In this document: positions 1-64,000 of the stretch, piece by piece | Layout of the letters: every line of letters begins with the position of its first letter | Position numbering within the stretch: the stretch's first letter is position 1 | Program-made: the position numbers and the translations under genes | Assembly: GCF_009936275.1 (NCBI RefSeq) | Contig: NZ_AP019797.1 | Location: 1,541,501 to 1,605,500 of the forward strand | From: Rhodothermus marinus | Lineage (GTDB): Bacteria; Bacteroidota; Rhodothermia; Rhodothermales; Rhodothermaceae | DNA: 64,000 nucleotides | Direction: 5' to 3' | Notes under the pieces: model-generated | What the model saw: the letters and a program-made list of their open reading frames with translations, nothing else | What the model was told of the DNA's origin: nothing | The model's database searches: none

Positions 1-1
1 C

Positions 2-58
2 ACGTTCCGGCCGGCCCGCGGCATGCTGGGACGCGGCGAGCTGAAGCCGAAGGCATAG
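2..58 (+). CDS. 3' end of an upstream gene, unidentified (partial)
   Basis: An open frame entering from the left edge ends with TAG at 56-58 and gives a short basic tail ending GELKPKA. It lies 40 bases before gpsA on the same strand. In many bacteria the gene before gpsA is plsY (acyl-phosphate glycerol-3-phosphate acyltransferase), but 18 residues are too few to recognise a family. Codon use is compatible with coding sequence. It could also be chance. Confidence 0.35.
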   Translation, partial: TFRPARGMLGRGELKPKA

Positions 59-98
59 CACGGACGATTTCGTTCTCGAAGACGACCTTCACAGAGCC

Positions 99-1205
99 AT
101 GAAGGCACACGCCAGCCAGGCCCGACGGCCGGCCGGGCGCAGGGTGACGGTTTTTGGTGCGGGAAGCTGGGGAACGGCTCTGGCCCTGCTGCTGGCGTCG
201 AATGGACACGCGGTCACGCTCTGGGCCCGGCGGGCCGAAGTGGCCGAGCACATCCGCCGCACGCGGCACAATCCGACCTATCTGCCCGAGATCGAGCTGC
301 CGCATTCCGTACACGTGACGGCCGATCTGCAGGAAGCAGCCGCCGACCGGGACATCTGGGTGGTGGCCACGCCGGCCCAGGCTATACGCGCGCTGGCCGA
401 GCAACTGCGACCCTGGGCGCATCCGGACCTGATCATCGTCTCGGTGGCTAAAGGGCTGGAAATCGCCACGCTGAAAACCACCACCCAGGTGCTGGCCGAA
501 GTGCTGCCTGAAGTGCCCCGGGAACGAATCGGCGTGCTCTACGGTCCCAGCCATGCCGAAGAGGTGGCCGCCGGCATGCCCACCACCGTGGTGGCCTCGG
601 CCCCTTCCTGTGCGGTGGCCGAGCAGATTCAGGCGCTGTTTATGGCCCCGACCTTTCGGGTGTACGTCAACCCCGACCTGATCGGCGTCGAGATTGCCGG
701 CTCGGTCAAGAACGTGCTGGCGCTGGCGGCCGGCATGAGCGACGGCGTGGGCTTCGGCGACAACGCGAAGGCGGCCCTGATCACACGCGGTCTGGCCGAA
801 ATTCAGCGGCTGGGCGTTCGGCTGGGGGCCGATCCGGCCACGTTTGCCGGACTGGCCGGTATCGGCGATCTGGTGGTTACCTGCATGAGCCGCCACAGCC
901 GCAACCGTTACGTGGGCGAGCAGATCGGCCGCGGCCGCACGCTCGAAGAGGTGCAACGGGAAATGCAGATGGTGGCCGAAGGGGTGCCGACGACTGCGGC
1001 CGTCTATCGACTGGCTCGGGAACTGGGCGTCGAAATGCCGATCACCGAGGCCGTCTATCAGATCCTGTTCGAGGGCAAAAAGCCCCGCGAGGCCGTCCGG
1101 GAACTGATGACGCGCGAGGCCAAGTACGAAGACTGGTTGCCCCACACGCCGGAAACGACCCGGCCTGACGGGCTGGCTGCTTCAGAACCGACTCCTTCTC
1201 GATAG
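99..1205 (+). CDS. gpsA: Glycerol-3-phosphate dehydrogenase [NAD(P)+]
   Basis: Reduces dihydroxyacetone phosphate to sn-glycerol 3-phosphate in the cytoplasm, the entry step for phospholipid head-group synthesis. The N-terminal Rossmann motif GAGSWGTALA follows a basic leader of about 15 residues. The family signatures GPSHAEEV, SVKNVLALAAGMSDG and the late GDLVVTC...SRNRYVG block are all present, so both the NAD-binding and the substrate/catalytic domains are complete. At 368 residues it is longer than the usual 330-340 because of the N-terminal leader and a polar C-terminal tail after MTREAKYEDWL. The ATG at 99 is used; a start closer to the Rossmann strand cannot be excluded. The AlbA-domain gene starts 17 bases downstream, so the two are probably co-transcribed. 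Confidence 0.96.
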   Translation: MKAHASQARRPAGRRVTVFGAGSWGTALALLLASNGHAVTLWARRAEVAEHIRRTRHNPTYLPEIELPHSVHVTADLQEAAADRDIWVVATPAQAIRALAEQLRPWAHPDLIIVSVAKGLEIATLKTTTQVLAEVLPEVPRERIGVLYGPSHAEEVAAGMPTTVVASAPSCAVAEQIQALFMAPTFRVYVNPDLIGVEIAGSVKNVLALAAGMSDGVGFGDNAKAALITRGLAEIQRLGVRLGADPATFAGLAGIGDLVVTCMSRHSRNRYVGEQIGRGRTLEEVQREMQMVAEGVPTTAAVYRLARELGVEMPITEAVYQILFEGKKPREAVRELMTREAKYEDWLPHTPETTRPDGLAASEPTPSR

Positions 1206-1222
1206 CCCGACGCCGTCCCACC

Positions 1223-1879
1223 ATGACGCTTCAGGAACTGAACCAGCTGGTGGCCCTGGGCGAGGGGCTCACGCTGGAATTCAAGCGCCGCGTTCCCCGT
1301 CCCGAGCGGATCGCCAAGGAGGTCATCGCCTTTGCCAACACGCGCGGGGGACGCCTGCTGCTGGGTGTGGACGACAGCGGCGCCATCGTGGGCGTGCGCG
1401 ACCCCGACGAAGAGGTCTTCGCCCTGCGACAGGCCCTGCACCGTTGCGCCACGCCGCCCATTGCCTTCACGCTGGAGCGCGTTCAGGTGGAGCACCGGCG
1501 GGAGGTGATCGTGGTGACGATCGAGGAGAGCGCGCGTAAGCCGCACTTTCTGCGCAACGGCCGACACCGGCAGGCTTATATCCGGGTGGAAGATCGGAGC
1601 ATCGAGGCCAGTCCGGAAGTGCTGGCGCTCATGCGGGCCGAAAAACATCCGCGCAATGTCGTCTTCACCTTTGGCGAGAAGGAGCTGTTGCTGATGAGGT
1701 ATCTGGAGCATTACGGCCGCATCACCGTGCAGCAGTTCGCCCAGCTGGCCAATCTGTCGCGTCGGCAGGCGTCGCGCACGCTGGTGCTCCTCACGGAGGC
1801 CAACGTGCTGCGCCTGCACCCCGACGAGCCGCACGACTACTTTACGCTGGCCTACAACGTTTCGTCCTCGGCCGCCTGA
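1223..1879 (+). CDS. AlbA_2 (Schlafen-type) putative DNA-binding / ATPase-like regulator
   Basis: Residues 1-100 carry the AlbA_2 signature: GLTLEFKRR, then KEVIAFANTRGGRLLLGVDDSGAIVGV. The domain is found in bacterial transcription regulators and in Schlafen-like nucleases. The C-terminal third (about 145-205) reads like a winged helix: LMRYLEHYGRITVQQFAQLANLSRRQASRTLVLLTEANVL. The 218-residue protein is therefore probably a small DNA-binding regulator. It follows gpsA by 17 bases; its target and ligand are unknown. Family assignment is by motif. Function beyond nucleic-acid binding is not supported. Confidence 0.85.
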   Translation: MTLQELNQLVALGEGLTLEFKRRVPRPERIAKEVIAFANTRGGRLLLGVDDSGAIVGVRDPDEEVFALRQALHRCATPPIAFTLERVQVEHRREVIVVTIEESARKPHFLRNGRHRQAYIRVEDRSIEASPEVLALMRAEKHPRNVVFTFGEKELLLMRYLEHYGRITVQQFAQLANLSRRQASRTLVLLTEANVLRLHPDEPHDYFTLAYNVSSSAA

Positions 1880-1975
1880 AGGGGTGACAGACTGCTGTCA
1901 CCGAAGCGCGGGTAAACTCGGGGCGGATACGGAATCCGTTCGGAATTCGTATCTTGTTCTGTGCGTTCATCCGAA

Positions 1976-1998
1976 AAGTCTGTTATTGCGATACAAAA
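1976..1998 (+). repeat. Diverged copy of the CCGTTATTGCAATGC motif before parC
   Basis: The sequence AAGTCTGTTATTGCGATAC lies directly before the parC ATG. It aligns with the scpB copy (AAGTCCGTTATTGCAATGC) with a few substitutions, and both are followed by an ACAAA run. It is the weakest of four related sites in the window. Confidence 0.5.
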
Positions 1999-4326
1999 AT
2001 GCCGGTTGTAGAAGTCATTCCCCTGCACGAGACGACGCGGGAGCGTTATCTGAACTTCGCGTTGTCCGTTATTACAAGCCGCGCGTTGCCCGACATCCGG
2101 GACGGTCTCAAACCCGTCCAGCGGCGCATTCTGTATGCGATGTTTCAGCACCTGCGTCTCTACCCGGATGCCCGCTATCGCAAAAGCGCCACGATCGTCG
2201 GCGAGGTGATGGGTAAGTACCACCCGCACGGCGACGCGGCCATCTACGAAGCCATGGTGCGGATGGCGCAGGACTTTTCGCTGCGCTATCCGCTGGTGGA
2301 CGGGCACGGCAACTTCGGGTCGATCGACGGCGACGCGGCGGCCGCCATGCGCTACACCGAGGCGCGGCTGCGTCCGCTGGCCATGCAGCTCCTGGAGGAG
2401 CTGCGGCGCCAGACCGTCCCCATGCGGCCCAACTTCGACGGTACGCTCTTCGAGCCGGTGGTCCTTCCGGCCCGCTTCCCGAACCTGCTCGTCAACGGTG
2501 CCAGCGGCATCGCGGTGGGCATGGCGACCAACATCCCGCCCCACAACCTGGGCGAGGTGATCGACGCGCTCATCTATCTAATCGACGTGCCCAACGCGCC
2601 GCTGGAGACCATCCTGGAGCGGTTCATCCAGGGGCCTGACTTCCCGACCGGCGGCCGGGTGCTCAACACGCGCGAGGAGTTGCTGGAAATCTACCGCACA
2701 GGCGAGGGGCCCATCGAACTGCGCGGTGAATACAAACTGGAGGGCAAGACGCGCATCGTCATTACGTCGATCCCGTACGGCATTGCCAAGGCCGACCTGG
2801 TCGAGAAGATCGCCGAGCATATCGCGGCCGGCAAGGTGCCCCAGCTTTCGGACGTGCGAGACGAATCGACCGACGAGGTGCGCATCGTGCTCGAGCTGCG
2901 CCGAGGCGCCGATCCGGAGGCGGCCATGGCCTACCTGTTCCGACACACGCCGCTTCAGACGCGCTTTCACGTGAACCTGACGTGTCTGGTACCGACGGCC
3001 AACCCGGAGGTCGCCGCGCCGCGCAAGGTCGATCTGATGACCATGCTCCGGGCCTTTCTCGAATTCCGCATGGAAGTGGTGGTGCGGCGACTGCGCTACG
3101 ATCTGGAGCAACTTGAGCGCCGCATCCACATCCTGCGTGGATTCGAGAAAATCTTCGGGGCGCTGGACGAAGCCATACGGATCATCCGCGCCGCGCGCGA
3201 CAAGGCCGACGCCGCCCAGCGCCTGATGCACCGCTTCCAGCTCGACGACGAGCAGGCCGACGCCATCCTGGAAACGAAACTCTACAAGCTCTCGCGGCTG
3301 GAGATCGAAGCGATCCGTCAGGAGCTGGAGGAAAAAGAAAAGCAGGCGGCCGAACTGCGGGCGCTGCTGGCCGACGAGGCCGCCCGCTGGGGTCTCATCC
3401 GCGAGGAATTGAAGGCCATCAAAAAGCAATTTGCCGACGCGCGGCGCACCGTCATCGCCGGACCCGACGAGGGCTTCGAATACAACCAGGAAGCCTACAT
3501 CGTGGACGAGGACGTGTACGTCATCGTTACACGGGACGGCTGGGTCAAACGCCAGCGCTCCTACACGGACGTGCAGAGCATCCGCGTCCGTGAGGGCGAT
3601 ACGGTGGGCTGGGTGCTTCCCGGTTCGACCCGCGCCACCGTCGGTTTCTTTACAAACTACGGCCGCTGCTACACCACGCGCATCGATTCGCTCCCCAGCA
3701 CGACGGGGTATGGCGATCCGGTGCAGAAGCTGTTCGACTTTTCGGACCGAGAGCGCGTTGTTGGCGTGGTGGTCTTCGACGAGCGGGCACTTCCTCGGCC
3801 GGTTCCGGAGCCCGAAGTCGAACCGGCACTGTTCGAAAACGGAGAGAAGGAACCGCCCCGGCTCCATGTGGTGGCCGTCACCCGTAAAGGCCAGACGCTC
3901 CGCATCCCCATCGATGGCTTCCGGGAGCCGTCCACGAAAAATGGCCGCCTTTTCATGCGCCTGGAGAAAGGCGACGAGGTGCTGGGCGTCGAGGTAGCGG
4001 CCGGCGACGAGAACGTCTGTCTGGCTTCACGCGAGGGCTACGTGCTCATCTTCCCTGTGCACCAGATCCCGCCGGTCAAGTCGGCGGCCAAAGGCGTGAT
4101 CGCCATGCGTCTGGGCAAGGGCGACGAGGTGCTGGGCTTCACGCTGGCTTCGGCCGCCCGCGAGGGGCTGGAGGTGGAGACCAGCCGCGGCCGGCGCGAG
4201 ATCGTCCGCACCACGAAGTTCGAGGTGTCGCGCCGGGGTAACCGGGGCCGGCAGATCATCCGGCGCGGCCAGCTCGTCCGGGTCATCCCGGCGCCGGTGG
4301 AAATTCGTTTGAACGGACAGGGATAA
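1999..4326 (+). CDS. parC: Type IIA DNA topoisomerase subunit A (ParC/GyrA-like)
   Basis: The DNA-cleaving subunit of a type II topoisomerase. The breakage-reunion domain has [20 protein letters not shown] and [11 protein letters not shown], whose Tyr119 is the nucleophile that attaches to DNA. A coiled coil follows near residues 350-470, then a six-bladed C-terminal domain with an acidic insert around 600-620. I see no canonical GyrA box (QRRGGKG-like) in the C-terminal domain. Together with the DADSDG form in the partner subunit, this favours topoisomerase IV over gyrase. However, the quinolone-pocket region (GNFGSIDGD) is gyrase-like, so the paralogue call is tentative. The ATG at 1999 is chosen because [18 protein letters not shown] matches the family N terminus; the 775-residue protein is a normal length. 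Subunit B starts 13 bases downstream. Confidence 0.8.
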
Positions 4327-4339
4327 GCAGACAGAACCT

Positions 4340-6286
<1,947 letters not shown>

Positions 6287-6341
6287 TCGAACCGTTTTTT
6301 CCGAACGGCTGTCGTACTCGGGACTGCAACTTTGCGCGTAG

Positions 6342-7220
6342 TCAGGCGCGGACGCGGGCGACCAGCCAGGTACCGGCAAAGATCAATCCCATGCCCAGCA
6401 GGCTCAGCGGCGTGGGGATCTCGCGGAAAAACAGCAGGCCCCAGAGCGCGCCGAAGACGACCTGCAGGTAGTTCATGGCGACCGCCCGGCCGGCCTGTTC
6501 TTCGGCCAGGCCGCGGGTCATCCACACCTGCGCGATCTGGGCGCTGAGCCCCACGCCCGCCACCACAACAAGCCAGTCGAGCGGCGAGGGCCAGACGGCC
6601 GTGGGCAGCGCCATCGGAAGCGAGCCGATCGTCGAGACCAGCGGGAAATAGAACACGATGGTCAGCGGGTGCTCGGTGCGGCGAAGTTCGCGCACGATCG
6701 TGTACGCGCCGGCGCTGAAGATAGCCGCGCCCATGGCGGCGGCCACGCCCAGCGGATCCAACCCGGCCGTGTGGGTGCCGAACAGAAAGCCCGGCCGGGC
6801 CACCAGCACCACGCCGAGCAAGCTGAGCAGAATGCCGGCGATTTCGCGGCGGCCGATGGGTTCTTTCAGCCAGAGGGCGGCCAGCAGCGTGGTGAAGACC
6901 GGGCTCGTGTGCTGCAGCACCAGCGTGTCGGCCAGCGGCAGCCGCGTCAGCGCAAAGTAGAGGCAGCTCAGCGACACGAAGCCCACTACACCGCGCAGGA
7001 TCAGCAGGCCCGTGCGCTGTCCCCGCCACGAGACCCGTTGCCAGCGGAGCAGCAGGTAGCTGTAGAAAAGCGTGACGACGCTGCGGATGAGAACGATTTC
7101 CTGGCTGGGCAGATGGCGGCCGGCCACTTTCACGAACAGCCCCATCAGGCTGAACATGAAGGCCGAGCCGATCATGTAGCGTAACCCGCGCGAGAGTCCG
7201 AGCGTCGCCGGCGTCGTCAC
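6342..7220 (-). CDS. EamA/DMT-family transporter
   Basis: A 292-residue, very hydrophobic protein with about ten predicted membrane segments arranged as two EamA repeats. The first (about 15-140) contains FSLMGLFVKVAGRHLPSQEIVLIRSV; the second (about 160-285) contains MGAAIFSAGAYTIVRELRRTEHPL. This is the drug/metabolite transporter superfamily, whose members export or import small metabolites through the inner membrane; the substrate cannot be read from sequence. It appears to start with GTG at 7220; the next in-frame ATG (7175, MIGSAF) would trim 15 residues. It stands alone, convergent with parE and divergent from the tRNA gene. Confidence 0.9.
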   Translation of the reverse strand: MTTPATLGLSRGLRYMIGSAFMFSLMGLFVKVAGRHLPSQEIVLIRSVVTLFYSYLLLRWQRVSWRGQRTGLLILRGVVGFVSLSCLYFALTRLPLADTLVLQHTSPVFTTLLAALWLKEPIGRREIAGILLSLLGVVLVARPGFLFGTHTAGLDPLGVAAAMGAAIFSAGAYTIVRELRRTEHPLTIVFYFPLVSTIGSLPMALPTAVWPSPLDWLVVVAGVGLSAQIAQVWMTRGLAEEQAGRAVAMNYLQVVFGALWGLLFFREIPTPLSLLGMGLIFAGTWLVARVRA

Positions 7221-7406
7221 TTCCCTGCGTCAACGGTCTGGTGTCCAGAGGAACGCCGCAGAAACGCGCAGCCGGCCGTTTTGTGGCTTGAATTCCAGAA
7301 AAAGGCGTCCGTCGTGGAGATTGCGTAAAAGTCCGGCAGAAGTCGGGAGTCCGACGGGAACGAAGCCACGGGTGGCAGTGTTTTAGCGTCGCGTTCAGAG
7401 ATTGAC

Positions 7407-7479
7407 AGGTCCGTAGCTCAACTGGTAGAGCAGCGGACTCTTAATCCGCGGGTTGGGGGTTCGAGTCCCCCCGGACCTA
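7407..7479 (+). tRNA. tRNA-Lys (anticodon CTT)
   Basis: A complete 73-base cloverleaf. The acceptor stem pairs AGGTCCG (7407-7413) with CGGACCT (7472-7478), with A at the discriminator position. The anticodon stem is GCGGA/TCCGC with loop CTCTTAA, giving anticodon CTT at 7440-7442, which reads AAG lysine codons. The T arm GGGGGTTCGAGTCCCCC is intact. CCA is not encoded. A strong terminator follows six bases later, so it is a single-gene transcript. Confidence 0.98.
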
Positions 7480-7484
7480 CAGAG

Positions 7485-7522
7485 AAAGGGTTGCTGGTAA
7501 AATAGGCCGGCAACCCTTTTTT
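7485..7522 (+). terminator. Intrinsic terminator after tRNA-Lys
   Basis: AAAGGGTTGC (7485-7494) pairs perfectly with GCAACCCTTT (7510-7519), and the run of T continues to 7522. It sits six bases beyond the tRNA 3' end. Confidence 0.9.
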
Positions 7523-7738
7523 GTATCGTGACAAACGATAGGCTCTGTCGGGCGGTGTTTTCCGGGCCAATGAGGGTCACCGCCGCTAGGTCGAACGTGT
7601 AGCAGGCCAGGTGCGGATGCGGGCGGGGCACTTCCATGCAGAGCAATCCTGTCGCACAACGTGCGGTACGGGGAGCCATCGAGCCGTTTCGCCAGGACTA
7701 AAAGATTGAAGGTATACGTCTGGCTTCACATCAAACGA

Positions 7739-8869
7739 TCAGGTCGTATGTGGTGCAGGCGCCAGTGCTTCCAGCCGTTTCCGTGCGTGGCGACGACCGG
7801 CTTCGGTCAGGTGGATCATGCGGCCTTCAAGGCGCAGCCAGCCGCGTCGCTGGCCTTCTTCCAGAATGCGGGCAAACTTTTCGTCGGTCCAGTTCAGATG
7901 AAGGGGCAGCGTGGCGCGATGGCGTTCGGCCGTGGCCTCCGGCCGGTGCTCGTGGTGCAGCAGATGGATCAAAAGCAGGTCCAGCGCAAAATCGCGCTGC
8001 TGCCGACGATGGCGGCGCCAGCGGGCCAGCAGTCCGGTCTCCGGAGCCAGCAGCCAGACCAGGCAGAACAGCACGCCCACCATGGTGGCCATCGATCCGG
8101 CGATCGACACGTCCAGCAGCCGGGCCATGCCGTAGCCCGGTACGGCACTCAGCACGCCGAAAAGCAGGCTCCCCAGCAGGTAGGTCGGCATCCGACGGGC
8201 CAGCAGGAGGGCAGCAGCCGGCGGACCGATCATCAGTGCAATGACGAGAATGGCGCCTACCGCATGGAAGGCGGCCACCACCGTGACGGCCACGAGGCCC
8301 ATCAGCAGGTAATGCAACAGCACGGGTCGGAAGCCCAGCACGGCCGCCGAGGCCGCATCGAACGTTGCCAGTACCAGCTCTTTGTAAAGCAGTCGGATCA
8401 GCAGCGCGTTGATCAGTAGGAGGCCGGCCATGGTCCAGAGCGCACGCGGACCGAGGTCGATTCCGCGCCAGATCAGCCGATCGAACGGCACGAAGGCCAG
8501 CTCGCCCAGAAGCACGGCGTCGGTGTCCAGATGCACCTGGCCTGCAAAGCGGGCAATCAGCAGCACGCCCACGCTGAACAGCGCGGGGAAGACCAGCCCG
8601 ATGGCCGTATCCTCGCGCAGCCGGCCGGTCTTCTCCAGCAGCTCGATCAGATAGACCGTGAGCAGCCCCGAAGCCCCGGCCAGCACGAGCAGCAGCGGAT
8701 GCTGCAGGTTTTCGGTGAGAAAGAACCCGACCACGATCCCGGGCAGCACCGCATGGCTGATGGCGTCGCTGACGAGGCTCATGCGGCGCAGCACAAGAAA
8801 GGCGCCGGGCAGCGCACACGCGGCCGCCGTCAGCATGGCTACCAGCAGGATCTCGAGAGCCGGACTCAT
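7739..8869 (-). CDS. Metal ABC transporter permease (TroD/MntD-like) with C-terminal winged-helix tail
   Basis: Second membrane subunit of the Mn/Zn/Fe uptake transporter. Residues 1-275 hold the ABC-3 permease fold with eight or nine membrane segments and the family motif DAISHAVLPGIVVGF. Residues about 290-376 form a soluble tail (LDLLLIHLLHHEH...WTDEKFARILEEGQRRGWLRLEGRMIHLTEAGRRHARKRLEAL) that looks like a DtxR/MarR-type winged helix fused to the permease. The ATG at 8869 is chosen because MSPALEILLVAMLTAAACALPG is a proper first membrane helix; the frame continues upstream but is not protein-like. It overlaps the preceding permease by four bases (ATGA), so translation is coupled. Confidence 0.92.
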   Translation of the reverse strand: MSPALEILLVAMLTAAACALPGAFLVLRRMSLVSDAISHAVLPGIVVGFFLTENLQHPLLLVLAGASGLLTVYLIELLEKTGRLREDTAIGLVFPALFSVGVLLIARFAGQVHLDTDAVLLGELAFVPFDRLIWRGIDLGPRALWTMAGLLLINALLIRLLYKELVLATFDAASAAVLGFRPVLLHYLLMGLVAVTVVAAFHAVGAILVIALMIGPPAAALLLARRMPTYLLGSLLFGVLSAVPGYGMARLLDVSIAGSMATMVGVLFCLVWLLAPETGLLARWRRHRRQQRDFALDLLLIHLLHHEHRPEATAERHRATLPLHLNWTDEKFARILEEGQRRGWLRLEGRMIHLTEAGRRHARKRLEALAPAPHTT

Positions 8870-9933
8870 GGCGTGTGAGATGAACGTTCGGTAAGTTGCC
8901 AGCCCTGATCCGGCGTGTGCCGGACCTTCCCGCGCCGCTCCAGATCGCGCAGGATGGCCTCGACGGGAACGTCGGCGCCCAGCGCCGCCTGAATGGTGGC
9001 CGTGGGGTGCGGATGCGCCGCGTCCGGATGGCGATGCGCCAGCTCCTGAAGGACGGCCATTACGGCCTGGCGGGCGGTTTCCCGGGCCCGTCGCCGTCGA
9101 ACGTATTGCCAGAGCAGGCCACGTGCCGGGGCAACCAGCACCGACAGCAGGGCCAGCGCGGTCAGCAGCAGTACGATAAGGGGACCGGTGGGAAGCCGGG
9201 GGGCAAGGCTGCTGATCCAGGCGCCCAGCGCACCGCTCAGCAGACCAAAAAGCCCGGCCAGCAGCAACACACGGCCGTACCGGCTGCTCCACTGACGGGC
9301 GGCCGCCGCCGGGGCCACGATCACAGCACTCATCAGCACGACGCCCACCGTCTGGAGTCCGATAACGATGGCCACCACGAGCAACACGATCAGCAGCGTC
9401 TGTAGCCGGCGCACCGGAAGTCCCAGCGTCGCCGCGTAGGCCTCATCGAACAGTACGAGCTGGATTTCCTTCCAGAAGGCCAGCACCAGTGCAAAAGCCA
9501 GTATGCCGGCCGCGGCCATGACGATCAGATCCTCCCGAAGCAGCGTGGCCGCCTGGCCAAAGAGGAAGCGATCCAGCCCTGCCTGTGCCGCGCCGGCCGT
9601 ATGCTGAGCGGCCGAAAGCAGCACCACGCCGAGCCCGAAAAAGACGGCCAGCGCCATGCCCAGCGCTGCGTCGAAGCGGACGCGCGTCGTGCGCAGGATG
9701 GCCTGCACCCACAGCAGCGCCAGCGTGCCGCTGACGGCCGCGCCGAGCTGCAGGACCACCGGAGCTTTCGAGCCGCTGAGCAGAAAAGCCAGCACGATAC
9801 CCGGCAGCGCCGCGTGGGCGACGGCATCGCCGATCAGCCCCTGACGCCGGAGCACGGCCAGCGTACCCAGCGATCCGGAGATCAGCCCGAGCAGGGCCGC
9901 CCCGGTCATCACGATGCGCAGCGTGAAGTCCAT
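8866..9933 (-). CDS. Metal ABC transporter permease (TroC/MntC-like) with C-terminal winged-helix tail
   Basis: First membrane subunit of the metal transporter, 355 residues. The ABC-3 fold occupies residues 1-270, with the family motif DAVAHAALPGIVLAFLLSG near 35-55. A charged C-terminal tail (about 280-355: ARETARQAVMAVLQELAHRH...VEAILRDLERRGKVRHTPDQGWQLT) again resembles a winged-helix domain, unrelated in detail to the tail on its partner. The ATG at 9933 lies two bases after the ATPase stop. Two different permeases in one operon suggest a TroCD-like heterodimer in the inner membrane. Confidence 0.92.
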   Translation of the reverse strand: MDFTLRIVMTGAALLGLISGSLGTLAVLRRQGLIGDAVAHAALPGIVLAFLLSGSKAPVVLQLGAAVSGTLALLWVQAILRTTRVRFDAALGMALAVFFGLGVVLLSAAQHTAGAAQAGLDRFLFGQAATLLREDLIVMAAAGILAFALVLAFWKEIQLVLFDEAYAATLGLPVRRLQTLLIVLLVVAIVIGLQTVGVVLMSAVIVAPAAAARQWSSRYGRVLLLAGLFGLLSGALGAWISSLAPRLPTGPLIVLLLTALALLSVLVAPARGLLWQYVRRRRARETARQAVMAVLQELAHRHPDAAHPHPTATIQAALGADVPVEAILRDLERRGKVRHTPDQGWQLTERSSHTP

Positions 9934-9935
9934 GG

Positions 9936-10679
9936 CTACGTCGGGTTCACCGCCGGAGCCGGGACCACCATGCGGCCGCCGTAAGTGCGCCGCAGATTTT
10001 CGGGGGTGAAAGCTTCGGCCACCGGCCCACAGGCAATGCACTGGACGTTCAGCAGCACCACCCAGTCGAAGTATTCGGCCACGGTGGACAGGTCGTGATG
10101 GACCACTACAATGGTCTTGCCCTGCTGCTTGAGCCATCGTAGCACGTCGAGCAGCGTGGCCTCGGTAGGGGCGTCCACGCCCTGAAACGGCTCGTCGAGC
10201 AGGTAAAGCTCCGCTTCCTGAGCCAGCGCGCGGGCCAGCAGCACGCGCTGTTGCTGGCCGCCGGAAAGCTGACCGATCGGCCGGTCCGCCAGCTCGGTCA
10301 TCCCGACGCGTTCGAGCGCCGCCCGAGCCAGGGTACGTTCGGCTGCTCCGGGGCGCCGCAGCCAGCCCACGCGTCCGTAGGTGCCCATCAGCGCCACGTC
10401 GAACACGGTCGCCGGAAAGTCCCAGTCCAGTTCGGCCCGCTGAGGCACATAGGCCACCCGGCGTTCCCGGGCACGAAACGGCCGGCCCAGCACCCGGATG
10501 CGCCCGGCGGCCGGCCGCACAATCCCCAGCACGGCCTTGAGCAGCGTGCTCTTGCCGGCGCCGTTGGGGCCGACGATCGCGGTCATCTGGCCGGCCGGAA
10601 TCACCGCGTCCACGTCCCAGAGCACCGGCTGCTGCTGGTAGGCAACGGTCAGGTCTTCGATTTCAATCGCCCACTTCAT
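9936..10679 (-). CDS. Metal ABC transporter ATP-binding protein (TroB/MntB-like)
   Basis: The cytoplasmic ATPase that powers the two permeases. Visible motifs are Walker [10 protein letters not shown], the Q-loop region [12 protein letters not shown], signature [15 protein letters not shown], Walker B LYLLDEP and the switch histidine in VVHHDL. The length, 247 residues, is standard. The [18 protein letters not shown] block is characteristic of the Mn/Zn/Fe uptake subfamily. Its start overlaps the stop of the binding-protein gene by four bases and its stop is two bases before the first permease, so the operon is tightly coupled. Confidence 0.95.
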
Positions 10680-11623
10680 GGCAGGGTCGCTTCACGAAGG
10701 GCTTCGACGATCGTGTCGATGTTGGTGCGGATCATGCCTGTGTAGGTGCCGGCCGGCGAGCCCGGGTCGCCCAGCGCATCGGAGTAAAGCGGACCGGCCA
10801 GCCGCACCGAAAAGCCACGGGCGCCCACGGCTTCCTGCAACGCTCGCAGGTAGCGCTCCGGCACGGAGCTTTCCACGAAGATGGCCGGAACGCGACGGGC
10901 CACGATGAATTCGGCCAGTTGCTGAACGTCGGCCGTGCCGGCCTCGGAAGCCGTCGAGACGCCCAGCAGGCCGTGTACCTCCCAGCCGTAGGCGTTGCCA
11001 AAGTAGCGGAAGGCATCGTGTGAGGTGATCAGCACGCGCCGCTCCGGCGGCAGCGTGGCAGAGCGACGGCGAACGTAGGCGTCAGTGCTGTCCAGTTCGG
11101 CCAGATAGGCGGCGAGCCGGTCCCGGTAGAATGCAGCCCGTGCCGTGTCCATGCGGGCCAGCGTTTCGGCCACGCAACGCGCCGCATATTGCCAGCGGCG
11201 TACGTCCATCCACACGTGCGGGTCGTAGACGCCTCCGAAGCCGGAGGCGCGCAGTCGCAGGCTGTCGGGCACGCATTCGGCCACGGCCAGCGTCGGTCGG
11301 CCCAGCGCCTGCATGCGCTCGAAGACTTCGGTCATTTTGCCTTCCAGGTGCAGGCCGTTGTAGAGCACAAGGTCGGCCTGCTGCATACGGGCCACGTCGC
11401 CCTCGCTGGCGCGGTAAAGGTGCGGGTCGATGCCCGGTCCCATGAGTGCCGTCACCGCCACCGCCTCGCCGCCAAGCTGACGGGCCAGGTCGGCCACGAT
11501 CGTGGTGGTGGCCACGATGCGCAGCCGCCCGTCCGTCCGGGATGTCGTGGCCTGGCAACCCACCAGCAGCAACAGAACGATGGCGGCGCAGCCGCTCAGG
11601 AGGAAGCTTCTTCGACGGCCCAT
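10676..11623 (-). CDS. Metal-binding lipoprotein, TroA/ZnuA-type (cluster A-I)
   Basis: The periplasmic solute-binding component. The N terminus is a lipoprotein signal peptide ending in the lipobox LVGC (cysteine near residue 23). Expected metal ligands are present: His in [13 protein letters not shown], His in YDPHVWMD, His in [16 protein letters not shown], and an Asp in LYSDALGDP. The H-H-H-D set is the TroA/ZnuA type (Zn or Mn), not the H-H-E-D set of PsaA. There is no His-rich loop of the ZnuA kind. It overlaps the upstream regulator gene by 28 bases, which is unusual and implies strong coupling. Confidence 0.94.
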
Positions 11624-12252
11624 ATGGCTTCGGCAAGTTCTCGAGGAAGGAGAAAGCGTTCGCCGCCCACGGCAAGTCGGACGCCCGAGGCGGAGTGCTC
11701 GAGCACGTGCACGCGCGTGCCCGGACGCAGCGACAGGCGCGCCAGCAGGTTCAGCGTATCAGGGTCCTGAGCCCGAACGCGAACGACCTGGGCTACTGAG
11801 CCCACCGGCAGCAGGGGCAGAGGACGCCCCGGCTCGATGGCCGGGAACGTCAGCTCCGGCGTGGGAATCGGGTCGCCGTGCGGATCCCGCACGGGGTGGC
11901 CCAGCCATTCCGCCATGCGGGCTTCGAGACGCTCACTGATCACATGCTCCAGCCGTTCGGCTTCGTCGTGCACCTCGTGCCAGTCGAAGCCCAGCGCCTC
12001 GGCCAGGAAGGTTTCGATCAGCCGGTGGTGCCGGAGCAACTCGATGGCGATCTTGCGGCCGGCCTCGGTCAGGCGCGCGCCCTGGTAGGGTCGATAGTCC
12101 ACCAGCCCCAGCGCCGCCAGCTTCTGCAACATGCCCGTCACCGAGGCCGGACGCACGCCCAGCCGCTCGGCCAGCGCCGTGGTCGAGACCGGCTCACCTT
12201 CGCCCAGCAGAAAAATCTGCTTCAGATAGTCTTCCTGTGCTTCGGACAGCAT
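11596..12252 (-). CDS. DtxR/MntR/TroR-family metal-dependent repressor
   Basis: A transcription factor that senses intracellular Mn or Fe and would control the transporter genes behind it. Residues 1-65 form the winged helix (LSEAQEDYLKQIFLLGEGEPVSTTALAERLGVRPASVTGMLQKLA). Residues 66-140 form the metal-binding dimerisation domain (HHRLIETFLAEALGFDWHEVHDEAERLEHVIS). Residues about 150-215 form a FeoA/SH3-like domain. This is the full-length DtxR layout rather than the short MntR form. It is first in the operon and a palindrome lies about 35 bases upstream of its start, which suggests autoregulation. The metal specificity is not certain. Confidence 0.93.
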   Translation of the reverse strand: MLSEAQEDYLKQIFLLGEGEPVSTTALAERLGVRPASVTGMLQKLAALGLVDYRPYQGARLTEAGRKIAIELLRHHRLIETFLAEALGFDWHEVHDEAERLEHVISERLEARMAEWLGHPVRDPHGDPIPTPELTFPAIEPGRPLPLLPVGSVAQVVRVRAQDPDTLNLLARLSLRPGTRVHVLEHSASGVRLAVGGERFLLPRELAEAIWAVEEASS

Positions 12253-12286
12253 TTTTAGGTGAAGACTTGTTCTGTTTGCATCATAA

Positions 12287-12302
12287 TTTAGTTTATCCTA
12301 AA
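12287..12302. promoter_or_regulatory. Candidate metalloregulator operator
   Basis: The imperfect palindrome TTTAGTTTATCCTAAA (arms TTTAG / CTAAA) lies 35-50 bases upstream of the DtxR-family start, in an AT-rich patch. A second TTTTTAGG half-site occurs at 12252-12258. DtxR-family operators commonly contain TTAGG/CCTAA half-sites. This is inferred from sequence only. Confidence 0.4.
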
Positions 12303-12316
12303 AACAAAAGCAAGCC

Positions 12317-12346
12317 AAAAAAAGAACGCCTCCCGCGAGGGAGGCG
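12317..12346 (-). terminator. Intrinsic terminator of the CHRD-protein gene
   Basis: On the minus strand, an eight-base perfect stem (CGCCTCCC 12327-12334 with GGGAGGCG 12339-12346), loop of four, is followed by a run of seven T (12317-12323 complement). It lies about 80 bases after the CHRD-protein stop, and transcription of that gene would end here before the metal operon promoter. Confidence 0.85.
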
Positions 12347-12426
12347 TCTGCTGCAGCGCTACCCGGAGGCCGGCCCAGGTTTCCCCTTCAGGCAGGCAGC
12401 GCCACAAACGTTTGCCGGTAAATGTC

Positions 12427-13866
12427 TCAGCGCAGATGCATGAGCGTGCGGCTCTGGTTTCCGTAGGGCGTTTCGAGCCGGTACTGGTAGAGACCGGCCG
12501 GCAGCGAGGCGGCATCGAACACCACCTGATAGCGGCCGGCCGGCAGGAAGCCATCTACCAGTGTCGCCACGCGCTGGCCCAGCAGGTTGTAGACGGCCAG
12601 TGTGGCCCGGGCGGCCTGCGGGAGCGCGAACGTGATGGTGGTGCGATCGCGGAACGGATTCGGATAGTTCGGTGCGAGCATCAGGGTGGTGGGCGGTTCG
12701 CCTTCGAGCGATTCCAGTGCAGTCAGCACAAGCTGGCCCGGACGGACCTGTCCCCGAATCTCCCCGGCCGGATACTGGGCGGTGTGTACGTTGATGTAGA
12801 TGTTGCCGGCCAGTAGCTCCCGGATCAGTTCGTCGGTCAGCGGCTCGTCGTCGGTCGGGCGCCAGACGCCGGAGGCCGTGTTGCCTTCGAACGCGATGGT
12901 GCGGACGACGGGGCCGTCCTGGCCGGCAGGCGCATGATGAAAGTGGGCCGCCTGGACGGACCCTGTCAGTCCGCTAACCGTGAGGTGGTAGACCAGTCCG
13001 GCCTCGGTCAGCGCCAGAAACGCCGTGCCGCGTCCGTTGCTGCTGACCGTGCCGGTTTCCTGCATGGGGTCGAGCGACACGACGGCACCGGTTCCGGCGG
13101 CCAGCTGCACCTGACCACGGATCTCGCCGGCCGGATACTGAGCGGTGTGGATATTGAGGTAAAGCTTTCCCAGTAGCAGCGCGACGATGAGCGAATCGGG
13201 CAGGTCGGTCCAGACGCCGGCCGCCGTGTTTCCCTCGAAGGTAATGCCGTGCACCACGGGGCCGCTGACGCCCGCCGCGCCGTAATGAAAATGGGCGGCC
13301 TGGACGGGGCCGGTCAGTCCTTCGACGGAGACTCGATAGACCAGTCCGGCGTCGGTGAGCGTCAGGTGGGCCGTGCCGCGTCCGTTGCTGGTGACGGCGT
13401 CGGTCTCCTGCTCGGGCGTGAGCTCGGCCTGCAGGGCGGTGCCGCCGCTGAGCCGTACCTGGCCTCGGATTTCGCCGGCCGGATACTGGGCCGTGTGGAT
13501 GTTGATGTAGAGCTGGCCGAGTAGCAACGCCGTGATCAGTTCGTCGGTCAGCGGCTGGGCGTCGGTGGCCGTCCAGACGCCCGTGGCCGTGTTGCCTTCG
13601 AAGGTAATCGCGCGTACTACCGGACCGTCGGTGCCCGCCGCGCCCTGATGAAAGTGGGCGGCCTGAACGGGGCCTGTCAGGCCATCGACGGTGATGACGA
13701 ACTGCAGGCCTTCGTCGGTCAGGGCCAGCGCGGCCGTTCCGTACCCGTTGCTGGTGACCGTGCCGGTTTCCTGCTCCGGGGTGAGCACGGCCGAAAAGAA
13801 GGTCTGGGCATGGACGGGCATGGCAAGCAGGAGCAGCAAAGCTCCCAGGGTGTAGCGTATGCGCAT
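12427..13866 (-). CDS. Secreted triple-CHRD-domain protein with type IX secretion sorting domain
   Basis: A 479-residue exported protein. Residues 1-20 are a signal peptide (RYTLGALLLLLAMPVHA). Three CHRD domains follow at about 22-139, 143-255 and 261-375; each contains QAAHFH and HTAQYPAGEIRGQV. The C terminus (396-479) has the type IX secretion (Por) sorting layout: APNYPNPFRDRTTI, then VYNLLGQRVATLV, ending SRTLMHLR. It would be exported through the inner membrane and then across the outer membrane to the surface or medium. CHRD domains are named after chordin, and their function in bacteria is not established. The gene is monocistronic with its own terminator. Confidence 0.93.
   Translation of the reverse strand: MRIRYTLGALLLLLAMPVHAQTFFSAVLTPEQETGTVTSNGYGTAALALTDEGLQFVITVDGLTGPVQAAHFHQGAAGTDGPVVRAITFEGNTATGVWTATDAQPLTDELITALLLGQLYINIHTAQYPAGEIRGQVRLSGGTALQAELTPEQETDAVTSNGRGTAHLTLTDAGLVYRVSVEGLTGPVQAAHFHYGAAGVSGPVVHGITFEGNTAAGVWTDLPDSLIVALLLGKLYLNIHTAQYPAGEIRGQVQLAAGTGAVVSLDPMQETGTVSSNGRGTAFLALTEAGLVYHLTVSGLTGSVQAAHFHHAPAGQDGPVVRTIAFEGNTASGVWRPTDDEPLTDELIRELLAGNIYINVHTAQYPAGEIRGQVRPGQLVLTALESLEGEPPTTLMLAPNYPNPFRDRTTITFALPQAARATLAVYNLLGQRVATLVDGFLPAGRYQVVFDAASLPAGLYQYRLETPYGNQSRTLMHLR
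12742..13803 (-). repeat. Three tandem CHRD-coding repeats
   Basis: Three successive units of about 345-355 bases, each encoding one CHRD domain. They are similar at DNA as well as protein level (for example the repeated stretch encoding GEIRGQV), which indicates duplication within the gene. Confidence 0.85.
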
Positions 13867-14018
13867 GGCTCTGGCGGGTCGGGTGAAAAGGGCTTTTGTT
13901 TCATGAAGTACCTGACCCGCTCTGGATGACTACCGGAGAGCAGAACGAAAAGAACGAAGCGGGACGCCAGGCGTTTGTAAGGCCCTGTCGTGAAACGCAA
14001 GCTTCTGGACGGATCCAA

Positions 14019-14645
14019 ATGCACCGGTTCTGGATCGAGCGGCGTCCGCACAATGGCCTGACTTACGAGGCGTACGTGGCGGCGTGGGAGGAAGCGCTCC
14101 GGCAACCGCTGGCCGGACTCGACGCCAGGGCGCGGCGCTACCTGTACTACCGTCGCTACAACTACGAGCGGGCGCAGCGCGTGGCCGAGGCTTACCGTAT
14201 GTCCGAGCGGCTGGCGCGGGCGCTGGAGGCCATCGATCAGCCGCAGCTCTGGATGGTGCTCACCGAAGACTGGTGCGGCGATTCGGCCTACAGCTTACCC
14301 GTCATCGCCGAAGCCGCCCGGCGCAGCCCGCTGATTACGCTGCGCATTCTCCGGCGCGACGAAAATCCGGACATCATGGATCGGTACCTGACGCGCGGCG
14401 CCCGGAGCATTCCCAAACTGGTGGCCTTTGCCGAAGATGGAACGGAGCTGTTCACCTGGGGGCCGCGTCCGGCCGAGGCCCAGGCGCTCCGGGACCAGTT
14501 GAAGGCGGAAGGTGCGGATGCGCGGCAGCTCTCGCAGGCGCTGATCGACTGGTACGAAGCGGGCGGCTGGCAGCAGGTCGATACGGAACTGGCCGAACGG
14601 CTGGAAGCCATACAGGAAGCTCAGCGCCTGTCGTCTTCCAGATAA
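14019..14645 (+). CDS. Thioredoxin-like protein (Thioredoxin_9 family)
   Basis: A 208-residue cytoplasmic protein with a thioredoxin fold. The strand WMVLTEDWCGDSAYSLPVIAEAA is followed by a hydrophobic strand (LITLRILRRDENPDIMDRYLT) and the cis-proline block ARSIPKLVAF. The active-site position reads WCGDS, so only one of the two redox cysteines is present; it may not be a disulfide oxidoreductase in the usual sense. The ATG at 14019 (MHRFWIERRPHNGLTYEAY) is preferred because the upstream extension is not protein-like. The 3' end overlaps the convergent fxsA gene by 25 bases. Confidence 0.82.
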   Translation: MHRFWIERRPHNGLTYEAYVAAWEEALRQPLAGLDARARRYLYYRRYNYERAQRVAEAYRMSERLARALEAIDQPQLWMVLTEDWCGDSAYSLPVIAEAARRSPLITLRILRRDENPDIMDRYLTRGARSIPKLVAFAEDGTELFTWGPRPAEAQALRDQLKAEGADARQLSQALIDWYEAGGWQQVDTELAERLEAIQEAQRLSSSR

Positions 14646-15112
14646 TGGGGACGGGAGCGTGCCTGTCCGGACCAGCCGGACGGATCGGGTTTGGCGGCAT
14701 CCGGGGGTGTAAAGCCACCGAACGAGACGTAGAGCCGGGCGGTCTGCTGCTGAAGGGCCTGTTGCAGGCGGCGCATCAGGTAGCGGCGAATCAGCGCACG
14801 CGTAGGCGGTAGCAGACCGATCAGTCCCAGCAGGTCGGTCAGCACGCCCGGTGTGATCAGCAGAGCGCCGGCAAGCAGAATCAGTACGCCGTCGATCAGC
14901 TCGCGTCCGGGCAACTTTCCCTCGGCCAGGCGTTGCCGGAAGGCCCGCCAGGTGGCTGTGCCTTCACGGCGGGCCAGAAAGCTACCGGCCAGCGCCGTGG
15001 CGAAGATCAGGCCGATCGTAGGCCAGAGCCCGATCCAGCGGCCGATCTGGAGCAGCAGCGCCAGCTCGACGGCCGGCACGATCAGAAACAACAGAAACAG
15101 ACGTGCGCCCAT
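14621..15112 (-). CDS. fxsA: FxsA-family inner-membrane protein
   Basis: A 163-residue membrane protein. FxsA in E. coli suppresses F exclusion of phage T7; the housekeeping role is not known. The N-terminal half has the family pattern: LFLLFLIVPAVELALLLQIGRWIGLWPTI, then ATALAGSFLARREGTATWRAFRQRLAEGKLPGRELIDGVLILLAGALLITPGVLTD. There are three or four membrane segments up to about residue 105, then a basic, polar cytoplasmic tail. It is followed on the same strand by the reductase gene after 56 bases and is convergent with the thioredoxin-like gene. Confidence 0.92.
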   Translation of the reverse strand: MGARLFLLFLIVPAVELALLLQIGRWIGLWPTIGLIFATALAGSFLARREGTATWRAFRQRLAEGKLPGRELIDGVLILLAGALLITPGVLTDLLGLIGLLPPTRALIRRYLMRRLQQALQQQTARLYVSFGGFTPPDAAKPDPSGWSGQARSRPHYLEDDRR

Positions 15113-15168
15113 GGACCCGTGTGGTTGAGGTTTCCCGCAGTACGTGTCCGGGCGCGAAAGGGTCCACT

Positions 15169-16062
15169 TCAGGAAGTTGTCCCCGGTCGGGGTGGAAGTT
15201 TGCCGACGGTCGGGATCGGACGGGCGCCCGGCGGCAGGCGATCGGCCGGGACGGCCGCCGGCTTCGGCGTGGCCGCGGGCTGGGCAGCCTTGCGGGGTGT
15301 TTTCTCCGCGCTTTTCTGCACGAAGTACTGCTCTTCGCGGATGAACGCGTCGTCAAAGCCGGCGCGACGCAGAATACCCCGCACGTTCTCGATCATCTGG
15401 GGATGGCCGCAGGCGTAGGCCACGGCCGTTTCGGGCGTGAAGTCTTCGGCCGCGTCCAGGTACTTGCGCACGATGTCGTCCACGCGGCCCGTCTCGCCCT
15501 TCCAGTCGGGGTCTTCCCACGGCCGGCTGACGGTGGGGATGTACGTCAGCCAGTCCACCTCTTCGGAAAGTTTGCGGAGTTCGTCCAGGTACACGCCCAG
15601 CTCCTTCGAGCGGCTGGCCCCGTGAATGACCAGAAACCGGTGGGGCGGCGACGCGCCCCGTTCGATCGCGTGGCGCTGGGCGCGGATCATGCTCAAATAG
15701 GGCGCAATGCCGGTCACGGTGGCCAGCATCAGATGCCGCGTGCGCTTCGTCTCCAGCGTGAAGTGTCCCACGATCTTCCGGCGCATCCACATGGCGTCGC
15801 CCTCGCGCAGCTCCCAGATGCGTGGCGTCAGCTTCCCGTGCGGCACCAGCTCGATGAAAAATTCCAGCAGCGGCTCGTGGGGGGCCGAGACGATCGAATA
15901 GGCGCGCGGCACCAGTTTGCCTTCCACCTCGAGCGCCAGCGTGGCGTACTGACCGGGCGTGAAGCTTACAGGCTCTTCGGGCTGAAAACGAAACAGCGCC
16001 AGGTCGTCGGTGAAGTCAATGCGTTCGACCAGGCGAACACGACAGAATTTGTCCGTCGGCAT
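15169..16062 (-). CDS. Ferredoxin/flavodoxin-NADP+ reductase
   Basis: An FAD enzyme that exchanges electrons between NADPH and ferredoxin or flavodoxin in the cytoplasm. The FAD-binding strand has PRAYSIVSAP (RxYS type) near residue 55. The NADP-binding domain starts at ATVTGIAPYLSMI and ends with AYACGHPQMIENVRGILRRAGF. This layout matches the bacterial Fpr class. The last 45 residues are an Ala/Pro/Lys-rich tail not needed for the fold. The ATG at 16062 (MPTDKFCRVRLVERIDF) is chosen over an upstream start because the longer leader is not conserved-looking. A gap of 104 bases separates it from the upstream MoxR gene. Confidence 0.9.
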   Translation of the reverse strand: MPTDKFCRVRLVERIDFTDDLALFRFQPEEPVSFTPGQYATLALEVEGKLVPRAYSIVSAPHEPLLEFFIELVPHGKLTPRIWELREGDAMWMRRKIVGHFTLETKRTRHLMLATVTGIAPYLSMIRAQRHAIERGASPPHRFLVIHGASRSKELGVYLDELRKLSEEVDWLTYIPTVSRPWEDPDWKGETGRVDDIVRKYLDAAEDFTPETAVAYACGHPQMIENVRGILRRAGFDDAFIREEQYFVQKSAEKTPRKAAQPAATPKPAAVPADRLPPGARPIPTVGKLPPRPGTTS

Positions 16063-16166
16063 GGCAACTCCGGCGTCGGTGAACGGAAACCGCTTACGAA
16101 AGCACGGTGCCAAACCGTACTTTCCGCTCCACAATACGGCGCAATCGGCTTGATGTCAAGGGCCGC

Positions 16167-17171
16167 TCAGGCTTCGGGGAGCGTTTCGAGCAGGCGTTCG
16201 ATCAGTTCCACGGCCGAGATGCCGTCGGCGTCGGCGTTGAAGCTGGTGACGATGCGGTGACGCAGGACAGGCACGGCCAGGCGGCGCACGTCGGAAATGA
16301 GCGGCGTGGCGCGACCGTCGAGCGCGGCCAGCGCCTTGGCCCCCAGAATCAGGTACTGAGAGGCGCGGGGGCCGGCCCCGTAGCTCAGGTAGGTGTTGAT
16401 GAACTCGGGCGTGTCGGGGCGTCCCGGACGCGTACGGGCCACCAGGCGCACGGCGTATTCGATCACGTGATCGGCCACCGGAATCTGGCGGATCAGGTCC
16501 TGAAAGGCCAGCAACTCTTCGCGACTGACGACGGGCTCGACGGTCGGCGGCGGACCCGAGGTCGTATTGCGCACCACCGCCACTTCTTCTTCGAACGAAG
16601 GGTAGTCGAGCCAAAGGTTGAGCATGAAGCGGTCGAGCTGAGCTTCGGGCAGGGGATAGGTGCCTTCCTGTTCGATCGGGTTCTGGGTGGCCAGCACGAA
16701 AAACGGCGGTTCGAGCGGGAAGGTCTGTCCGGCCGCCGTCACGTGCTGCTCCTGCATGGCTTCGAGCAGGGCGGCCTGAGTCTTGGGAGGGGTGCGATTG
16801 ATCTCGTCGGCCAGCACGATGTGGGCGAAGATGGGGCCTTTGACGAAGCGAAACACCCGCTGGCCCGTGGTGCGGTCTTCTTCAAGGATTTCGGTGCCCG
16901 TGATGTCGCTGGGCATCAGGTCGGGCGTGAACTGAATGCGACTGAACTTCAGGTCGAGCGCCTGTGCCAGCGTGCGCACCAGCAGCGTTTTGGCGAGGCC
17001 GGGCACGCCGATCAGCAGCGCGTGGCCGCGTGCCAGCAGGCACACGACAAGCTGCTCGATGATGGCCTCCTGACCGACGATGACCTTGCCGATCTCCCGG
17101 CGAAGGCGCACGTAAGCCTCGTGAAGTGCTTCCAGGGGATCACCGGTGCGAAGCGCGCTCGGAGCAGGCAT
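16167..17171 (-). CDS. MoxR-family AAA+ ATPase
   Basis: A hexameric AAA+ chaperone-like ATPase of the type that assists folding or metal insertion of other proteins. Visible are Walker A GVPGLAKT, Walker B IVLADEINRTPPKTQAALLEAMQE, sensor 1 LATQNPIEQEGTYPLPEAQLDRFM, and the C-terminal lid with arginine finger-type residues (YLSYGAGPRASQYLI). The length is about 335 residues. Start: ATG at 17171 (MPAPSALRTGDP) is annotated; an in-frame TTG at 17189 would overlap the SurA stop. It is last in the periplasmic folding operon; such ATPases usually sit beside DUF58/VWA genes, which are absent here. Confidence 0.92.
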   Translation of the reverse strand: MPAPSALRTGDPLEALHEAYVRLRREIGKVIVGQEAIIEQLVVCLLARGHALLIGVPGLAKTLLVRTLAQALDLKFSRIQFTPDLMPSDITGTEILEEDRTTGQRVFRFVKGPIFAHIVLADEINRTPPKTQAALLEAMQEQHVTAAGQTFPLEPPFFVLATQNPIEQEGTYPLPEAQLDRFMLNLWLDYPSFEEEVAVVRNTTSGPPPTVEPVVSREELLAFQDLIRQIPVADHVIEYAVRLVARTRPGRPDTPEFINTYLSYGAGPRASQYLILGAKALAALDGRATPLISDVRRLAVPVLRHRIVTSFNADADGISAVELIERLLETLPEA

Positions 17172-17185
17172 AGGCAGTATGGACG

Positions 17186-18562
17186 TCAACGTTGGGCCAG
17201 CGACGAAGTAACGATCTTGTCCGGATAGCGTTCGGCCAGCTCGCGGGCCTTACCGGCCAGGCGAATGACCACCGACTGACGCAACTCGTTCAGCCACTGA
17301 CGCAGCACACGCTGACGCTTTTCCTGAAGCGCCAGCTGTTCGATGCGGGCGTAGTCGGTTTCGAGACTGACGCGGTGGCTGGGCACAAAGCGGTCGAGCC
17401 GCACGATGTGGTAGGCGCGGCGACCGTCGAGCAAGACCGCCTCGGCCGGGTGGCTGATTTCGCCGACTTCCAGTGTGTCGATGGTGCGTTGCCAGGTGGG
17501 ATCCAGTGCGCTGAGCACCAGGTCGCGTTCACCCGTACGGGGATCCACCACACGGCCGCCCTGGGCCGCCGTGGCTTCTTCTTCAGAATGACGGCGGGCC
17601 ATGAGCCCGAAGGGAATGTTGTACTGCAGGATAGAGTCGCGCACGGCCTCCAGATAGGCGATGGCCTCGGACGGATCGGCCTGGCTTTCGTCGATCCGGA
17701 TCAGGATGTGGTTGAAGTCGATCAGGTCGCCCTGGCGTCGATTCACGCGGAGGATGTGCACGCCGAAGGGCGTCTCGAAGGGCTGAGAAATTTCACCGAT
17801 GGGAAGGCGAGCCGCGACGGCGGCAAACTCCGGCACAAGGTCGGCCAGGCGTGTGTCGGGGATGTGTCCGCCGGCCGCCGCCGAACCGGGGTCTTCTGAA
17901 AAACGCCGGGCCATGTCTTCGAACGTGGAGCGGCCGCTGACGATCGAGTCGCGGATGGCCGAGGCGATTTCGAAGGCTTCCTGGCGGGCCTTTTCCGAGG
18001 GGCGCGGATAGCGCACGATGTGGCTCAGCCGCACCAGGTCGGGTAGTGTGGGAAGCGAGTCGGTGGGAAACTGTTCGAACCAGGCCCGCACTTCCGAAGG
18101 CGTAATCCGGATCTGCTGGAGCTTGCGGTTGCGGAAGGTTTCGGCCAGCATCTGCTCCCGAAAGTCCTCGCGCAGCTCGGCCTTGAGCTGGGTGAGCGTC
18201 TTGCCGTAGATCTCTTCGAGGCGGGTCTGGCCGCCCACCTGTTGCATGAGCTGGTTGAGGCGTTCCTGCAGGGCCTGTTCGACGCGATCGTCCGAGATCT
18301 GAATCGTTGTGTCGCGGCGGGCGTGCTCGGCCAGCACCTTCTGGTCGATGAGCTGGTTGAGCGCTTCGAGCCAGAGTTCGTCGGAGTAGGGAATGCGCTG
18401 CTGTTGCAGGTAGCCGGCCAGGAAGGCGTCCACTTCAGAGCGAAGGATCAGCTCGTTGCCCACGACGGCCACGATTTCGTCCAGCACCCGGTCGTCGGCG
18501 GGCGACTGGGCACGCAGCAGACCGGGCACGAGCAGCAGAAGGATTGTCAGTAACCAACGCAT
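17186..18562 (-). CDS. surA: SurA-like periplasmic peptidyl-prolyl isomerase/chaperone
   Basis: A periplasmic folding factor for outer-membrane proteins. Residues 1-18 are a signal peptide (MRWLLTILLLLVPGLLRAQ). Residues 20-170 form the SurA N-terminal helical chaperone domain (DEIVAVVGNELILRSEVDAFLAGYLQQQ). Two parvulin domains follow: about 180-285 (LSHIVRYPR...FSEDPGSAAAGGHIP...FETPFGVHILRV) and about 290-400 (FNHILIRIDE...HSEEEATAAQGGRV). The 458-residue length is close to classical SurA. It is co-transcribed with two other PpiC-type genes upstream and moxR downstream. Confidence 0.93.
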   Translation of the reverse strand: MRWLLTILLLLVPGLLRAQSPADDRVLDEIVAVVGNELILRSEVDAFLAGYLQQQRIPYSDELWLEALNQLIDQKVLAEHARRDTTIQISDDRVEQALQERLNQLMQQVGGQTRLEEIYGKTLTQLKAELREDFREQMLAETFRNRKLQQIRITPSEVRAWFEQFPTDSLPTLPDLVRLSHIVRYPRPSEKARQEAFEIASAIRDSIVSGRSTFEDMARRFSEDPGSAAAGGHIPDTRLADLVPEFAAVAARLPIGEISQPFETPFGVHILRVNRRQGDLIDFNHILIRIDESQADPSEAIAYLEAVRDSILQYNIPFGLMARRHSEEEATAAQGGRVVDPRTGERDLVLSALDPTWQRTIDTLEVGEISHPAEAVLLDGRRAYHIVRLDRFVPSHRVSLETDYARIEQLALQEKRQRVLRQWLNELRQSVVIRLAGKARELAERYPDKIVTSSLAQR

Positions 18563-18595
18563 GAGTCCTGAGGCTTTCGGCGGACAGGCGTGGGG

Positions 18596-19471
18596 TCAGG
18601 GGCGTTGCGGCTGCTGGTACAGTTCCAGTTCACCACGCACGCGCGCTTCGTTGCGCAGGCGTTGAACCAGACGGGCATAGATCTGTTTCCGGGCCTGAAT
18701 GCGTGCCTGCTGGGCCACTTCGTCGTAGATCCAGCGCAACTCGGGGAGGGTGCCGGCCGGCAGGCGTTCGACAAGCTGGAGCACGTGGTAGTGGCCGTCG
18801 ATCTCGATGATCGGGGCCACGTCGCCATCCCGCAGGCGTTGCAGCGCTTCCCGCAGGGGGGTAAGCACGGCGGCCGTGAAGAGGCGGGATTCGGGGAAAT
18901 AGCGGCTGGCCAGCAGGCGTGCTTCCTCGGGGTTGTCCGCGTAGCGATCGACCAGTGCTTCCCAGAGCGAGTCCGAGACGGCCGTGGCTTCCCGGAGTGT
19001 CCGATGCACCGTCCGGGCGTCTTCTTCGCGGGTGGTATGCAGGTAGCGCACGCGCACGTAGGGCTCGCGCAGGCGCAATTGCTCCTTGTAGCGCTCGTAG
19101 TAGGCCTGGACCTCGGCCGGACCGGGCTGGCCCTCCTCGCCGGCTTCCTCTTCCTGATACAACCGTTCAAGCAGCGCGCTGATCAACACGGAGCGCTCGT
19201 TTTCTTCGAGCAGGCGCTGCACTTCCGGATCGTTCCGCAGGCCGCGGCGCAGCGCTTCCTGATAGAGGAGCTGGTTGGTGATCCACTGTTCGATCACCTG
19301 CTGACTGGCCTCGGTCGAGTCCATCTGTACGGGCAGGAGCTGCAGCGCGCGGGCCAGTTCCTCGCGGGTCAGGTAGGCCTGACCGACCCGCGCCACCACG
19401 TCGGGCGGGGGCGGTTTTTCCCGACAGCCGAGCCAGCTCAGCAGGGCCAGGGCAAGCAGCAGACGTTTCAT
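18596..19471 (-). CDS. PpiC/SurA-like lipoprotein isomerase
   Basis: A 291-residue lipoprotein with a SurA-like helical N-terminal region and one parvulin-like region. The signal peptide ends in the lipobox LSWLGC (cysteine 16), so it is anchored in a membrane facing the periplasm. Residues about 25-150 (VVARVGQAYLTREELARALQLLPVQ...QWITNQLLYQEALRRGL) match the SurA_N helical pattern. Residues about 150-265 are parvulin-like but degenerate (YLHTTREEDARTVHRTL...YFPESRLFTAAVLTPLREALQRLRDGDVAPIIEIDGHYHVLQLV). It overlaps the upstream isomerase by four bases. Chaperone activity is more likely than strong isomerase activity. Confidence 0.85.
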   Translation of the reverse strand: MKRLLLALALLSWLGCREKPPPPDVVARVGQAYLTREELARALQLLPVQMDSTEASQQVIEQWITNQLLYQEALRRGLRNDPEVQRLLEENERSVLISALLERLYQEEEAGEEGQPGPAEVQAYYERYKEQLRLREPYVRVRYLHTTREEDARTVHRTLREATAVSDSLWEALVDRYADNPEEARLLASRYFPESRLFTAAVLTPLREALQRLRDGDVAPIIEIDGHYHVLQLVERLPAGTLPELRWIYDEVAQQARIQARKQIYARLVQRLRNEARVRGELELYQQPQRP

Positions 19472-21522
19472 TGGCCGGCGCTGGCAAGCGTCCGACGTTC
19501 GGCCGCAAAGGCCTGGCGCAGACGTTCCGGAAAGATCCGGGCTCCGTAACGCGCGCGCAGCTCCTGATCCAGTCGGGCTTCCAATTCCTTCTGATAGGCG
19601 CTGAGCACATCGGCGCGCGCTTCGCGGAAGGTCTTGGGCCGCGGCGGTTCAACCCCGTCGTTGTAGAGCAGCACGTGCCCGTTCCAGTAGCGGAACGGTT
19701 CGGTGTAGCGGCCGGCTTCCAGACGCAGCGCCCGGTCGTAAAAGGAGCCCGTGGGTTTTTCGATGTAGACGGTATCGACCGTGATGCCGGCGCTGCTGTC
19801 GGCCGTCAGTTCGGCGATCAGTCGGGCTACCGGCACGCCGCGCTTCAGGGGTTCGTAGACCCGCTGCTCCAGTACCGAATCGCGTTGCGTGCGGAAGCTG
19901 AGCACGCGCGTGCGTTCCGGAAAAACGAATTCGCCGGCATGCGCTTCGTAGTAGGCGCGGAGTCCGGCCGTGTCGCGTTCGGCCACTTTCCAGACAGCCT
20001 CTTCCAGCAGCTTGAAGGCCAGCAGCCCGTCGATGAAGTCCTGCATGGTGCGTTGAAATTCCGGATCCTGTTCGGCCCGACGCAGCGCCTCGTAGCTGAG
20101 GACCCGGTCGTCAAGGAAGCGGTCGGCCGCCCGCAGCAGGCGCTCCTGCGCGATGGTGTCGCGGCGCGAGGTGCGGCGCAAGAGGTTCTGCTGGTTGATG
20201 TAGTCGATCAGCTCGGCCAGCGTGTAGGAGGAATCTTCAACAGAGGCAAACGGCTGGCTCAGGTCGAGTGCACCCAGCTCGCGGCGGTGTATCCGCAGTG
20301 CCAGCGTGTCGGGATGCGTGGCCACTTGCAGCAGGGTAAAGAGCCGCGCCGTGTCGAGCCGGACGCTCAGCCGGCGGCGAAGCTGCTCGACAAATCGATT
20401 GCGGGCCTCCTGCAGTCGTCCCAGCCGGTCGGCCACGGTCAACAGCGTATCGTAGGCCGCCTCGAAGGTGGGCGGAATGGGACGACGATCCTTGAGCTGG
20501 AAGATGTGCAGCCCGAATGGGGTGGTGACGATGTGCGACACGGCGCCGATTTCTTTCAGGGCAAAGAGCGTGTCGCGCACCATGACCGGCATCGGTTGCG
20601 CAAAGCTCAGATAGCCCAGATCGCCGCCATAGCTTTTCGTGCGCCAGTCTTCGGAATACTGGCGGGCCAGCTCGGCAAAGTCGGCCTTGCCGCTCAGGAC
20701 GAGCTGGCGCAGGCTGTCGAGCGTGTGGCGCACGCGTGCCGAGTCTTCGGGCGTGGGGTCAGGCGTGATCATGATGTGCGCGGCGCGCACGTCGTAGGGG
20801 GCCGGCTTCCGGTCGTGTACCTTCAGTACGTGGTAGCCATAGCGCGTTCGGAAGATGGGCGACAGTTCACCGACAGGGGTGTTGAAGGCGTAGGTCTCCA
20901 TGGGCTCGATCGTCTGGCCCATTTTGATCCAGCCGATGTGCCCCCAGCCGCCTCGGGTAGTGCGGGGCGATCTGGCCGACGGGTCGTCCGAGTGCCGGAA
21001 GGCGATCTCGTTGAAATCGGCGCCCTGGCGGACCGAGTCGATCAGCGCCTGCAGGCGCCGGTAGGCGGCCAGGGTGTCTTCGGGGGAGGCGTCGGGCGGA
21101 ACGCGTACGAAGATGTGGCTGATGTCCACCATATCGGGCATGCGCTTGTAAAGCGTGCGCAGCAGGGGCTCGATGACCTCCTGACGCATCAGGTAGTTGC
21201 GGGCCAGTTCGATCCGATAGGCCGACGCTTCGGCTACGATGGCCGAGTCCCGATCGTAGCCCCGGGCCCGGGCCTCCTGCACGCGCAGCCGGTAGTTCAC
21301 GTAGCGCTCGAGGAAATCCTGATAGGCCTGCAGCGAATCGTCGGCCGCTTCCAGGCGGTTGCCTACCGAGCGGGCATACTGGTTTTCAAACGTGGCCAGA
21401 TCGATCACTTCCGAGCCGGCTACGGCTACGACTTCCGGATCGTCGGCCGGATTTGTCTGAAGCGTGCGGCAACCCGCCGCCAGAATCAGCCAGCTTCCAA
21501 GGAGCAAGCAGACCGTACGCAT
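19468..21522 (-). CDS. Large PpiC-type peptidyl-prolyl isomerase lipoprotein
   Basis: The first and largest gene of the isomerase operon, 684 residues. A lipoprotein signal ends at LAAGC, followed by a SurA-type helical region (VVAVAGSEVIDLATFENQYARSVGN). Two clear parvulin domains follow: DISHIFVRVPPDAS...GGWGHIGWIKMGQ...FRTRYGYHVLKV and RAAHIMITPDP...GGDLGYLSFAQPM...TTPFGLHIFQL. A long helical C-terminal region includes a second SurA-like YALRRAEQDPEFQRTMQDF segment. The ATG at 21522 (MRTVCLLLGSWLILAAGC) is chosen because it gives a proper lipoprotein signal; 21558 is an alternative. A strong TTG-20-TAAGTTTG promoter lies about 70 bases upstream. Confidence 0.9.
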   Translation of the reverse strand: MRTVCLLLGSWLILAAGCRTLQTNPADDPEVVAVAGSEVIDLATFENQYARSVGNRLEAADDSLQAYQDFLERYVNYRLRVQEARARGYDRDSAIVAEASAYRIELARNYLMRQEVIEPLLRTLYKRMPDMVDISHIFVRVPPDASPEDTLAAYRRLQALIDSVRQGADFNEIAFRHSDDPSARSPRTTRGGWGHIGWIKMGQTIEPMETYAFNTPVGELSPIFRTRYGYHVLKVHDRKPAPYDVRAAHIMITPDPTPEDSARVRHTLDSLRQLVLSGKADFAELARQYSEDWRTKSYGGDLGYLSFAQPMPVMVRDTLFALKEIGAVSHIVTTPFGLHIFQLKDRRPIPPTFEAAYDTLLTVADRLGRLQEARNRFVEQLRRRLSVRLDTARLFTLLQVATHPDTLALRIHRRELGALDLSQPFASVEDSSYTLAELIDYINQQNLLRRTSRRDTIAQERLLRAADRFLDDRVLSYEALRRAEQDPEFQRTMQDFIDGLLAFKLLEEAVWKVAERDTAGLRAYYEAHAGEFVFPERTRVLSFRTQRDSVLEQRVYEPLKRGVPVARLIAELTADSSAGITVDTVYIEKPTGSFYDRALRLEAGRYTEPFRYWNGHVLLYNDGVEPPRPKTFREARADVLSAYQKELEARLDQELRARYGARIFPERLRQAFAAERRTLASAGQ

Positions 21523-21590
21523 GGCCTGTTTCCAACCGGACAACTTCACGTGTGACATGAGCTTTCCACTTGCGTAAAACGTCAGGCGTT

Positions 21591-21621
21591 CAAACTTAGG
21601 GCATGAACGCTCGCCGCGCAA
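21591..21621 (-). promoter_or_regulatory. Bacteroidota-type promoter of the isomerase operon
   Basis: Reading the minus strand, TTG (21621-21619) is followed after 20 bases by TAAGTTTG (21598-21591), an exact match to the TAnnTTTG -7 element used by Bacteroidota sigma factors. Transcription would start about 60 bases before the isomerase ATG at 21522. Confidence 0.6.
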
Positions 21622-21731
21622 TGCCGAATTGCCGGACGTTTGCGTAATTTTCCCACGGAGCCTTCCGGCAAAGCGTTATCTTATCGAGCAATTGCACCGC
21701 CAGAAAAAACGAACCGCAGCGCAGCTTTCGT

Positions 21732-23234
21732 ATGGAGACGCAGACGCATAAGATAGAAGGACCGGTACGCGTACGCTTCGCGCCGAGCCCGACGGGCTTT
21801 CTGCACATCGGCGGGTTGCGGACGGCGCTCTACAACTTTCTGTTTGCTCGCAAGCATGGCGGCCAGTTCATCCTTCGCATCGAAGATACCGACCAGGAGC
21901 GTTACGTCCCCGGCGCCGAGGAGGACATCATCGAGTCGTTGCGCTGGGCCGGGCTGAGCTACGACGAAGGGCCGGACGTGGGCGGTCCCTGTGGGCCATA
22001 CCGCCAGTCGGAGCGCAAGGAGCTGTATCTGCAGTACGCGAAGCAGCTCGTCGAGGCCGGGCACGCCTACTATGCCTTCGACACACCCGAAGAACTGGAG
22101 GAGATGCGGCGGCGGCTTCAGAAAAGCGGCAATCCGTCGCCCAAGTACGACGCGATCACGCGCATGAGCATGCGCAACTCGCTCACGCTGCCCGCCGAGG
22201 AAGTCGAGCGCCTGCTGGCCGAAGGCGTGCCTTACGTGATCCGACTCAAGGTACCGCGCCGTGAGACGATTCGCTTTTATGACCTGATTCGCGGCTGGGT
22301 CTCCTTCGAAAGCTCGGAGATCGACGATCAGGTGCTGATCAAGTCCGACGGCATGCCCACCTACCACATGGCCAACGTGGTCGATGACCACCTGATGGGC
22401 ATCACGCACGTGATCCGGGGCGAAGAATGGCTTTCGTCGACGCCCAAGCACGTGCTGCTGTACCGGTACCTGGGCTGGGAAATGCCGCAGATGGCGCACC
22501 TGCCGCTGATTCTCAGCCCGAAGGGCGGTAAGCTCTCCAAACGTAACGCCGAGGAGCTGGGCATTCCGGTGCTGGTGCGCCAGTACCGGGAGCTGGGCTA
22601 CGAGCCGGAGGCGCTCGTGAATTACCTGGCTTTTCTGGGCTGGAATCCGGGCACCGAGCAGGAGGTCTTCACGCTGGAGGAACTGATCGAGGCGTTTTCG
22701 CTGGATCGGGTGCGGCCGGCCGCCGTGCAGTTCAGCCTCGACAAGCTGCAGTGGTATAACCAGCAGTTCATCCGGCGCATGTCGGTCGAGGAGCTGGCCC
22801 GCAAGGCCATGCCCTACCTGAAAAAGCACGGCATCGAGGCCGACGAGGCGTACGTGCAGAAGGTGGCGGCGCTGATGCAGGAGCGCATTACGTTCGTCGA
22901 AGAGCTGGCCACGTTCTGTCGGTTCTTCTACGAAGATCCCACGACGTACGAAGAGAAAGGGGTACAGAAGCGCTGGAAGGAGAACTCGGCCGAATTGGTG
23001 CGGGCCTATGCCGATCGGCTGGAGCAGCTGGAGGAGTTCACGGCCGAGACGGCCGAGCAGGCACTCCGGGAGCTGGCCGAGGAGCGGGGCGTGAAGGCCG
23101 CCGAGATCATTCATCCGACCCGTCTGGCCATCAGCGGGCTGTCGTTCGGGCCGAGTCTGTTCGAGATGATGGAGGTCATCGGGAAGGAGGCGTGTGTGCG
23201 ACGGCTCCGTCGGGCTGCCGAGGTGCTGGGCTGA
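21732..23234 (+). CDS. gltX: Glutamyl-tRNA synthetase
   Basis: Charges tRNA-Glu with glutamate in the cytoplasm. The class I HIGH motif appears as [18 protein letters not shown] and the KMSKS motif as KLSKRN. The connective and tRNA-binding domains fill the middle ([21 protein letters not shown]) and an all-helical anticodon-binding domain fills residues about 330-500. At 500 residues the length is standard. The 3' end overlaps the convergent methyltransferase by 59 bases. Whether it is discriminating or also charges tRNA-Gln is not decidable here. Confidence 0.97.
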
Positions 23235-23778
23235 AGCGCGGGTCGCCCTGAAGCCGACGGTAGTGCCGCACCAGGTCGAACACGGCAATCCCGTAGGCCA
23301 CGGCCACGTTGAGCGACTGCTTGCTTCCGAACTGGGGAATCTCGAGCGCCAGGTCGGCCCGTTCGATCAGCGCCGGTTGCACGCCGTAAAGTTCATGGCC
23401 GACGATGAGCGCCAGCGGGAAGATGTCGTCCGGCAACTGGTGCGTGTAGGTGGGCGTGTCGGTCAGTTCGAGCGCGGCGATCGTATAGCCGGCCTTGCGG
23501 AGCGACTCGACCAGCGGCACGGGATCGCGCACGTACTCCCAGGGTACGGTTTCCTCGGCGCCCAGCGCCGTCTTGTGGAGCTGGCGATGTTCGGGGGTGC
23601 CTGTGATCCCGGTCAGGTAGAGCTTCTCGATGCGGGCGGCATCGGAGGTGCGGAAGATGGAACCGACGTTATAAATCGAACGAATGTTGTCCAGCACCAC
23701 CACGATCGGGTGGCGGGGCAACCGTCGCAGCGTTTCGGGATCGGGACGCGGAATTTCGTGGTGGGCCAGTTTGCGCAT
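23176..23778 (-). CDS. SpoU/TrmH-family RNA 2'-O-methyltransferase
   Basis: A SAM-dependent RNA ribose methyltransferase with the trefoil-knot SPOUT fold. The three family motifs are present: motif 1 [19 protein letters not shown], motif 2 [21 protein letters not shown], motif 3 [24 protein letters not shown]. At 200 residues it is one compact catalytic domain without the N-terminal substrate-binding domain of RlmB, so tRNA or rRNA targets are both possible. It ends inside the 3' end of gltX on the opposite strand and is divergent from cmk. Confidence 0.92.
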
Positions 23779-23831
23779 GGCTCGCCTTCAGGTTGCGGCG
23801 AAGAAAAATCGGACCAGACGCGGGAAGTTCC

Positions 23832-24518
23832 GTGATCATTGCCATTGATGGACCGGCCGGGGCCGGCAAGAGCACCACGGCGCGCCGGGTGGCCGAACGC
23901 CTGGGTTACCCGTACCTGGACACGGGCGCCATGTACCGGGCGCTGGCACTGGCGTTGCTTCGCCAGGATCCGACGCTCGATCCGGAGCGGGCGCGCGAAG
24001 CCCTGGCGCGGGTGCAGTTGCGCGTTGCCTGGGACAATGGCCGGTTGCGCGTCTTTCTGGACGGCGAGGACGTCACGGAGGCCATCCGCACGCCTGAGGT
24101 CAGCCAGGCCGCCAGTCGCATCAGTGCCTGGCCCGAGGTGCGGGCGCGCCTGCTGGAGGAGCAGCGGCGCATCGGCCGGGCGTGGGAGCGGCGGTACGGC
24201 GGCGTGGTGCTCGACGGCCGCGACATCGGCACGGTGGTCTTCCCGGAGGCCGAGGTGAAGGTGTTTCTGGTGGCCGATCCCGAAGAGCGCGCGCGTCGGC
24301 GGCAGCGCGAACTGGCCGAACGCGGCCAGGAGGTGCCGCTGGAACAGGTGCTGGCCGAAATCCTGCAACGCGACGCGCAGGACCAGCAGCGGGCCGTGGC
24401 GCCGTTGCGCAAGGCCGACGACGCCGTCGAACTCGACACGACTTCGCTGAGTATTGACGAACAGGTGCAGCGCGTGTATGAGCTGGTGCGGGAACGCCAG
24501 CGTCGTTTGCACGTTTAG
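23832..24518 (+). CDS. cmk: Cytidylate kinase
   Basis: Phosphorylates CMP and dCMP to the diphosphates. The P-loop is IAIDGPAGAGKSTTARRVAERLGY at the very N terminus, followed by YLDTGAMYRALALA, the CMP-binding insert (TPEVSQAASRISAWPEVRARLLEEQRRIG) and VVLDGRDIGTVVFPEAEVKVFLVA. At 228 residues it is a normal bacterial Cmk. The GTG at 23832 is the likely start, since it places the P-loop strand at the N terminus as in the family and has GGGAAG just upstream. cmk followed by rpsA is a widely conserved order. Confidence 0.95.
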   Translation: MIIAIDGPAGAGKSTTARRVAERLGYPYLDTGAMYRALALALLRQDPTLDPERAREALARVQLRVAWDNGRLRVFLDGEDVTEAIRTPEVSQAASRISAWPEVRARLLEEQRRIGRAWERRYGGVVLDGRDIGTVVFPEAEVKVFLVADPEERARRRQRELAERGQEVPLEQVLAEILQRDAQDQQRAVAPLRKADDAVELDTTSLSIDEQVQRVYELVRERQRRLHV

Positions 24519-24536
24519 CGGCACGCTTGAGGCGGA

Positions 24537-24563
24537 AACCGGAGCGCGGGCCTCCGGTTTTGC
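24537..24563 (+). terminator. Candidate weak terminator after cmk
   Basis: AACCGGAG (24537-24544) pairs perfectly with CTCCGGTT (24552-24559), followed by only a short T run. It could partly separate cmk from rpsA; rpsA would then have its own promoter in 24565-24719. Confidence 0.5.
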
Positions 24564-24719
24564 GTTCTGAATGCCCGCGTGTTCGTAACATGTTGAACCC
24601 TTAAACCCGGCCCGTCCGGTGTGGCCGGAGAAGCCCGGACGGGTACACCAAACGAGGAACGGAAGGCGAGGCTCGCTTCTCCTGAAGTGCCCGGGTCTTG
24701 CCTTCGGAAGAAAAAGTCT

Positions 24720-26939
24720 ATGGCAGACGAACAGAAGCAGGAACAGGCAACCCAGGTCTCTGAAATGCCAGAGACGCCCGAAAAACCGCAGGAGGAAGCA
24801 CCGCAGCCTGAAGCAGAAACGGCTACGACACCCGAAGCGGCCCAGCCTGAGACCGCCGAAACACCGGCGGCCGAATCGGAACCTGAGGCTACGGAGACTC
24901 CGGTAGCCGAGGCCGAAGCGGCTCCGGAGACCCCCGAGCCCGAAGCCGAGCCGGAGCCGGTGGCCGAAGCGCCGGCGCAGAATTCGCGTCCGGTCCTGGG
25001 CTTCAAGGGCGAGATTACCGGTCCGGTCGTGAAGCTGGAAGACCTTGAGAAGCAGCAGGAAACGCGCGAGATCGATCCCTTCCACGAGCAACTGCTCCGG
25101 CAGATCGAGGAGAGCTTCACGACCGTTCACGAGGGCGAGATCGTCAAAGGCCGCATCCTGTCCGTCGGCGAGAAGGAAGTCATCATCGACATCGGTTTCA
25201 AGAGCACCGGCATCGTCTCGCGCAACGAGTTTGGCGACGCGGAGATCAAGCCGGGCGACGAGGTGGAGGTCTTCGTCGAAAGGCTGGAGGACGCACAGGG
25301 CCAGCTCGTGCTGTCGAAGCTCAAGGCCGATCGCGTCCGGCGCTGGGAGCGCGTCGAGGATGCCTACTACAACGAGAAGGTCATCGAGGGTACGATCGTG
25401 CGCCGCGTCAAGGGCGGCATGATCGCCGAGATCTTCGATGGCCTGGAAGCCTTCCTGCCGGGTTCTCAGATCGACGTGCGGCCCGTGCGCGACTTCGACG
25501 CCTATATCGGCAAGCGCATGGAGTTCAAGATCGTCAAGATCAACCCGGCCAACGAAAACGTCGTCGTCTCGCACCGGGCCCTGCTCGAGAAAGAGCTCCA
25601 GAAGCAGCGCGAGGAGATTCTCTCGAAGATGGAGCCCGGCCAGGTGCTCGAAGGCACCGTCAAGAACATCACGGACTTCGGCGTCTTCATCGACCTGGGC
25701 GGCGTCGACGGCCTGCTGCACATCACGGACCTCTCCTGGGGTCGCGTCTCGCACCCGTCGGAGCTGGTGCAGCTCGGCCAGAAGCTCAACGTCGTCGTCC
25801 TGGACTACGACAAGGAGCGCCAGCGTATTTCGCTGGGTCTGAAACAGCTCCAGCCTCATCCCTGGGAGAACATCGACGAGAAGTACAAGGAAGGCGACGT
25901 GGTCGAGGGCAAGGTGGTCTCCATCACGGACTACGGCGCCTTCGTCGAGCTGGAGAAGGGCATCGAGGGGCTGGTGCACATCTCCGAGATGAGCTGGACC
26001 GACCACATCAAGCATCCGAGCCAGAAGGTCTCGCTTGGCCAGCTCGTCAAGGTGAAAATTCTGAACATCGACCGCGAGGGCCGGAAGATCTCGCTCGGCA
26101 TGAAGCAGCTGGAGCCCAACCCGTGGGAGGGGCTCTCCAAGCGCTACCCGCCGGGCACGGTGCTGCGCGGCAAGGTCCGCAAGATCACCAACTTCGGCGT
26201 CTTCGTCGAGATCGAGCCGGGCATCGACGGGCTCGTCCACATCAGCGACCTGTCGTGGACGCGCCGCATCCAGCATCCGAGTGAAGTGGTCAAGGAAGGG
26301 GAGGAACTGGATGTCGTGGTGCTGGAGGTCGATGAGGAAAACCGGCGCATCTCGCTGGGCCACAAGCAGGTCCAGACGAACCCGTGGAACGACTTCGCCA
26401 CGGTTTATGCGGAAGGCACCGACCATAAGGCCAAAGTGGTGCGGATTGAAGATAATGGCCTGGTGGTCGAGCTTCCGCTGGGCGTCGAGGCCTTCGTGCC
26501 GGCCGGCGAGCTCAAGCACAGCAAGAACTTCCAGGAGTTCTACCACGTGGGGGACGAGCTGGAGCTGCGCGTGATTCGCTTCAGCGCCGCCGACCGGGAG
26601 ATCGTCATGAGCGAGGTGGCCAAGGAGCGGGCCGAAGAGGAGGCGCAGCGGGCCGAGGAAGAGCGGCGCCGTCGCGAAGAGCGCAAGCAGCAGGAAAAGG
26701 CCGTCAAGGAGTACCAGCGCAAGGCGGTCACCGGACCCACCACGCTGGGTGAGCTCAGCGGTCTGGAGGACCTGAAGGCGCAGCTCGAAGCGGCCGAGAA
26801 GGCGGCGCAGGAGGCCGAGCAGGAAGCGAAGGCCGAGACGGAAGAAGCCGCTGAGCAGCCGGCGGCCGAGGCGCAGACGCCCGAGGCTGAAGCCGAGGAA
26901 AAGCCTTCGGACGAGGCCTCCGAAGACAAGAAGGACTGA
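24720..26939 (+). CDS. rpsA: 30S ribosomal protein S1
   Basis: A ribosomal protein that captures mRNA on the small subunit, important where Shine-Dalgarno sites are weak, as in this genome. Six S1 OB-fold domains lie at about residues 135-630; the best are EGTVKNITDFGVFIDLGGVDGLLHI, EGKVVSITDYGAFVELEKG and RGKVRKITNFGVFVEIEPG. An acidic Glu/Pro/Ala-rich extension occupies residues 1-90, and a charged helical then Glu/Ala-rich tail occupies 640-739. The ATG at 24720 (MADEQKQEQ) is used; a longer frame upstream is not protein-like. A strong terminator follows 28 bases after the stop. Confidence 0.96.
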   Translation: MADEQKQEQATQVSEMPETPEKPQEEAPQPEAETATTPEAAQPETAETPAAESEPEATETPVAEAEAAPETPEPEAEPEPVAEAPAQNSRPVLGFKGEITGPVVKLEDLEKQQETREIDPFHEQLLRQIEESFTTVHEGEIVKGRILSVGEKEVIIDIGFKSTGIVSRNEFGDAEIKPGDEVEVFVERLEDAQGQLVLSKLKADRVRRWERVEDAYYNEKVIEGTIVRRVKGGMIAEIFDGLEAFLPGSQIDVRPVRDFDAYIGKRMEFKIVKINPANENVVVSHRALLEKELQKQREEILSKMEPGQVLEGTVKNITDFGVFIDLGGVDGLLHITDLSWGRVSHPSELVQLGQKLNVVVLDYDKERQRISLGLKQLQPHPWENIDEKYKEGDVVEGKVVSITDYGAFVELEKGIEGLVHISEMSWTDHIKHPSQKVSLGQLVKVKILNIDREGRKISLGMKQLEPNPWEGLSKRYPPGTVLRGKVRKITNFGVFVEIEPGIDGLVHISDLSWTRRIQHPSEVVKEGEELDVVVLEVDEENRRISLGHKQVQTNPWNDFATVYAEGTDHKAKVVRIEDNGLVVELPLGVEAFVPAGELKHSKNFQEFYHVGDELELRVIRFSAADREIVMSEVAKERAEEEAQRAEEERRRREERKQQEKAVKEYQRKAVTGPTTLGELSGLEDLKAQLEAAEKAAQEAEQEAKAETEEAAEQPAAEAQTPEAEAEEKPSDEASEDKKD

Positions 26940-26967
26940 CGCCTGAAACCAACCGGTAAATAAATCG

Positions 26968-27007
26968 ACAGGGCGGCAACCTGCAGGTTGTCGCCCTGTT
27001 TTATTTT
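26968..27007 (+). terminator. Intrinsic terminator after rpsA
   Basis: A 14-base stem, ACAGGGCGGCAACC (26968-26981) with GGTTGTCGCCCTGT (26986-26999), has one G-T pair and loop TGCA, followed by TTTATTTT. Only 25 bases separate it from the next ATG (27033). Confidence 0.92.
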
Positions 27008-27032
27008 CGCGGGATCAATTTCGCAAAAAGCC

Positions 27033-27956
27033 ATGGAACCGGAAAAGAAGCCGGACACGCTCTCGGCAGAAGCCGCCGACGAGGCGGCCGAAAAGGTGGC
27101 GGCGGAGGCGCCCGTGTACCGGGACGCCACGCATCGTTTCCCCGACTGGAAAGCCGTCAGCGCCAAACAGCTCGAGCTGGATCGGGCGCTGCTGAGCCGT
27201 ACCGAGGGGCGGGTGCACACGTTGCTCTCGCACCTGCTGGTCGATCGGACGCTGCACCACTACCTGAGCTATGCCAATGCGGTGTCGGTGCGGCGGCTGG
27301 GCTACAACGACCACGGACCGGTCCACGCGCGCATCGTCACGTACAACGCGCTGAAAATTCTGCGTCTGTTGCACGAAAGCGGCATTCGTCCCTCCATCGA
27401 AGAAGAGGAAGTGGGCACCTACGAGGACGCCCAGGTGGCCGTGGCGCTGGCCGCCTTTCTGCACGATGCCGGAATGGGCATCACGCGCGAGGGGCACGAG
27501 CAGTGGGCGCTGACGCTGGTCGATCCGTTCATCCAGCACTACCTGTCGCTGGTCTATGCCGAAGGCGATCCCATGATCGCCGTGCTGCGGGCGCTGGTGC
27601 ACGAATGCATCGTGGGACACATGGGCAACGTCCGCATTCACAGCGTCGAGGCCGGGGTGGTACTGGTGGCCGACGGGACCGACATGGCGCACGGTCGCTC
27701 GCGCATCCCGCGCATGATCAACCGCGATCCCATGATCGGCGACATCCACCGCTACTCGGCCAGCGCCATCACACGCGTGCACATCGGTCCGGGCGAGCGC
27801 AAGCCCGTCCGCATCGCCGCCTATATGGAGCATGTGACCGGCCTGTTTCAGGTCGAAGAGGTGCTCATGCACAAGGTGAAGGCCTCGCCCATCATGCAGC
27901 ACCTGGAGGTCTGCGCCTACGTGGGCAACGATCCGCCGCGCTTTTATCTGCGCTGA
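27033..27956 (+). CDS. HD-domain metal-dependent phosphohydrolase
   Basis: A 307-residue cytoplasmic protein with an HD domain. The metal-binding pattern runs RRLGYNDHGPVHARIVTYNALKILRLL, then ALAAFLHDAGMGITREGH and VHECIVGHMGN, giving the H...HD...H/D set of nucleotide or phosphate-ester hydrolases. The N-terminal 30 residues are Glu/Ala/Lys-rich. The true substrate is unknown; it lacks GAF, PAS or RelA/SpoT domains. The ATG at 27033 is used. The rpsA terminator ends 25 bases before this start, so a promoter would have to overlap the hairpin, or the gene depends on readthrough. Confidence 0.88.
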   Translation: MEPEKKPDTLSAEAADEAAEKVAAEAPVYRDATHRFPDWKAVSAKQLELDRALLSRTEGRVHTLLSHLLVDRTLHHYLSYANAVSVRRLGYNDHGPVHARIVTYNALKILRLLHESGIRPSIEEEEVGTYEDAQVAVALAAFLHDAGMGITREGHEQWALTLVDPFIQHYLSLVYAEGDPMIAVLRALVHECIVGHMGNVRIHSVEAGVVLVADGTDMAHGRSRIPRMINRDPMIGDIHRYSASAITRVHIGPGERKPVRIAAYMEHVTGLFQVEEVLMHKVKASPIMQHLEVCAYVGNDPPRFYLR

Positions 27957-27960
27957 CGAC

Positions 27961-27990
27961 TTGAGCAAACGGCCGACTCCTGCTATCTTC
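27961..27990 (+). promoter_or_regulatory. Candidate promoter of trpB2
   Basis: TTGAGC (27961-27966), then 20 bases from the TTG, then TATCTTC (27984-27990), resembles the TTG / TAnnTTTG promoter class with one or two mismatches. It lies about 40 bases before the trpB2 ATG. Confidence 0.35.
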
Positions 27991-28028
27991 CAGCGTTTTC
28001 CTTCCGTGTAACCAGTCCACGAGCGGCC

Positions 28029-29402
28029 ATGGAAGAATCGGTAAAGATCCTGCTACCGGAGTCGGAGTTGCCCACCCACTGGTACAACCTGAACGCCGAT
28101 CTGGGTGCACTGGGGGTTGAGTTACCGCCCGTGCTGCATCCCGGTACGAAGCAGCCGGTGGGACCGGCCGATCTGGCGCCGCTGTTTCCCGAAGCGCTCA
28201 TTGCCCAGGAGGTGAGCACCGAGCGCTACATCGAAATTCCCGAACCCGTGCGCGACGTTTACCGGCTCTGGCGACCCACGCCGCTCTTTCGCGCCCGCCG
28301 CTGGGAAAAGGCGCTCGACACACCCGCCCGCATTTACTACAAATACGAGGGCGTGAGCCCCACGGGCAGCCACAAGCCCAACACGGCCGTTCCGCAGGCC
28401 TACTACAACGCGCAGGAGGGCGTGCGGCGCATCACGACGGAGACCGGCGCCGGGCAGTGGGGAAGCGCGCTGAGTTTTGCCTGTCAGGTGTTCGGGCTGG
28501 AGTGCAAGGTGTACATGGTGCGCGTGAGCTACGAGCAGAAGCCTTACCGGCGTGTGCTCATGCAGGCCTGGGGCGCGACGGTGGTGCCGAGCCCGAGCGC
28601 CGAGACGGAAGCCGGCCGTCGCGTGCTGGCCGAAGACCCCGACAGTACGGGCAGTCTGGGCATTGCCATCAGCGAGGCCGTCGAGGAAGCGGCCACGCGC
28701 GCCGATACGAAGTACGCGCTGGGCAGTGTGCTCAACCACGTGCTGCTGCACCAGACGGTCATCGGGCAGGAAGTGATCCGTCAGCTCGAGCTGGCCGGCG
28801 CCGACTGGCCCGACGTGATTGTCGGTTGCGTGGGCGGCGGCAGCAACTTCGCGGGATTTGCCTTTCCGTTCCTGGCCGAGCGCGTGCGCTCCGGCCGCAC
28901 GACGCGCATCGTGGCTGTCGAACCGACGGCCGCACCGTCGCTGACGCGGGGCGTCTATGCCTACGACTTCGGCGACACGGCCCGTCTGACGCCGCTCGTG
29001 AAGATGTACACGCTGGGGCACGACTTCATCCCGGCGCCCATCCATGCGGGTGGTTTGCGCTACCACGGGATGAGTCCGCAGGTGAGTGCGCTCTATGCGG
29101 CCGGGTTGATCGAAGCGCGGAGCGTGCCCCAGAACCCGATGTTTGCGGCGGCGCTGAGCTTTGCCCGCAGCGAAGGGATCGTGCCGGCGCCGGAAGCCGG
29201 GCACGCCGTCTGGGGGGCCATGCAGGAGGCCCTGGCGGCCCGCGAAGCCGGAGAGGCACGCACGATCGTGTTCAACCTGTGCGGCCACGGACACTTCGAT
29301 CTGAGCGCCTACGAGGCCTATCTGGCCGGCAAGCTCGAAGACTACGAGTACCCGGAAGAGGCCGTCCGCAAGAGCCTGGAGGCACTGCCGCAGATCGACT
29401 GA
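28029..29402 (+). CDS. trpB: Tryptophan synthase beta chain, TrpB2 type
   Basis: A PLP enzyme that joins indole and serine to give tryptophan. The PLP lysine lies in [17 protein letters not shown], the glycine-rich phosphate loop is [13 protein letters not shown], and the catalytic-loop region is [13 protein letters not shown]. The sequence and its 457-residue length fit the TrpB2 class, common in archaea and thermophiles, which has an N-terminal extension ([20 protein letters not shown]) and works without stable TrpA pairing. No trpA or other trp gene is nearby. The ZIP transporter gene follows after 18 bases, so the two may be co-transcribed without an obvious functional link. Confidence 0.94.
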
Positions 29403-29420
29403 GCGCAGGCACGACACACC

Positions 29421-30197
29421 ATGGAAGCGATAATCGAAGCCCTGGACGGACACCCCGTCTGGCTGGGGCTGGTGGGCGGACTGGTCATCGCGGCGCTGAA
29501 CATGGGCGGGGCCTTCGTGCTGTTGCTCTGGCCCCGCCCGTCGCCGCGCTTTCTGGACGCCGCGCTGGGCTTTGCGGCCGGCGTGATGCTGACGGCCAGC
29601 TTCACCAGCCTGATCCTGCCGGGCATCGAGTATGGCGGACTGCTGCCGGTGCTGGGCGGTCTGGCCCTGGGGGCGCTGGTAATGGACGCCGGCGATCGCT
29701 GGCTGCCCCACGAGCACTTCGTCAAAGGCCACGAAGGCCCCGACGTACAGCGCATCCGTCGCGTGTGGCTCTTCATCATCGCCATCACGCTGCACAACAT
29801 GCCCGAAGGGCTGGCCGTGGGCGTCAGCTTCGGCAGCGGTCACTACCGGGAGGCCATCCAGCTCATGCTGGCCATCGGCATCCAGAACATCCCCGAAGGA
29901 CTGTCTGTGGCGGTTTCTTCGCTCAGTGCCGGTCTGGGCGCCCGCTTCTACGCCAGCATGGTCGGCGTGCGCTCGGGACTGGTGGAGATTCCGGCCGCCG
30001 TGCTGGGGGCCGCGCTCGTGCACTACGTGGCCGTGCTGCTGCCCTGGGCCATGGGCTTTGCCGCCGGGGCCATGCTCTACGTGATCAGCCACGAGATCCT
30101 GCCCGAAACGCACCGCATGGGCCACGAGCGCCTGGCCACGCTGGGCACCATGCTGGGCGTGATCGTCATGCTCACGCTCGACGTGGCGCTGGGCTGA
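29421..30197 (+). CDS. ZIP-family metal transporter (ZupT-like)
   Basis: An inner-membrane importer of Zn, Fe or Mn. It has about eight membrane segments in 258 residues. The metal-conducting helices carry the signature pairs ITLHNMPEGLAVGVSFG and GIQNIPEGLSVAVSS, matching the HNxPEG / QNxPEG motifs of ZupT. A short His-containing loop (PHEHFVKGHEG) lies between helices 3 and 4. It shares a transcript with trpB2 and ends at a strong bidirectional terminator. Confidence 0.93.
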   Translation: MEAIIEALDGHPVWLGLVGGLVIAALNMGGAFVLLLWPRPSPRFLDAALGFAAGVMLTASFTSLILPGIEYGGLLPVLGGLALGALVMDAGDRWLPHEHFVKGHEGPDVQRIRRVWLFIIAITLHNMPEGLAVGVSFGSGHYREAIQLMLAIGIQNIPEGLSVAVSSLSAGLGARFYASMVGVRSGLVEIPAAVLGAALVHYVAVLLPWAMGFAAGAMLYVISHEILPETHRMGHERLATLGTMLGVIVMLTLDVALG

Positions 30198-30201
30198 AAC
30201 G

Positions 30202-30233
30202 AAAAACGCCGGACCTGAAGCTCCGGCGTTTTT
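30202..30233. terminator. Bidirectional intrinsic terminator
   Basis: AAAAACGCCGGA (30202-30213) pairs perfectly with TCCGGCGTTTTT (30222-30233). It has A and T runs on both sides and lies between the convergent ZIP and Hsp20 genes, serving both strands. Confidence 0.93.
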
Positions 30234-30263
30234 CTCTGTTGAGCCTGTCTTGAGGCTCGCGTA

Positions 30264-30695
30264 TTACTCCACAGTGATTTTCCGCGGCTGGTGGGCAGCC
30301 AGCTTCGGAATGCGGATGGTCAGTACGCCGTCGCGCATTTCCGCCTTGATGCCGGCCGGATCGATCGTCTGCGGGAGCGTGAAGCTCCGGAAGAACCGTC
30401 CGTGCGGCCGCTCCACATGCCGCACCGTCTCCTGTCCGCCTTCGTACTCGGCCGTCCGTTCACCCGAGACGGTCAGTACACCCTCGTTGAACTGAATATC
30501 CAGGCTTTCCTTGGCCACGCCCGGCAGATCCATGCGGATCAGGTAGGCTTCGGCCGTCTCCGACAGATCCGCACGGGGCGTCCAGGTAGCCGGCGCTTCG
30601 GTGGTCGCCTCAGCACCCCGCAGGAATTCGTCAAACAGCCGGTTCATCTCACGTTGCAGGGTTGTGAAACCGGGGAAATAAATGCGGTCGGCCAT
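30264..30695 (-). CDS. Small heat-shock protein, Hsp20/alpha-crystallin family
   Basis: A 143-residue ATP-independent holdase that binds unfolding proteins in the cytoplasm. The alpha-crystallin domain spans about 40-135: ADLSETAEAYLIRMDLPGVAKESLDIQFNEGVLTVSGER, ending FRSFTLPQTIDPAGIKAEMRDGVLTIRIPK. The C-terminal anchoring motif is I-x-V-like (KITVE). The gene is monocistronic, with a 7+7 palindrome about 40 bases upstream of the ATG that could be an operator. No CIRCE element (TTAGCACTC-N9-GAGTGCTAA) is seen. Confidence 0.96.
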   Translation of the reverse strand: MADRIYFPGFTTLQREMNRLFDEFLRGAEATTEAPATWTPRADLSETAEAYLIRMDLPGVAKESLDIQFNEGVLTVSGERTAEYEGGQETVRHVERPHGRFFRSFTLPQTIDPAGIKAEMRDGVLTIRIPKLAAHQPRKITVE

Positions 30696-30734
30696 GGCTT
30701 TTTTCGGTTGGTTTGTTTGAACTTTACCCTTGAA

Positions 30735-30749
30735 GCGACAGGCTGTCGC
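30735..30749. promoter_or_regulatory. Perfect palindrome upstream of hsp20
   Basis: GCGACAG-G-CTGTCGC, seven-base arms around one base, sits 40-54 bases before the hsp20 start and 183 bases before the DUF5335 gene. The size and symmetry suit a dimeric repressor site; the regulator is unknown. Confidence 0.4.
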
Positions 30750-30857
30750 GCCTGCCTGCAGTCAAAAGCTTTCGGGAAAACCATGCCGGATGCCAGAATG
30801 GAAGGATTTTGCTCCGAATGCTGTCGTTTCTGGCAGATCGGCCTGTAGCTTGCGCAT

Positions 30858-30895
30858 GGCAGGCGGCGGTCTGTATGCCTGCCACTTCGGCAGGC
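30858..30895 (+). promoter_or_regulatory. Leader with two mutually exclusive hairpins before the DUF5335 gene
   Basis: GCCTGCC (30877-30883) can pair either with GGCAGGC upstream (30858-30864) or with GGCAGGC downstream (30889-30895), both perfectly. A TAGCTTG promoter-like element at 30846-30852 would put the transcript start near the first arm. The second hairpin ends 37 bases before the ATG. The pairing is certain; regulation is inferred. Confidence 0.4.
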
Positions 30896-30932
30896 GTCAC
30901 GGCAACCACCAACCCAAACCGGAGGAGGCACT

Positions 30933-31289
30933 ATGGCGGTAACGAAACAGCTTCCGCGCGAGCAGTGGAAGGAATACTTCGACAATTTCACGAAGGCATT
31001 TCTGGAAGACCTGAACCCTGAGGATGCCGTCGTGGAGATCGTAGACCCCAAGCTGGGGGATCAGTTCGAAGCGGACTACGCCCGTGTGATCGGGGTTAGC
31101 TACGATCCGAAGGATAACGTCTTCGAGGTGGCGCTGGAAGGGGTGGATCATCTCATCTATCACCCCAAAGAGATCTGGGTGGTGGAGGAGGACAACGGGT
31201 TTGTGAGTACGATCGAAGTCGTGCGCGAGGACGACACGAAAGAGATCATCCGGCTGCAGAGCGTGGGGCTGCAGCGGGCGCAGCAATAA
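30933..31289 (+). CDS. DUF5335-like protein
   Basis: A 118-residue soluble acidic protein of unknown function. The pattern LPREQWKEYFDNFTKAFLED, then LGDQFEADYARVIGVSYDPKDNVFEVALEGVDHLIYHPKEIWV, matches what I recall of the DUF5335 family. There is no signal peptide and no catalytic motif. The start is well defined by a strong Shine-Dalgarno sequence, GGAGGAGG, about seven bases before the ATG, which is rare in this window and suggests high expression. It sits divergently from hsp20 and directly before the DUF1931 gene, a context suggesting a stress role. Confidence 0.78.
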   Translation: MAVTKQLPREQWKEYFDNFTKAFLEDLNPEDAVVEIVDPKLGDQFEADYARVIGVSYDPKDNVFEVALEGVDHLIYHPKEIWVVEEDNGFVSTIEVVREDDTKEIIRLQSVGLQRAQQ

Positions 31290-31317
31290 TTGCACAGTAG
31301 GAGGCTTCTATTCAGTA

Positions 31318-31337
31318 ATGCGCCAGCTCTGGCGCAT
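31318..31337. promoter_or_regulatory. Perfect 20-base inverted repeat in the DUF1931 leader
   Basis: ATGCGCCAG-CT-CTGGCGCAT: nine-base arms separated by two bases, 42 bases before the DUF1931 ATG and 28 bases after the DUF5335 stop. It could be a dimeric repressor site or a stable RNA hairpin between two co-transcribed genes. No T run follows, so it is not an ordinary terminator. Confidence 0.5.
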
Positions 31338-31379
31338 AAAGGGAGGGTTTGTTATGTTCAACCAATCGGAGAACGTGCT

Positions 31380-31832
31380 ATGGCAGGACTGATGGCGGTT
31401 TCCAAGTTCGAGCGGCTGTTTCGCATGGCCGCCGGACTGGATGTCGATAAAGAGGACCTCAAACGTCTGAGCGACTTTGTTCGTCAGAAGATTTACGACC
31501 TGTTGCTGGCGGCGCAGGCCACGGCCGAAGCGAACGGACGCGACATCATTGAAGTGCATGATCTGCCCATCACGAACGGCCTGCGCGAAAGCATTCGCGC
31601 CTTCGAGGCGCTCGACACCGAGCTGGAACTGGAACCCATCCTGGAACACCTGGCCGCACTGCCGCCGCTTCGGCTGGGCTACAGCTACGAGGTGGAAGCC
31701 GAGCTTCCCCGACTCGTCGGCGCGCTGACGGTGGCGCTGGCGCGGACGTTCAAGATTCTGGATCCGGAAGTCAAGAACCCGCAACCTCTGCACTGGGAGC
31801 GGGCCATGGAGATCTTCAACCTGCTGCTGTAA
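31380..31832 (+). CDS. DUF1931 double-histone-fold protein
   Basis: A 150-residue protein of the family typified by Aquifex aq_328, whose structure contains two histone folds in one chain. The first fold is visible as SKFERLFRMAAGLDVDKEDLKRLSDFVRQKIYDLLLAAQATAEANGRDIIEVHDLPI, the classic helix-strand-helix layout. The second half (LEPILEHLAALPPLRLGYSYEVEAELPRLVGALTVALARTFKILDPEV) repeats it loosely. It lacks the strongly basic surface of archaeal histones, so DNA binding is not assured. The ATG at 31380 follows GGAGAACGTGCT. It sits between the DUF5335 gene and a protease pair. Confidence 0.87.
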   Translation: MAGLMAVSKFERLFRMAAGLDVDKEDLKRLSDFVRQKIYDLLLAAQATAEANGRDIIEVHDLPITNGLRESIRAFEALDTELELEPILEHLAALPPLRLGYSYEVEAELPRLVGALTVALARTFKILDPEVKNPQPLHWERAMEIFNLLL

Positions 31833-31849
31833 CCATCCTGTGCAGGATC

Positions 31850-32683
31850 ATGAACGATCTGTTTTTCTTGTTTCTCATTCTGATGAGCCTGACGCCCGCG
31901 CTGCGCCAGCAGATTCTGGAAGCGCGCCGGGCGCAGATCATGCGGCGGCTGGAGCAGAAGCGGGGTTCGCGGGTGATCTCGCTGATCCACCGGCAGGAGA
32001 CCGTCTCGCTGCTGGGGATCGGCATTCACCGCTACATCTCCATCGAAGATGCCGAGGAGGTGTTGCGGGCCATTCGCCTGACGGACCCCGCCTGCCCCAT
32101 TGATATGATCGTGCATACACCGGGTGGGCTGGTGCTGGCGGCCGAGCAGATCGCCTGGGCGCTGGCACAGCATCCGGCCAAGGTGACGGTCTTTGTGCCG
32201 CACTATGCGATGAGCGGCGGCACGCTGCTGGCGCTGGCGGCCGACGAGATCGTGATGGATCCGTTTGCCGTGCTCGGACCGGTCGATCCGCAGATCGGCC
32301 AGTATGCGGCCGCGTCCATTCTGGCCGCCGTGCGCCGCAAGGGCTCCGCTCAGGTCAGCGACGAGACGCTGATTCTGGCCGACGTGGCCGAAAAAGCGCT
32401 CGGGCAGGTCGAGCACAGCGTGCGGCAGCTGCTCGAACGCAAGATGCCGGCCGCGCAGGCTGCCCGTGTGGCCCGGCTGCTGACCAGCGGGGTGTGGACG
32501 CACGATCATCCGCTCCGGGTCGAAGACGTGCGGGCGCTCGGCCTGCCGGTCTCGACCGACATGCCGCCGGAGATCTACTCGCTCATGGCGCTCTATCCGC
32601 AGCCTACCCGTATGCGGCCGTCCGTGGAGTACGTGCCGCTTCCGTATCGCTCCGACAGACCAGCCGGAAAAGGACAGGCATGA
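31850..32683 (+). CDS. ClpP-fold membrane serine protease (SDH proteinase family)
   Basis: A 277-residue protein of the serine dehydrogenase proteinase family (ClpP/crotonase fold, SppA-related). The N terminus has one membrane segment (DLFFLFLILMSLTPAL). The fold shows VISLIHRQETVSLLGIGIHRYISIEDAEEVLRAIR, then PIDMIVHTPGGLVLAAEQIAWAL and FVPHYAMSGGTLLALAADEIVMDPFAVLGPVDP, where the serine of MSGG is the expected nucleophile. Such proteins are membrane-anchored quality-control proteases. The stop overlaps the rhomboid start by four bases, so the two intramembrane-associated proteases are made together. Confidence 0.9.
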   Translation: MNDLFFLFLILMSLTPALRQQILEARRAQIMRRLEQKRGSRVISLIHRQETVSLLGIGIHRYISIEDAEEVLRAIRLTDPACPIDMIVHTPGGLVLAAEQIAWALAQHPAKVTVFVPHYAMSGGTLLALAADEIVMDPFAVLGPVDPQIGQYAAASILAAVRRKGSAQVSDETLILADVAEKALGQVEHSVRQLLERKMPAAQAARVARLLTSGVWTHDHPLRVEDVRALGLPVSTDMPPEIYSLMALYPQPTRMRPSVEYVPLPYRSDRPAGKGQA

Positions 32684-33399
32684 TTCCCATTGGCGACGAC
32701 GTGCCCGAGCGGCACTACCCGTTCGTGACCTACACGCTGATCGGGTTGAACGTCTTCTTTTTCTTCGTGGAGCTGCTTCAGGGGCCGCGCCTGGAGGCCT
32801 TCCTGTATCGCTGGGGCACCGTACCGGCCTGGATCATGAACTGGCAGGAGCAGCCCGAAGTGCTCCTGACGCTCTTCACGTCCATGTTCCTGCACGGCGG
32901 CTTTGCCCACCTGATCGGCAACATGATCTACCTGAACGTCTACGGCAAATCGCTGGAGGGGACGATCGGCTCCGGGCGCTTTCTGGTGTTCTACCTGCTC
33001 AGCGGCCTGGCCGGAGGCATTGCGCACGTGCTCATGAATCCCACGAGCACGGTGCCGGCTATCGGCGCCAGCGGGGCCATCTCGGGCGTGCTGGGCGCTT
33101 ACCTGGTGCTGTTTCCGCGGGCGACGGTCTTTCTGGTGGTCCCGCTGCTGTTCTTTTTCCCGATCGTGGCGCTTCCGGCCGTTTTCGTACTGACCTGGTG
33201 GTTTGCGCTGCAGATCGTGGGCGGACTCACCTCGGCGGCCTTCACACAGGTGGGCGGTGGTGTGGCCTACTGGGCCCATATCGGCGGCTTCGTGGCCGGG
33301 CTGCTGCTCATCGGCCTGTTCTATTCACGGAAGCAACGGCAGCCCTTCCGCTACTATGGCGTGCCGGATCGGCGCTACTGGGCCTACCGGGAAGGCTGA
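32680..33399 (+). CDS. Rhomboid-family intramembrane serine protease
   Basis: A 239-residue polytopic protease that cuts membrane helices within the bilayer. It has about six membrane segments. The catalytic serine is in PAIGASGAISGVLGAYL and the catalytic histidine in VAYWAHIGGFVAGLLLIGLF; the conserved loop-1 region HGGFAHLIGNMIYLNVYGKSLEG is intact. The N terminus (IPIGDDVPERHYPFVTYTLIGLNV) is typical of this bacterial subgroup. The ATG at 32680 overlaps the upstream protease stop. The 3' end overlaps the convergent antiporter gene by 16 bases. Confidence 0.95.
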   Translation: MIPIGDDVPERHYPFVTYTLIGLNVFFFFVELLQGPRLEAFLYRWGTVPAWIMNWQEQPEVLLTLFTSMFLHGGFAHLIGNMIYLNVYGKSLEGTIGSGRFLVFYLLSGLAGGIAHVLMNPTSTVPAIGASGAISGVLGAYLVLFPRATVFLVVPLLFFFPIVALPAVFVLTWWFALQIVGGLTSAAFTQVGGGVAYWAHIGGFVAGLLLIGLFYSRKQRQPFRYYGVPDRRYWAYREG

Positions 33400-35501
33400 G
33401 CGGGCGGCTCCACCTTTTCCAGTTCGGCTGTCTCTTCTTCGGAGAAGCCGAGCTGCCGCGCGTGGTGTGCGCTGAGCGGGGTGCGGAACAGCGAACTGCA
33501 GGCCACGAACGCCTGGGCCGGGCCGACCAGCACCAGCCGGTCGCCGGGCCGTACCCGGAAGTCGCCGCCCGGGCTGGGAATGAGGCGGCCGTCGCGGTAG
33601 GCGGCCAGCACGGTGATACCGTAGCGCGGGCGCAGCGCCAGCTCGGAGAGCGTGCGCCCGACGGCCGGCGCGCTGGCATGTACGGTCACTTCGCGCGTGT
33701 GCAACTGGTCCTGCGTCAGCGCCGAAAGCACGTGCTTGACCTGCTCCGGGTGGCGGAAGGCCTGATAGTTTTCGGCTCGGAGCGCCTGGATCTCGGCGGC
33801 CACCTCCTCGGCCGAGAGACCGTAGGCGTCGAGCACGTGCGAGAAAAGTCGCAGTGGGGTTTCCAGTTCTTCAGGCACGACCAGATCGGCGCCGGCCTCG
33901 CGCAGCGCATCGACGTCGCGGAGCAGGCCGGCGCGGGCAATGATGCGCAGCGTGGGGTTCAGATAGTGGGCCAGGCGCACCAGACGCTCGGCCGCCGTAC
34001 GATCGTCGATGAGGACCACGAGCGCCTTGGCCCGGCGGATGCCGGCGGCTTCCAGAATGGCGCGGCGGCTGGCATCGCCCAGCAGCGTGGGCAGTCCGTC
34101 CTCGCGGGCCTCCAGCACGCGGTGTGGGTCCAGATCGATGACCAGCATGGGCAGCTGCAGCGGGCGTAGCATCCAGGCCAGGTGCTGCCCGTCGCGACCG
34201 TAGCCGACCAGAATCAGGTGGTCTTCAAGTGTGGTTTCCTGACCGTTGGTAGCCAGTTCGGCCGGCAACCGGACAGGCCAGCGCGCTTCCAGCCAGCGTC
34301 CCAGCCGATGTCCGGCCGGGAGCAGCAGCGGGGTGGCCAGCATCAACAGCACCGCCGAGGCGATGAACAATGCGTCGCCGTCCGGACGTCCCAGCGGCTG
34401 CAGGCCCACTTCGCGACCCAGCCGTTCCAGCACGAAGGAAAACTCTCCGATCTGCGCCAGCCCGAGCCCGACGACGGCGGCCACACGCGGTCCGTAACCC
34501 AGCGCCAGCACGCTGCCACCCGTCACCAGCGCTTTCAGCAGGGCAATGAACAGGGCAATGCCAAGCACCAGCCCGGGATGGGCCAGCACGAAACGCACGT
34601 CCAGCAACATGCCCACCGACATGAAGAACATGGCATTGAAGACCGTGCGCAGCGGCAGGATCTCGCTGAGCGTGTGCTCGGCGTAGGGGCTCTCGCTGAC
34701 GACCAGCCCGGCCAGAAAGGCACCCAGGGCCAGGCTGATGCCGAACAGCCCAGTCACGAACGCCGTCCCGAAGCAGAGCGTGACCACGGTCAGCAGAAAC
34801 AGTTCGTGTCGATAGGTGCGGGCCACGTAGTCGAGCAACCGGGGAATGAGCAGGCGCGCCAGCACGAGCACCACGCCGATGATGAGCAGGGCTTTGACCA
34901 GGGTGAAGAGTACGTCCGCGGCGGAGCCGCCCGCGCCGCCCATGAGCGGCACGAGCAACACCAGCCCGACGGCGGCCAGGTCCTGAAAGATCAGGATGGC
35001 CAGGCTGGCCTGTCCGGCCGCGCTTCCGGTTTCGCCGCGCTCGGCCAGGAGGCCCATCACCAGCGCCGTGCTGCTGAGCGCCACCAGCGTGCCCGTGAAA
35101 ATGGCGACAGGCCAGGTCGTCCCCAGCAGGTGCAACAGCAGGGCAACCAGCGCCGTCGTGGCGCCCATCTGTAGCAGCCCGCCGCCCAGCACCAGACGGC
35201 TCAGACGTGCCAGTTTCTCCAGACTGAATTCGACCCCGATCGAGAATAGCAGCAGAATGACGCCGATTTCGGCCATGCGGCCGATAAGCGTTTCGTTCTG
35301 TACCAGGCCGATGCCGCCGGGACCGACCAGCACGCCCGCCAGCAGAAAGCCCACCACCGGCTCCAGCCGAAGCCGATAGCAGAGGTAGGCGATGGCCGTG
35401 CCGGCCCCGAGCAGCGTCACCAGTTCGCCCAGAAAGGGCAGTTGCAGGCCTGCCGCCAGCAGCATGGAAGTAACCGGATGGTTTCCTGTCTGTAAAAACA
35501 T
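33384..35501 (-). CDS. Kef/CPA2-type monovalent cation:proton antiporter with RCK domains
   Basis: A 705-residue protein. Residues 1-390 hold the Na+/H+ exchanger-type CPA2 membrane domain, with about twelve segments (YRLRLEPVVGFLLAGVLVGPGGIGL; FQDLAAVGLVLLVPL). Residues about 410-540 form an RCK/TrkA-N Rossmann domain (HLILVGYGRDGQHLAWMLRPLQLPMLVIDLDPHRV). Residues about 610-690 form a TrkA-C domain (VTVHASAPAVGRTLSELALRPRYGITVLAAYRDGR). This layout fits K+ efflux or Na+/K+:H+ exchange gated by nucleotides. The ion is not determined. It stands alone, divergent from the metzincin-like gene. Confidence 0.93.
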   Translation of the reverse strand: MFLQTGNHPVTSMLLAAGLQLPFLGELVTLLGAGTAIAYLCYRLRLEPVVGFLLAGVLVGPGGIGLVQNETLIGRMAEIGVILLLFSIGVEFSLEKLARLSRLVLGGGLLQMGATTALVALLLHLLGTTWPVAIFTGTLVALSSTALVMGLLAERGETGSAAGQASLAILIFQDLAAVGLVLLVPLMGGAGGSAADVLFTLVKALLIIGVVLVLARLLIPRLLDYVARTYRHELFLLTVVTLCFGTAFVTGLFGISLALGAFLAGLVVSESPYAEHTLSEILPLRTVFNAMFFMSVGMLLDVRFVLAHPGLVLGIALFIALLKALVTGGSVLALGYGPRVAAVVGLGLAQIGEFSFVLERLGREVGLQPLGRPDGDALFIASAVLLMLATPLLLPAGHRLGRWLEARWPVRLPAELATNGQETTLEDHLILVGYGRDGQHLAWMLRPLQLPMLVIDLDPHRVLEAREDGLPTLLGDASRRAILEAAGIRRAKALVVLIDDRTAAERLVRLAHYLNPTLRIIARAGLLRDVDALREAGADLVVPEELETPLRLFSHVLDAYGLSAEEVAAEIQALRAENYQAFRHPEQVKHVLSALTQDQLHTREVTVHASAPAVGRTLSELALRPRYGITVLAAYRDGRLIPSPGGDFRVRPGDRLVLVGPAQAFVACSSLFRTPLSAHHARQLGFSEEETAELEKVEPPAQPSR

Positions 35502-35575
35502 GCCAGAAACGAAGCGTCGCGTTGCCGGTTCATGCGAAGCATGCGGCCCTGTTGTAACGAACCGGACACAACCTC

Positions 35576-36832
35576 ATGGCAGACGAGCTTCGGGCCACGC
35601 TGGAAGTGGAAGCGCCGGTCACGGCGCCCACCGACCGTGAACTGACGGTCGAGGTGGGCTGGGTGCTGGCCGGCGCCTTCGACGAAGTCGACCGGCGCGC
35701 GCTGGCGCTGGCCCGAACGCGTCTGGCCGAGCTGCTGACGGCCTGGTTTCCCGGCTTCTGCTGGCGCTTTCCGGTGGTCTGGCGCCGAGAGCTGCGGCCT
35801 GGTTCGCCCGTCGAACCGATCGAACTGCTGGAGGCAGCCACCGACGAGCGGGACCACGGCCGCTGGGACTTCGTGCTGGTGGTGACGGCCGCCGCCCTGA
35901 AAAGCCACTACAAGCCGTTCGCGCTGGGGGCGCCTTCCTCGGCGCTTGACGCTGCCGTGATCTCGACGCAGCGCCTCGATCCGATCGTGGAGGACGAACA
36001 GGCCGAAGAAGATGAACGCATCGAAACGATCGCCCGCCGCGTGACGGCCCTGGCCGTGCACCTCCTCGGTCATCTGAACGACCTGCCCCATCAGGACGAC
36101 CCCGCCGATTTTATGTACGACCTGAAAACGGCGGCCGACCTGGACCGGATGCGCTACCTGCAGGACCGGGAGCGCATGGAAGAAGCGTTGCGCGAGGTGG
36201 CTGCCGAGCGCCTGGAAGAAACGGCCACCTATCGCCGTCCCGGACTGGCACGCAGACGGGGCGCCCGCCTGGGCTTCGGGCTGCGGGTGCTCTGGCGTGA
36301 GTGGCGCAACATCTGGGAGGCCGTGCGCGACGTCGAGCCCTGGCTCTTTCCGCTGCGCTTCAGCCGCCTGACCACGGCCACCTTTTCCGCCCTGGTCTTT
36401 TTGCTCATGACGGCCGATGTCTGGGAGCTGGGCATGAGCCAGCCGCCCCTTCGCGTGGCCGCACTGGCGCTGCTGACACTGGCTGCCACGTCGCTTTATC
36501 TACTGCAGCGTCAGCATCTGCTCCGACGTCACCGCTGGGAGACGCGGTTCAGCGAGCAGCGGACCGTGGCCGGCATAGCTGCCACCGTGGCCGTCGTGCT
36601 GGGTATGGCCACGACGTTCCTGCTGATCTTCCTGGCCGTGCTGTTGATCAGCAAATTGCTTTTCTCCTTCCGGCTCATCAGCGGATGGGCTGCGCTGGAG
36701 CCCACCTGGCGGCACTACCTGACCTTCGCCGGCTTTGTGGCCACGCTGGGACTGGTGGCCGGCGCACTCGGTGCCTCCTTCGAGCAGGAGGTCTATTTCC
36801 GGCACGTGCTCCTCATCGACGAAGAAACCTGA
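35576..36832 (+). CDS. Membrane protein with degenerate metzincin-like N-terminal domain
   Basis: A 418-residue protein I cannot assign to a named family. Residues 20-185 follow the layout of archaemetzincin-like proteases: VEVGWVLAGAFDEVDRRALALARTRLAELL, then WDFVLVVTAAALKSHYKPFALG...AAVISTQRLDP, then the helix ALAVHLLGHLNDLPHQDDPADFMYDL. In a zinc protease this helix would read HExxHxxGxxH followed by a Met-turn. Here the three histidines (162, 166, 172) and the MY turn remain, but the catalytic Glu is Leu163 and the Gly is Asp169. Residues 260-402 hold about four or five membrane segments. It is probably a membrane-anchored pseudoprotease. Its stop abuts the convergent aldehyde dehydrogenase stop with no gap. 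Confidence 0.7.
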   Translation: MADELRATLEVEAPVTAPTDRELTVEVGWVLAGAFDEVDRRALALARTRLAELLTAWFPGFCWRFPVVWRRELRPGSPVEPIELLEAATDERDHGRWDFVLVVTAAALKSHYKPFALGAPSSALDAAVISTQRLDPIVEDEQAEEDERIETIARRVTALAVHLLGHLNDLPHQDDPADFMYDLKTAADLDRMRYLQDRERMEEALREVAAERLEETATYRRPGLARRRGARLGFGLRVLWREWRNIWEAVRDVEPWLFPLRFSRLTTATFSALVFLLMTADVWELGMSQPPLRVAALALLTLAATSLYLLQRQHLLRRHRWETRFSEQRTVAGIAATVAVVLGMATTFLLIFLAVLLISKLLFSFRLISGWAALEPTWRHYLTFAGFVATLGLVAGALGASFEQEVYFRHVLLIDEET

Positions 36833-38323
36833 TCAGTCCTGCGCCGTGTCGATCTGGGCCCGTTGCAGGCGACCGCTGTAGTCGATGTAGACGGTCTTCG
36901 TTTCCGTGTAGAAGTCGAACACCTCCCAGCCGCCTTCGCGGTGGCCGTTCCCGGTCTGTTTGACCCCGCCAAAAGGCATATGGGCCTCTGCGCCGATCGT
37001 AGGCGCATTGACGTACACGATCCCGGCTTCCAGCTCCTGAATGGCCCGGAAGGCGCGTCCGATGTCGCGCGTGTAGATGGACGAAGAGAGCCCGTATCGC
37101 ACGTTGTTGGCCACCTCGATGGCTTCTTCCAGCGAGCCCACCTTCAGCACCGAGAGCACCGGCCCGAAAATTTCCTCCTGCGCAATGCGCATCTCGGGCC
37201 GGACGTCCACAAAGATGGTGGGCTCGAAGAAAAAGCCGTCGTCAAGGCCCGGGCCGGTAGCGCGTTTGCCCCCGAGCACGAGCCGCGCCCCTTCCTTGAG
37301 GCCGATTTCGACGTAGCGCTGCACTTTTTCGAGCGCGGCCTGATTGATGAGCGGGCCCATGTCGGTCCCTTCCTCGTTGCCGTCGCCCAGGCGCAGGCGG
37401 CGGGCTTCTTCGCAGAGGCGCTCGACGACTTCGTCGTGCACGGCTTCGTGCAGAATGAGCCGACTGGTGGCCGTGCAGCGCTGTCCCGTAGTGCCGAAGG
37501 CACCCCAGAGCACGCCGTTGACAACCAGATCCAGATCGGCGTCTTCCATAACGATGAGCGGGTTTTTGCCGCCCATCTCCAGCGAACACCGCTTGTGCAA
37601 CCGACCGCAGATGCCGCCGATGCGCGATCCGACTTCGGAGGAGCCAGTGAATGAGATGGCGTTGACGTCCGGATGCTCCACGAGCGCCGCGCCGGCTTCG
37701 GCGTCGCCGTGCACCAGATTGATCACGCCCGGCGGTACGCCCGCGTCGATGAGCGTCTGCACGAAAAGCATCCCGCTGTGCGGGGCGTCCTCACTCGGCT
37801 TGAAGACCACCGTGTTGCCGCAGGCCAGTGCGGGGAAGATCTTCCAGCTCGGCACGGCCACCGGGAAGTTCCAGGCCGTGATGACGCCCACCACGCCCAG
37901 CGGCTGCCGGATCGTCATGTTGAACTTATTGGGCAATTCGCTGGGCACGGTGTGGCCGAAGAGGCGGCGCGTCTCGCTGGCCGCGTAGTAGGCCGTGTCG
38001 ATGGCCTCCTGCACGTCGCCGCGCGTCTCGAAAAACGGCTTGCCCATCTCGCGCGTCATGGCGCGGGCAATTTCATTCTTTCGTTCGCGCAGCAGATCGC
38101 CCGCCCGACGCAGAATCTCGCCGCGCTGGGGCGCCGGCATGCGACGCCAGGCCGGAAAAGCCGCCCGGGCAGCCGCGACGGCCCGGTCCACGTCTTCCGC
38201 AGAAGACCGGGGAAACAGACCGATCAGATCGGACCAGCGGGCCGGGTTGCGGTCCTCGAACGTGCGACCCGAGGCCGATTCGACCCACTCACCGTTGATG
38301 TAGTTGTGAAAAATCGTCGCCAT
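36833..38323 (-). CDS. NAD(P)-dependent aldehyde dehydrogenase
   Basis: A 496-residue aldehyde dehydrogenase that oxidises an aldehyde to its acid. Key blocks are the cofactor strand [49 protein letters not shown], catalytic glutamate in [11 protein letters not shown] and catalytic cysteine in [14 protein letters not shown]. The N terminus [24 protein letters not shown] is typical of semialdehyde-type enzymes (for example ketoglutarate or aminoadipate semialdehyde), but the substrate is not fixed by these motifs. The ATG at 38323 is used; the upstream extension is not family-like. Divergent from the aminotransferase gene; a shared amino-acid pathway is possible but not shown. Confidence 0.94.
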
Positions 38324-38378
38324 GAGGAAACCTGTCGTCTGTTTGGAAGCGTTTCCGAAGGGTTCCTGCTTAAGATAG

Positions 38379-38413
38379 GACATCCCGGTGCCTCTTGCCA
38401 GAGGCCGGGTGTC
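38379..38413. other. Long bulged hairpin between divergent genes
   Basis: GACA, CCCGG and CCTCT on the left pair with AGAGG, CCGGG and TGTC on the right around a TGCC loop, giving fourteen pairs with two small bulges. It lies between the aldehyde dehydrogenase start (38323, minus) and the aminotransferase start (38471, plus). It could be an RNA leader structure of the minus-strand gene or a DNA-level palindrome. Confidence 0.4.
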
Positions 38414-38416
38414 TGC

Positions 38417-38445
38417 TTTTGCCGTAAAGAAAAGCCGTATATTTC
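38417..38445 (+). promoter_or_regulatory. Candidate promoter of the aminotransferase gene
   Basis: TTTTG (38417-38421), then 16 bases, then TATATTTC (38438-38445), is one mismatch from the TAnnTTTG -7 element. The predicted start lies about 20 bases before the ATG at 38471. Confidence 0.45.
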
Positions 38446-38470
38446 AAGTTCATTGCTGCTACGACGAACG

Positions 38471-39703
38471 ATGAAGCCCATGACGGATCGTTCCGCCCTG
38501 CTGTCGTCGCTGGAAGCGCGGCTGGCCACGCGCGTGCGCGTCGTACCGCCCAGCGGCATTCGGCGCTTTTTCGAGATTGCCGCCACCATGGAAGACGTGA
38601 TCTCGCTGGGCATCGGCGAGCCGGATTTCGTCTCGCCGCCGGCGGCCATCGAAGCGGCGATCGCCTCATTGCGAGCCGGACAGACCGGCTATACGGCCAA
38701 CGCCGGCCTGATGGAGCTCCGGGAAGCCATTGCCGAAGAGCTGGCCCGACGCTACGGTGTGCACTACGATCCGGCGCGCGAGATTCTCGTCACCGTCGGC
38801 GTGGCCGAGGGCATCCAGCTGGCCATGCTGGCGCTGGTGGAGCCGGGCGACGAGGTGCTCATTCCGGAACCCTGCTTTGTTTCGTACGGACCGACCGCCG
38901 TGTTTGCCGGTGGCCGGGTGGTCTACGTGCCGACCTCGGTGGAAAACGACTTCCAGGTGACGGCCGCCGATCTGGAGCCCTACATCACGCCGCGCACGAA
39001 GGTGCTCATGATCGGCTACCCGAACAATCCGACCGGGGCCGTGCTGCGGCGCAGGACGATGGAGGAGATCGGCGAGCTGGTGATCAAGCACGACCTGTTT
39101 ATCATCTCGGATGAAATCTACGATCGGCTGATCTACGGCCGCGCCTATGAGGAGGGGCACGTGTGCGTGCCGTCGATCCCGGGGCTCCGGGAGCGCACCG
39201 TGCTGCTGGGGGGCTTTTCCAAGGATTATGCGATGACGGGCTGGCGGATCGGCTATGCCTGCGCGCCCGAGCCCATTCTGAAGGCGATGTACAAGCTGCA
39301 CCAGTACATCGTGATGAGTGCGCCGACGATGGGGCAGGTGGCCGCCCTGGCAGCGCTTCGGGAGGCGCAGGACGACGTGGAGCGGATGCGCCGGGCCTAC
39401 GACGAGCGGCGTCGCGTGATCGTGGATGGTCTGCGCGCGGCCGGTCTGCCCACGTTTGAGCCGGAGGGCGCCTTTTATTGCTTCCCGGACATTCGGCCGA
39501 CCGGACTGACCTCAGAGGAGTTCGCGCAGCGGTTGCTGCGAGAAGAGCACGTGGCGGTGGTACCCGGCGATGCTTTTGGCCCCAGCGGGGCGGGCTATGT
39601 GCGCTGCTCGTATGCCACGTCGCTGGAGAACATCCGGGAGGCGGTGCGGCGGATTCAGCGGTTTGTGGCACGTGTGAAGGAGGAGCGCCAGGTGGAAACC
39701 TGA
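38471..39703 (+). CDS. Class I/II pyridoxal-phosphate aminotransferase
   Basis: A 410-residue fold-type I aminotransferase. Visible are GIGEPDFVSPPAAIEAA, the substrate/cofactor block GYPNNPTGAVL, IISDEIYDRLIYG with the PLP-binding Asp and Tyr, the PLP lysine in LLGGFSKDYAMTGWRIGY, and the carboxylate-binding Arg in GYVRCSYATS. It resembles aspartate/aromatic or N-acetyl-diaminopimelate-type aminotransferases of the Ib group. The exact amino donor and acceptor are not decidable. The ATG at 38471 is used; MTDRSALLSSLEARL at 38480 is equally possible. prfB begins 58 bases later. Confidence 0.93.
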   Translation: MKPMTDRSALLSSLEARLATRVRVVPPSGIRRFFEIAATMEDVISLGIGEPDFVSPPAAIEAAIASLRAGQTGYTANAGLMELREAIAEELARRYGVHYDPAREILVTVGVAEGIQLAMLALVEPGDEVLIPEPCFVSYGPTAVFAGGRVVYVPTSVENDFQVTAADLEPYITPRTKVLMIGYPNNPTGAVLRRRTMEEIGELVIKHDLFIISDEIYDRLIYGRAYEEGHVCVPSIPGLRERTVLLGGFSKDYAMTGWRIGYACAPEPILKAMYKLHQYIVMSAPTMGQVAALAALREAQDDVERMRRAYDERRRVIVDGLRAAGLPTFEPEGAFYCFPDIRPTGLTSEEFAQRLLREEHVAVVPGDAFGPSGAGYVRCSYATSLENIREAVRRIQRFVARVKEERQVET

Positions 39704-39744
39704 GCGAGCGGTTGTCGTTGCCAGAGCCGCACTGTGGAGTCGAT

Positions 39745-39766
39745 CAAAATCCGTTATTGCAATGCA
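39745..39766 (+). repeat. Dispersed CCGTTATTGCAATGC motif, prfB copy
   Basis: A 22-base stretch covering the bases before and including the prfB start codon is identical to the stretch over the galE start codon (53493-53514). In both, the gene's ATG is the ATG inside GCAATGCA. A 16-base core recurs in scpB. Confidence 0.85.
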
Positions 39767-40878
39767 GGAAAAAATTCAAAGCCTGTTAGAGCGTGTGGAC
39801 ACGCTCGGGAGGTTTCTTTGACATCCCCGGGCGTAAAGAGAAAATCGCGAAGCTGAACGAGGAGCGTCTGGCGCCGGGCTTCTGGGACAACCCGGAGCGG
39901 GCGCGTGAGGTCGAAAAGCAAATCGCCGAAGAAGAGTCCTGGGTGGCGGCGTGGGAGCAGCTGCGTCGCCAGGCCGATGATGTACAGACGCTGCTGGAAC
40001 TCCAGCAGGAGGAGCCCGACGCGAACCTGGAAGAAGAGATCGCGCGGGAAGTGGCCCGCCTGGAGCAGCAGCTTGACGAGCTGGAGCTGCGCAGCCTGCT
40101 GACCGATCCCGACGACCACCGGAACGCCATCCTGACCATTCATCCGGGGGCCGGCGGGACGGAAAGCCAGGACTGGGCCGAAATGCTCCTGCGCATGTAC
40201 ACGCGCTGGGGCGAACGACACGGCTACGACGTGGAGCTGCTCGAATACCAGGCGGGCGACGTGGCCGGCATCAAGAGCGCCACGCTGCGCATTGCCGGAC
40301 CCTACGCTTACGGCTATCTGAAGGGCGAGTCTGGCGTACACCGGCTGGTGCGCATCTCGCCGTTCGATGCGAGCGGCCGACGCCATACGTCCTTTGCCAG
40401 CGTGTTCGTCTATCCGGAGATCGACGACTCGATCGAGGTCGACATCCGGCCCGACGAGATCGAAATGCAGACGTTCCGCAGCGGTGGAAAAGGCGGACAG
40501 AACGTCAACAAAGTGGAGACGGGCGTCCGCCTGATCTGGCACGGCAAGCTCTCGAACGGCGAGGAGGCCAGAGTCGTGGCCGAGTGCACCGAAGAACGCA
40601 GCCAGCTTCAGAACCGGCAGCGGGCGCTCACCATGCTCAAAAGCCGGATCTACCAGCTGGAGCGGGAGATCCGCGAGGCCGAAAAGCGCAAGCGGGAGTC
40701 CCAGAAGAAAAAGATCGAGTGGGGGAGTCAGATTCGTTCCTACGTCTTTCAGCCCTACACGATGGTCAACGACCATCGCACCGAAACGAAAGTGACGGAC
40801 GTCCAGGCCGTCATGGACGGTGACCTGGACCCGTTCATCCGGGCCTACCTGCTGTCGCAGGTGAACGAAGCCGCCTGA
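39762..40878 (+). CDS. prfB: Peptide chain release factor 2 (programmed +1 frameshift)
   Basis: Release factor 2, which ends translation at UGA and UAA. Zero frame from ATG 39762 encodes [19 protein letters not shown] and hits TGA at 39819. The ribosome must shift +1 at CTT-TGA-C (39816-39822) and continue in the frame that starts GAC ATC CCC GGG (joined 39762-39818 and 39820-40878). An internal Shine-Dalgarno GGGAGG sits three bases before CTT, the classic spacing. The catalytic GGQ is in [15 protein letters not shown] and the UGA-reading SPF in [11 protein letters not shown]. Low RF2 favours shifting, so the gene is autoregulated. nadB follows after one base. Confidence 0.97.
39807..39822 (+). 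promoter_or_regulatory. RF2 programmed frameshift site
   Basis: GGGAGG (39807-39812), a three-base spacer, then CTT TGA C (39816-39822). This reproduces the E. coli prfB recoding signal of an internal SD, three-base spacer and slippery CUU before UGA C. Confidence 0.95.
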
Positions 40879-40879
40879 A

Positions 40880-42481
40880 ATGCCCGAGCGTTATCAATTC
40901 GATTTTCTGGTCATCGGTAGTGGCATTGCCGGCCTGACGTTTGCGCTGCGCGTGGCCGATCACGGCTCGGTCGCCATCGTCACGAAAAAAGAAAGCGTCG
41001 AGTCGAACACGAACTACGCGCAGGGCGGCATTGCGGCCGTCATGGACGCGGCCGATTCCTTCGAGCAGCACGTGCAGGACACGCTCGAGGCCGGGGCCGG
41101 CCTGTGCGACCGCGAGGTGGTGGAAACGGTCGTGCGGGAAGGGCCCGAACGGGTGCGCGAACTGATGGCGCTCGGGGCGCAGTTCACCCGTGAAAACGGC
41201 CGGCTGCATCTGGGTCGGGAGGGCGGACACTCGCGCAACCGCATCGTGCACGCCGCCGATGCGACCGGCCGCGAGGTCGAGCGGGCGCTGCTGGCGCGCG
41301 TGCGCGCCCACCCGAACATCCACATTTTCGAGTATCACTACGCGGTTGATCTGATCACCGAGCATCATCTGGGCCAGTACGTCTCGCGACTGCGTCCCGA
41401 CATCCACTGCTTCGGGGCGTACGTGCTGGACGAGCGGGCCGACGTGGTGCACACCTTCCTGGCGAAGGCCACGCTGCTGGCCACCGGTGGCTCCGGACAG
41501 GTCTACCTGCACACCACGAATCCGCCAGTTGCCACAGGCGACGGGGTGGCCATGGCCTATCGGGCCAAGGCCCGCGTGGCCAACATGGAGTTCATTCAGT
41601 TTCACCCGACCACGCTTTTCTACCCCGATGGCCCGAAAGAACGCTCGTTTCTGATCAGCGAGGCGGTGCGGGGTGAGGGGGCTCGGCTCTACAACCTGGC
41701 CGGCGAGCGCTTCATGCCGAAGTATGACCCACGGGCTGAGCTGGCCCCGCGCGATATTGTGGCGCGCGCCATCGATGACCAGCTCAAGCGGCGCGGCGAC
41801 CCGCACGTATGGCTGGACATCTCGCACCGGCCGGCCGAGGAAATCAAACGCCACTTCCCGAACATCTACCGGACGCTGCTCGACTATGGCATCGACATGA
41901 CGCAGCAGCCCATTCCGGTCGTGCCGGCTGCTCATTACCAGTGCGGCGGGGTGTTGACCGACCTGCACGGCCGCACTACGATTCACGGCCTCTATGCGGC
42001 CGGCGAGGTGGCCTGCACGGGGCTGCACGGCGCCAACCGACTGGCCAGCAACTCGCTGCTGGAGGCGCTCGTCTTTGCCCGACGGGCGGCCGAAGATGCC
42101 GTGCAGTACATTCAGACGCAGACGTGGCGTACGGACGTGCCGGACTGGGACGACCGAGGCACCGAGCGCCCCCAGGAATGGGTGCTCATTGCGCACAACC
42201 GGGACGAGCTGCGTCGCATCATGTGGGACTACGTGGGCATCGTGCGCTCACAGCTTCGTCTGGAGCGGGCCCTGCGTCGCACCCGGCTGCTCTACGAAGA
42301 AACCGAGGACTTCTACCGTCGCGCCCGGCTCTCGCCGGGGCTGTGCGAACTGCGCAACATGATCGCCGTAGCCTACCTGATCATTCGCAGCGCTCAAATG
42401 CGCCGCGAAAGCCGCGGGCTGCACTACATGCTCGACTATCCGGAACCCGTCGAGAGCGAGCGCCGGCCCACACTGGTCTGA
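40880..42481 (+). CDS. nadB: L-aspartate oxidase
   Basis: A flavoenzyme oxidising L-aspartate to iminoaspartate, the first step of NAD synthesis. The FAD-binding N terminus is [19 protein letters not shown], followed by [17 protein letters not shown]. The active-site region shows [28 protein letters not shown] and [12 protein letters not shown], then ETSHRP-like [27 protein letters not shown]. The C-terminal helical domain is complete; 533 residues is normal. It begins one base after the prfB stop, so the two share a transcript although functionally unrelated. nadA and nadC are not in the window. Confidence 0.96.
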
Positions 42482-42567
42482 GGAACCCGTTTTTGAAGCC
42501 GTCGTTTATGCCGTCGGGAGTGAGCGGGTTGTGTAGTCGCCTCCACGGAACGGAGTCGGTGTGTATG

Positions 42568-42595
42568 AAAAGGGGGGCTCAAGCCGCCCTTTTTT
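42568..42595 (+). terminator. Intrinsic terminator after nadB
   Basis: AAGGGGGGC pairs with GCCGCCCTT (one mismatch) around TCAA, followed by a T run ending near 42595. It lies about 90 bases beyond the nadB stop. Confidence 0.75.
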
Positions 42596-42616
42596 CGTTC
42601 AACCCGCTCAGGTAGT

Positions 42617-42649
42617 AACGCCCGGCCGTCCGTGGTGCGGGCGTTTTTT
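42617..42649 (+). terminator. Second hairpin with T run, immediately before rimP
   Basis: AACGCCCG (42617-42624) pairs perfectly with CGGGCGTT (42638-42645), followed by six T. Only 16 bases remain before the rimP ATG, too few for a promoter, so the rimP transcript probably runs through this structure. It may act as an attenuator. Confidence 0.7.
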
Positions 42650-42665
42650 GCAACGAGCGATAACC

Positions 42666-43148
42666 ATGACGCAGACGACGTACGGGACGCCGGCGCTGAT
42701 CGAGCAGATCCGCGCCCGCGTCGAAGAGGTGCTGCAGGGAACGGCGTTCTTTCTGATCGATGTCGTCGTGCGCGGCCGACGGGGCGCGCACGTGGTCGAG
42801 ATTTTCATCGACGGAGATCGCGGTCCCTCGCTTCGGGACCTGGAGCAGCTGAGCCGGGAGATCGGCTTTCTGCTCGACAGCGACGACCTGTTGCCCGGTC
42901 CGTACACGCTGAACGTGTCGTCGCCGGGCGTCGATCGGCCACTGGTGCATCCCCGCCAGTATCCCAAGCACGTAGGGCGGGAGCTGGAGGTGAAACTGGT
43001 GGCCGTCGCCGATGCACCGGCCGAGCGACTGCGCGGGACGTTGCAGCGCGCCGATGCCGAGGCGATCGAGCTGCGGCTTCCCGACGGGTCGCAGCGCCGG
43101 GTGCGCTATGAAGAAATTCAATCGGCCCGCGTCTGCCTGCCCTGGTAA
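42666..43148 (+). CDS. rimP: Ribosome maturation factor RimP
   Basis: Needed for maturation of the 30S subunit. Residues 1-85 form the RimP N-terminal domain (VEEVLQGTAFFLIDVVVRGRRGAHVVEIFIDGDRGPSLRDLEQLSREIGFLLDSDD). The linker YTLNVSSPGVDRPLVHPRQYPKHVGRELEVKL is the best-conserved family block. The C-terminal SH3-like domain follows. The ATG at 42666 gives 160 residues, the expected size; an upstream extension would run through the hairpin. First gene of the rimP-nusA-infB-rbfA-truB-ribF operon. Confidence 0.95.
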   Translation: MTQTTYGTPALIEQIRARVEEVLQGTAFFLIDVVVRGRRGAHVVEIFIDGDRGPSLRDLEQLSREIGFLLDSDDLLPGPYTLNVSSPGVDRPLVHPRQYPKHVGRELEVKLVAVADAPAERLRGTLQRADAEAIELRLPDGSQRRVRYEEIQSARVCLPW

Positions 43149-43178
43149 GGCGGGCCCCAAGACGATGACAGGTGAGCC

Positions 43179-44444
43179 ATGCAGAACAGCGAGCTGGTAT
43201 CCTCCTTTGCGGAAATCGCGCATTCGAAGGGAATCGACCGGGACACGCTCCAGCTGATTGTGGAGGACGTCTTCCGGGCCATGATCCGGAAGCGTTATGG
43301 CTCGGACGAAGCGTTCGAGATCATCTTCAACCCGGATCATGGCGACATCCAGATCCTTCACATCCGGGAGGTTGTGCCCGACTGGGAGCTGGAAGACCCG
43401 GTCACGCAGATTGAGCTGAGCGAGGCGCGCAAGATCGACCCCGATTTCGAGGTCGGCGATGAGGTGGCCAGCGAGGTGAGCATCGCCGAGTTCGGCCGGC
43501 GGGCCATCATGACCGCGCGCCAGACCTTCAGCCAGCGCATTCGCGATCTGGAAAAGGAAAAAATCTATCAGGAATATTCCGAGCTGATTGGCGAAATCGT
43601 CGTCGGTGAAATCTATCAGATTCGCCGGCGCGAGGTGCTGGTCATGCACAACCGCACGGAGTTGATCCTGCCGCGCGAGGAGCAGATCCCGCGCGATCGC
43701 TACCGTAAGGGCGACACGCTCCGGGCGGTTGTCAAAGAGGTGCGTCGTGAAGCGGGCGGTGCGCCGCAGGTGATCATCAGCCGGGCCGATCCGGTCTTTC
43801 TGGAGCGGCTGCTGGAGCTCGAAGTGCCCGAGATCGAAGAGGGCATCGTCGAGATCAAGAAAATCGTGCGGGAGCCCGGCGAGCGCGCCAAGGTGGCCGT
43901 CGTCAGCCACGACGAGCGGGTGGACCCGGTAGGCGCCTGCGTGGGGCTCCGGGGGAACCGGATCCATGCCATCGTGCGCGAGCTGTCCAACGAGAACATC
44001 GACGTCATCGAGTGGTCTGACGATCCCCGGGAGCTGATCAAGCGGGCGCTGGCGCCGGCCAGACCGCTTTCGGTCACGTTGAACGAAGAGGCCAACCCGC
44101 CGCGTGCCAAGGTGGTCGTGCGGGCCGACGAGGTCAGCCAGGCTATCGGGCGAGGTGGGGTCAACATCCGGCTGGCCTCGCGTCTGACCGGCTACGAACT
44201 GGACGTCTACCGGGAAATCCTCCCCGACGAAGAGGATATCGAAATCGAAGAGTTTGCCGACGAGCTGGACGAAGAGATCATCGTGCGGCTGCGCGAGATC
44301 GGTTGCGATACGGCCCGGGCCGTGCTCGACCTTTCGGTCGAAGAGCTGATGCGGCGCTCCGGGCTCGATGCGGAAACCGCGCGGCGCGTGATGCATGTCA
44401 TTCGTTCGGAGTTTGAAGAAGACGAAGAAGAACTGGAAGGCTGA
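43179..44444 (+). CDS. nusA: Transcription termination/antitermination factor NusA
   Basis: Binds RNA polymerase and controls pausing, termination and antitermination. It has the N-terminal polymerase-binding domain ([39 protein letters not shown]), an S1 domain ([21 protein letters not shown]), and two KH domains ([61 protein letters not shown]). A single helix-hairpin-helix unit ends the protein. At 421 residues it lacks the extra acidic repeats of the E. coli form. It follows rimP after 30 bases and precedes infB, the universal order. Confidence 0.97.
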
Positions 44445-44476
44445 ACGCCGATCGCAGGAGGACGCAACAGGCGCTT

Positions 44477-47251
44477 ATGGCAAAGAAGTTCAAAATCCGG
44501 CTATTCAAGCTGGCCAAAGAGCTGAACGTCGGGATCGACACCATTGAGCAGCAGCTCGAAGAGCTGGGCTATGCCCATGCGCTTTCCGGTCGGGGAGCCA
44601 ATGCCGTCCTGGAAGATGAGGACGCCTACGAGGCACTCCTGGAGGTGTTTGCCCACGACCGGAAGGTGGCGGCCCGGCTGAAAGAATTGCGTGAAGCGCG
44701 CGAGGCGGCCGCCCGGGCAGCGAAGGCGGAGGCAGAGGCGGCCGAGGCCGTCGAAGAAGTCGAAGAAGAAGCCGTTGAAGAAGTGCCGGCTTCAGCGTCG
44801 GCCGCCGAAGAGACCGAGCAGGAAGCTACGGAAACAGCCGTCGAAGAAACCACCGGGGAGCCGGAGGTTGAAGCGCCTGCTGCGTCTGTTGAAGCGGTGG
44901 AGGCGGAGGAGGTCGCCGAGGAGGTCTCGGCCGAGCCCACGCCTGCCCCTGAACAGGAAGAAGAAGCGGAAGTGGTGGCAATAGCGGCTGCGACGGAGGA
45001 ATCCAAGGCGGAGGCCGAGGCATCCGAGCCCGAAACGCCTGCGGCGGCCGAGGCTGAAGCGGCTCCGACGGAGGAGGCCCCTGAGCCCGCTGGGGAAGAA
45101 AAGAAAGAAGAGGACGAGGTAATCCGGGCGCAGGTGGTGCTCCAGGGAGCCAAGGTCGTCGGTAAAATCGACCTGTCGAAAGTCGAAGACGATGAGACGC
45201 GGTCTGGTAAGCGCAAACGCAAACGGAAGCGAAAAGCGAAGCCCGCACCGGACGAAGAAGTCGTCAAAGTAGCCGTTGAGGACGAGGAGGAGGAAAAAAC
45301 ACGAAGCAAGCGCAAACGCAAACGCAAGCGGATTCGCCGCGTCGACGAGGAGGAAGTCGAACAGTCGCTGCAGGAGACGCTTCGTGAGCTGGAGCAGGGC
45401 GTCAGCCGCATACGTCAGCGCCGGCGCCGTGAACGGCGTGAACGTCATGCGCAGGAACGGGAACGGGAGGCGTTGCGAGAAGCGCAGGAAGCTCGCAAAC
45501 TCCGGGTGACGGAGTATATCTCGGTGGGCGAGCTGGCCGAGTTGATGGGGGTCGAGGTCAGCGAAGTGATCTCGACGCTCTTCAATGCAGGGATGATCGT
45601 CTCCATCAACCAGCGGCTCGACGCCGACACGATCCAGTTCGTGGCAGATGAATTCGGCTACGAAGTCGAATTCATCACCGACTACAACGAGCTGGAGATA
45701 GAAATCCCGGAGGATCGACCGGAAGATCTGCAGCCGCGGGCACCCATCGTTACGGTGATGGGGCACGTCGACCACGGCAAGACATCGCTTCTGGACTACA
45801 TCCGCAAGACGAACGTGGTGGCCGGCGAGGCCGGGGGCATCACGCAGCACATCGGCGCCTACCATGTGGAGCTGCCGGACGGTCGGTACATCACCTTCCT
45901 GGACACGCCGGGGCACGAAGCCTTCACGGCCATGCGTGCTCGCGGCGCCAAGGTGACAGACATCGTGATCCTGGTGGTGGCGGCCGACGATGGCGTGATG
46001 CCGCAGACGATCGAGGCCATCAACCACGCCAAAGCTGCCGGTGTGCCCATCGTGGTGGCCGTTACCAAGATCGACAAGCCCGAGGCCAACCCGCAGCGCG
46101 TTCTCCAACAGCTGGCCGAACACGGCGTGCTGGTCGAGCAGTACGGCGGTCAGGTGCAGTGCGCCTTCGTTTCGGCCAAGACCGGCGAGGGGGTCGATGA
46201 TCTGCTCGAAAAGGTACTGCTGGAGGCCGAGTTGCACGATCTGAAGGCGAACCCGAATCGCCCGGCCGTCGGCACCATCATCGAAAGCCGCGTGGAAAAA
46301 GGACGCGGCAACGTGGCCACCGTGCTGGTGCAGAACGGGACGCTCCGCGTGGGCGATCCCTTCGTGGCTGGCGTGACGAGTGGCCGCGTGCGGGCGATGT
46401 TCGACGAGCGGGGCAACCGCGTTGAGGCCGCCGGACCCTCCATTCCGGTGCTGGTGCTCGGTTTCGACGAACTGCCCGAGGTCGGCGACCAGTTCGTGGT
46501 CGTGCCCGACGAAAAAGAAGCAAGGGCGATCGCCCAGAAGCGTCAGCAGATCCGCCGTGAGCAGATGCTGCGCAAGCAGCGTCGCATCTCGCTCGACGAG
46601 ATCAGCCGGCGCATGGCACAGGGTGAGCGCCTGAAGGAACTCAACCTGATCATCAAAGGCGATGTGGCCGGTTCGGTCGAGGCGCTGAGCGACGCGCTTC
46701 TGAAGCTCTCGACCGACGAGGTGGCCGTGAACATCATCCACAGCGGCGTCGGCGCCATCACCGAAAGCGACGTGATGCTGGCTTCGGCCTCCGACGCCAT
46801 CATCATCGGCTTCCAGGTGCGTCCCACCAGCAGCGCCCGCCAGCTGGCCGAACGCGAGCATGTGGACATCCGGCTCTACTCGGTCATCTATCAGGCCATC
46901 GAGGATGTGCGCGACGCCCTGGAAGGGCTGCTGTCGCCCGAAAAGACCGAGCAGATTGTGGGCGTGGCCGAGGTGCGCGAGACGTTCAAGATCCCGAAGG
47001 TTGGTACGGTGGCCGGCTGCCGGGTCGTCGAAGGACGCATTCGCCGGGGCGACCGCGTGCGCGTCATTCGCGACGGGGTGGTCATCTACGAAGGCGCGAT
47101 CTCGTCGCTCAAACGCTTCAAGGAGGACGTGCGGGAGGTGCAGAGCGGCTACGAGTGCGGCATGGGCATCGAAAACTTCAACGATATCAAGGTGGGCGAC
47201 CAGATCGAGGCCTTTGAGATCGTCGAACAGCGGCGCAAACTGGAGGTCTGA
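44477..47251 (+). CDS. infB: Translation initiation factor IF-2
   Basis: A GTPase that places initiator tRNA on the ribosome. G1 is [17 protein letters not shown] near residue 430, with [28 protein letters not shown] and the specificity motif reading TKID instead of the usual NKID. Domains II-IV follow in full. The N-terminal 400 residues include the small IF2_N fold ([30 protein letters not shown]), a long Glu/Ala-rich stretch (75-215) and two basic KRKRKRK runs near 240 and 275. The 924-residue length reflects this extension. The stop overlaps the rbfA start by one base. Confidence 0.97.
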
Positions 47252-47643
47252 TGAGCAGCAGCATCCGGGTGCAGCGTGTGGGTAGTTTGCTCAAGCGCGA
47301 GCTGGCCGACATCCTGCAGTTTGAGTTCGGGGACCAGCTGCCGCCTATGACGACGGTCACCGACGTGCAGCCCACGCGGGACCTGTCGATCGCCAAAGTG
47401 TACGTGAGCATCTATGGTGCGCCCGAGCAGAAACGGGCAGCGTTCCGGCGGTTGCAGGAACTGACGCCTCAGATCCGCGCGGCACTGGCCCAGCGCATCC
47501 GCTACCAGCTCCGCTTCATGCCCGAGCTGCGTTTCGTCCTGGATGAGACCTTGGAGCGGGCACAGCGGGTCGAGGAGCTGCTGGCGCGCATCCGCGAAGA
47601 GCGGGCCCGCCGCGAAGATCAGCGCGAAGGACAGAGCTCCTGA
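47251..47643 (+). CDS. rbfA: Ribosome-binding factor A
   Basis: A small KH-fold factor that binds immature 30S subunits and helps 16S rRNA maturation, important in the cold. The 130-residue protein has the family pattern IRVQRVGSLLKRELADILQFE, then TTVTDVQPTRDLSIAKVYVSIYG, and LRFMPELRFVLDETLERAQRVEELL. The C-terminal tail is rich in Arg and Glu. It starts within the infB stop (TGATG) and ends three bases before truB. Confidence 0.95.
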   Translation: MSSSIRVQRVGSLLKRELADILQFEFGDQLPPMTTVTDVQPTRDLSIAKVYVSIYGAPEQKRAAFRRLQELTPQIRAALAQRIRYQLRFMPELRFVLDETLERAQRVEELLARIREERARREDQREGQSS

Positions 47644-47646
47644 TCC

Positions 47647-48396
47647 ATGCCTGTCCCGCTGCCGGAAAACTTCGACGCGCTGGTGCATGGCTATCCCCGG
47701 CTGCCCGAGCGATGGGATGCCGCCGTGCTCCTGATCGACAAGCCGAAAGGCATCACCTCCTTTGACGTGATCCGGCGGCTCCGGAAACTGCTGCGCGTGC
47801 GCAAGATCGGACATGCCGGCACGCTCGATCCCATGGCCACCGGCCTGCTGATCTGTCTGATCGGGCGGGCCACACGCTGGATGACACACTTTATGGCCCA
47901 GGAGAAGGAGTATGAGGGCGTCATGCGGCTCGGCGAAATCACGCCCTCGTACGACGCAGAAACCGAAGTGGTGGAGCGCAGGCCCTGGGAGCACCTGACC
48001 GACGAAGATCTGGAGCGTGCGCGCTGGCAATTCGTCGGCGAAATTGTGCAGCAGGTGCCGGCCTATTCAGCCGTCAAGGTGAAAGGCAAACGCCTGTACG
48101 AACAGGCCCGGGCCGGGAAAAAAGTCGAGCGCCCGAGCCGGCGCGTGCAGATTTACGCATTTGAACTGCTGGGGCGCAAAGGGCCCGATGTGGCCTTCCG
48201 GGTGTGCTGCTCAAAGGGCACGTACATCCGTAGCCTGGTGCACGACTTCGGCCAGGTGCTGGGGTGCGGCGCTCATCTCATCGAACTGCGGCGCACCCGA
48301 TCGGGACCGTATCGCGTTGAACAGGCCTGGACGCTGGAGGCGCTGCCCGCGGCGCTGCAAGCCCGGACATCATCCCAGCCGGAAAGAAAGTCATGA
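47647..48396 (+). CDS. truB: tRNA pseudouridine(55) synthase
   Basis: Makes pseudouridine 55 in the T-loop of tRNAs. The catalytic aspartate lies in KIGHAGTLDPMATGLLICLIGRATR, preceded by LLIDKPKGITSFDVIRRLRKLL and followed by YEGVMRLGEITPSYDAETEV and VQQVPAYSAVKVKGKRLYEQARAG. At 249 residues it is a compact form without a full PUA domain. The stop overlaps the ribF start by four bases. Confidence 0.95.
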   Translation: MPVPLPENFDALVHGYPRLPERWDAAVLLIDKPKGITSFDVIRRLRKLLRVRKIGHAGTLDPMATGLLICLIGRATRWMTHFMAQEKEYEGVMRLGEITPSYDAETEVVERRPWEHLTDEDLERARWQFVGEIVQQVPAYSAVKVKGKRLYEQARAGKKVERPSRRVQIYAFELLGRKGPDVAFRVCCSKGTYIRSLVHDFGQVLGCGAHLIELRRTRSGPYRVEQAWTLEALPAALQARTSSQPERKS

Positions 48397-49331
48397 AGTT
48401 CGAACGAGGCCTGGAACAGGTCGAGTACGACGCGCGCTCGGTCGTGACCGTCGGAACGTTCGACGGAGTGCACCGGGGGCATCAGGCCGTGTTGCAGTTT
48501 CTGATGGCGCGGGCGCGTGAGCGCGACGGTATCAGCACGGTGCTCAGCTTCGATCCACATCCGCGCGAAGTGTTGCGCGGCGAACCGGTGCCGCTGCTGA
48601 CGACGGTGGAGGAACGGGCCACGCTGCTGGAAGCACTGGGCATCGAGCGCTTTATCGTGCTGTCTTTTACGCCGGAACTGGCTGCCATGCCGGCCCGGCA
48701 GTTTGTCGAGGAAATCCTCGTACGCCGCATCGGCCTGCAGGCCATCTGCGTGGGCTACGACCACACGTTCGGTCGCAATCGGGAAGGGAACGTAGCCCTG
48801 CTACAGCAACTGGGACCGCAGTACGGATTTGCCGTCGATGTCATTCCACCGCAGGTGGTGGGAGACCGTACGGTCTCGTCCACGCTGATCCGGACCATTC
48901 TGCTGCGTGATGGAGACGTGCGGCAGGCGGCCGACTTGCTCGGCCGTCCCTACATGCTCCAGGCTACCGTTGTGCGCGGGGACGGCCGCGGACGGGTGCT
49001 GGGATTCCCGACGGCCAACCTGCATCCGAATCATCCGCGTAAACTGGTGCCGCGCAACGGCGTCTATGCCGTGCGGGTATGGCTGCCGGGCGAAGCCGAG
49101 CCGCGAGGTGGCATGATGAACATCGGCATGCGACCTACTTTTGCAGGCGACCGGCGCACGCTGGAGGTGCACGTGCTGGACTTCGAGGGCGACCTCTACG
49201 GTCAGCTTCTTCGGGTGGATTTCATCGAGCGGCTGCGGGACGAGCAGCGCTTCCCGTCGGTCGAGGCGCTCCGCGAGCAACTTTTTCGTGATCGGCAGCG
49301 TTGTATGGAAGTACTGCAGGCCTCGGTATGA
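48393..49331 (+). CDS. ribF: Bifunctional riboflavin kinase / FAD synthetase
   Basis: Converts riboflavin to FMN and then FAD. The N-terminal nucleotidyltransferase domain has TVGTFDGVHRGHQAVLQFL and VGYDHTFGRNREGNVALLQQL. The C-terminal riboflavin kinase domain has GRGRVLGFPTANLHPNHPRKLVPRNGVYAVRVWL and MNIGMRPTFAGDRRTLEVHVLDFEGDLYG. Its 312 residues match the family. It ends the rimP operon: a perfect terminator hairpin begins inside the last codons and spans the TGA. No FMN riboswitch is seen. Confidence 0.96.
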   Translation: MKFERGLEQVEYDARSVVTVGTFDGVHRGHQAVLQFLMARARERDGISTVLSFDPHPREVLRGEPVPLLTTVEERATLLEALGIERFIVLSFTPELAAMPARQFVEEILVRRIGLQAICVGYDHTFGRNREGNVALLQQLGPQYGFAVDVIPPQVVGDRTVSSTLIRTILLRDGDVRQAADLLGRPYMLQATVVRGDGRGRVLGFPTANLHPNHPRKLVPRNGVYAVRVWLPGEAEPRGGMMNIGMRPTFAGDRRTLEVHVLDFEGDLYGQLLRVDFIERLRDEQRFPSVEALREQLFRDRQRCMEVLQASV

Positions 49332-49343
49332 GGCCTGCTTTTT
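49316..49343 (+). terminator. Intrinsic terminator overlapping the ribF stop codon
   Basis: GCAGGCCTC (49316-49324) pairs perfectly with GAGGCCTGC (49330-49338), loop GGTAT, then TTTTT. The ribF TGA (49329-49331) lies inside the hairpin, so translating ribosomes could affect termination. Confidence 0.9.
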
Positions 49344-49377
49344 GACACGCGGCTTTACTCGGAGTTGCGGGTCAGCT

Positions 49378-49407
49378 TCTTTAGCATGGTATCAATCTAA
49401 AGAGGGG
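49378..49407 (+). promoter_or_regulatory. rpsO leader hairpin next to the ribosome-binding site
   Basis: TCTTTAG (49378-49384) pairs with CTAAAGA (49397-49403). The right arm runs directly into the Shine-Dalgarno AGAGGGG before the rpsO ATG at 49418. S15 leaders in several bacteria bind S15 and block translation, so an autoregulatory structure is likely here. Confidence 0.5.
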
Positions 49408-49417
49408 ACCACAGCAC

Positions 49418-49684
49418 ATGATCAGCAAGGAACTCAAGCGCGAACTGATTCGCAAGTACGGCGCCCACGAAAACGACACGGGCCGGCCGGAAGTCCAGAT
49501 TGCCATCTTCACGCACCGCATTAATGCGCTGACCGAGCACCTGCAGCGCCATCCCAAGGATTTTTCCACGCGCCGCGGCCTTTTGAAGCTGGTCGGCAAG
49601 CGGCGCCGCCTGCTCGACTATCTCATGCGCGAAGATTTCGAGCGCTACCGCGCAATTATTGAGGAGCTGGGCATTCGTAAGTAA
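49418..49684 (+). CDS. rpsO: 30S ribosomal protein S15
   Basis: A primary 16S rRNA-binding protein of the platform. The 88-residue sequence shows the full family pattern: [82 protein letters not shown]. The start is supported by the AGAGGGG site eleven bases upstream. rpsO followed by pnp is conserved in many bacteria. Confidence 0.98.
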
Positions 49685-49690
49685 AAGGGC

Positions 49691-49718
49691 CGGCGGCATC
49701 CCTGAGCGGATGCCGCCG
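49691..49718 (+). terminator. rpsO-pnp intergenic hairpin
   Basis: An eleven-base perfect stem (49691-49701 with 49708-49718, loop CTGAGC) with no strong T run. In E. coli a similar position carries the rpsO terminator and the RNase III site used in PNPase autoregulation; either role fits. Confidence 0.6.
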
Positions 49719-49765
49719 CGCTTATTGGGCCAACGGGCCCGCAAAAAACAGGGAAGAGAACGGTT

Positions 49766-52084
49766 ATGATGACGCAGGCAACCATTCACGAAATCGAATT
49801 CGCCCCGGGGAAGACGCTGCGGCTGGAGACGGGGCGTCTGGCCAAGCAGGCCAATGGGGCCGTGGTCGTCCGTCAGGGCGACACGATGGTGCTCTGCACG
49901 GCCGTGCTGGCCGACGAACCCAAGGAGGGGCAGAGCTTTTTCCCGCTGACGGTAGAATATCGCGAGAAATTTGCCGCCGGTGGCCGAATCCCAGGCGGCT
50001 TCATCAAGCGAGAGGGACGACCGACGGATAAAGAGATCCTCTCGTCGCGACTGATCGACCGGGCCATCCGACCGCTGTTTCCGGATGGCTTCTTCCACGA
50101 AGTGCAGATCATCTGCTACGTGATCTCGGCCGACGATCGGTACGACGCCGACGTGCTGGCCGGCACGGGCGCTTCGGCTGCCCTGTTGCTGGCTGGTGCG
50201 CCCTTCGACGGACCGATCGCCGAAGTGCGTGTGGGACGCATTGACGGCCAGTTTGTGGTTAACCCCACGCTCAAAGAACTCGAGCAGAGCGACATTAATC
50301 TGGTGGTGGCCGGTAAAGAGGACGCCATCGTGATGGTCGAGGGCGAGATGAAGGAGATCAGTGAGGAGGACATGCTCGAAGCCCTCGAGGTGGCGCACGA
50401 GGCCATCCGCAAGCTCTGCCGGGGCCAGCTCGAATTCGTGGAAGCGCACGGGCGTCCGGAACCCTTCCCGTACCAGACGACCACGCTTCCGGAGGAGCTG
50501 ATCGACCGCGTGCGGGAACTGGCCGTGCCGAAGCTGGAAGCGCACCTGCGCGCACCCTACGAGAAGCAGACCTTCTACGAAGGACTGGAGCAGATCGGTG
50601 AAGAGACGGTCGCGGCCCTGCTGGGCACGACCGACGCGGAAGGTAACCAGGTGCTGGCCGAAGCCACACCCGAGGGGTGGACGGCCGACCAGATCCGCAA
50701 GGCGGTCTCGCAGGTGACCCGCGAGGTCATGCGCCAGATGATCCTGCGCGAAGGGCGCCGGATCGACGGCCGCGGCCTGGACGAAATCCGGCCGATCTGG
50801 ATGGAGGTAGGCTATCTGCCCCGCGTGCACGGCTCGGCCATCTTCACGCGTGGCGAAACGCAGGTGCTGGCCTCCGTGACGCTGGGCACGTCGAAAGACG
50901 TGCAGATGATCGACCAGATCTTCGTCCAGGGCGACAAGCGGTTCTTCCTGCACTACGAGTTTCCGCCCTTCTGCACGGGCGAGATTCGCTTCCTGCGTGG
51001 ACCGGGACGGCGCGAGATCGGCCACGGCTATCTGGCCGAGCGGGCGCTGGCCGCCATGCTGCCGGACGAATCGTCGTTCCCCTATACGATCCGCGTCAAT
51101 GCCGACGTGCTGGAGTCGAACGGCTCCTCGTCGATGGCCAGCGTATGTGCCGGCTCGCTGGCGCTCATGGACGCCGGCGTGCCCGTCAAGAAGCACGTGG
51201 CCGGCGTGGCCATGGGCCTGATCAAAGAAGGCGACCAGGTGGCCATCCTGACCGACATCCTCGGCACCGAAGACCACCTGGGCGACATGGACTTCAAGGT
51301 GGCCGGCACGCGCGATGGCATCACGGCCTGCCAGATGGACATCAAGATCGGCGGGCTGACGCGGGAGATCATGCAACGCGCGCTGGAGCAGGCACGCCGC
51401 GCCCGGATGTACATCCTGGATCTGATGGAACAGACCATCGAGGCGCCGCGCCCGGACCTGTCGCCCTACGCACCGCGTCTGACGCAGATCACGATCGATC
51501 CGGAGTTCATCGGCGCCGTGATCGGTCCGGGAGGCCGTGTGGTACAGGGCATCCAGCGCGAAACGAACACCACGATCGAGATCGAGGAGCGCGACGGCGT
51601 GGGCGTGGTCACCGTGGCGGCCACGAACCAGGAGAACGCCCAGCGTGCCATCGAGATGATCAAGCAGATCGTGGCCGTGCCCGAGGTGGGCGCCGAGTAC
51701 GAGGGCATCGTGCGCAGCATCCAGAGCTTCGGCGCCATCGTGGAGATCATGCCTGGCAAAGAAGGGCTGCTCCACATCTCGGAACTGGACCACGGCTACG
51801 TGAAGGACATCCACGACTACCTGAAGGTCGGCGACAAGGTCCGCGTCAAGTTGATCGAAATCCGCGAGGATGGCAAGCTGCGGCTCAGCCGCAAGGCCTT
51901 CCTGCCGCCGCCGGAGCCCGAAGCGAAAAACGGCGAACCGGCACGGGAGCAGGCGAGCGCCGAGCGGAGCGGGCCGCCGCGTGATCACGCTTCCGGACGC
52001 TCTCATGGGCCCGGACACGGTCGCGGAGGCCGGAGCGGACGGGGGCGCGGACCGGATCGCGGACGCGGTGGACGCCGTCGCTAA
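49766..52084 (+). CDS. pnp: Polynucleotide phosphorylase
   Basis: A 3'-5' exoribonuclease that degrades RNA by phosphorolysis and can add tails. Two RNase PH-like domains are present: about 5-230 with FAPGKTLRLETGRLAKQANGAVVVRQGDTMVL, and about 315-545 with GRRIDGRGLDEIRPIW...THGSAIFTRGETQVLASVTLG-type residues and SVCAGSLALMDAGVPVKKHVAGVAMGLI. A KH domain (FIGAVIGPGGRVVQGIQRETNTTIEIEE) and an S1 domain (EYEGIVRSIQSFGAIVEIMPGKEGLLHISELDHGY) follow. The last 50 residues are an Arg/Gly-rich tail. ATG at 49766 or 49769. Confidence 0.97.
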   Translation: MMTQATIHEIEFAPGKTLRLETGRLAKQANGAVVVRQGDTMVLCTAVLADEPKEGQSFFPLTVEYREKFAAGGRIPGGFIKREGRPTDKEILSSRLIDRAIRPLFPDGFFHEVQIICYVISADDRYDADVLAGTGASAALLLAGAPFDGPIAEVRVGRIDGQFVVNPTLKELEQSDINLVVAGKEDAIVMVEGEMKEISEEDMLEALEVAHEAIRKLCRGQLEFVEAHGRPEPFPYQTTTLPEELIDRVRELAVPKLEAHLRAPYEKQTFYEGLEQIGEETVAALLGTTDAEGNQVLAEATPEGWTADQIRKAVSQVTREVMRQMILREGRRIDGRGLDEIRPIWMEVGYLPRVHGSAIFTRGETQVLASVTLGTSKDVQMIDQIFVQGDKRFFLHYEFPPFCTGEIRFLRGPGRREIGHGYLAERALAAMLPDESSFPYTIRVNADVLESNGSSSMASVCAGSLALMDAGVPVKKHVAGVAMGLIKEGDQVAILTDILGTEDHLGDMDFKVAGTRDGITACQMDIKIGGLTREIMQRALEQARRARMYILDLMEQTIEAPRPDLSPYAPRLTQITIDPEFIGAVIGPGGRVVQGIQRETNTTIEIEERDGVGVVTVAATNQENAQRAIEMIKQIVAVPEVGAEYEGIVRSIQSFGAIVEIMPGKEGLLHISELDHGYVKDIHDYLKVGDKVRVKLIEIREDGKLRLSRKAFLPPPEPEAKNGEPAREQASAERSGPPRDHASGRSHGPGHGRGGRSGRGRGPDRGRGGRRR

Positions 52085-52114
52085 ACGCCAAACCGAACGC
52101 AGGATGCGTAGAGG

Positions 52115-52144
52115 AGGCGGGGGCTGATTGCTCTCGCCTTTTTT
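52115..52144 (+). terminator. Intrinsic terminator after pnp
   Basis: AGGCGGGGGC (52115-52124) pairs with GCTCTCGCCT (52130-52139), including two G-T pairs, loop TGATT, then TTTTTT. Confidence 0.85.
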
Positions 52145-52173
52145 GTGTAGGCGTAAGCAACACGAAAGAAGCG

Positions 52174-53430
52174 ATGTCGGTGAAAGTTGTAGCAGATACC
52201 GTTACCTACCAGAAGACGGTGCTGCCCTGTGGGCTGCGCATCGTGACCGAAACGATTCCCTCGGTGCGCTCGGTGGCCGTCGGTCTCTGGGTGGATGTGG
52301 GGAGTCGGGACGAAGCCGAGGAAGAGGCCGGCATCACGCATTTCATCGAACACATGGTGTTCAAAGGCACCGAGCGACGCCGCACGCACCAGATCGCCCA
52401 GCGCATCGAGTACGTCGGCGGCTACCTGAACGCCTTTACCACGAAAGAGCATACCTGCTACTACGTGCGGGTGCTGGATGAATACCTGGATCGGGCACTG
52501 GACACGCTGATCGATCTGGCTTTCCGGCCGCGCTTCCCGGAGCGCGAAATCGAAAAGGAGAAAGAAGTAATCCTTGAAGAGATGAAGATGTACGAGGACA
52601 CACCCGACGAGTACATCTTCGATCTCTTCGAAGAACTGGTCTATGCCGGGCATCCGCTGGGACGGCCGATTGTGGGACGGGAGGAGACGGTGCGCTCGTT
52701 TACCCGGGCCATGCTGCTGGATTTTATGGCGCGGCATTACACGCCGGATCGTATGGTGCTGGCGGCGGCCGGACGCCTGACGCATGAACGGGTGGTGGCC
52801 CTGACGGAACGGCTGTTGCGAGGGGTGGCGTTGCGTCCGACCAACCACCGGCAGCGACAACCGGTGCCGCCTTACCGCCCCGGCGAGCGCGTCGAGCGGC
52901 GCAGCGTGCAACAGGCGCATCTGGTGCTGGGCGGGCGCGGGTACGACCTGCACCATCCGCACCGCGCCGCGCTTACCGTGCTCAACACGATCCTGGGGGG
53001 CGGTATGTCGAGCCGGCTCAATCAGAACATCCGGGAGCGGTACGGTTACTGCTACAACATCTATTCGTTTGTCAACCTGCACTCGGATGTCGGCGACTGG
53101 GGCGTCTATATGGGAACGGACCCCCGGCGGGTGTCGCGGGCCGAGCAGCTCATCCGGCGCGAGCTGGAGCGGCTGGTGCAGGAGCCGGTGGGGCGGCGTG
53201 TGCTGACGCACGCCAAGAACCAGGTCAAGGGGACGCTGATGCTGGGGCAGGAGAACATGAGCAGCCGGATGATGCGCTTGGGGCGGCAGGAGCTGTATTT
53301 CGGTCGCTATTACAGCCTGGACGAAGCGCTACAGGAAGTAGATCGGGTGACGGCCGAGGAGGTGCAGGCGGTGGCGCGTGAGTTGTTTGCCGAGCAGCCG
53401 TATTCGAAGGTAGTGTTATTGCCGGAATAG
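52174..53430 (+). CDS. M16-family zinc metallopeptidase
   Basis: A 418-residue insulinase/processing-peptidase-type enzyme. The inverted zinc motif HxxEH is in GITHFIEHMVFKGTERRRTHQIAQRIEYVGGYLNAFTTKEHTCYY. The second half repeats the fold (HLVLGGRGYDLHHPHRAALTVLNTILGGGMSSRLNQNIRERYGYCYNIYSF). No signal peptide is seen, so a cytoplasmic role in peptide turnover is likely. It starts 30 bases after the pnp terminator, a neighbour often found after pnp in other bacteria. Confidence 0.93.
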   Translation: MSVKVVADTVTYQKTVLPCGLRIVTETIPSVRSVAVGLWVDVGSRDEAEEEAGITHFIEHMVFKGTERRRTHQIAQRIEYVGGYLNAFTTKEHTCYYVRVLDEYLDRALDTLIDLAFRPRFPEREIEKEKEVILEEMKMYEDTPDEYIFDLFEELVYAGHPLGRPIVGREETVRSFTRAMLLDFMARHYTPDRMVLAAAGRLTHERVVALTERLLRGVALRPTNHRQRQPVPPYRPGERVERRSVQQAHLVLGGRGYDLHHPHRAALTVLNTILGGGMSSRLNQNIRERYGYCYNIYSFVNLHSDVGDWGVYMGTDPRRVSRAEQLIRRELERLVQEPVGRRVLTHAKNQVKGTLMLGQENMSSRMMRLGRQELYFGRYYSLDEALQEVDRVTAEEVQAVARELFAEQPYSKVVLLPE

Positions 53431-53446
53431 TCTGGCGGAAGGGGCT

Positions 53447-53476
53447 TTTGCAGGCTCGGATTATTTCGTAGCTTTG
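53447..53476 (+). promoter_or_regulatory. Bacteroidota-type promoter of the galE-scpA operon
   Basis: TTTG (53447-53450), 18 bases, then TAGCTTTG (53469-53476), an exact TAnnTTTG. The transcript would begin near 53483, placing the repeated CCGTTATTGCAATGC motif in the 5' leader. Confidence 0.6.
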
Positions 53477-53492
53477 GGCAAGATTCTGTCAA

Positions 53493-53514
53493 CAAAATCC
53501 GTTATTGCAATGCA
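53493..53514 (+). repeat. Dispersed CCGTTATTGCAATGC motif, galE copy
   Basis: 22 bases identical to the prfB copy at 39745-39766; the galE ATG (53510) is inside it. Upstream bases (GTC followed by an A/T-rich stretch) are also similar. Confidence 0.85.
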
Positions 53515-54442
53515 AAAAGTGCTGGTAACTGGAGGCGCCGGCTTTATCGGATCGCACGTAGCCGACGCCCTGCTAGAAAGGGGATACGAGGTGCACATTC
53601 TGGACGACTTCTCTTCGGGACGTGAAGAAAACGTGCCGGCCGGAGCCGTGGTCCATCGGATGGACGTCCGGGATGAGGCCGTGGCCGATCTGTTTGCGCG
53701 TGAGCGGTTTCCGATTTTGATCCATCACGCTGCGCAGATGGACGTGCGCCGCTCGGTGGCTGATCCCAAATTCGATGCGGACGTCAACATCATGGGACTG
53801 CTGAACCTGATGGAAGCCGGGCGGCAACACGGCCTGCAGAAGGTGATCTTCGCCTCGACGGGCGGGGCCATTTACGGTGAGCCGGACTACGTGCCCCAGG
53901 ACGAAGACCACCCGGTGCGGCCACTTTCGCCTTACGGCATCACGAAGCTGGCTTCTGAAAAGTACCTCTACTTCTACGAGCAACAGTACGGCATCCCGTA
54001 CGTCGCGCTGCGCTACGCGAACGTGTACGGCCCCCGGCAGAACCCCCACGGAGAAGCCGGCGTGGTGGCCATCTTCACGCAGCGCATGCTCGAGGGTAAG
54101 CAGCCGGTCATCTACGGCTCGGGCGAGCAGACGCGCGACTTCGTGTACGTCGGCGACGTGGTGGAAGCGAATCTTGCCGCACTGGCCTATCCGGGCTCGG
54201 GAGTGTTCAACATTGGAACGGGCATCGAGACCAGCGTCAACCAGCTTTTCCGCACGCTTCGGGATCTGATCAACCCCGAAGTGCCCGAAGTGCATGGCGA
54301 GGCCAAGCCGGGCGAACAGCAGCGCAGCGTGCTGGGCTACGAACGGGCTCGCCGCGAGCTGGGCTGGGAGCCCCGGGTGTCGCTGCAGGAAGGACTCCGG
54401 CGCACGGTGGAGTGGTTCCGCGCGCGGGTGACCGTCGGCTGA
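53510..54442 (+). CDS. galE: NAD-dependent epimerase (UDP-glucose 4-epimerase type)
   Basis: An extended short-chain dehydrogenase acting on nucleotide sugars for cell-surface polysaccharide. The NAD motif is VLVTGGAGFIGSHVADALLERGYEVHILDDFSSG; the catalytic set is IFASTGGAIYGEPDYVPQDEDHPVRPLSPYGITKLASEKYL (Tyr-x-x-x-Lys). Substrate-binding YGPRQNPHGEAGVVAIF is present. The 310-residue length is that of the archaeal/thermophile GalE class, so epimerisation of UDP-glucose or UDP-GlcNAc are both possible. The ATG at 53510 puts the NAD motif at the N terminus. scpA follows after three bases. Confidence 0.88.
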   Translation: MQKVLVTGGAGFIGSHVADALLERGYEVHILDDFSSGREENVPAGAVVHRMDVRDEAVADLFARERFPILIHHAAQMDVRRSVADPKFDADVNIMGLLNLMEAGRQHGLQKVIFASTGGAIYGEPDYVPQDEDHPVRPLSPYGITKLASEKYLYFYEQQYGIPYVALRYANVYGPRQNPHGEAGVVAIFTQRMLEGKQPVIYGSGEQTRDFVYVGDVVEANLAALAYPGSGVFNIGTGIETSVNQLFRTLRDLINPEVPEVHGEAKPGEQQRSVLGYERARRELGWEPRVSLQEGLRRTVEWFRARVTVG

Positions 54443-54445
54443 ACC

Positions 54446-55198
54446 ATGTATCGCGTTCGGCTTCCCGTCTTCGAAGGTCCCCTGGACCTGCTGCTTTACT
54501 TCATCCGACGGGATGAGCTGGACATCTACGACATTCCGGTCGCCCGCATTGCCGACGAGTTTCTGGCCTATGTGCGCCTGATGGAGGAGCTTGACCTGGA
54601 CGGTGTGGGGGACTTTCTGTACCTGGCCGCCGTGCTGCTCCATATCAAGGCGCAGATGCTGCTGCCGCGCCCGCCAGCGCCGGCCGACAACGAAGCGGAG
54701 CCGGCCGATCCCCGCCAGGAGCTGGTGGAGCGGCTCCTGAATTACCTGCGCTATAAGGACGCTGCCGGACGGCTGGATGCGCAGGTCGAGGCGCGGCAGC
54801 AGCTCTACACGCGGGGCGCAGCGGCCGGGGCAGGGGATGAAGTGGCTGAGCAGGGACCGCCGCCGCTGGCGCCGGTACCCCTGTTTGAGTTGCTGGATGC
54901 ATTGCGGAGAGTGCTGGAGCGTCGGGTCGAACCGCCAGCGCATACCGTCCGGCGAGAGATCTACAGTGTGGAGGCGCAGATGGATTACGTGCAGGCGCAG
55001 CTGCAGGACGGCCGGGCGCGTCCGTTCGGGGAGCTGGTGGCCGGGCGTCCGCGTGGATTCGTGATCGCCACGTTTCTGGCCGTGCTGGAGCTGGCCCGGC
55101 AGGGCAGGATATGGATTCGGTTGCTGGACGGCCGGGAAGATTTTCTGGTGGAAGCCTGCGAAGCAACGGCGATGGAGGAGGCCGATGTTGCAGCCTGA
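54446..55198 (+). CDS. scpA: Segregation and condensation protein A
   Basis: Kleisin subunit of the SMC-ScpAB condensin. The N-terminal domain reads YRVRLPVFEGPLDLLLYFIRRDELDIYDIPVARIADEFLAYVRLMEELDLDGVGDFLYLAAVLLHIKAQMLLPRP, a textbook ScpA start. The C-terminal winged helix that binds the SMC head is in RRVEPPAHTVRREIYSVEAQMDYVQAQL...VIATFLAVLELARQGRIWI. At 250 residues it is normal. The stop overlaps the scpB start by 14 bases, so the two condensin subunits are co-translated. Confidence 0.95.
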   Translation: MYRVRLPVFEGPLDLLLYFIRRDELDIYDIPVARIADEFLAYVRLMEELDLDGVGDFLYLAAVLLHIKAQMLLPRPPAPADNEAEPADPRQELVERLLNYLRYKDAAGRLDAQVEARQQLYTRGAAAGAGDEVAEQGPPPLAPVPLFELLDALRRVLERRVEPPAHTVRREIYSVEAQMDYVQAQLQDGRARPFGELVAGRPRGFVIATFLAVLELARQGRIWIRLLDGREDFLVEACEATAMEEADVAA

Positions 55199-55820
55199 GC
55201 GCAATGGAATGGCGGCCACGCCGCTGATGCAGGGGATCGAGGCGTTGCTGTTTGTGGCCGATGCGCCGCTTTCGGCCGAAGAGCTGGCCGCGCTATGGGA
55301 GCGGGCCTACGGCACGCGGCCGGAGGCCGGAGAGATCGAGCAGGCCATCGCGGCGCTCAACGACGTGTATGAAAAGACCGGCCGCGTTTTCCGGATTTAT
55401 CGCTGGGGGGGCGGTTTTCGGCTGGCCACGATGGCTTCAGTAAGTCCGTTATTGCAATGCTACAAACAACAGGAAGTCAAACTATCTCAGACACTGCTCG
55501 AAACGCTCGCGATCATCGCCTATCGCCAACCGATTACCAAACCTGAAATCGACCACATTCGTGGGGTCAACTCCGACTATGCCATTCGACGACTGCAGGA
55601 ACTGGAGTTGATCGAAATAAAAGGGCGCAGCGATACGGTCGGACGGCCGTTGCTGTACGGTACCACGCGACGTTTTCTGGAGCACTTCGGGCTGAACAGC
55701 TTGGATGATCTCCCGGAGCTGCCGGAACTGCAACAACTGCTCGAAAATCCGGAGATCCAGCGCGAGCATCTGCGCCTGCTGTATCCCCTTGAACCCGAGC
55801 AGGACGAACCTTCCGAATAG
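55185..55820 (+). CDS. scpB: Segregation and condensation protein B
   Basis: A winged-helix dimer that binds the ScpA linker. The first winged helix (about 10-90) has LMQGIEALLFVADAPLSAEELAALWER and FRIYRWGGGFRLAT; the second (about 105-180) has LSQTLLETLAIIAYRQPITKPEIDHIRGVNSDYAIRRLQELELIEIKGRSDTVGRPLLYGTTRRFLEHFGLNSLDDLPEL. At 211 residues it is complete. The loop between the domains (about residues 84-105, 55435-55505) is coded by an unusually AT-rich stretch that contains a copy of the CCGTTATTGCAATGC motif. Confidence 0.95.
   Translation: MLQPERNGMAATPLMQGIEALLFVADAPLSAEELAALWERAYGTRPEAGEIEQAIAALNDVYEKTGRVFRIYRWGGGFRLATMASVSPLLQCYKQQEVKLSQTLLETLAIIAYRQPITKPEIDHIRGVNSDYAIRRLQELELIEIKGRSDTVGRPLLYGTTRRFLEHFGLNSLDDLPELPELQQLLENPEIQREHLRLLYPLEPEQDEPSE
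55445..55460 (+). repeat. Dispersed CCGTTATTGCAATGC motif, scpB-internal copy
   Basis: TCCGTTATTGCAATGC, 16 bases identical to the prfB and galE copies, lies inside the scpB coding frame where it reads SPLLQC. Its ATG is out of frame with scpB. Confidence 0.8.
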
Positions 55821-55921
55821 AAGACACCCGCTATCTTCAGACAACCGGGCACTTCCGACACCGGCATTTCGTTTACTCCGACAACCCGCACTACTGGAGA
55901 AAAAATTTGGCTGGAGGGACG

Positions 55922-58214
<2,293 letters not shown>

Positions 58215-58228
58215 AAGGACTGAATTGC

Positions 58229-59299
58229 ATGACCGCAGCGCGCATTGCCCGCATTCAGGAGCGACTGAGCCAGACCGACGCCGACGCCGCGCTGATCTCG
58301 GCGCTTCCGGACATCCGATGGGCCTGCGGCTTCAGCGGCTCGAACGCGCTGCTGCTGGTCCGACGTGACGGGGCGCATTTTCTGACGGACGGCCGTTACA
58401 CCACCCAGGCCGAACAGGAAGTACAGGACATTCCCCGGCACACGGCCGGCCCCGATCTCATGCGTTACGCGGTAGCGCAGGGACTGCTGGAAGGCGTTCA
58501 ACGCCTGCTCTACCAGGCCGACCACCTGACCTGCGCCCGCCTGCGGGCGTACCAGGAACTGCTTCCGGATATCGAGTGGATCGGCGTGGAAAACTGGCTG
58601 TGCGAGCTGACGGCGGTCAAGGACGAAACCGCCCTGCAGGCCATCCGCCAGGCTCAGGTCATCACGGAACAGGTCTTCGAAGAAATCCTGCCGTTGATTC
58701 GCCCGGGCACTACCGAGCGCGAGCTGGCGGCTGAAATCGTCTACCGCCATCTGCGGCGGGGCGCCGAGCGCATGGCCTTCGATCCGATCGTCGCTTCGGG
58801 CCCGAACAGCGCCCTGCCGCACGCCCGTCCTACCAACCGGGCCTTCGAAGTGGGCGACGTCGTGCTGCTGGACTTCGGCTGCCACGTGGACGGCTACGCG
58901 TCCGACATGACCCGGACCGTCGTTATTGGCCCGCCTTCCCGAAAAGTCGAGCAGGTCTATGAAACGGTCCGTGCAGCCCAGGAGGCCGCGCTGGCGATCG
59001 CCCGTGCCGGCATAACGGCCGCCGAGCTGGATCAGGCGGCCCGCTCGGTGATCGAAGCGGCCGGGTGGGGCGAGTACTTCACCCACAGCCTGGGGCATGG
59101 CGTCGGTCTGCAGGTGCATGAATGGCCACGGATTGCCTCCGGCAACGAGGAGTTGCTGCCTGTCGGTGCGGTCGTCACCATAGAGCCCGGCATCTACCTG
59201 CCCGGACGTTTCGGCATTCGCATCGAAGATCTGATTGTACTGAAGCCCGACGGCCACGAGAACCTCACCCGCCTGCCCCGTACGCTGCTCATCCTGTAA
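58229..59299 (+). CDS. M24-family Xaa-Pro aminopeptidase/dipeptidase
   Basis: A dimetal aminopeptidase of the pita-bread fold that removes residues before proline. The metal ligands are visible: two Asp in VLLDFGCHVDGYASDMTRTVVIG, His in FTHSLGHGVGLQVHEWPRI, and two Glu in VVTIEPGIYLPGRFGIRIEDLIVL. The N-terminal creatinase-like domain (RIARIQERLSQTDADAALISALPDIRWACGFSGSNALLLV) is present. The ATG at 58229 gives 356 residues. It begins 14 bases after guaB and ends three bases before the glycosyltransferase. Confidence 0.94.
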   Translation: MTAARIARIQERLSQTDADAALISALPDIRWACGFSGSNALLLVRRDGAHFLTDGRYTTQAEQEVQDIPRHTAGPDLMRYAVAQGLLEGVQRLLYQADHLTCARLRAYQELLPDIEWIGVENWLCELTAVKDETALQAIRQAQVITEQVFEEILPLIRPGTTERELAAEIVYRHLRRGAERMAFDPIVASGPNSALPHARPTNRAFEVGDVVLLDFGCHVDGYASDMTRTVVIGPPSRKVEQVYETVRAAQEAALAIARAGITAAELDQAARSVIEAAGWGEYFTHSLGHGVGLQVHEWPRIASGNEELLPVGAVVTIEPGIYLPGRFGIRIEDLIVLKPDGHENLTRLPRTLLIL

Positions 59300-59302
59300 G
59301 CC

Positions 59303-60592
59303 ATGCGCCGGGTGCTGCTCATCGCGTATTATTTTCCCCCGATGGGGCTCAGCGGCGTGCAGCGCATGGCCAAGTTCGCCCGCTACCTGCCGGACTACGG
59401 CTGGGAACCCATCGTGCTGACCGTCCACCCCGGCGGCTACTTCGCCTACGACGAGACGCTGCTGGCCGAAGTGAAAGCCGCCGGCGTTTCCATTCACCGG
59501 ACCCTTTCCCTGGACCCGACCCGTCTGTTTCGAGGCCGAAAGCCGGTTCCATTGCCTGCCGAATCCATCCGGCGACGCTGGAGTCGGCTCAACGGCTGGC
59601 TGTTCATACCGGACAACAAGATCGGATGGCTACCGCCAGCCGTCTGGACCGGCCGACGCCTGATCCGCTCGGCCCCGATCGACGTGATTTTTGCCTCGGC
59701 ACCACCGGCCACGGCCCTGCTGATCGGCGCGCTGCTGCAACGGTGGAGCGGTCGCCCGCTCGTGCTCGACTATCGCGACGACTGGCTGGAAAACCCCCGC
59801 CAGATCTATCCCACCCGCTGGCATCGCCGACTGCATGCCCGGCTGGAACGATGGACACTCCGACACGCCGCCTGCGTCACCACAATCAATCCACACTTGC
59901 AACAGGCTATCGCACAACGCATCCCACCCGGGGGGCCGTCCGTCCATGTGATTCCGCACGGGTTCGATCCGGCCGACTTCGAGGCTGTGGCCCCGGAGCC
60001 GCGCTCTGACCGCAAACTGCGCCTGCTCTACAGCGGCGTGTTCTACGATGCCCAGCAGCCGGACGACTTTCTCCGGGCGCTGGCCCGGTGGCTGGCGGAG
60101 CAGCCTGAGGCACGCGCCCACATAGAGGCCGTTTTCGTCGGACTCGTTCCACCCCACACGCCCGCGCTGATCGACCGGCTGGGGCTGCACGATGTGGTGA
60201 CGCTGCGCGGATACCTGCCACATCGCGAGGCCATTGCTGCATTGAAGGCGGCCGACGTGCTCTGGCTGACGGTTGGCGAGCAGCCAGGCGCTGCCGGCAT
60301 CAGTACGAGCAAGCTGTTCGAGTACATCGGAACCCGCAAGCCCATTCTGGCGCTGATACCGGAAGGGGTAGGGCGGCAGGTACTCGCCGAGTACGGCGCG
60401 GCTTACCTGACACCCCCGCACGACGTGGAAGCCATCGTGCAGGCGCTGCAACGTCTGTACGAAGACTGGAAGAGCGACCGGCTGCCGAGCGGAAATGCTT
60501 CGATAGTGGCACGATACGATCGACGGCGGCTTGCCGGTCAGCTGGCTGCCCTTCTGGAAGAAACCTTGCAACAGACATGCAAAAGCGCCTGA
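59303..60592 (+). CDS. Glycosyltransferase, GT-B fold (family 4-like)
   Basis: A 429-residue enzyme that probably transfers a sugar onto a lipid- or polysaccharide-linked acceptor. The N-terminal domain starts RRVLLIAYYFPPMGLSGVQRMAKFARYLPDYGWEPIVLT; the C-terminal donor domain has LRLLYSGVFYDAQQPDDFLRALARWL and the nucleotide-sugar block GISTSKLFEYIGTRKPILALIPEGVGRQVLAEYGAAYL. There are no membrane segments. No neighbouring polysaccharide cluster is seen, apart from galE six kilobases upstream. Its 3' end overlaps the RsbW-like gene by 16 bases. Confidence 0.9.
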   Translation: MRRVLLIAYYFPPMGLSGVQRMAKFARYLPDYGWEPIVLTVHPGGYFAYDETLLAEVKAAGVSIHRTLSLDPTRLFRGRKPVPLPAESIRRRWSRLNGWLFIPDNKIGWLPPAVWTGRRLIRSAPIDVIFASAPPATALLIGALLQRWSGRPLVLDYRDDWLENPRQIYPTRWHRRLHARLERWTLRHAACVTTINPHLQQAIAQRIPPGGPSVHVIPHGFDPADFEAVAPEPRSDRKLRLLYSGVFYDAQQPDDFLRALARWLAEQPEARAHIEAVFVGLVPPHTPALIDRLGLHDVVTLRGYLPHREAIAALKAADVLWLTVGEQPGAAGISTSKLFEYIGTRKPILALIPEGVGRQVLAEYGAAYLTPPHDVEAIVQALQRLYEDWKSDRLPSGNASIVARYDRRRLAGQLAALLEETLQQTCKSA

Positions 60593-60981
60593 AAATTGCC
60601 AGCCGATTCGAAGAAATGGAACAGGCACTGCTCCAGATCGAAGCGCTGGTGCGCACCCTTCATTTTTCCCCCGAACTGATCGACCGGCTGCTGGTCGTGG
60701 CCAGCGAGGCCATCACCAACGCCATCCGCCATGGCAATCGCGAAGACCCTGCCAAACAAGTGCACATCACGCTGGACACCCGGGACGACACCATTGAGCT
60801 CTGCGTGGAAGATGAAGGCCCGGGTTTCGATCGCGAACGCATTCCCCGCTACAATCCGAACGACCCCGAAATGCTGCTTCGTCCCTACGGACGCGGCCTT
60901 TTTCTGATGGAAGAGCTGGCCGACGAGGTTTTCTACGAAGACGGCGGGCGACGCGTGCGCATGCGCCTGCACCGCCGCTAA
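60577..60981 (+). CDS. RsbW-like ATP-binding anti-sigma/serine kinase
   Basis: A 134-residue GHKL-fold kinase of the RsbW/SpoIIAB class. The N-box is VVASEAITNAIRHGN, G1 is VEDEGPGFD and G2 is YGRGLFLMEELADEVFYE. Such proteins phosphorylate anti-anti-sigma factors and bind sigma factors in stress or surface-signalling switches. No partner (STAS protein, PP2C phosphatase or sigma factor) is in the window. The overlap with the glycosyltransferase suggests co-translation. It overlaps the convergent miaA stop by four bases. Confidence 0.9.
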   Translation: MQKRLKIASRFEEMEQALLQIEALVRTLHFSPELIDRLLVVASEAITNAIRHGNREDPAKQVHITLDTRDDTIELCVEDEGPGFDRERIPRYNPNDPEMLLRPYGRGLFLMEELADEVFYEDGGRRVRMRLHRR

Positions 60982-61901
60982 TCGAGTTTGATCCACTCGA
61001 AGTCGAAACGCCGGAACCAGGTGAGCTGGCGCTTTGCGTACCGCCGGGTGTTGCGCTGAATCAGGCGCCGCATGGTTTCCCGATCGTACGCACCCTGCAG
61101 ATAGCCAATGACTTCCTCGTACCCGATCGTGCGCAGCACATCCAGATCCGGACTGTAGCCTGCCTCCAGAATCCCACGGACTTCCTCGACCAGTCCGGCC
61201 GCCAGCATCTGATCCACCCGGCGATTGATCCGCTCGTAGAGCACAGGCCGATCACGATAAAGCACGATGGTTCGAAACGTGTAGGGCGAAGGTCTGTGGT
61301 GCCGGTGGTAATAGGTGATGGGCCGGCCGGTGCCATGATAGACTTCCAGCGCCCGGATGACCCGCTGCGTCTTGGTGGAATCCAGACGGGCGGCGGCCTC
61401 CGGGTCGACGCGCTGCAATTCGGCGTAGAGCGCTTCCGGTCCTTCGGCGTGAATCCGCTCGTTGAGCCAGCGACGGACGGCCGGATCGACGTCGGGGATT
61501 TCCGCCAGCCCGAACTGCAGCGCGTAGAGGTAGAGTGTGGAACCGCCTACCACGAGCGGGACGTGCCCGCGGGACAGGATTTCGCCAATGCGCTCCCATG
61601 CGGCAAAGGCGAAGTGCCCGGCCGAAAACGGCTCGTCCAGATCCAGTTCGTCGATGAAATGATGCCGCACGCGCTGAAGTGCCTCGTGAGGCGGTTTGGC
61701 CGTCCCAATGGTCATCTGACGATAGATCTGGCGACTGTCGGCCGAGATGATTTCGGCCTGCAACGCTTCGGCCAGCTCCAGACTCAGATCCGTCTTGCCG
61801 ACCGCCGTCGGTCCGGCCAGAATCAGGAACGGTCCCTGCTCGGACAGATGTCGCCGTTGCCAGGCGGCCAGTTCGGTAAGGATTTCCTTTGGAGCGGTCA
61901 T
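60978..61901 (-). CDS. miaA: tRNA dimethylallyltransferase
   Basis: Adds a prenyl group to A37 of tRNAs reading UNN codons. The P-loop is FLILAGPTAVGKTDLSLELAEAL, followed by EIISADSRQIYRQMTIGTAKP, HHFIDELDLDEPFSAGHFAFAAWERI and VVGGSTLYLYALQFGLAEIP. The C-terminal block has TIGYEEVIGYLQGAYDRETMRRLIQRNTRRYAKRQLTWFRR. The ATG at 61901 gives 307 residues, the normal size. It stands alone on the minus strand. Confidence 0.96.
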   Translation of the reverse strand: MTAPKEILTELAAWQRRHLSEQGPFLILAGPTAVGKTDLSLELAEALQAEIISADSRQIYRQMTIGTAKPPHEALQRVRHHFIDELDLDEPFSAGHFAFAAWERIGEILSRGHVPLVVGGSTLYLYALQFGLAEIPDVDPAVRRWLNERIHAEGPEALYAELQRVDPEAAARLDSTKTQRVIRALEVYHGTGRPITYYHRHHRPSPYTFRTIVLYRDRPVLYERINRRVDQMLAAGLVEEVRGILEAGYSPDLDVLRTIGYEEVIGYLQGAYDRETMRRLIQRNTRRYAKRQLTWFRRFDFEWIKLD

Positions 61902-61940
61902 TTTTCTCTGGAAAACCGGAAAACTTTTTACACGCAGGGC

Positions 61941-61970
61941 TTGCGCACGGCGGCACAATTTTTATAATTG
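61941..61970 (+). promoter_or_regulatory. Promoter before the small membrane-protein gene
   Basis: TTG (61941-61943), 19 bases, then TATAATTG (61963-61970), one mismatch from TAnnTTTG and also a perfect TATAAT. It lies about 50 bases before the ATG at 62021. Confidence 0.55.
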
Positions 61971-62020
61971 GTTAACAGGAACGTGGCGGAAGCGATTTTC
62001 TTCAGGACGATCGGGAGATC

Positions 62021-62266
62021 ATGGACTGGGTCTATCAGGTCATCGGGGTGTTGCTGGCACTGGCGCCCATGATCGTGGGGACGATCCTGTGGCACTTCAT
62101 CTGGAAGAACAACGATTCCGGCTCGTCACAGGACCCTCCGCCTCCGGGTGATCCGTGGCGGCGGCCGGTACCGCCTCCGCCGAGGCTGCACGGCGATCGG
62201 GGGCCGCGTTCGTCCGAGCGGCCGCGCGTGACCATGCCGCGCAAGCCCGTCCGCCTTTTACGCTGA
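62021..62266 (+). CDS. Small single-pass membrane protein, unknown function
   Basis: An 81-residue protein. Residues 1-28 form one hydrophobic helix (DWVYQVIGVLLALAPMIVGTILWHFIW). The rest is Pro/Arg-rich and probably disordered (SQDPPPPGDPWRRPVPPPP), ending in a basic tail. A good promoter and GGGAG just before the ATG support a real gene. No family is recognised. Its convergent neighbour, the recombinase, ends 21 bases away. Confidence 0.65.
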   Translation: MDWVYQVIGVLLALAPMIVGTILWHFIWKNNDSGSSQDPPPPGDPWRRPVPPPPRLHGDRGPRSSERPRVTMPRKPVRLLR

Positions 62267-62287
62267 AGTCTGCTTCAGGCGCCGGTT

Positions 62288-63217
62288 TCAGAGGTGCACG
62301 TAGTCGGCGGCGTTGTCGTCGAGAAAGTCCTGCTGGTGCACGTAAACCATCGTGGTCTGGATGTCCGCGTGCCGTGCCTGAGTCCGCACCTTGTGCAGCG
62401 GCGCGCCGCCCTGTACGGCCAGCGTGATCCCCGTGTGACGGAGCGTATGCGCGCCGATACGTCGATCCAGTCCGATCTCCCTGGCCAGTCGTGCCACGAT
62501 GTTGTAGATGCTCTGCGCCGAAAGCCGCCGGCCCCGTGAGTTGTTCGAGAAGCTGCGCCAGACCGGACCCCGTGCTTCGCCATAAAAGGCCGCCAGCCGC
62601 TCGAGCGACGTCATGCAGTGCGGCGGGATCTTGACGATTTCCTCGGTGCCTTTCTTTGTGCGCGGCAGCCGGAGCACGTAGTGCGCACCGATCTTGCGAA
62701 TGTGCTCGAAGTTCATGGCGGCCGCCTCGCTGCGTCGCAGCCAGCAGTAGAGTAGCACGCGCACAAGCGCTTCGTCCCGAATGCCCGTGCGGGGATGCGC
62801 CCGCGCCGCCTCCAGCATCTGACGAGCCTCCTCGCGCGAAAGCGTCACGATGTGGCGCTCTTTCGAGGCGCGGGGCAACTGCACCAGGAGCCGGACCACC
62901 GGCGAGCGGTCGACCAGTTCGACGGCCTCGGCCCATTTGAAGAACGAACTGACCGCGGCAATCTTGCGTCGGAGCGTATTTTCGGCGCAACCGCTGCGCT
63001 TGAGGTGCTCGATGTAAAGGTTGACGTGTGCGAAGGTGACGCTGCGTACGTTCTCCAGCGAAAGCCGTCCGTCTTCGAAGAAGAGGCCGAAAAATTCTTC
63101 CAGGTCGTTGCGGTAGGCGCGGCGCGTGTTTTCCGAGCGACAGCGCGAGAGAAACAGCGGCAGCAGATCGTCGGCAAAGGCGCTGGCTGCAGGCAGCGGC
63201 AGTTTTTCGGGCAGCAT
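62288..63217 (-). CDS. Tyrosine recombinase, XerC/XerD-like
   Basis: A 309-residue site-specific recombinase. The SAM-like N-terminal DNA-binding domain spans about 10-105 (FLSRCRSENTRRAYRNDLEEFFGLF). The catalytic domain carries the full R-K-H-R-H-Y set: Arg in LLYCWLRRSEAAAM, Lys in RTKKGTEEIVKIP, His and Arg in GAHTLRHTGITLAVQGG, His in ARHADIQTTMVYVHQ with the nucleophile Tyr. Size and lack of phage neighbours favour a chromosomal Xer-type enzyme for dimer resolution, but a solitary integrase is possible. No att-like repeats are seen. Confidence 0.9.
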   Translation of the reverse strand: MLPEKLPLPAASAFADDLLPLFLSRCRSENTRRAYRNDLEEFFGLFFEDGRLSLENVRSVTFAHVNLYIEHLKRSGCAENTLRRKIAAVSSFFKWAEAVELVDRSPVVRLLVQLPRASKERHIVTLSREEARQMLEAARAHPRTGIRDEALVRVLLYCWLRRSEAAAMNFEHIRKIGAHYVLRLPRTKKGTEEIVKIPPHCMTSLERLAAFYGEARGPVWRSFSNNSRGRRLSAQSIYNIVARLAREIGLDRRIGAHTLRHTGITLAVQGGAPLHKVRTQARHADIQTTMVYVHQQDFLDDNAADYVHL

Positions 63218-63305
63218 AGGCCGACCTCGTCTGGTTTGTGCCTCAACTTAACAAAAAAGCAGCAGGCGTGCCAGTCCGGAGCTGCGGGGTAACCTTTCCG
63301 ATGGC

Positions 63306-63337
63306 TTGAGAAGTCCGGCCTTCCATTTTTAGGTTGA
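63306..63337 (+). promoter_or_regulatory. Candidate promoter upstream of the SWIM-protein gene
   Basis: TTG (63306-63308), 21 bases, then TAGGTTGA (63330-63337), close to TAnnTTTG. The predicted transcript would start about 150 bases before the SWIM-gene ATG and just before a small open frame at 63371. Confidence 0.4.
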
Positions 63338-63370
63338 AAGCATGCCGGATGTTCAGAAAGGACCTGCTGT

Positions 63371-63442
63371 ATGAAAAAGTGGCTTCAGAGCTGGTGGCGA
63401 CGGATAAGGGACGTAACTGACCGATCCTGCGGAACCTATTGA
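63371..63442 (+). CDS. Possible 23-residue small protein
   Basis: A short frame, ATG 63371 to TGA 63440-63442, encodes a basic, tryptophan-rich peptide beginning MKKWLQSWWRRIRD. It has AGAAAGGA about nine bases upstream and a promoter-like element before that. It could be a small membrane-active protein, an upstream leader of the SWIM gene, or chance. Confidence 0.35.
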   Translation: MKKWLQSWWRRIRDVTDRSCGTY

Positions 63443-63491
63443 CCACCGGCTATATCTCCCTCGAAAAAGAAACACGAACGCTTTTTCCAGC

Positions 63492-64000
63492 ATGGCGCAG
63501 AAGCAGACCCGGCCTGAAATACTGCGCCTTTCCGAGGCCGATATCCGGCGCCGCACCACCGGTAAGACATGGGTGCGTGGCCTGCAGTACTTTCAGGAGG
63601 GCCACGTCCTGCGGGCTGTCTGGCGAGGCGCGACGCTGACCGCCGAGGTGCAGGGCAGTGAGTACATGCCCTACGTCGTACACGTCTCGTTCACACCGGA
63701 AGGCAACCTGCAAACAGCCACCTGCACCTGCCCCTATGAGGGGTTGGGCGACTGCAAACACATCGTGGCCGTGCTGCTGTACCTGCTTCATCATGCGCAG
63801 GATGTTCCGCAGCGTGCTTCGCTTGAAGAACTCCTTGAAAGCATGAGCCGTGAGGAACTGATTGAACTGATACATCAGCTGGCGGCCACTCACCCCGAGG
63901 TCATCGAGTTGATCGAGACGTTCAGGCATGTCCCCCGAGTAGAAAGCAACGCCCGGTCTGGTTTATCTCCTGAGGTGGATGTAGCCGCACTGGTCCGAAG
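63492..64000 (+). CDS. SWIM zinc-finger protein (5' part, runs off the window)
   Basis: An open frame from ATG 63492 continues past the window end with at least 169 residues. Residues 10-110 match the SWIM-domain layout: RTTGKTWVRGLQYFQEGHVLRAVWRGATLTAEVQGSE...PYVVHVSF, then the zinc ligands CTCPYEGLGDCKHIVAVLLYLLHH (CxC...CxH). Such N-terminal domains bind nucleic acid or protein and often precede SNF2-type helicases or stand alone beside them. The following LEELLESMSREELIELIHQLAATHPEV is helical. The remainder lies outside, so helicase fusion cannot be judged. Confidence 0.85.
   Translation, partial: MAQKQTRPEILRLSEADIRRRTTGKTWVRGLQYFQEGHVLRAVWRGATLTAEVQGSEYMPYVVHVSFTPEGNLQTATCTCPYEGLGDCKHIVAVLLYLLHHAQDVPQRASLEELLESMSREELIELIHQLAATHPEVIELIETFRHVPRVESNARSGLSPEVDVAALVR

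Follow-up and report, generated by a model that had tools for sequence, protein, structure and literature searches.

Replication fork traps have been reported as characteristic of only a small set of bacteria, the Tus-Ter system of some gammaproteobacteria and the RTP-Ter system of some Bacillus being the only ones named (PMC10331603). What purpose they serve is debated. Here we describe a polar motif of Rhodothermus marinus and its relatives which we consider, with a probability of roughly 0.83, to be the Ter site of a replication fork trap. The clustering of its copies, their orientation, their pairing on plasmids and the breaks in GC skew that accompany them were all computed from the genomes. 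No report of a fork trap in the Bacteroidota/Rhodothermota was found in the literature searched, subscription papers and preprints lying outside that search, and a text search of the literature for the letters of the motif gave nothing on replication or termination among the matches listed.

Results

A repeated sequence at the start codons of two genes

The window, by which we mean the whole 64-kb stretch of DNA analysed (1541501-1605500 of a single 3,430,829-bp, or 3.43 Mb, contig), contains two identical copies of the 22-base sequence CAAAATCCGTTATTGCAATGCA, one at 39745-39766 over the start of prfB and the other at 53493-53514 over the start of galE, just as the first-pass annotation of this DNA had reported. 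It had also stated that each gene begins at the ATG inside the motif, and this was confirmed: prfB opens at 39762 and runs for 19 residues to a programmed +1 frameshift (CTT TGA C), after which PCRF and RF-1 follow, and galE opens with the ATG at 53510. The 21-mer AAAATCCGTTATTGCAATGCA occurs twice in the window and in none of 100 shuffles, and the 15-mer CCGTTATTGCAATGC has exactly three copies in the window, the third of which lies inside scpB at 55446, where it is read in frame as P-L-L-Q-C and there is no start codon. A more distant copy with three mismatches is found directly upstream of parC, at 1980, so that the related copies announced for scpB and for the DNA before parC are both there. 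With up to three mismatches, five copies were found in the window against 1.0 expected, a count reached by only one of 100 shuffles. The sites and the genes next to or around them are as follows.

1980-1999, plus strand: Ter-like site CTGTTATTGCGATACAAAAA between the SLFN_AlbA_2 gene and parC; 30.3 bits; a copy adjoins parC in genomes G016 and G018 too
1999-4326, plus strand: parC, topoisomerase IV A; neighbouring gene only
39751-39770, plus strand: Ter-like site CCGTTATTGCAATGCAGGAA at the start codon of prfB; 35 bits when scored with a matrix from other families; orthologous copies at prfB in G001 and G012
39762-40878, plus strand: prfB, release factor 2, with a +1 frameshift near 39819; host gene only
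53499-53518, plus strand: Ter-like site CCGTTATTGCAATGCAAAAA at the galE start codon; 39.2 bits, the top-scoring copy found; conserved in G001, G002 and G004
53510-54442, plus strand: galE-type epimerase, with an Epimerase domain; host gene only
55185-55820, plus strand: scpB; host gene only
55446-55465, plus strand: Ter-like site inside scpB, CCG TTA TTG CAA TGC TAC AA; GC-skew change point in G002 and G001

The SLFN_AlbA_2 gene that adjoins parC (1223-1879) is kept in almost every one of 40 genomes from the order, and in several families a copy of the motif lies between the two genes. Copies beside parC or parE, the genes of topoisomerase IV, were seen in three families (e.g., G016:C1 4457015, and 1543480 in the genome of the window); this adjacency may be a mere reflection of a location near the terminus.

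The motif and its conservation

A set of 49 non-redundant copies from five families is described by C[CT]GTTATTGCAA, followed by three loose bases and an A-rich stretch from +15 to +19, with A or T favoured immediately upstream. The consensus, CYGTTATTGCAAnnnAAAAA, is about 20 bp long and is not palindromic. When a matrix derived from the other families was run over 864 kb of the genome of the window, 18 matches of at least 20 bits were obtained, 17 of which were correctly oriented; the reversed motif gave 0 matches in the matching 864-kb scan. Within scpB the codons TTA TTG have been retained in four Rhodothermus genomes, and as TTA accounts for 0.7% of the Leu codons in the genes counted, the retention of this rare codon points to selection at the level of the DNA. 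Such selection is also suggested by the plasmid copies (n=3), in which the cores are invariant and the flanks have diverged. The motif had also been considered as a tiny dispersed repeat, a view that does not stand, as conservation is limited to about 20 bp and orthologous copies keep their positions from family to family.

Layout around dif in the genome of the window

A search of the whole genome with up to two mismatches returned 14 copies, 12 of which fall in the interval from 1.53 to 1.84 Mb, with plus-strand copies to the left and minus-strand copies to the right. The core 10-mer CCGTTATTGC has 18 copies genome-wide; every one of them (18/18) points towards dif, 15 fall within +-10% of the chromosome length from it (p = 1e-8), and the set spans about 430 kb. 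The GC skew of this genome changes sign at 1.67-1.68 Mb, and it is here that a plus copy and a minus copy, separated by 159 bp, converge on a dif-type site that they enclose (AGTTGCGATAA-ATCCAC-TTATCAGAAGT, at 1678608). Since all 18 copies are aimed at dif, those at prfB, galE, scpB and parC are four outer members of the left arm, and since the window lies on the left arm of the terminus all of its copies are found on the plus strand; with the plasmid-derived pair set aside, the scpB site is the innermost chromosomal site of that arm. The CTG variant of the motif is polar as well in all of the chromosomes checked.

Among skewed k-mers in stretches of this genome, highly strand-skewed CRISPR-type repeats dominate (GTCTGAAAACCTGACCCGATGAAAAGGGGATTACGAC, and a second unit with GTTTGTAGCCTACCTATGAGGGATTGAAA).

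Distribution in relatives

In five complete chromosomes all 66 copies point to the terminus (18/18 in the genome of the window and 16/16, 11/11, 12/12 and 9/9 in the others). Exactly one strand switch was found in G012 (4+/7-), G018 (5+/4-), G016 (6+/6-), G017 (8+/5-), G036 (5+/4-) and G028 (3+/4-), the counts being those of single-contig genomes of other families or of the main contig, and the same polar layout is thus conserved in other families of the order. G004, which we take to be R. marinus DSM 4252, has 7+/9- copies, and a single switch from plus to minus also occurs in G050 and G102, which belong to a sister group in the class. Outside the class, the strands of the copies in G060 (37% GC) agree with the local GC skew; G261 contains 17 exact copies of CCGTTATTGCAA against 0 of the reversed control, and these do not follow the local GC skew. 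A count of the 12-mer in 296 genomes of the phylum shows it to be abundant in many families of the Rhodothermales and near background in most others, and almost no copies are present in some families of the order (f15). Families f1, f3, f7, f9, f11, f12, f13, f16 and f31 are classed as motif-rich, f15 and f18 as motif-poor. A scan of the genome contigs with the 20-base consensus gave 30 matches, comprised of Rhodothermales, other Bacteroidota and probable chance matches.

Near-identical stretches with a copy of the motif were encountered on secondary contigs of two genera (G017:C10 112599, G017:C11 32814 and G036:C5 44255); these probably lie on a shared mobile or plasmid segment.

Convergent pairs on plasmids and plasmid-derived DNA

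Convergent pairs of the motif are found on plasmids of three families, in one case beside a rep gene. One such pair surrounds dif on each of pRMAR01 (NC_013502), pRHOM17201 (NC_015970) and the plasmid-derived dif DNA of the genome of the window, and the cores of the pair and dif itself are nearly invariant whilst much of the surrounding region has diverged. In the genome of the window 135 kb of plasmid-derived DNA stands in place of the 7.3-kb chromosomal dif region, and it appears that the chromosome is now using the dif and the convergent pair of the plasmid. This DNA, which resembles pRMAR01/pRHOM17201, lies to the right of the window at 1604776-1739767; a 242-aa gene beside the plasmid-derived dif had no match in Pfam.

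The cumulative skew of pRHOM17201, calculated over the first 100 of the 105 kb on record, reaches its maximum at a point 92 bp from the centre of the pair and its minimum 30 kb off, near the annotated parA/repA genes. The two arms are unequal, at about 30 and 70 kb, and as the maximum falls at the pair despite this, termination is not antipodal. The skew of pRMAR01 is alike, if noisier. On a 35,505-bp plasmid of G018 (Salinibacter-type) the pair (1041/1143) follows the end of a Rep3 initiator gene at a distance of 30 bp, and its two copies enclose no dif-like site; this arrangement resembles the one in plasmid R1 (PMC10331603). A further pair is present on G017:C14, and neither there nor on the G018 plasmid was a switch in skew seen at the pair.

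GC-skew change points

GC skew is an indirect, long-term record of replication; its change points were placed with a maximum-likelihood two-rate model of G against C, scaled for overdispersion. In six of 12 replicons the change point coincided with an innermost copy to within 0-30 bp, and in those six it was away from dif wherever dif could be separately located, although several of the matches share orthologous sites, so not all are independent. The distance from change point to site was 4 bp in G002 (the scpB site), 29 bp in G001, 22 bp in G016 (innermost minus site) and 6 bp in both the genome of the window and pRHOM17201. In R. marinus the change point at 1567184 is the innermost minus site itself, 8.4 kb from dif, and the position of dif (about 1558768) is 9.2 log units worse. 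In G018, G050, G102 and G060 it lies in the interval between the innermost copies, off any site, which fits with free fusion of forks inside a trap.

Measured in 1-kb bins, the skew passes across the site from +0.077 to -0.162 in G004, from +0.161 to -0.137 in G001 and from +0.035 to -0.230 in G016. In these three genomes gene direction, as judged from crude gene calls, shows no switch at the break or is mixed without following the skew, and the break in G001 is inside scpB. In nine out of nine genomes the skew ranges from +0.046 to +0.177 on the left flank of the innermost pair, from -0.020 to +0.031 within the pair and from -0.040 to -0.168 on the right flank. This succession of positive, flat and negative skew is the signature that a fork trap predicts, in which forks run in one direction outside and in either direction inside.

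Search for a terminator protein

None of 40 genomes of the order had a match to Tus (PF05472) over the cut-off, with a positive E. coli control, and the same was true of RTP (PF02334), for which the B. subtilis control was positive and one weak match was noted in G024 (E 2.7e-4). In Tus-Ter and RTP-Ter the terminator gene is autoregulated from a site next to it; among the neighbours of those sites that were read here, no recurrent small DNA-binding gene emerged.

As to individual candidates, clustering of neighbouring genes across families for a binder encoded beside the site produced only syntenic housekeeping genes, presumably miaA, purC, a lolE-like gene, guaB and parC, and the SLFN_AlbA_2 protein was rejected as it is equally present in motif-poor genomes.

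Discussion

From this layout we infer a terminator protein, its binding to the motif and the arrest of forks there. A putative DNA-binding protein would occupy each copy, letting through a fork that arrives from the CCG side and stopping one that arrives from the A-rich side; with such one-way stops forks could enter the terminus but would be unable to leave it, and the first to arrive would wait at the far innermost copy for the second. The first-pass annotation had offered a protein-binding site as one explanation of the repeat, and this part is probably right, with a role in replication termination and not in gene expression. The copies at prfB and galE would then be outer members of the left arm, the ATG of which has been put to secondary use as a start codon. 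On the wider scale, there is good reason to believe that this is a third, independently evolved fork trap with a Ter motif of its own, carried on chromosomes and plasmids across the Rhodothermales and in some related Bacteroidota, and that it fixes the point of termination strongly enough to produce sharp breaks in strand composition.

Other polar or terminus-associated sequences have to be weighed against a fork trap. KOPS are 8-mers bound by FtsK gamma that number in the hundreds over the whole chromosome, and a KOPS-like sequence which orients FtsK and steers the translocase to dif would share the polarity seen here. The innermost copies do flank dif, all good genomes have FtsK_gamma, and the gamma domain is conserved. 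However, we regard this as improbable, as the motif has only 18 copies, mainly near the terminus, and genomes poor in the motif (f15) have FtsK_gamma just as often. Distinct G-rich polar octamers also exist in the genome (GGGCAGGG, 52:8; GGGNAGGG, 101:28), and it is the presence of such a separate octamer alongside a conserved FtsK gamma domain that makes KOPS a poor rival. Nor would KOPS give a break in GC skew on one individual copy that is at least 8 kb away from dif, or a pair beside a plasmid rep gene without a dif-like site between.

It is similarly unlikely that the motif is a dif half-site, bound by XerC/XerD, at which condensin is unloaded at the terminus in the manner of the B. subtilis XDS. 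TTATTGCAAnn does agree in 8 of 9 bases with the XerC arm of Rhodothermus, TTATCGCAACT, when this is reverse-complemented, but the likeness is much lower in G014, G050, G060 and G102, in which the dif calls are pattern-based, and strict polarity together with skew breaks at single copies would be unexpected of an unloading site. What makes the Xer half-site a poor rival is that the dif-like arms vary between lineages (TTATCAGGGTT, TTATGTAAAGT) and the motif does not.

We give as little credence to some other marker of the terminus domain, whether a MatP/matS-like organiser or a Chi-like recombination signal. Enrichment at the terminus would suit such a marker; however, matS is a palindrome without polarity, Chi is a short signal found throughout the genome, and neither predicts skew breaks at single sites or the flat skew between the innermost copies.

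The overlap with start codons had led the first-pass annotation to propose control of translation initiation at the RNA level. An ATG is present at +11 in 12 of the 49 non-redundant copies; six of these open frames of at least 120 codons and three more open prfB, and the genes that start from it include at least galE, prfB, parE (G016) and pta (G014), the last two by sequence. The surplus of copies with an AATG in use as start codon is real, but strand is tied to the replichore and not to the gene, with copies found in coding sequence, between genes and at starts, and the proposal is not supported. RNA-level or transcriptional control of the genes starting at the motif, for all that several of these are real starts of unrelated genes, is hardly credible, as orientation tracks the replichore even in copies inside or between genes, and the restriction to the terminus and the plasmid pairs would be left unexplained. 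The AATG starts are best read as those of neighbouring genes that abut a conserved DNA site and make use of the fixed AATG on its border.

Comparison with known systems

As a probable Ter site, the motif can be set beside each of the systems that act at a terminus. With KOPS it shares polarity towards dif, but it is longer, far rarer and mainly confined to the neighbourhood of the terminus. With XDS, the XerD-bound sites of condensin unloading, it shares the location at the terminus and a partial likeness to one arm of the Rhodothermus dif; it differs in remaining constant despite varying dif-like arms, in being strictly polar and in having skew breaks at its sites. RTP-Ter of B. subtilis likewise has polar terminators that oppose one another at the terminus, although RTP sites are bipartite, with A and B half-sites, and the Rhodothermus motif is unlike them.

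There is also a resemblance to Tus-Ter of E. coli and its relatives, in which about 10-14 polar sites of about 20 bp are all so oriented as to let forks in and not out, the innermost sites flank dif and plasmid versions lie near the origin (R1), all of which are alike here; so too is the placing of sites partly within and partly between genes (PMC10331603). The differences are the phylum, the sequence of the site and Tus itself, which was not found in 40 genomes. The Ter core AGNATGTTGTAACTAA is not matched by the consensus, which by eye has only TTGYAA in common with its reverse complement. In E. coli the skew break has been reported to lie close to dif and not to Ter (Hendrickson and Lawrence 2007, by its title as cited in PMC3025954), whereas here it falls on the innermost site.

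If the motif is indeed a Ter site, fork traps would have a third representative, in another phylum and with unrelated sites, which would represent repeated convergent evolution and provide a comparison for the debate over what fork traps are for; a concrete target would be the protein predicted to bind CYGTTATTGCAA. Pairs on plasmids, one of them beside a rep gene, bear in addition on the proposed plasmid origin of the chromosomal traps.
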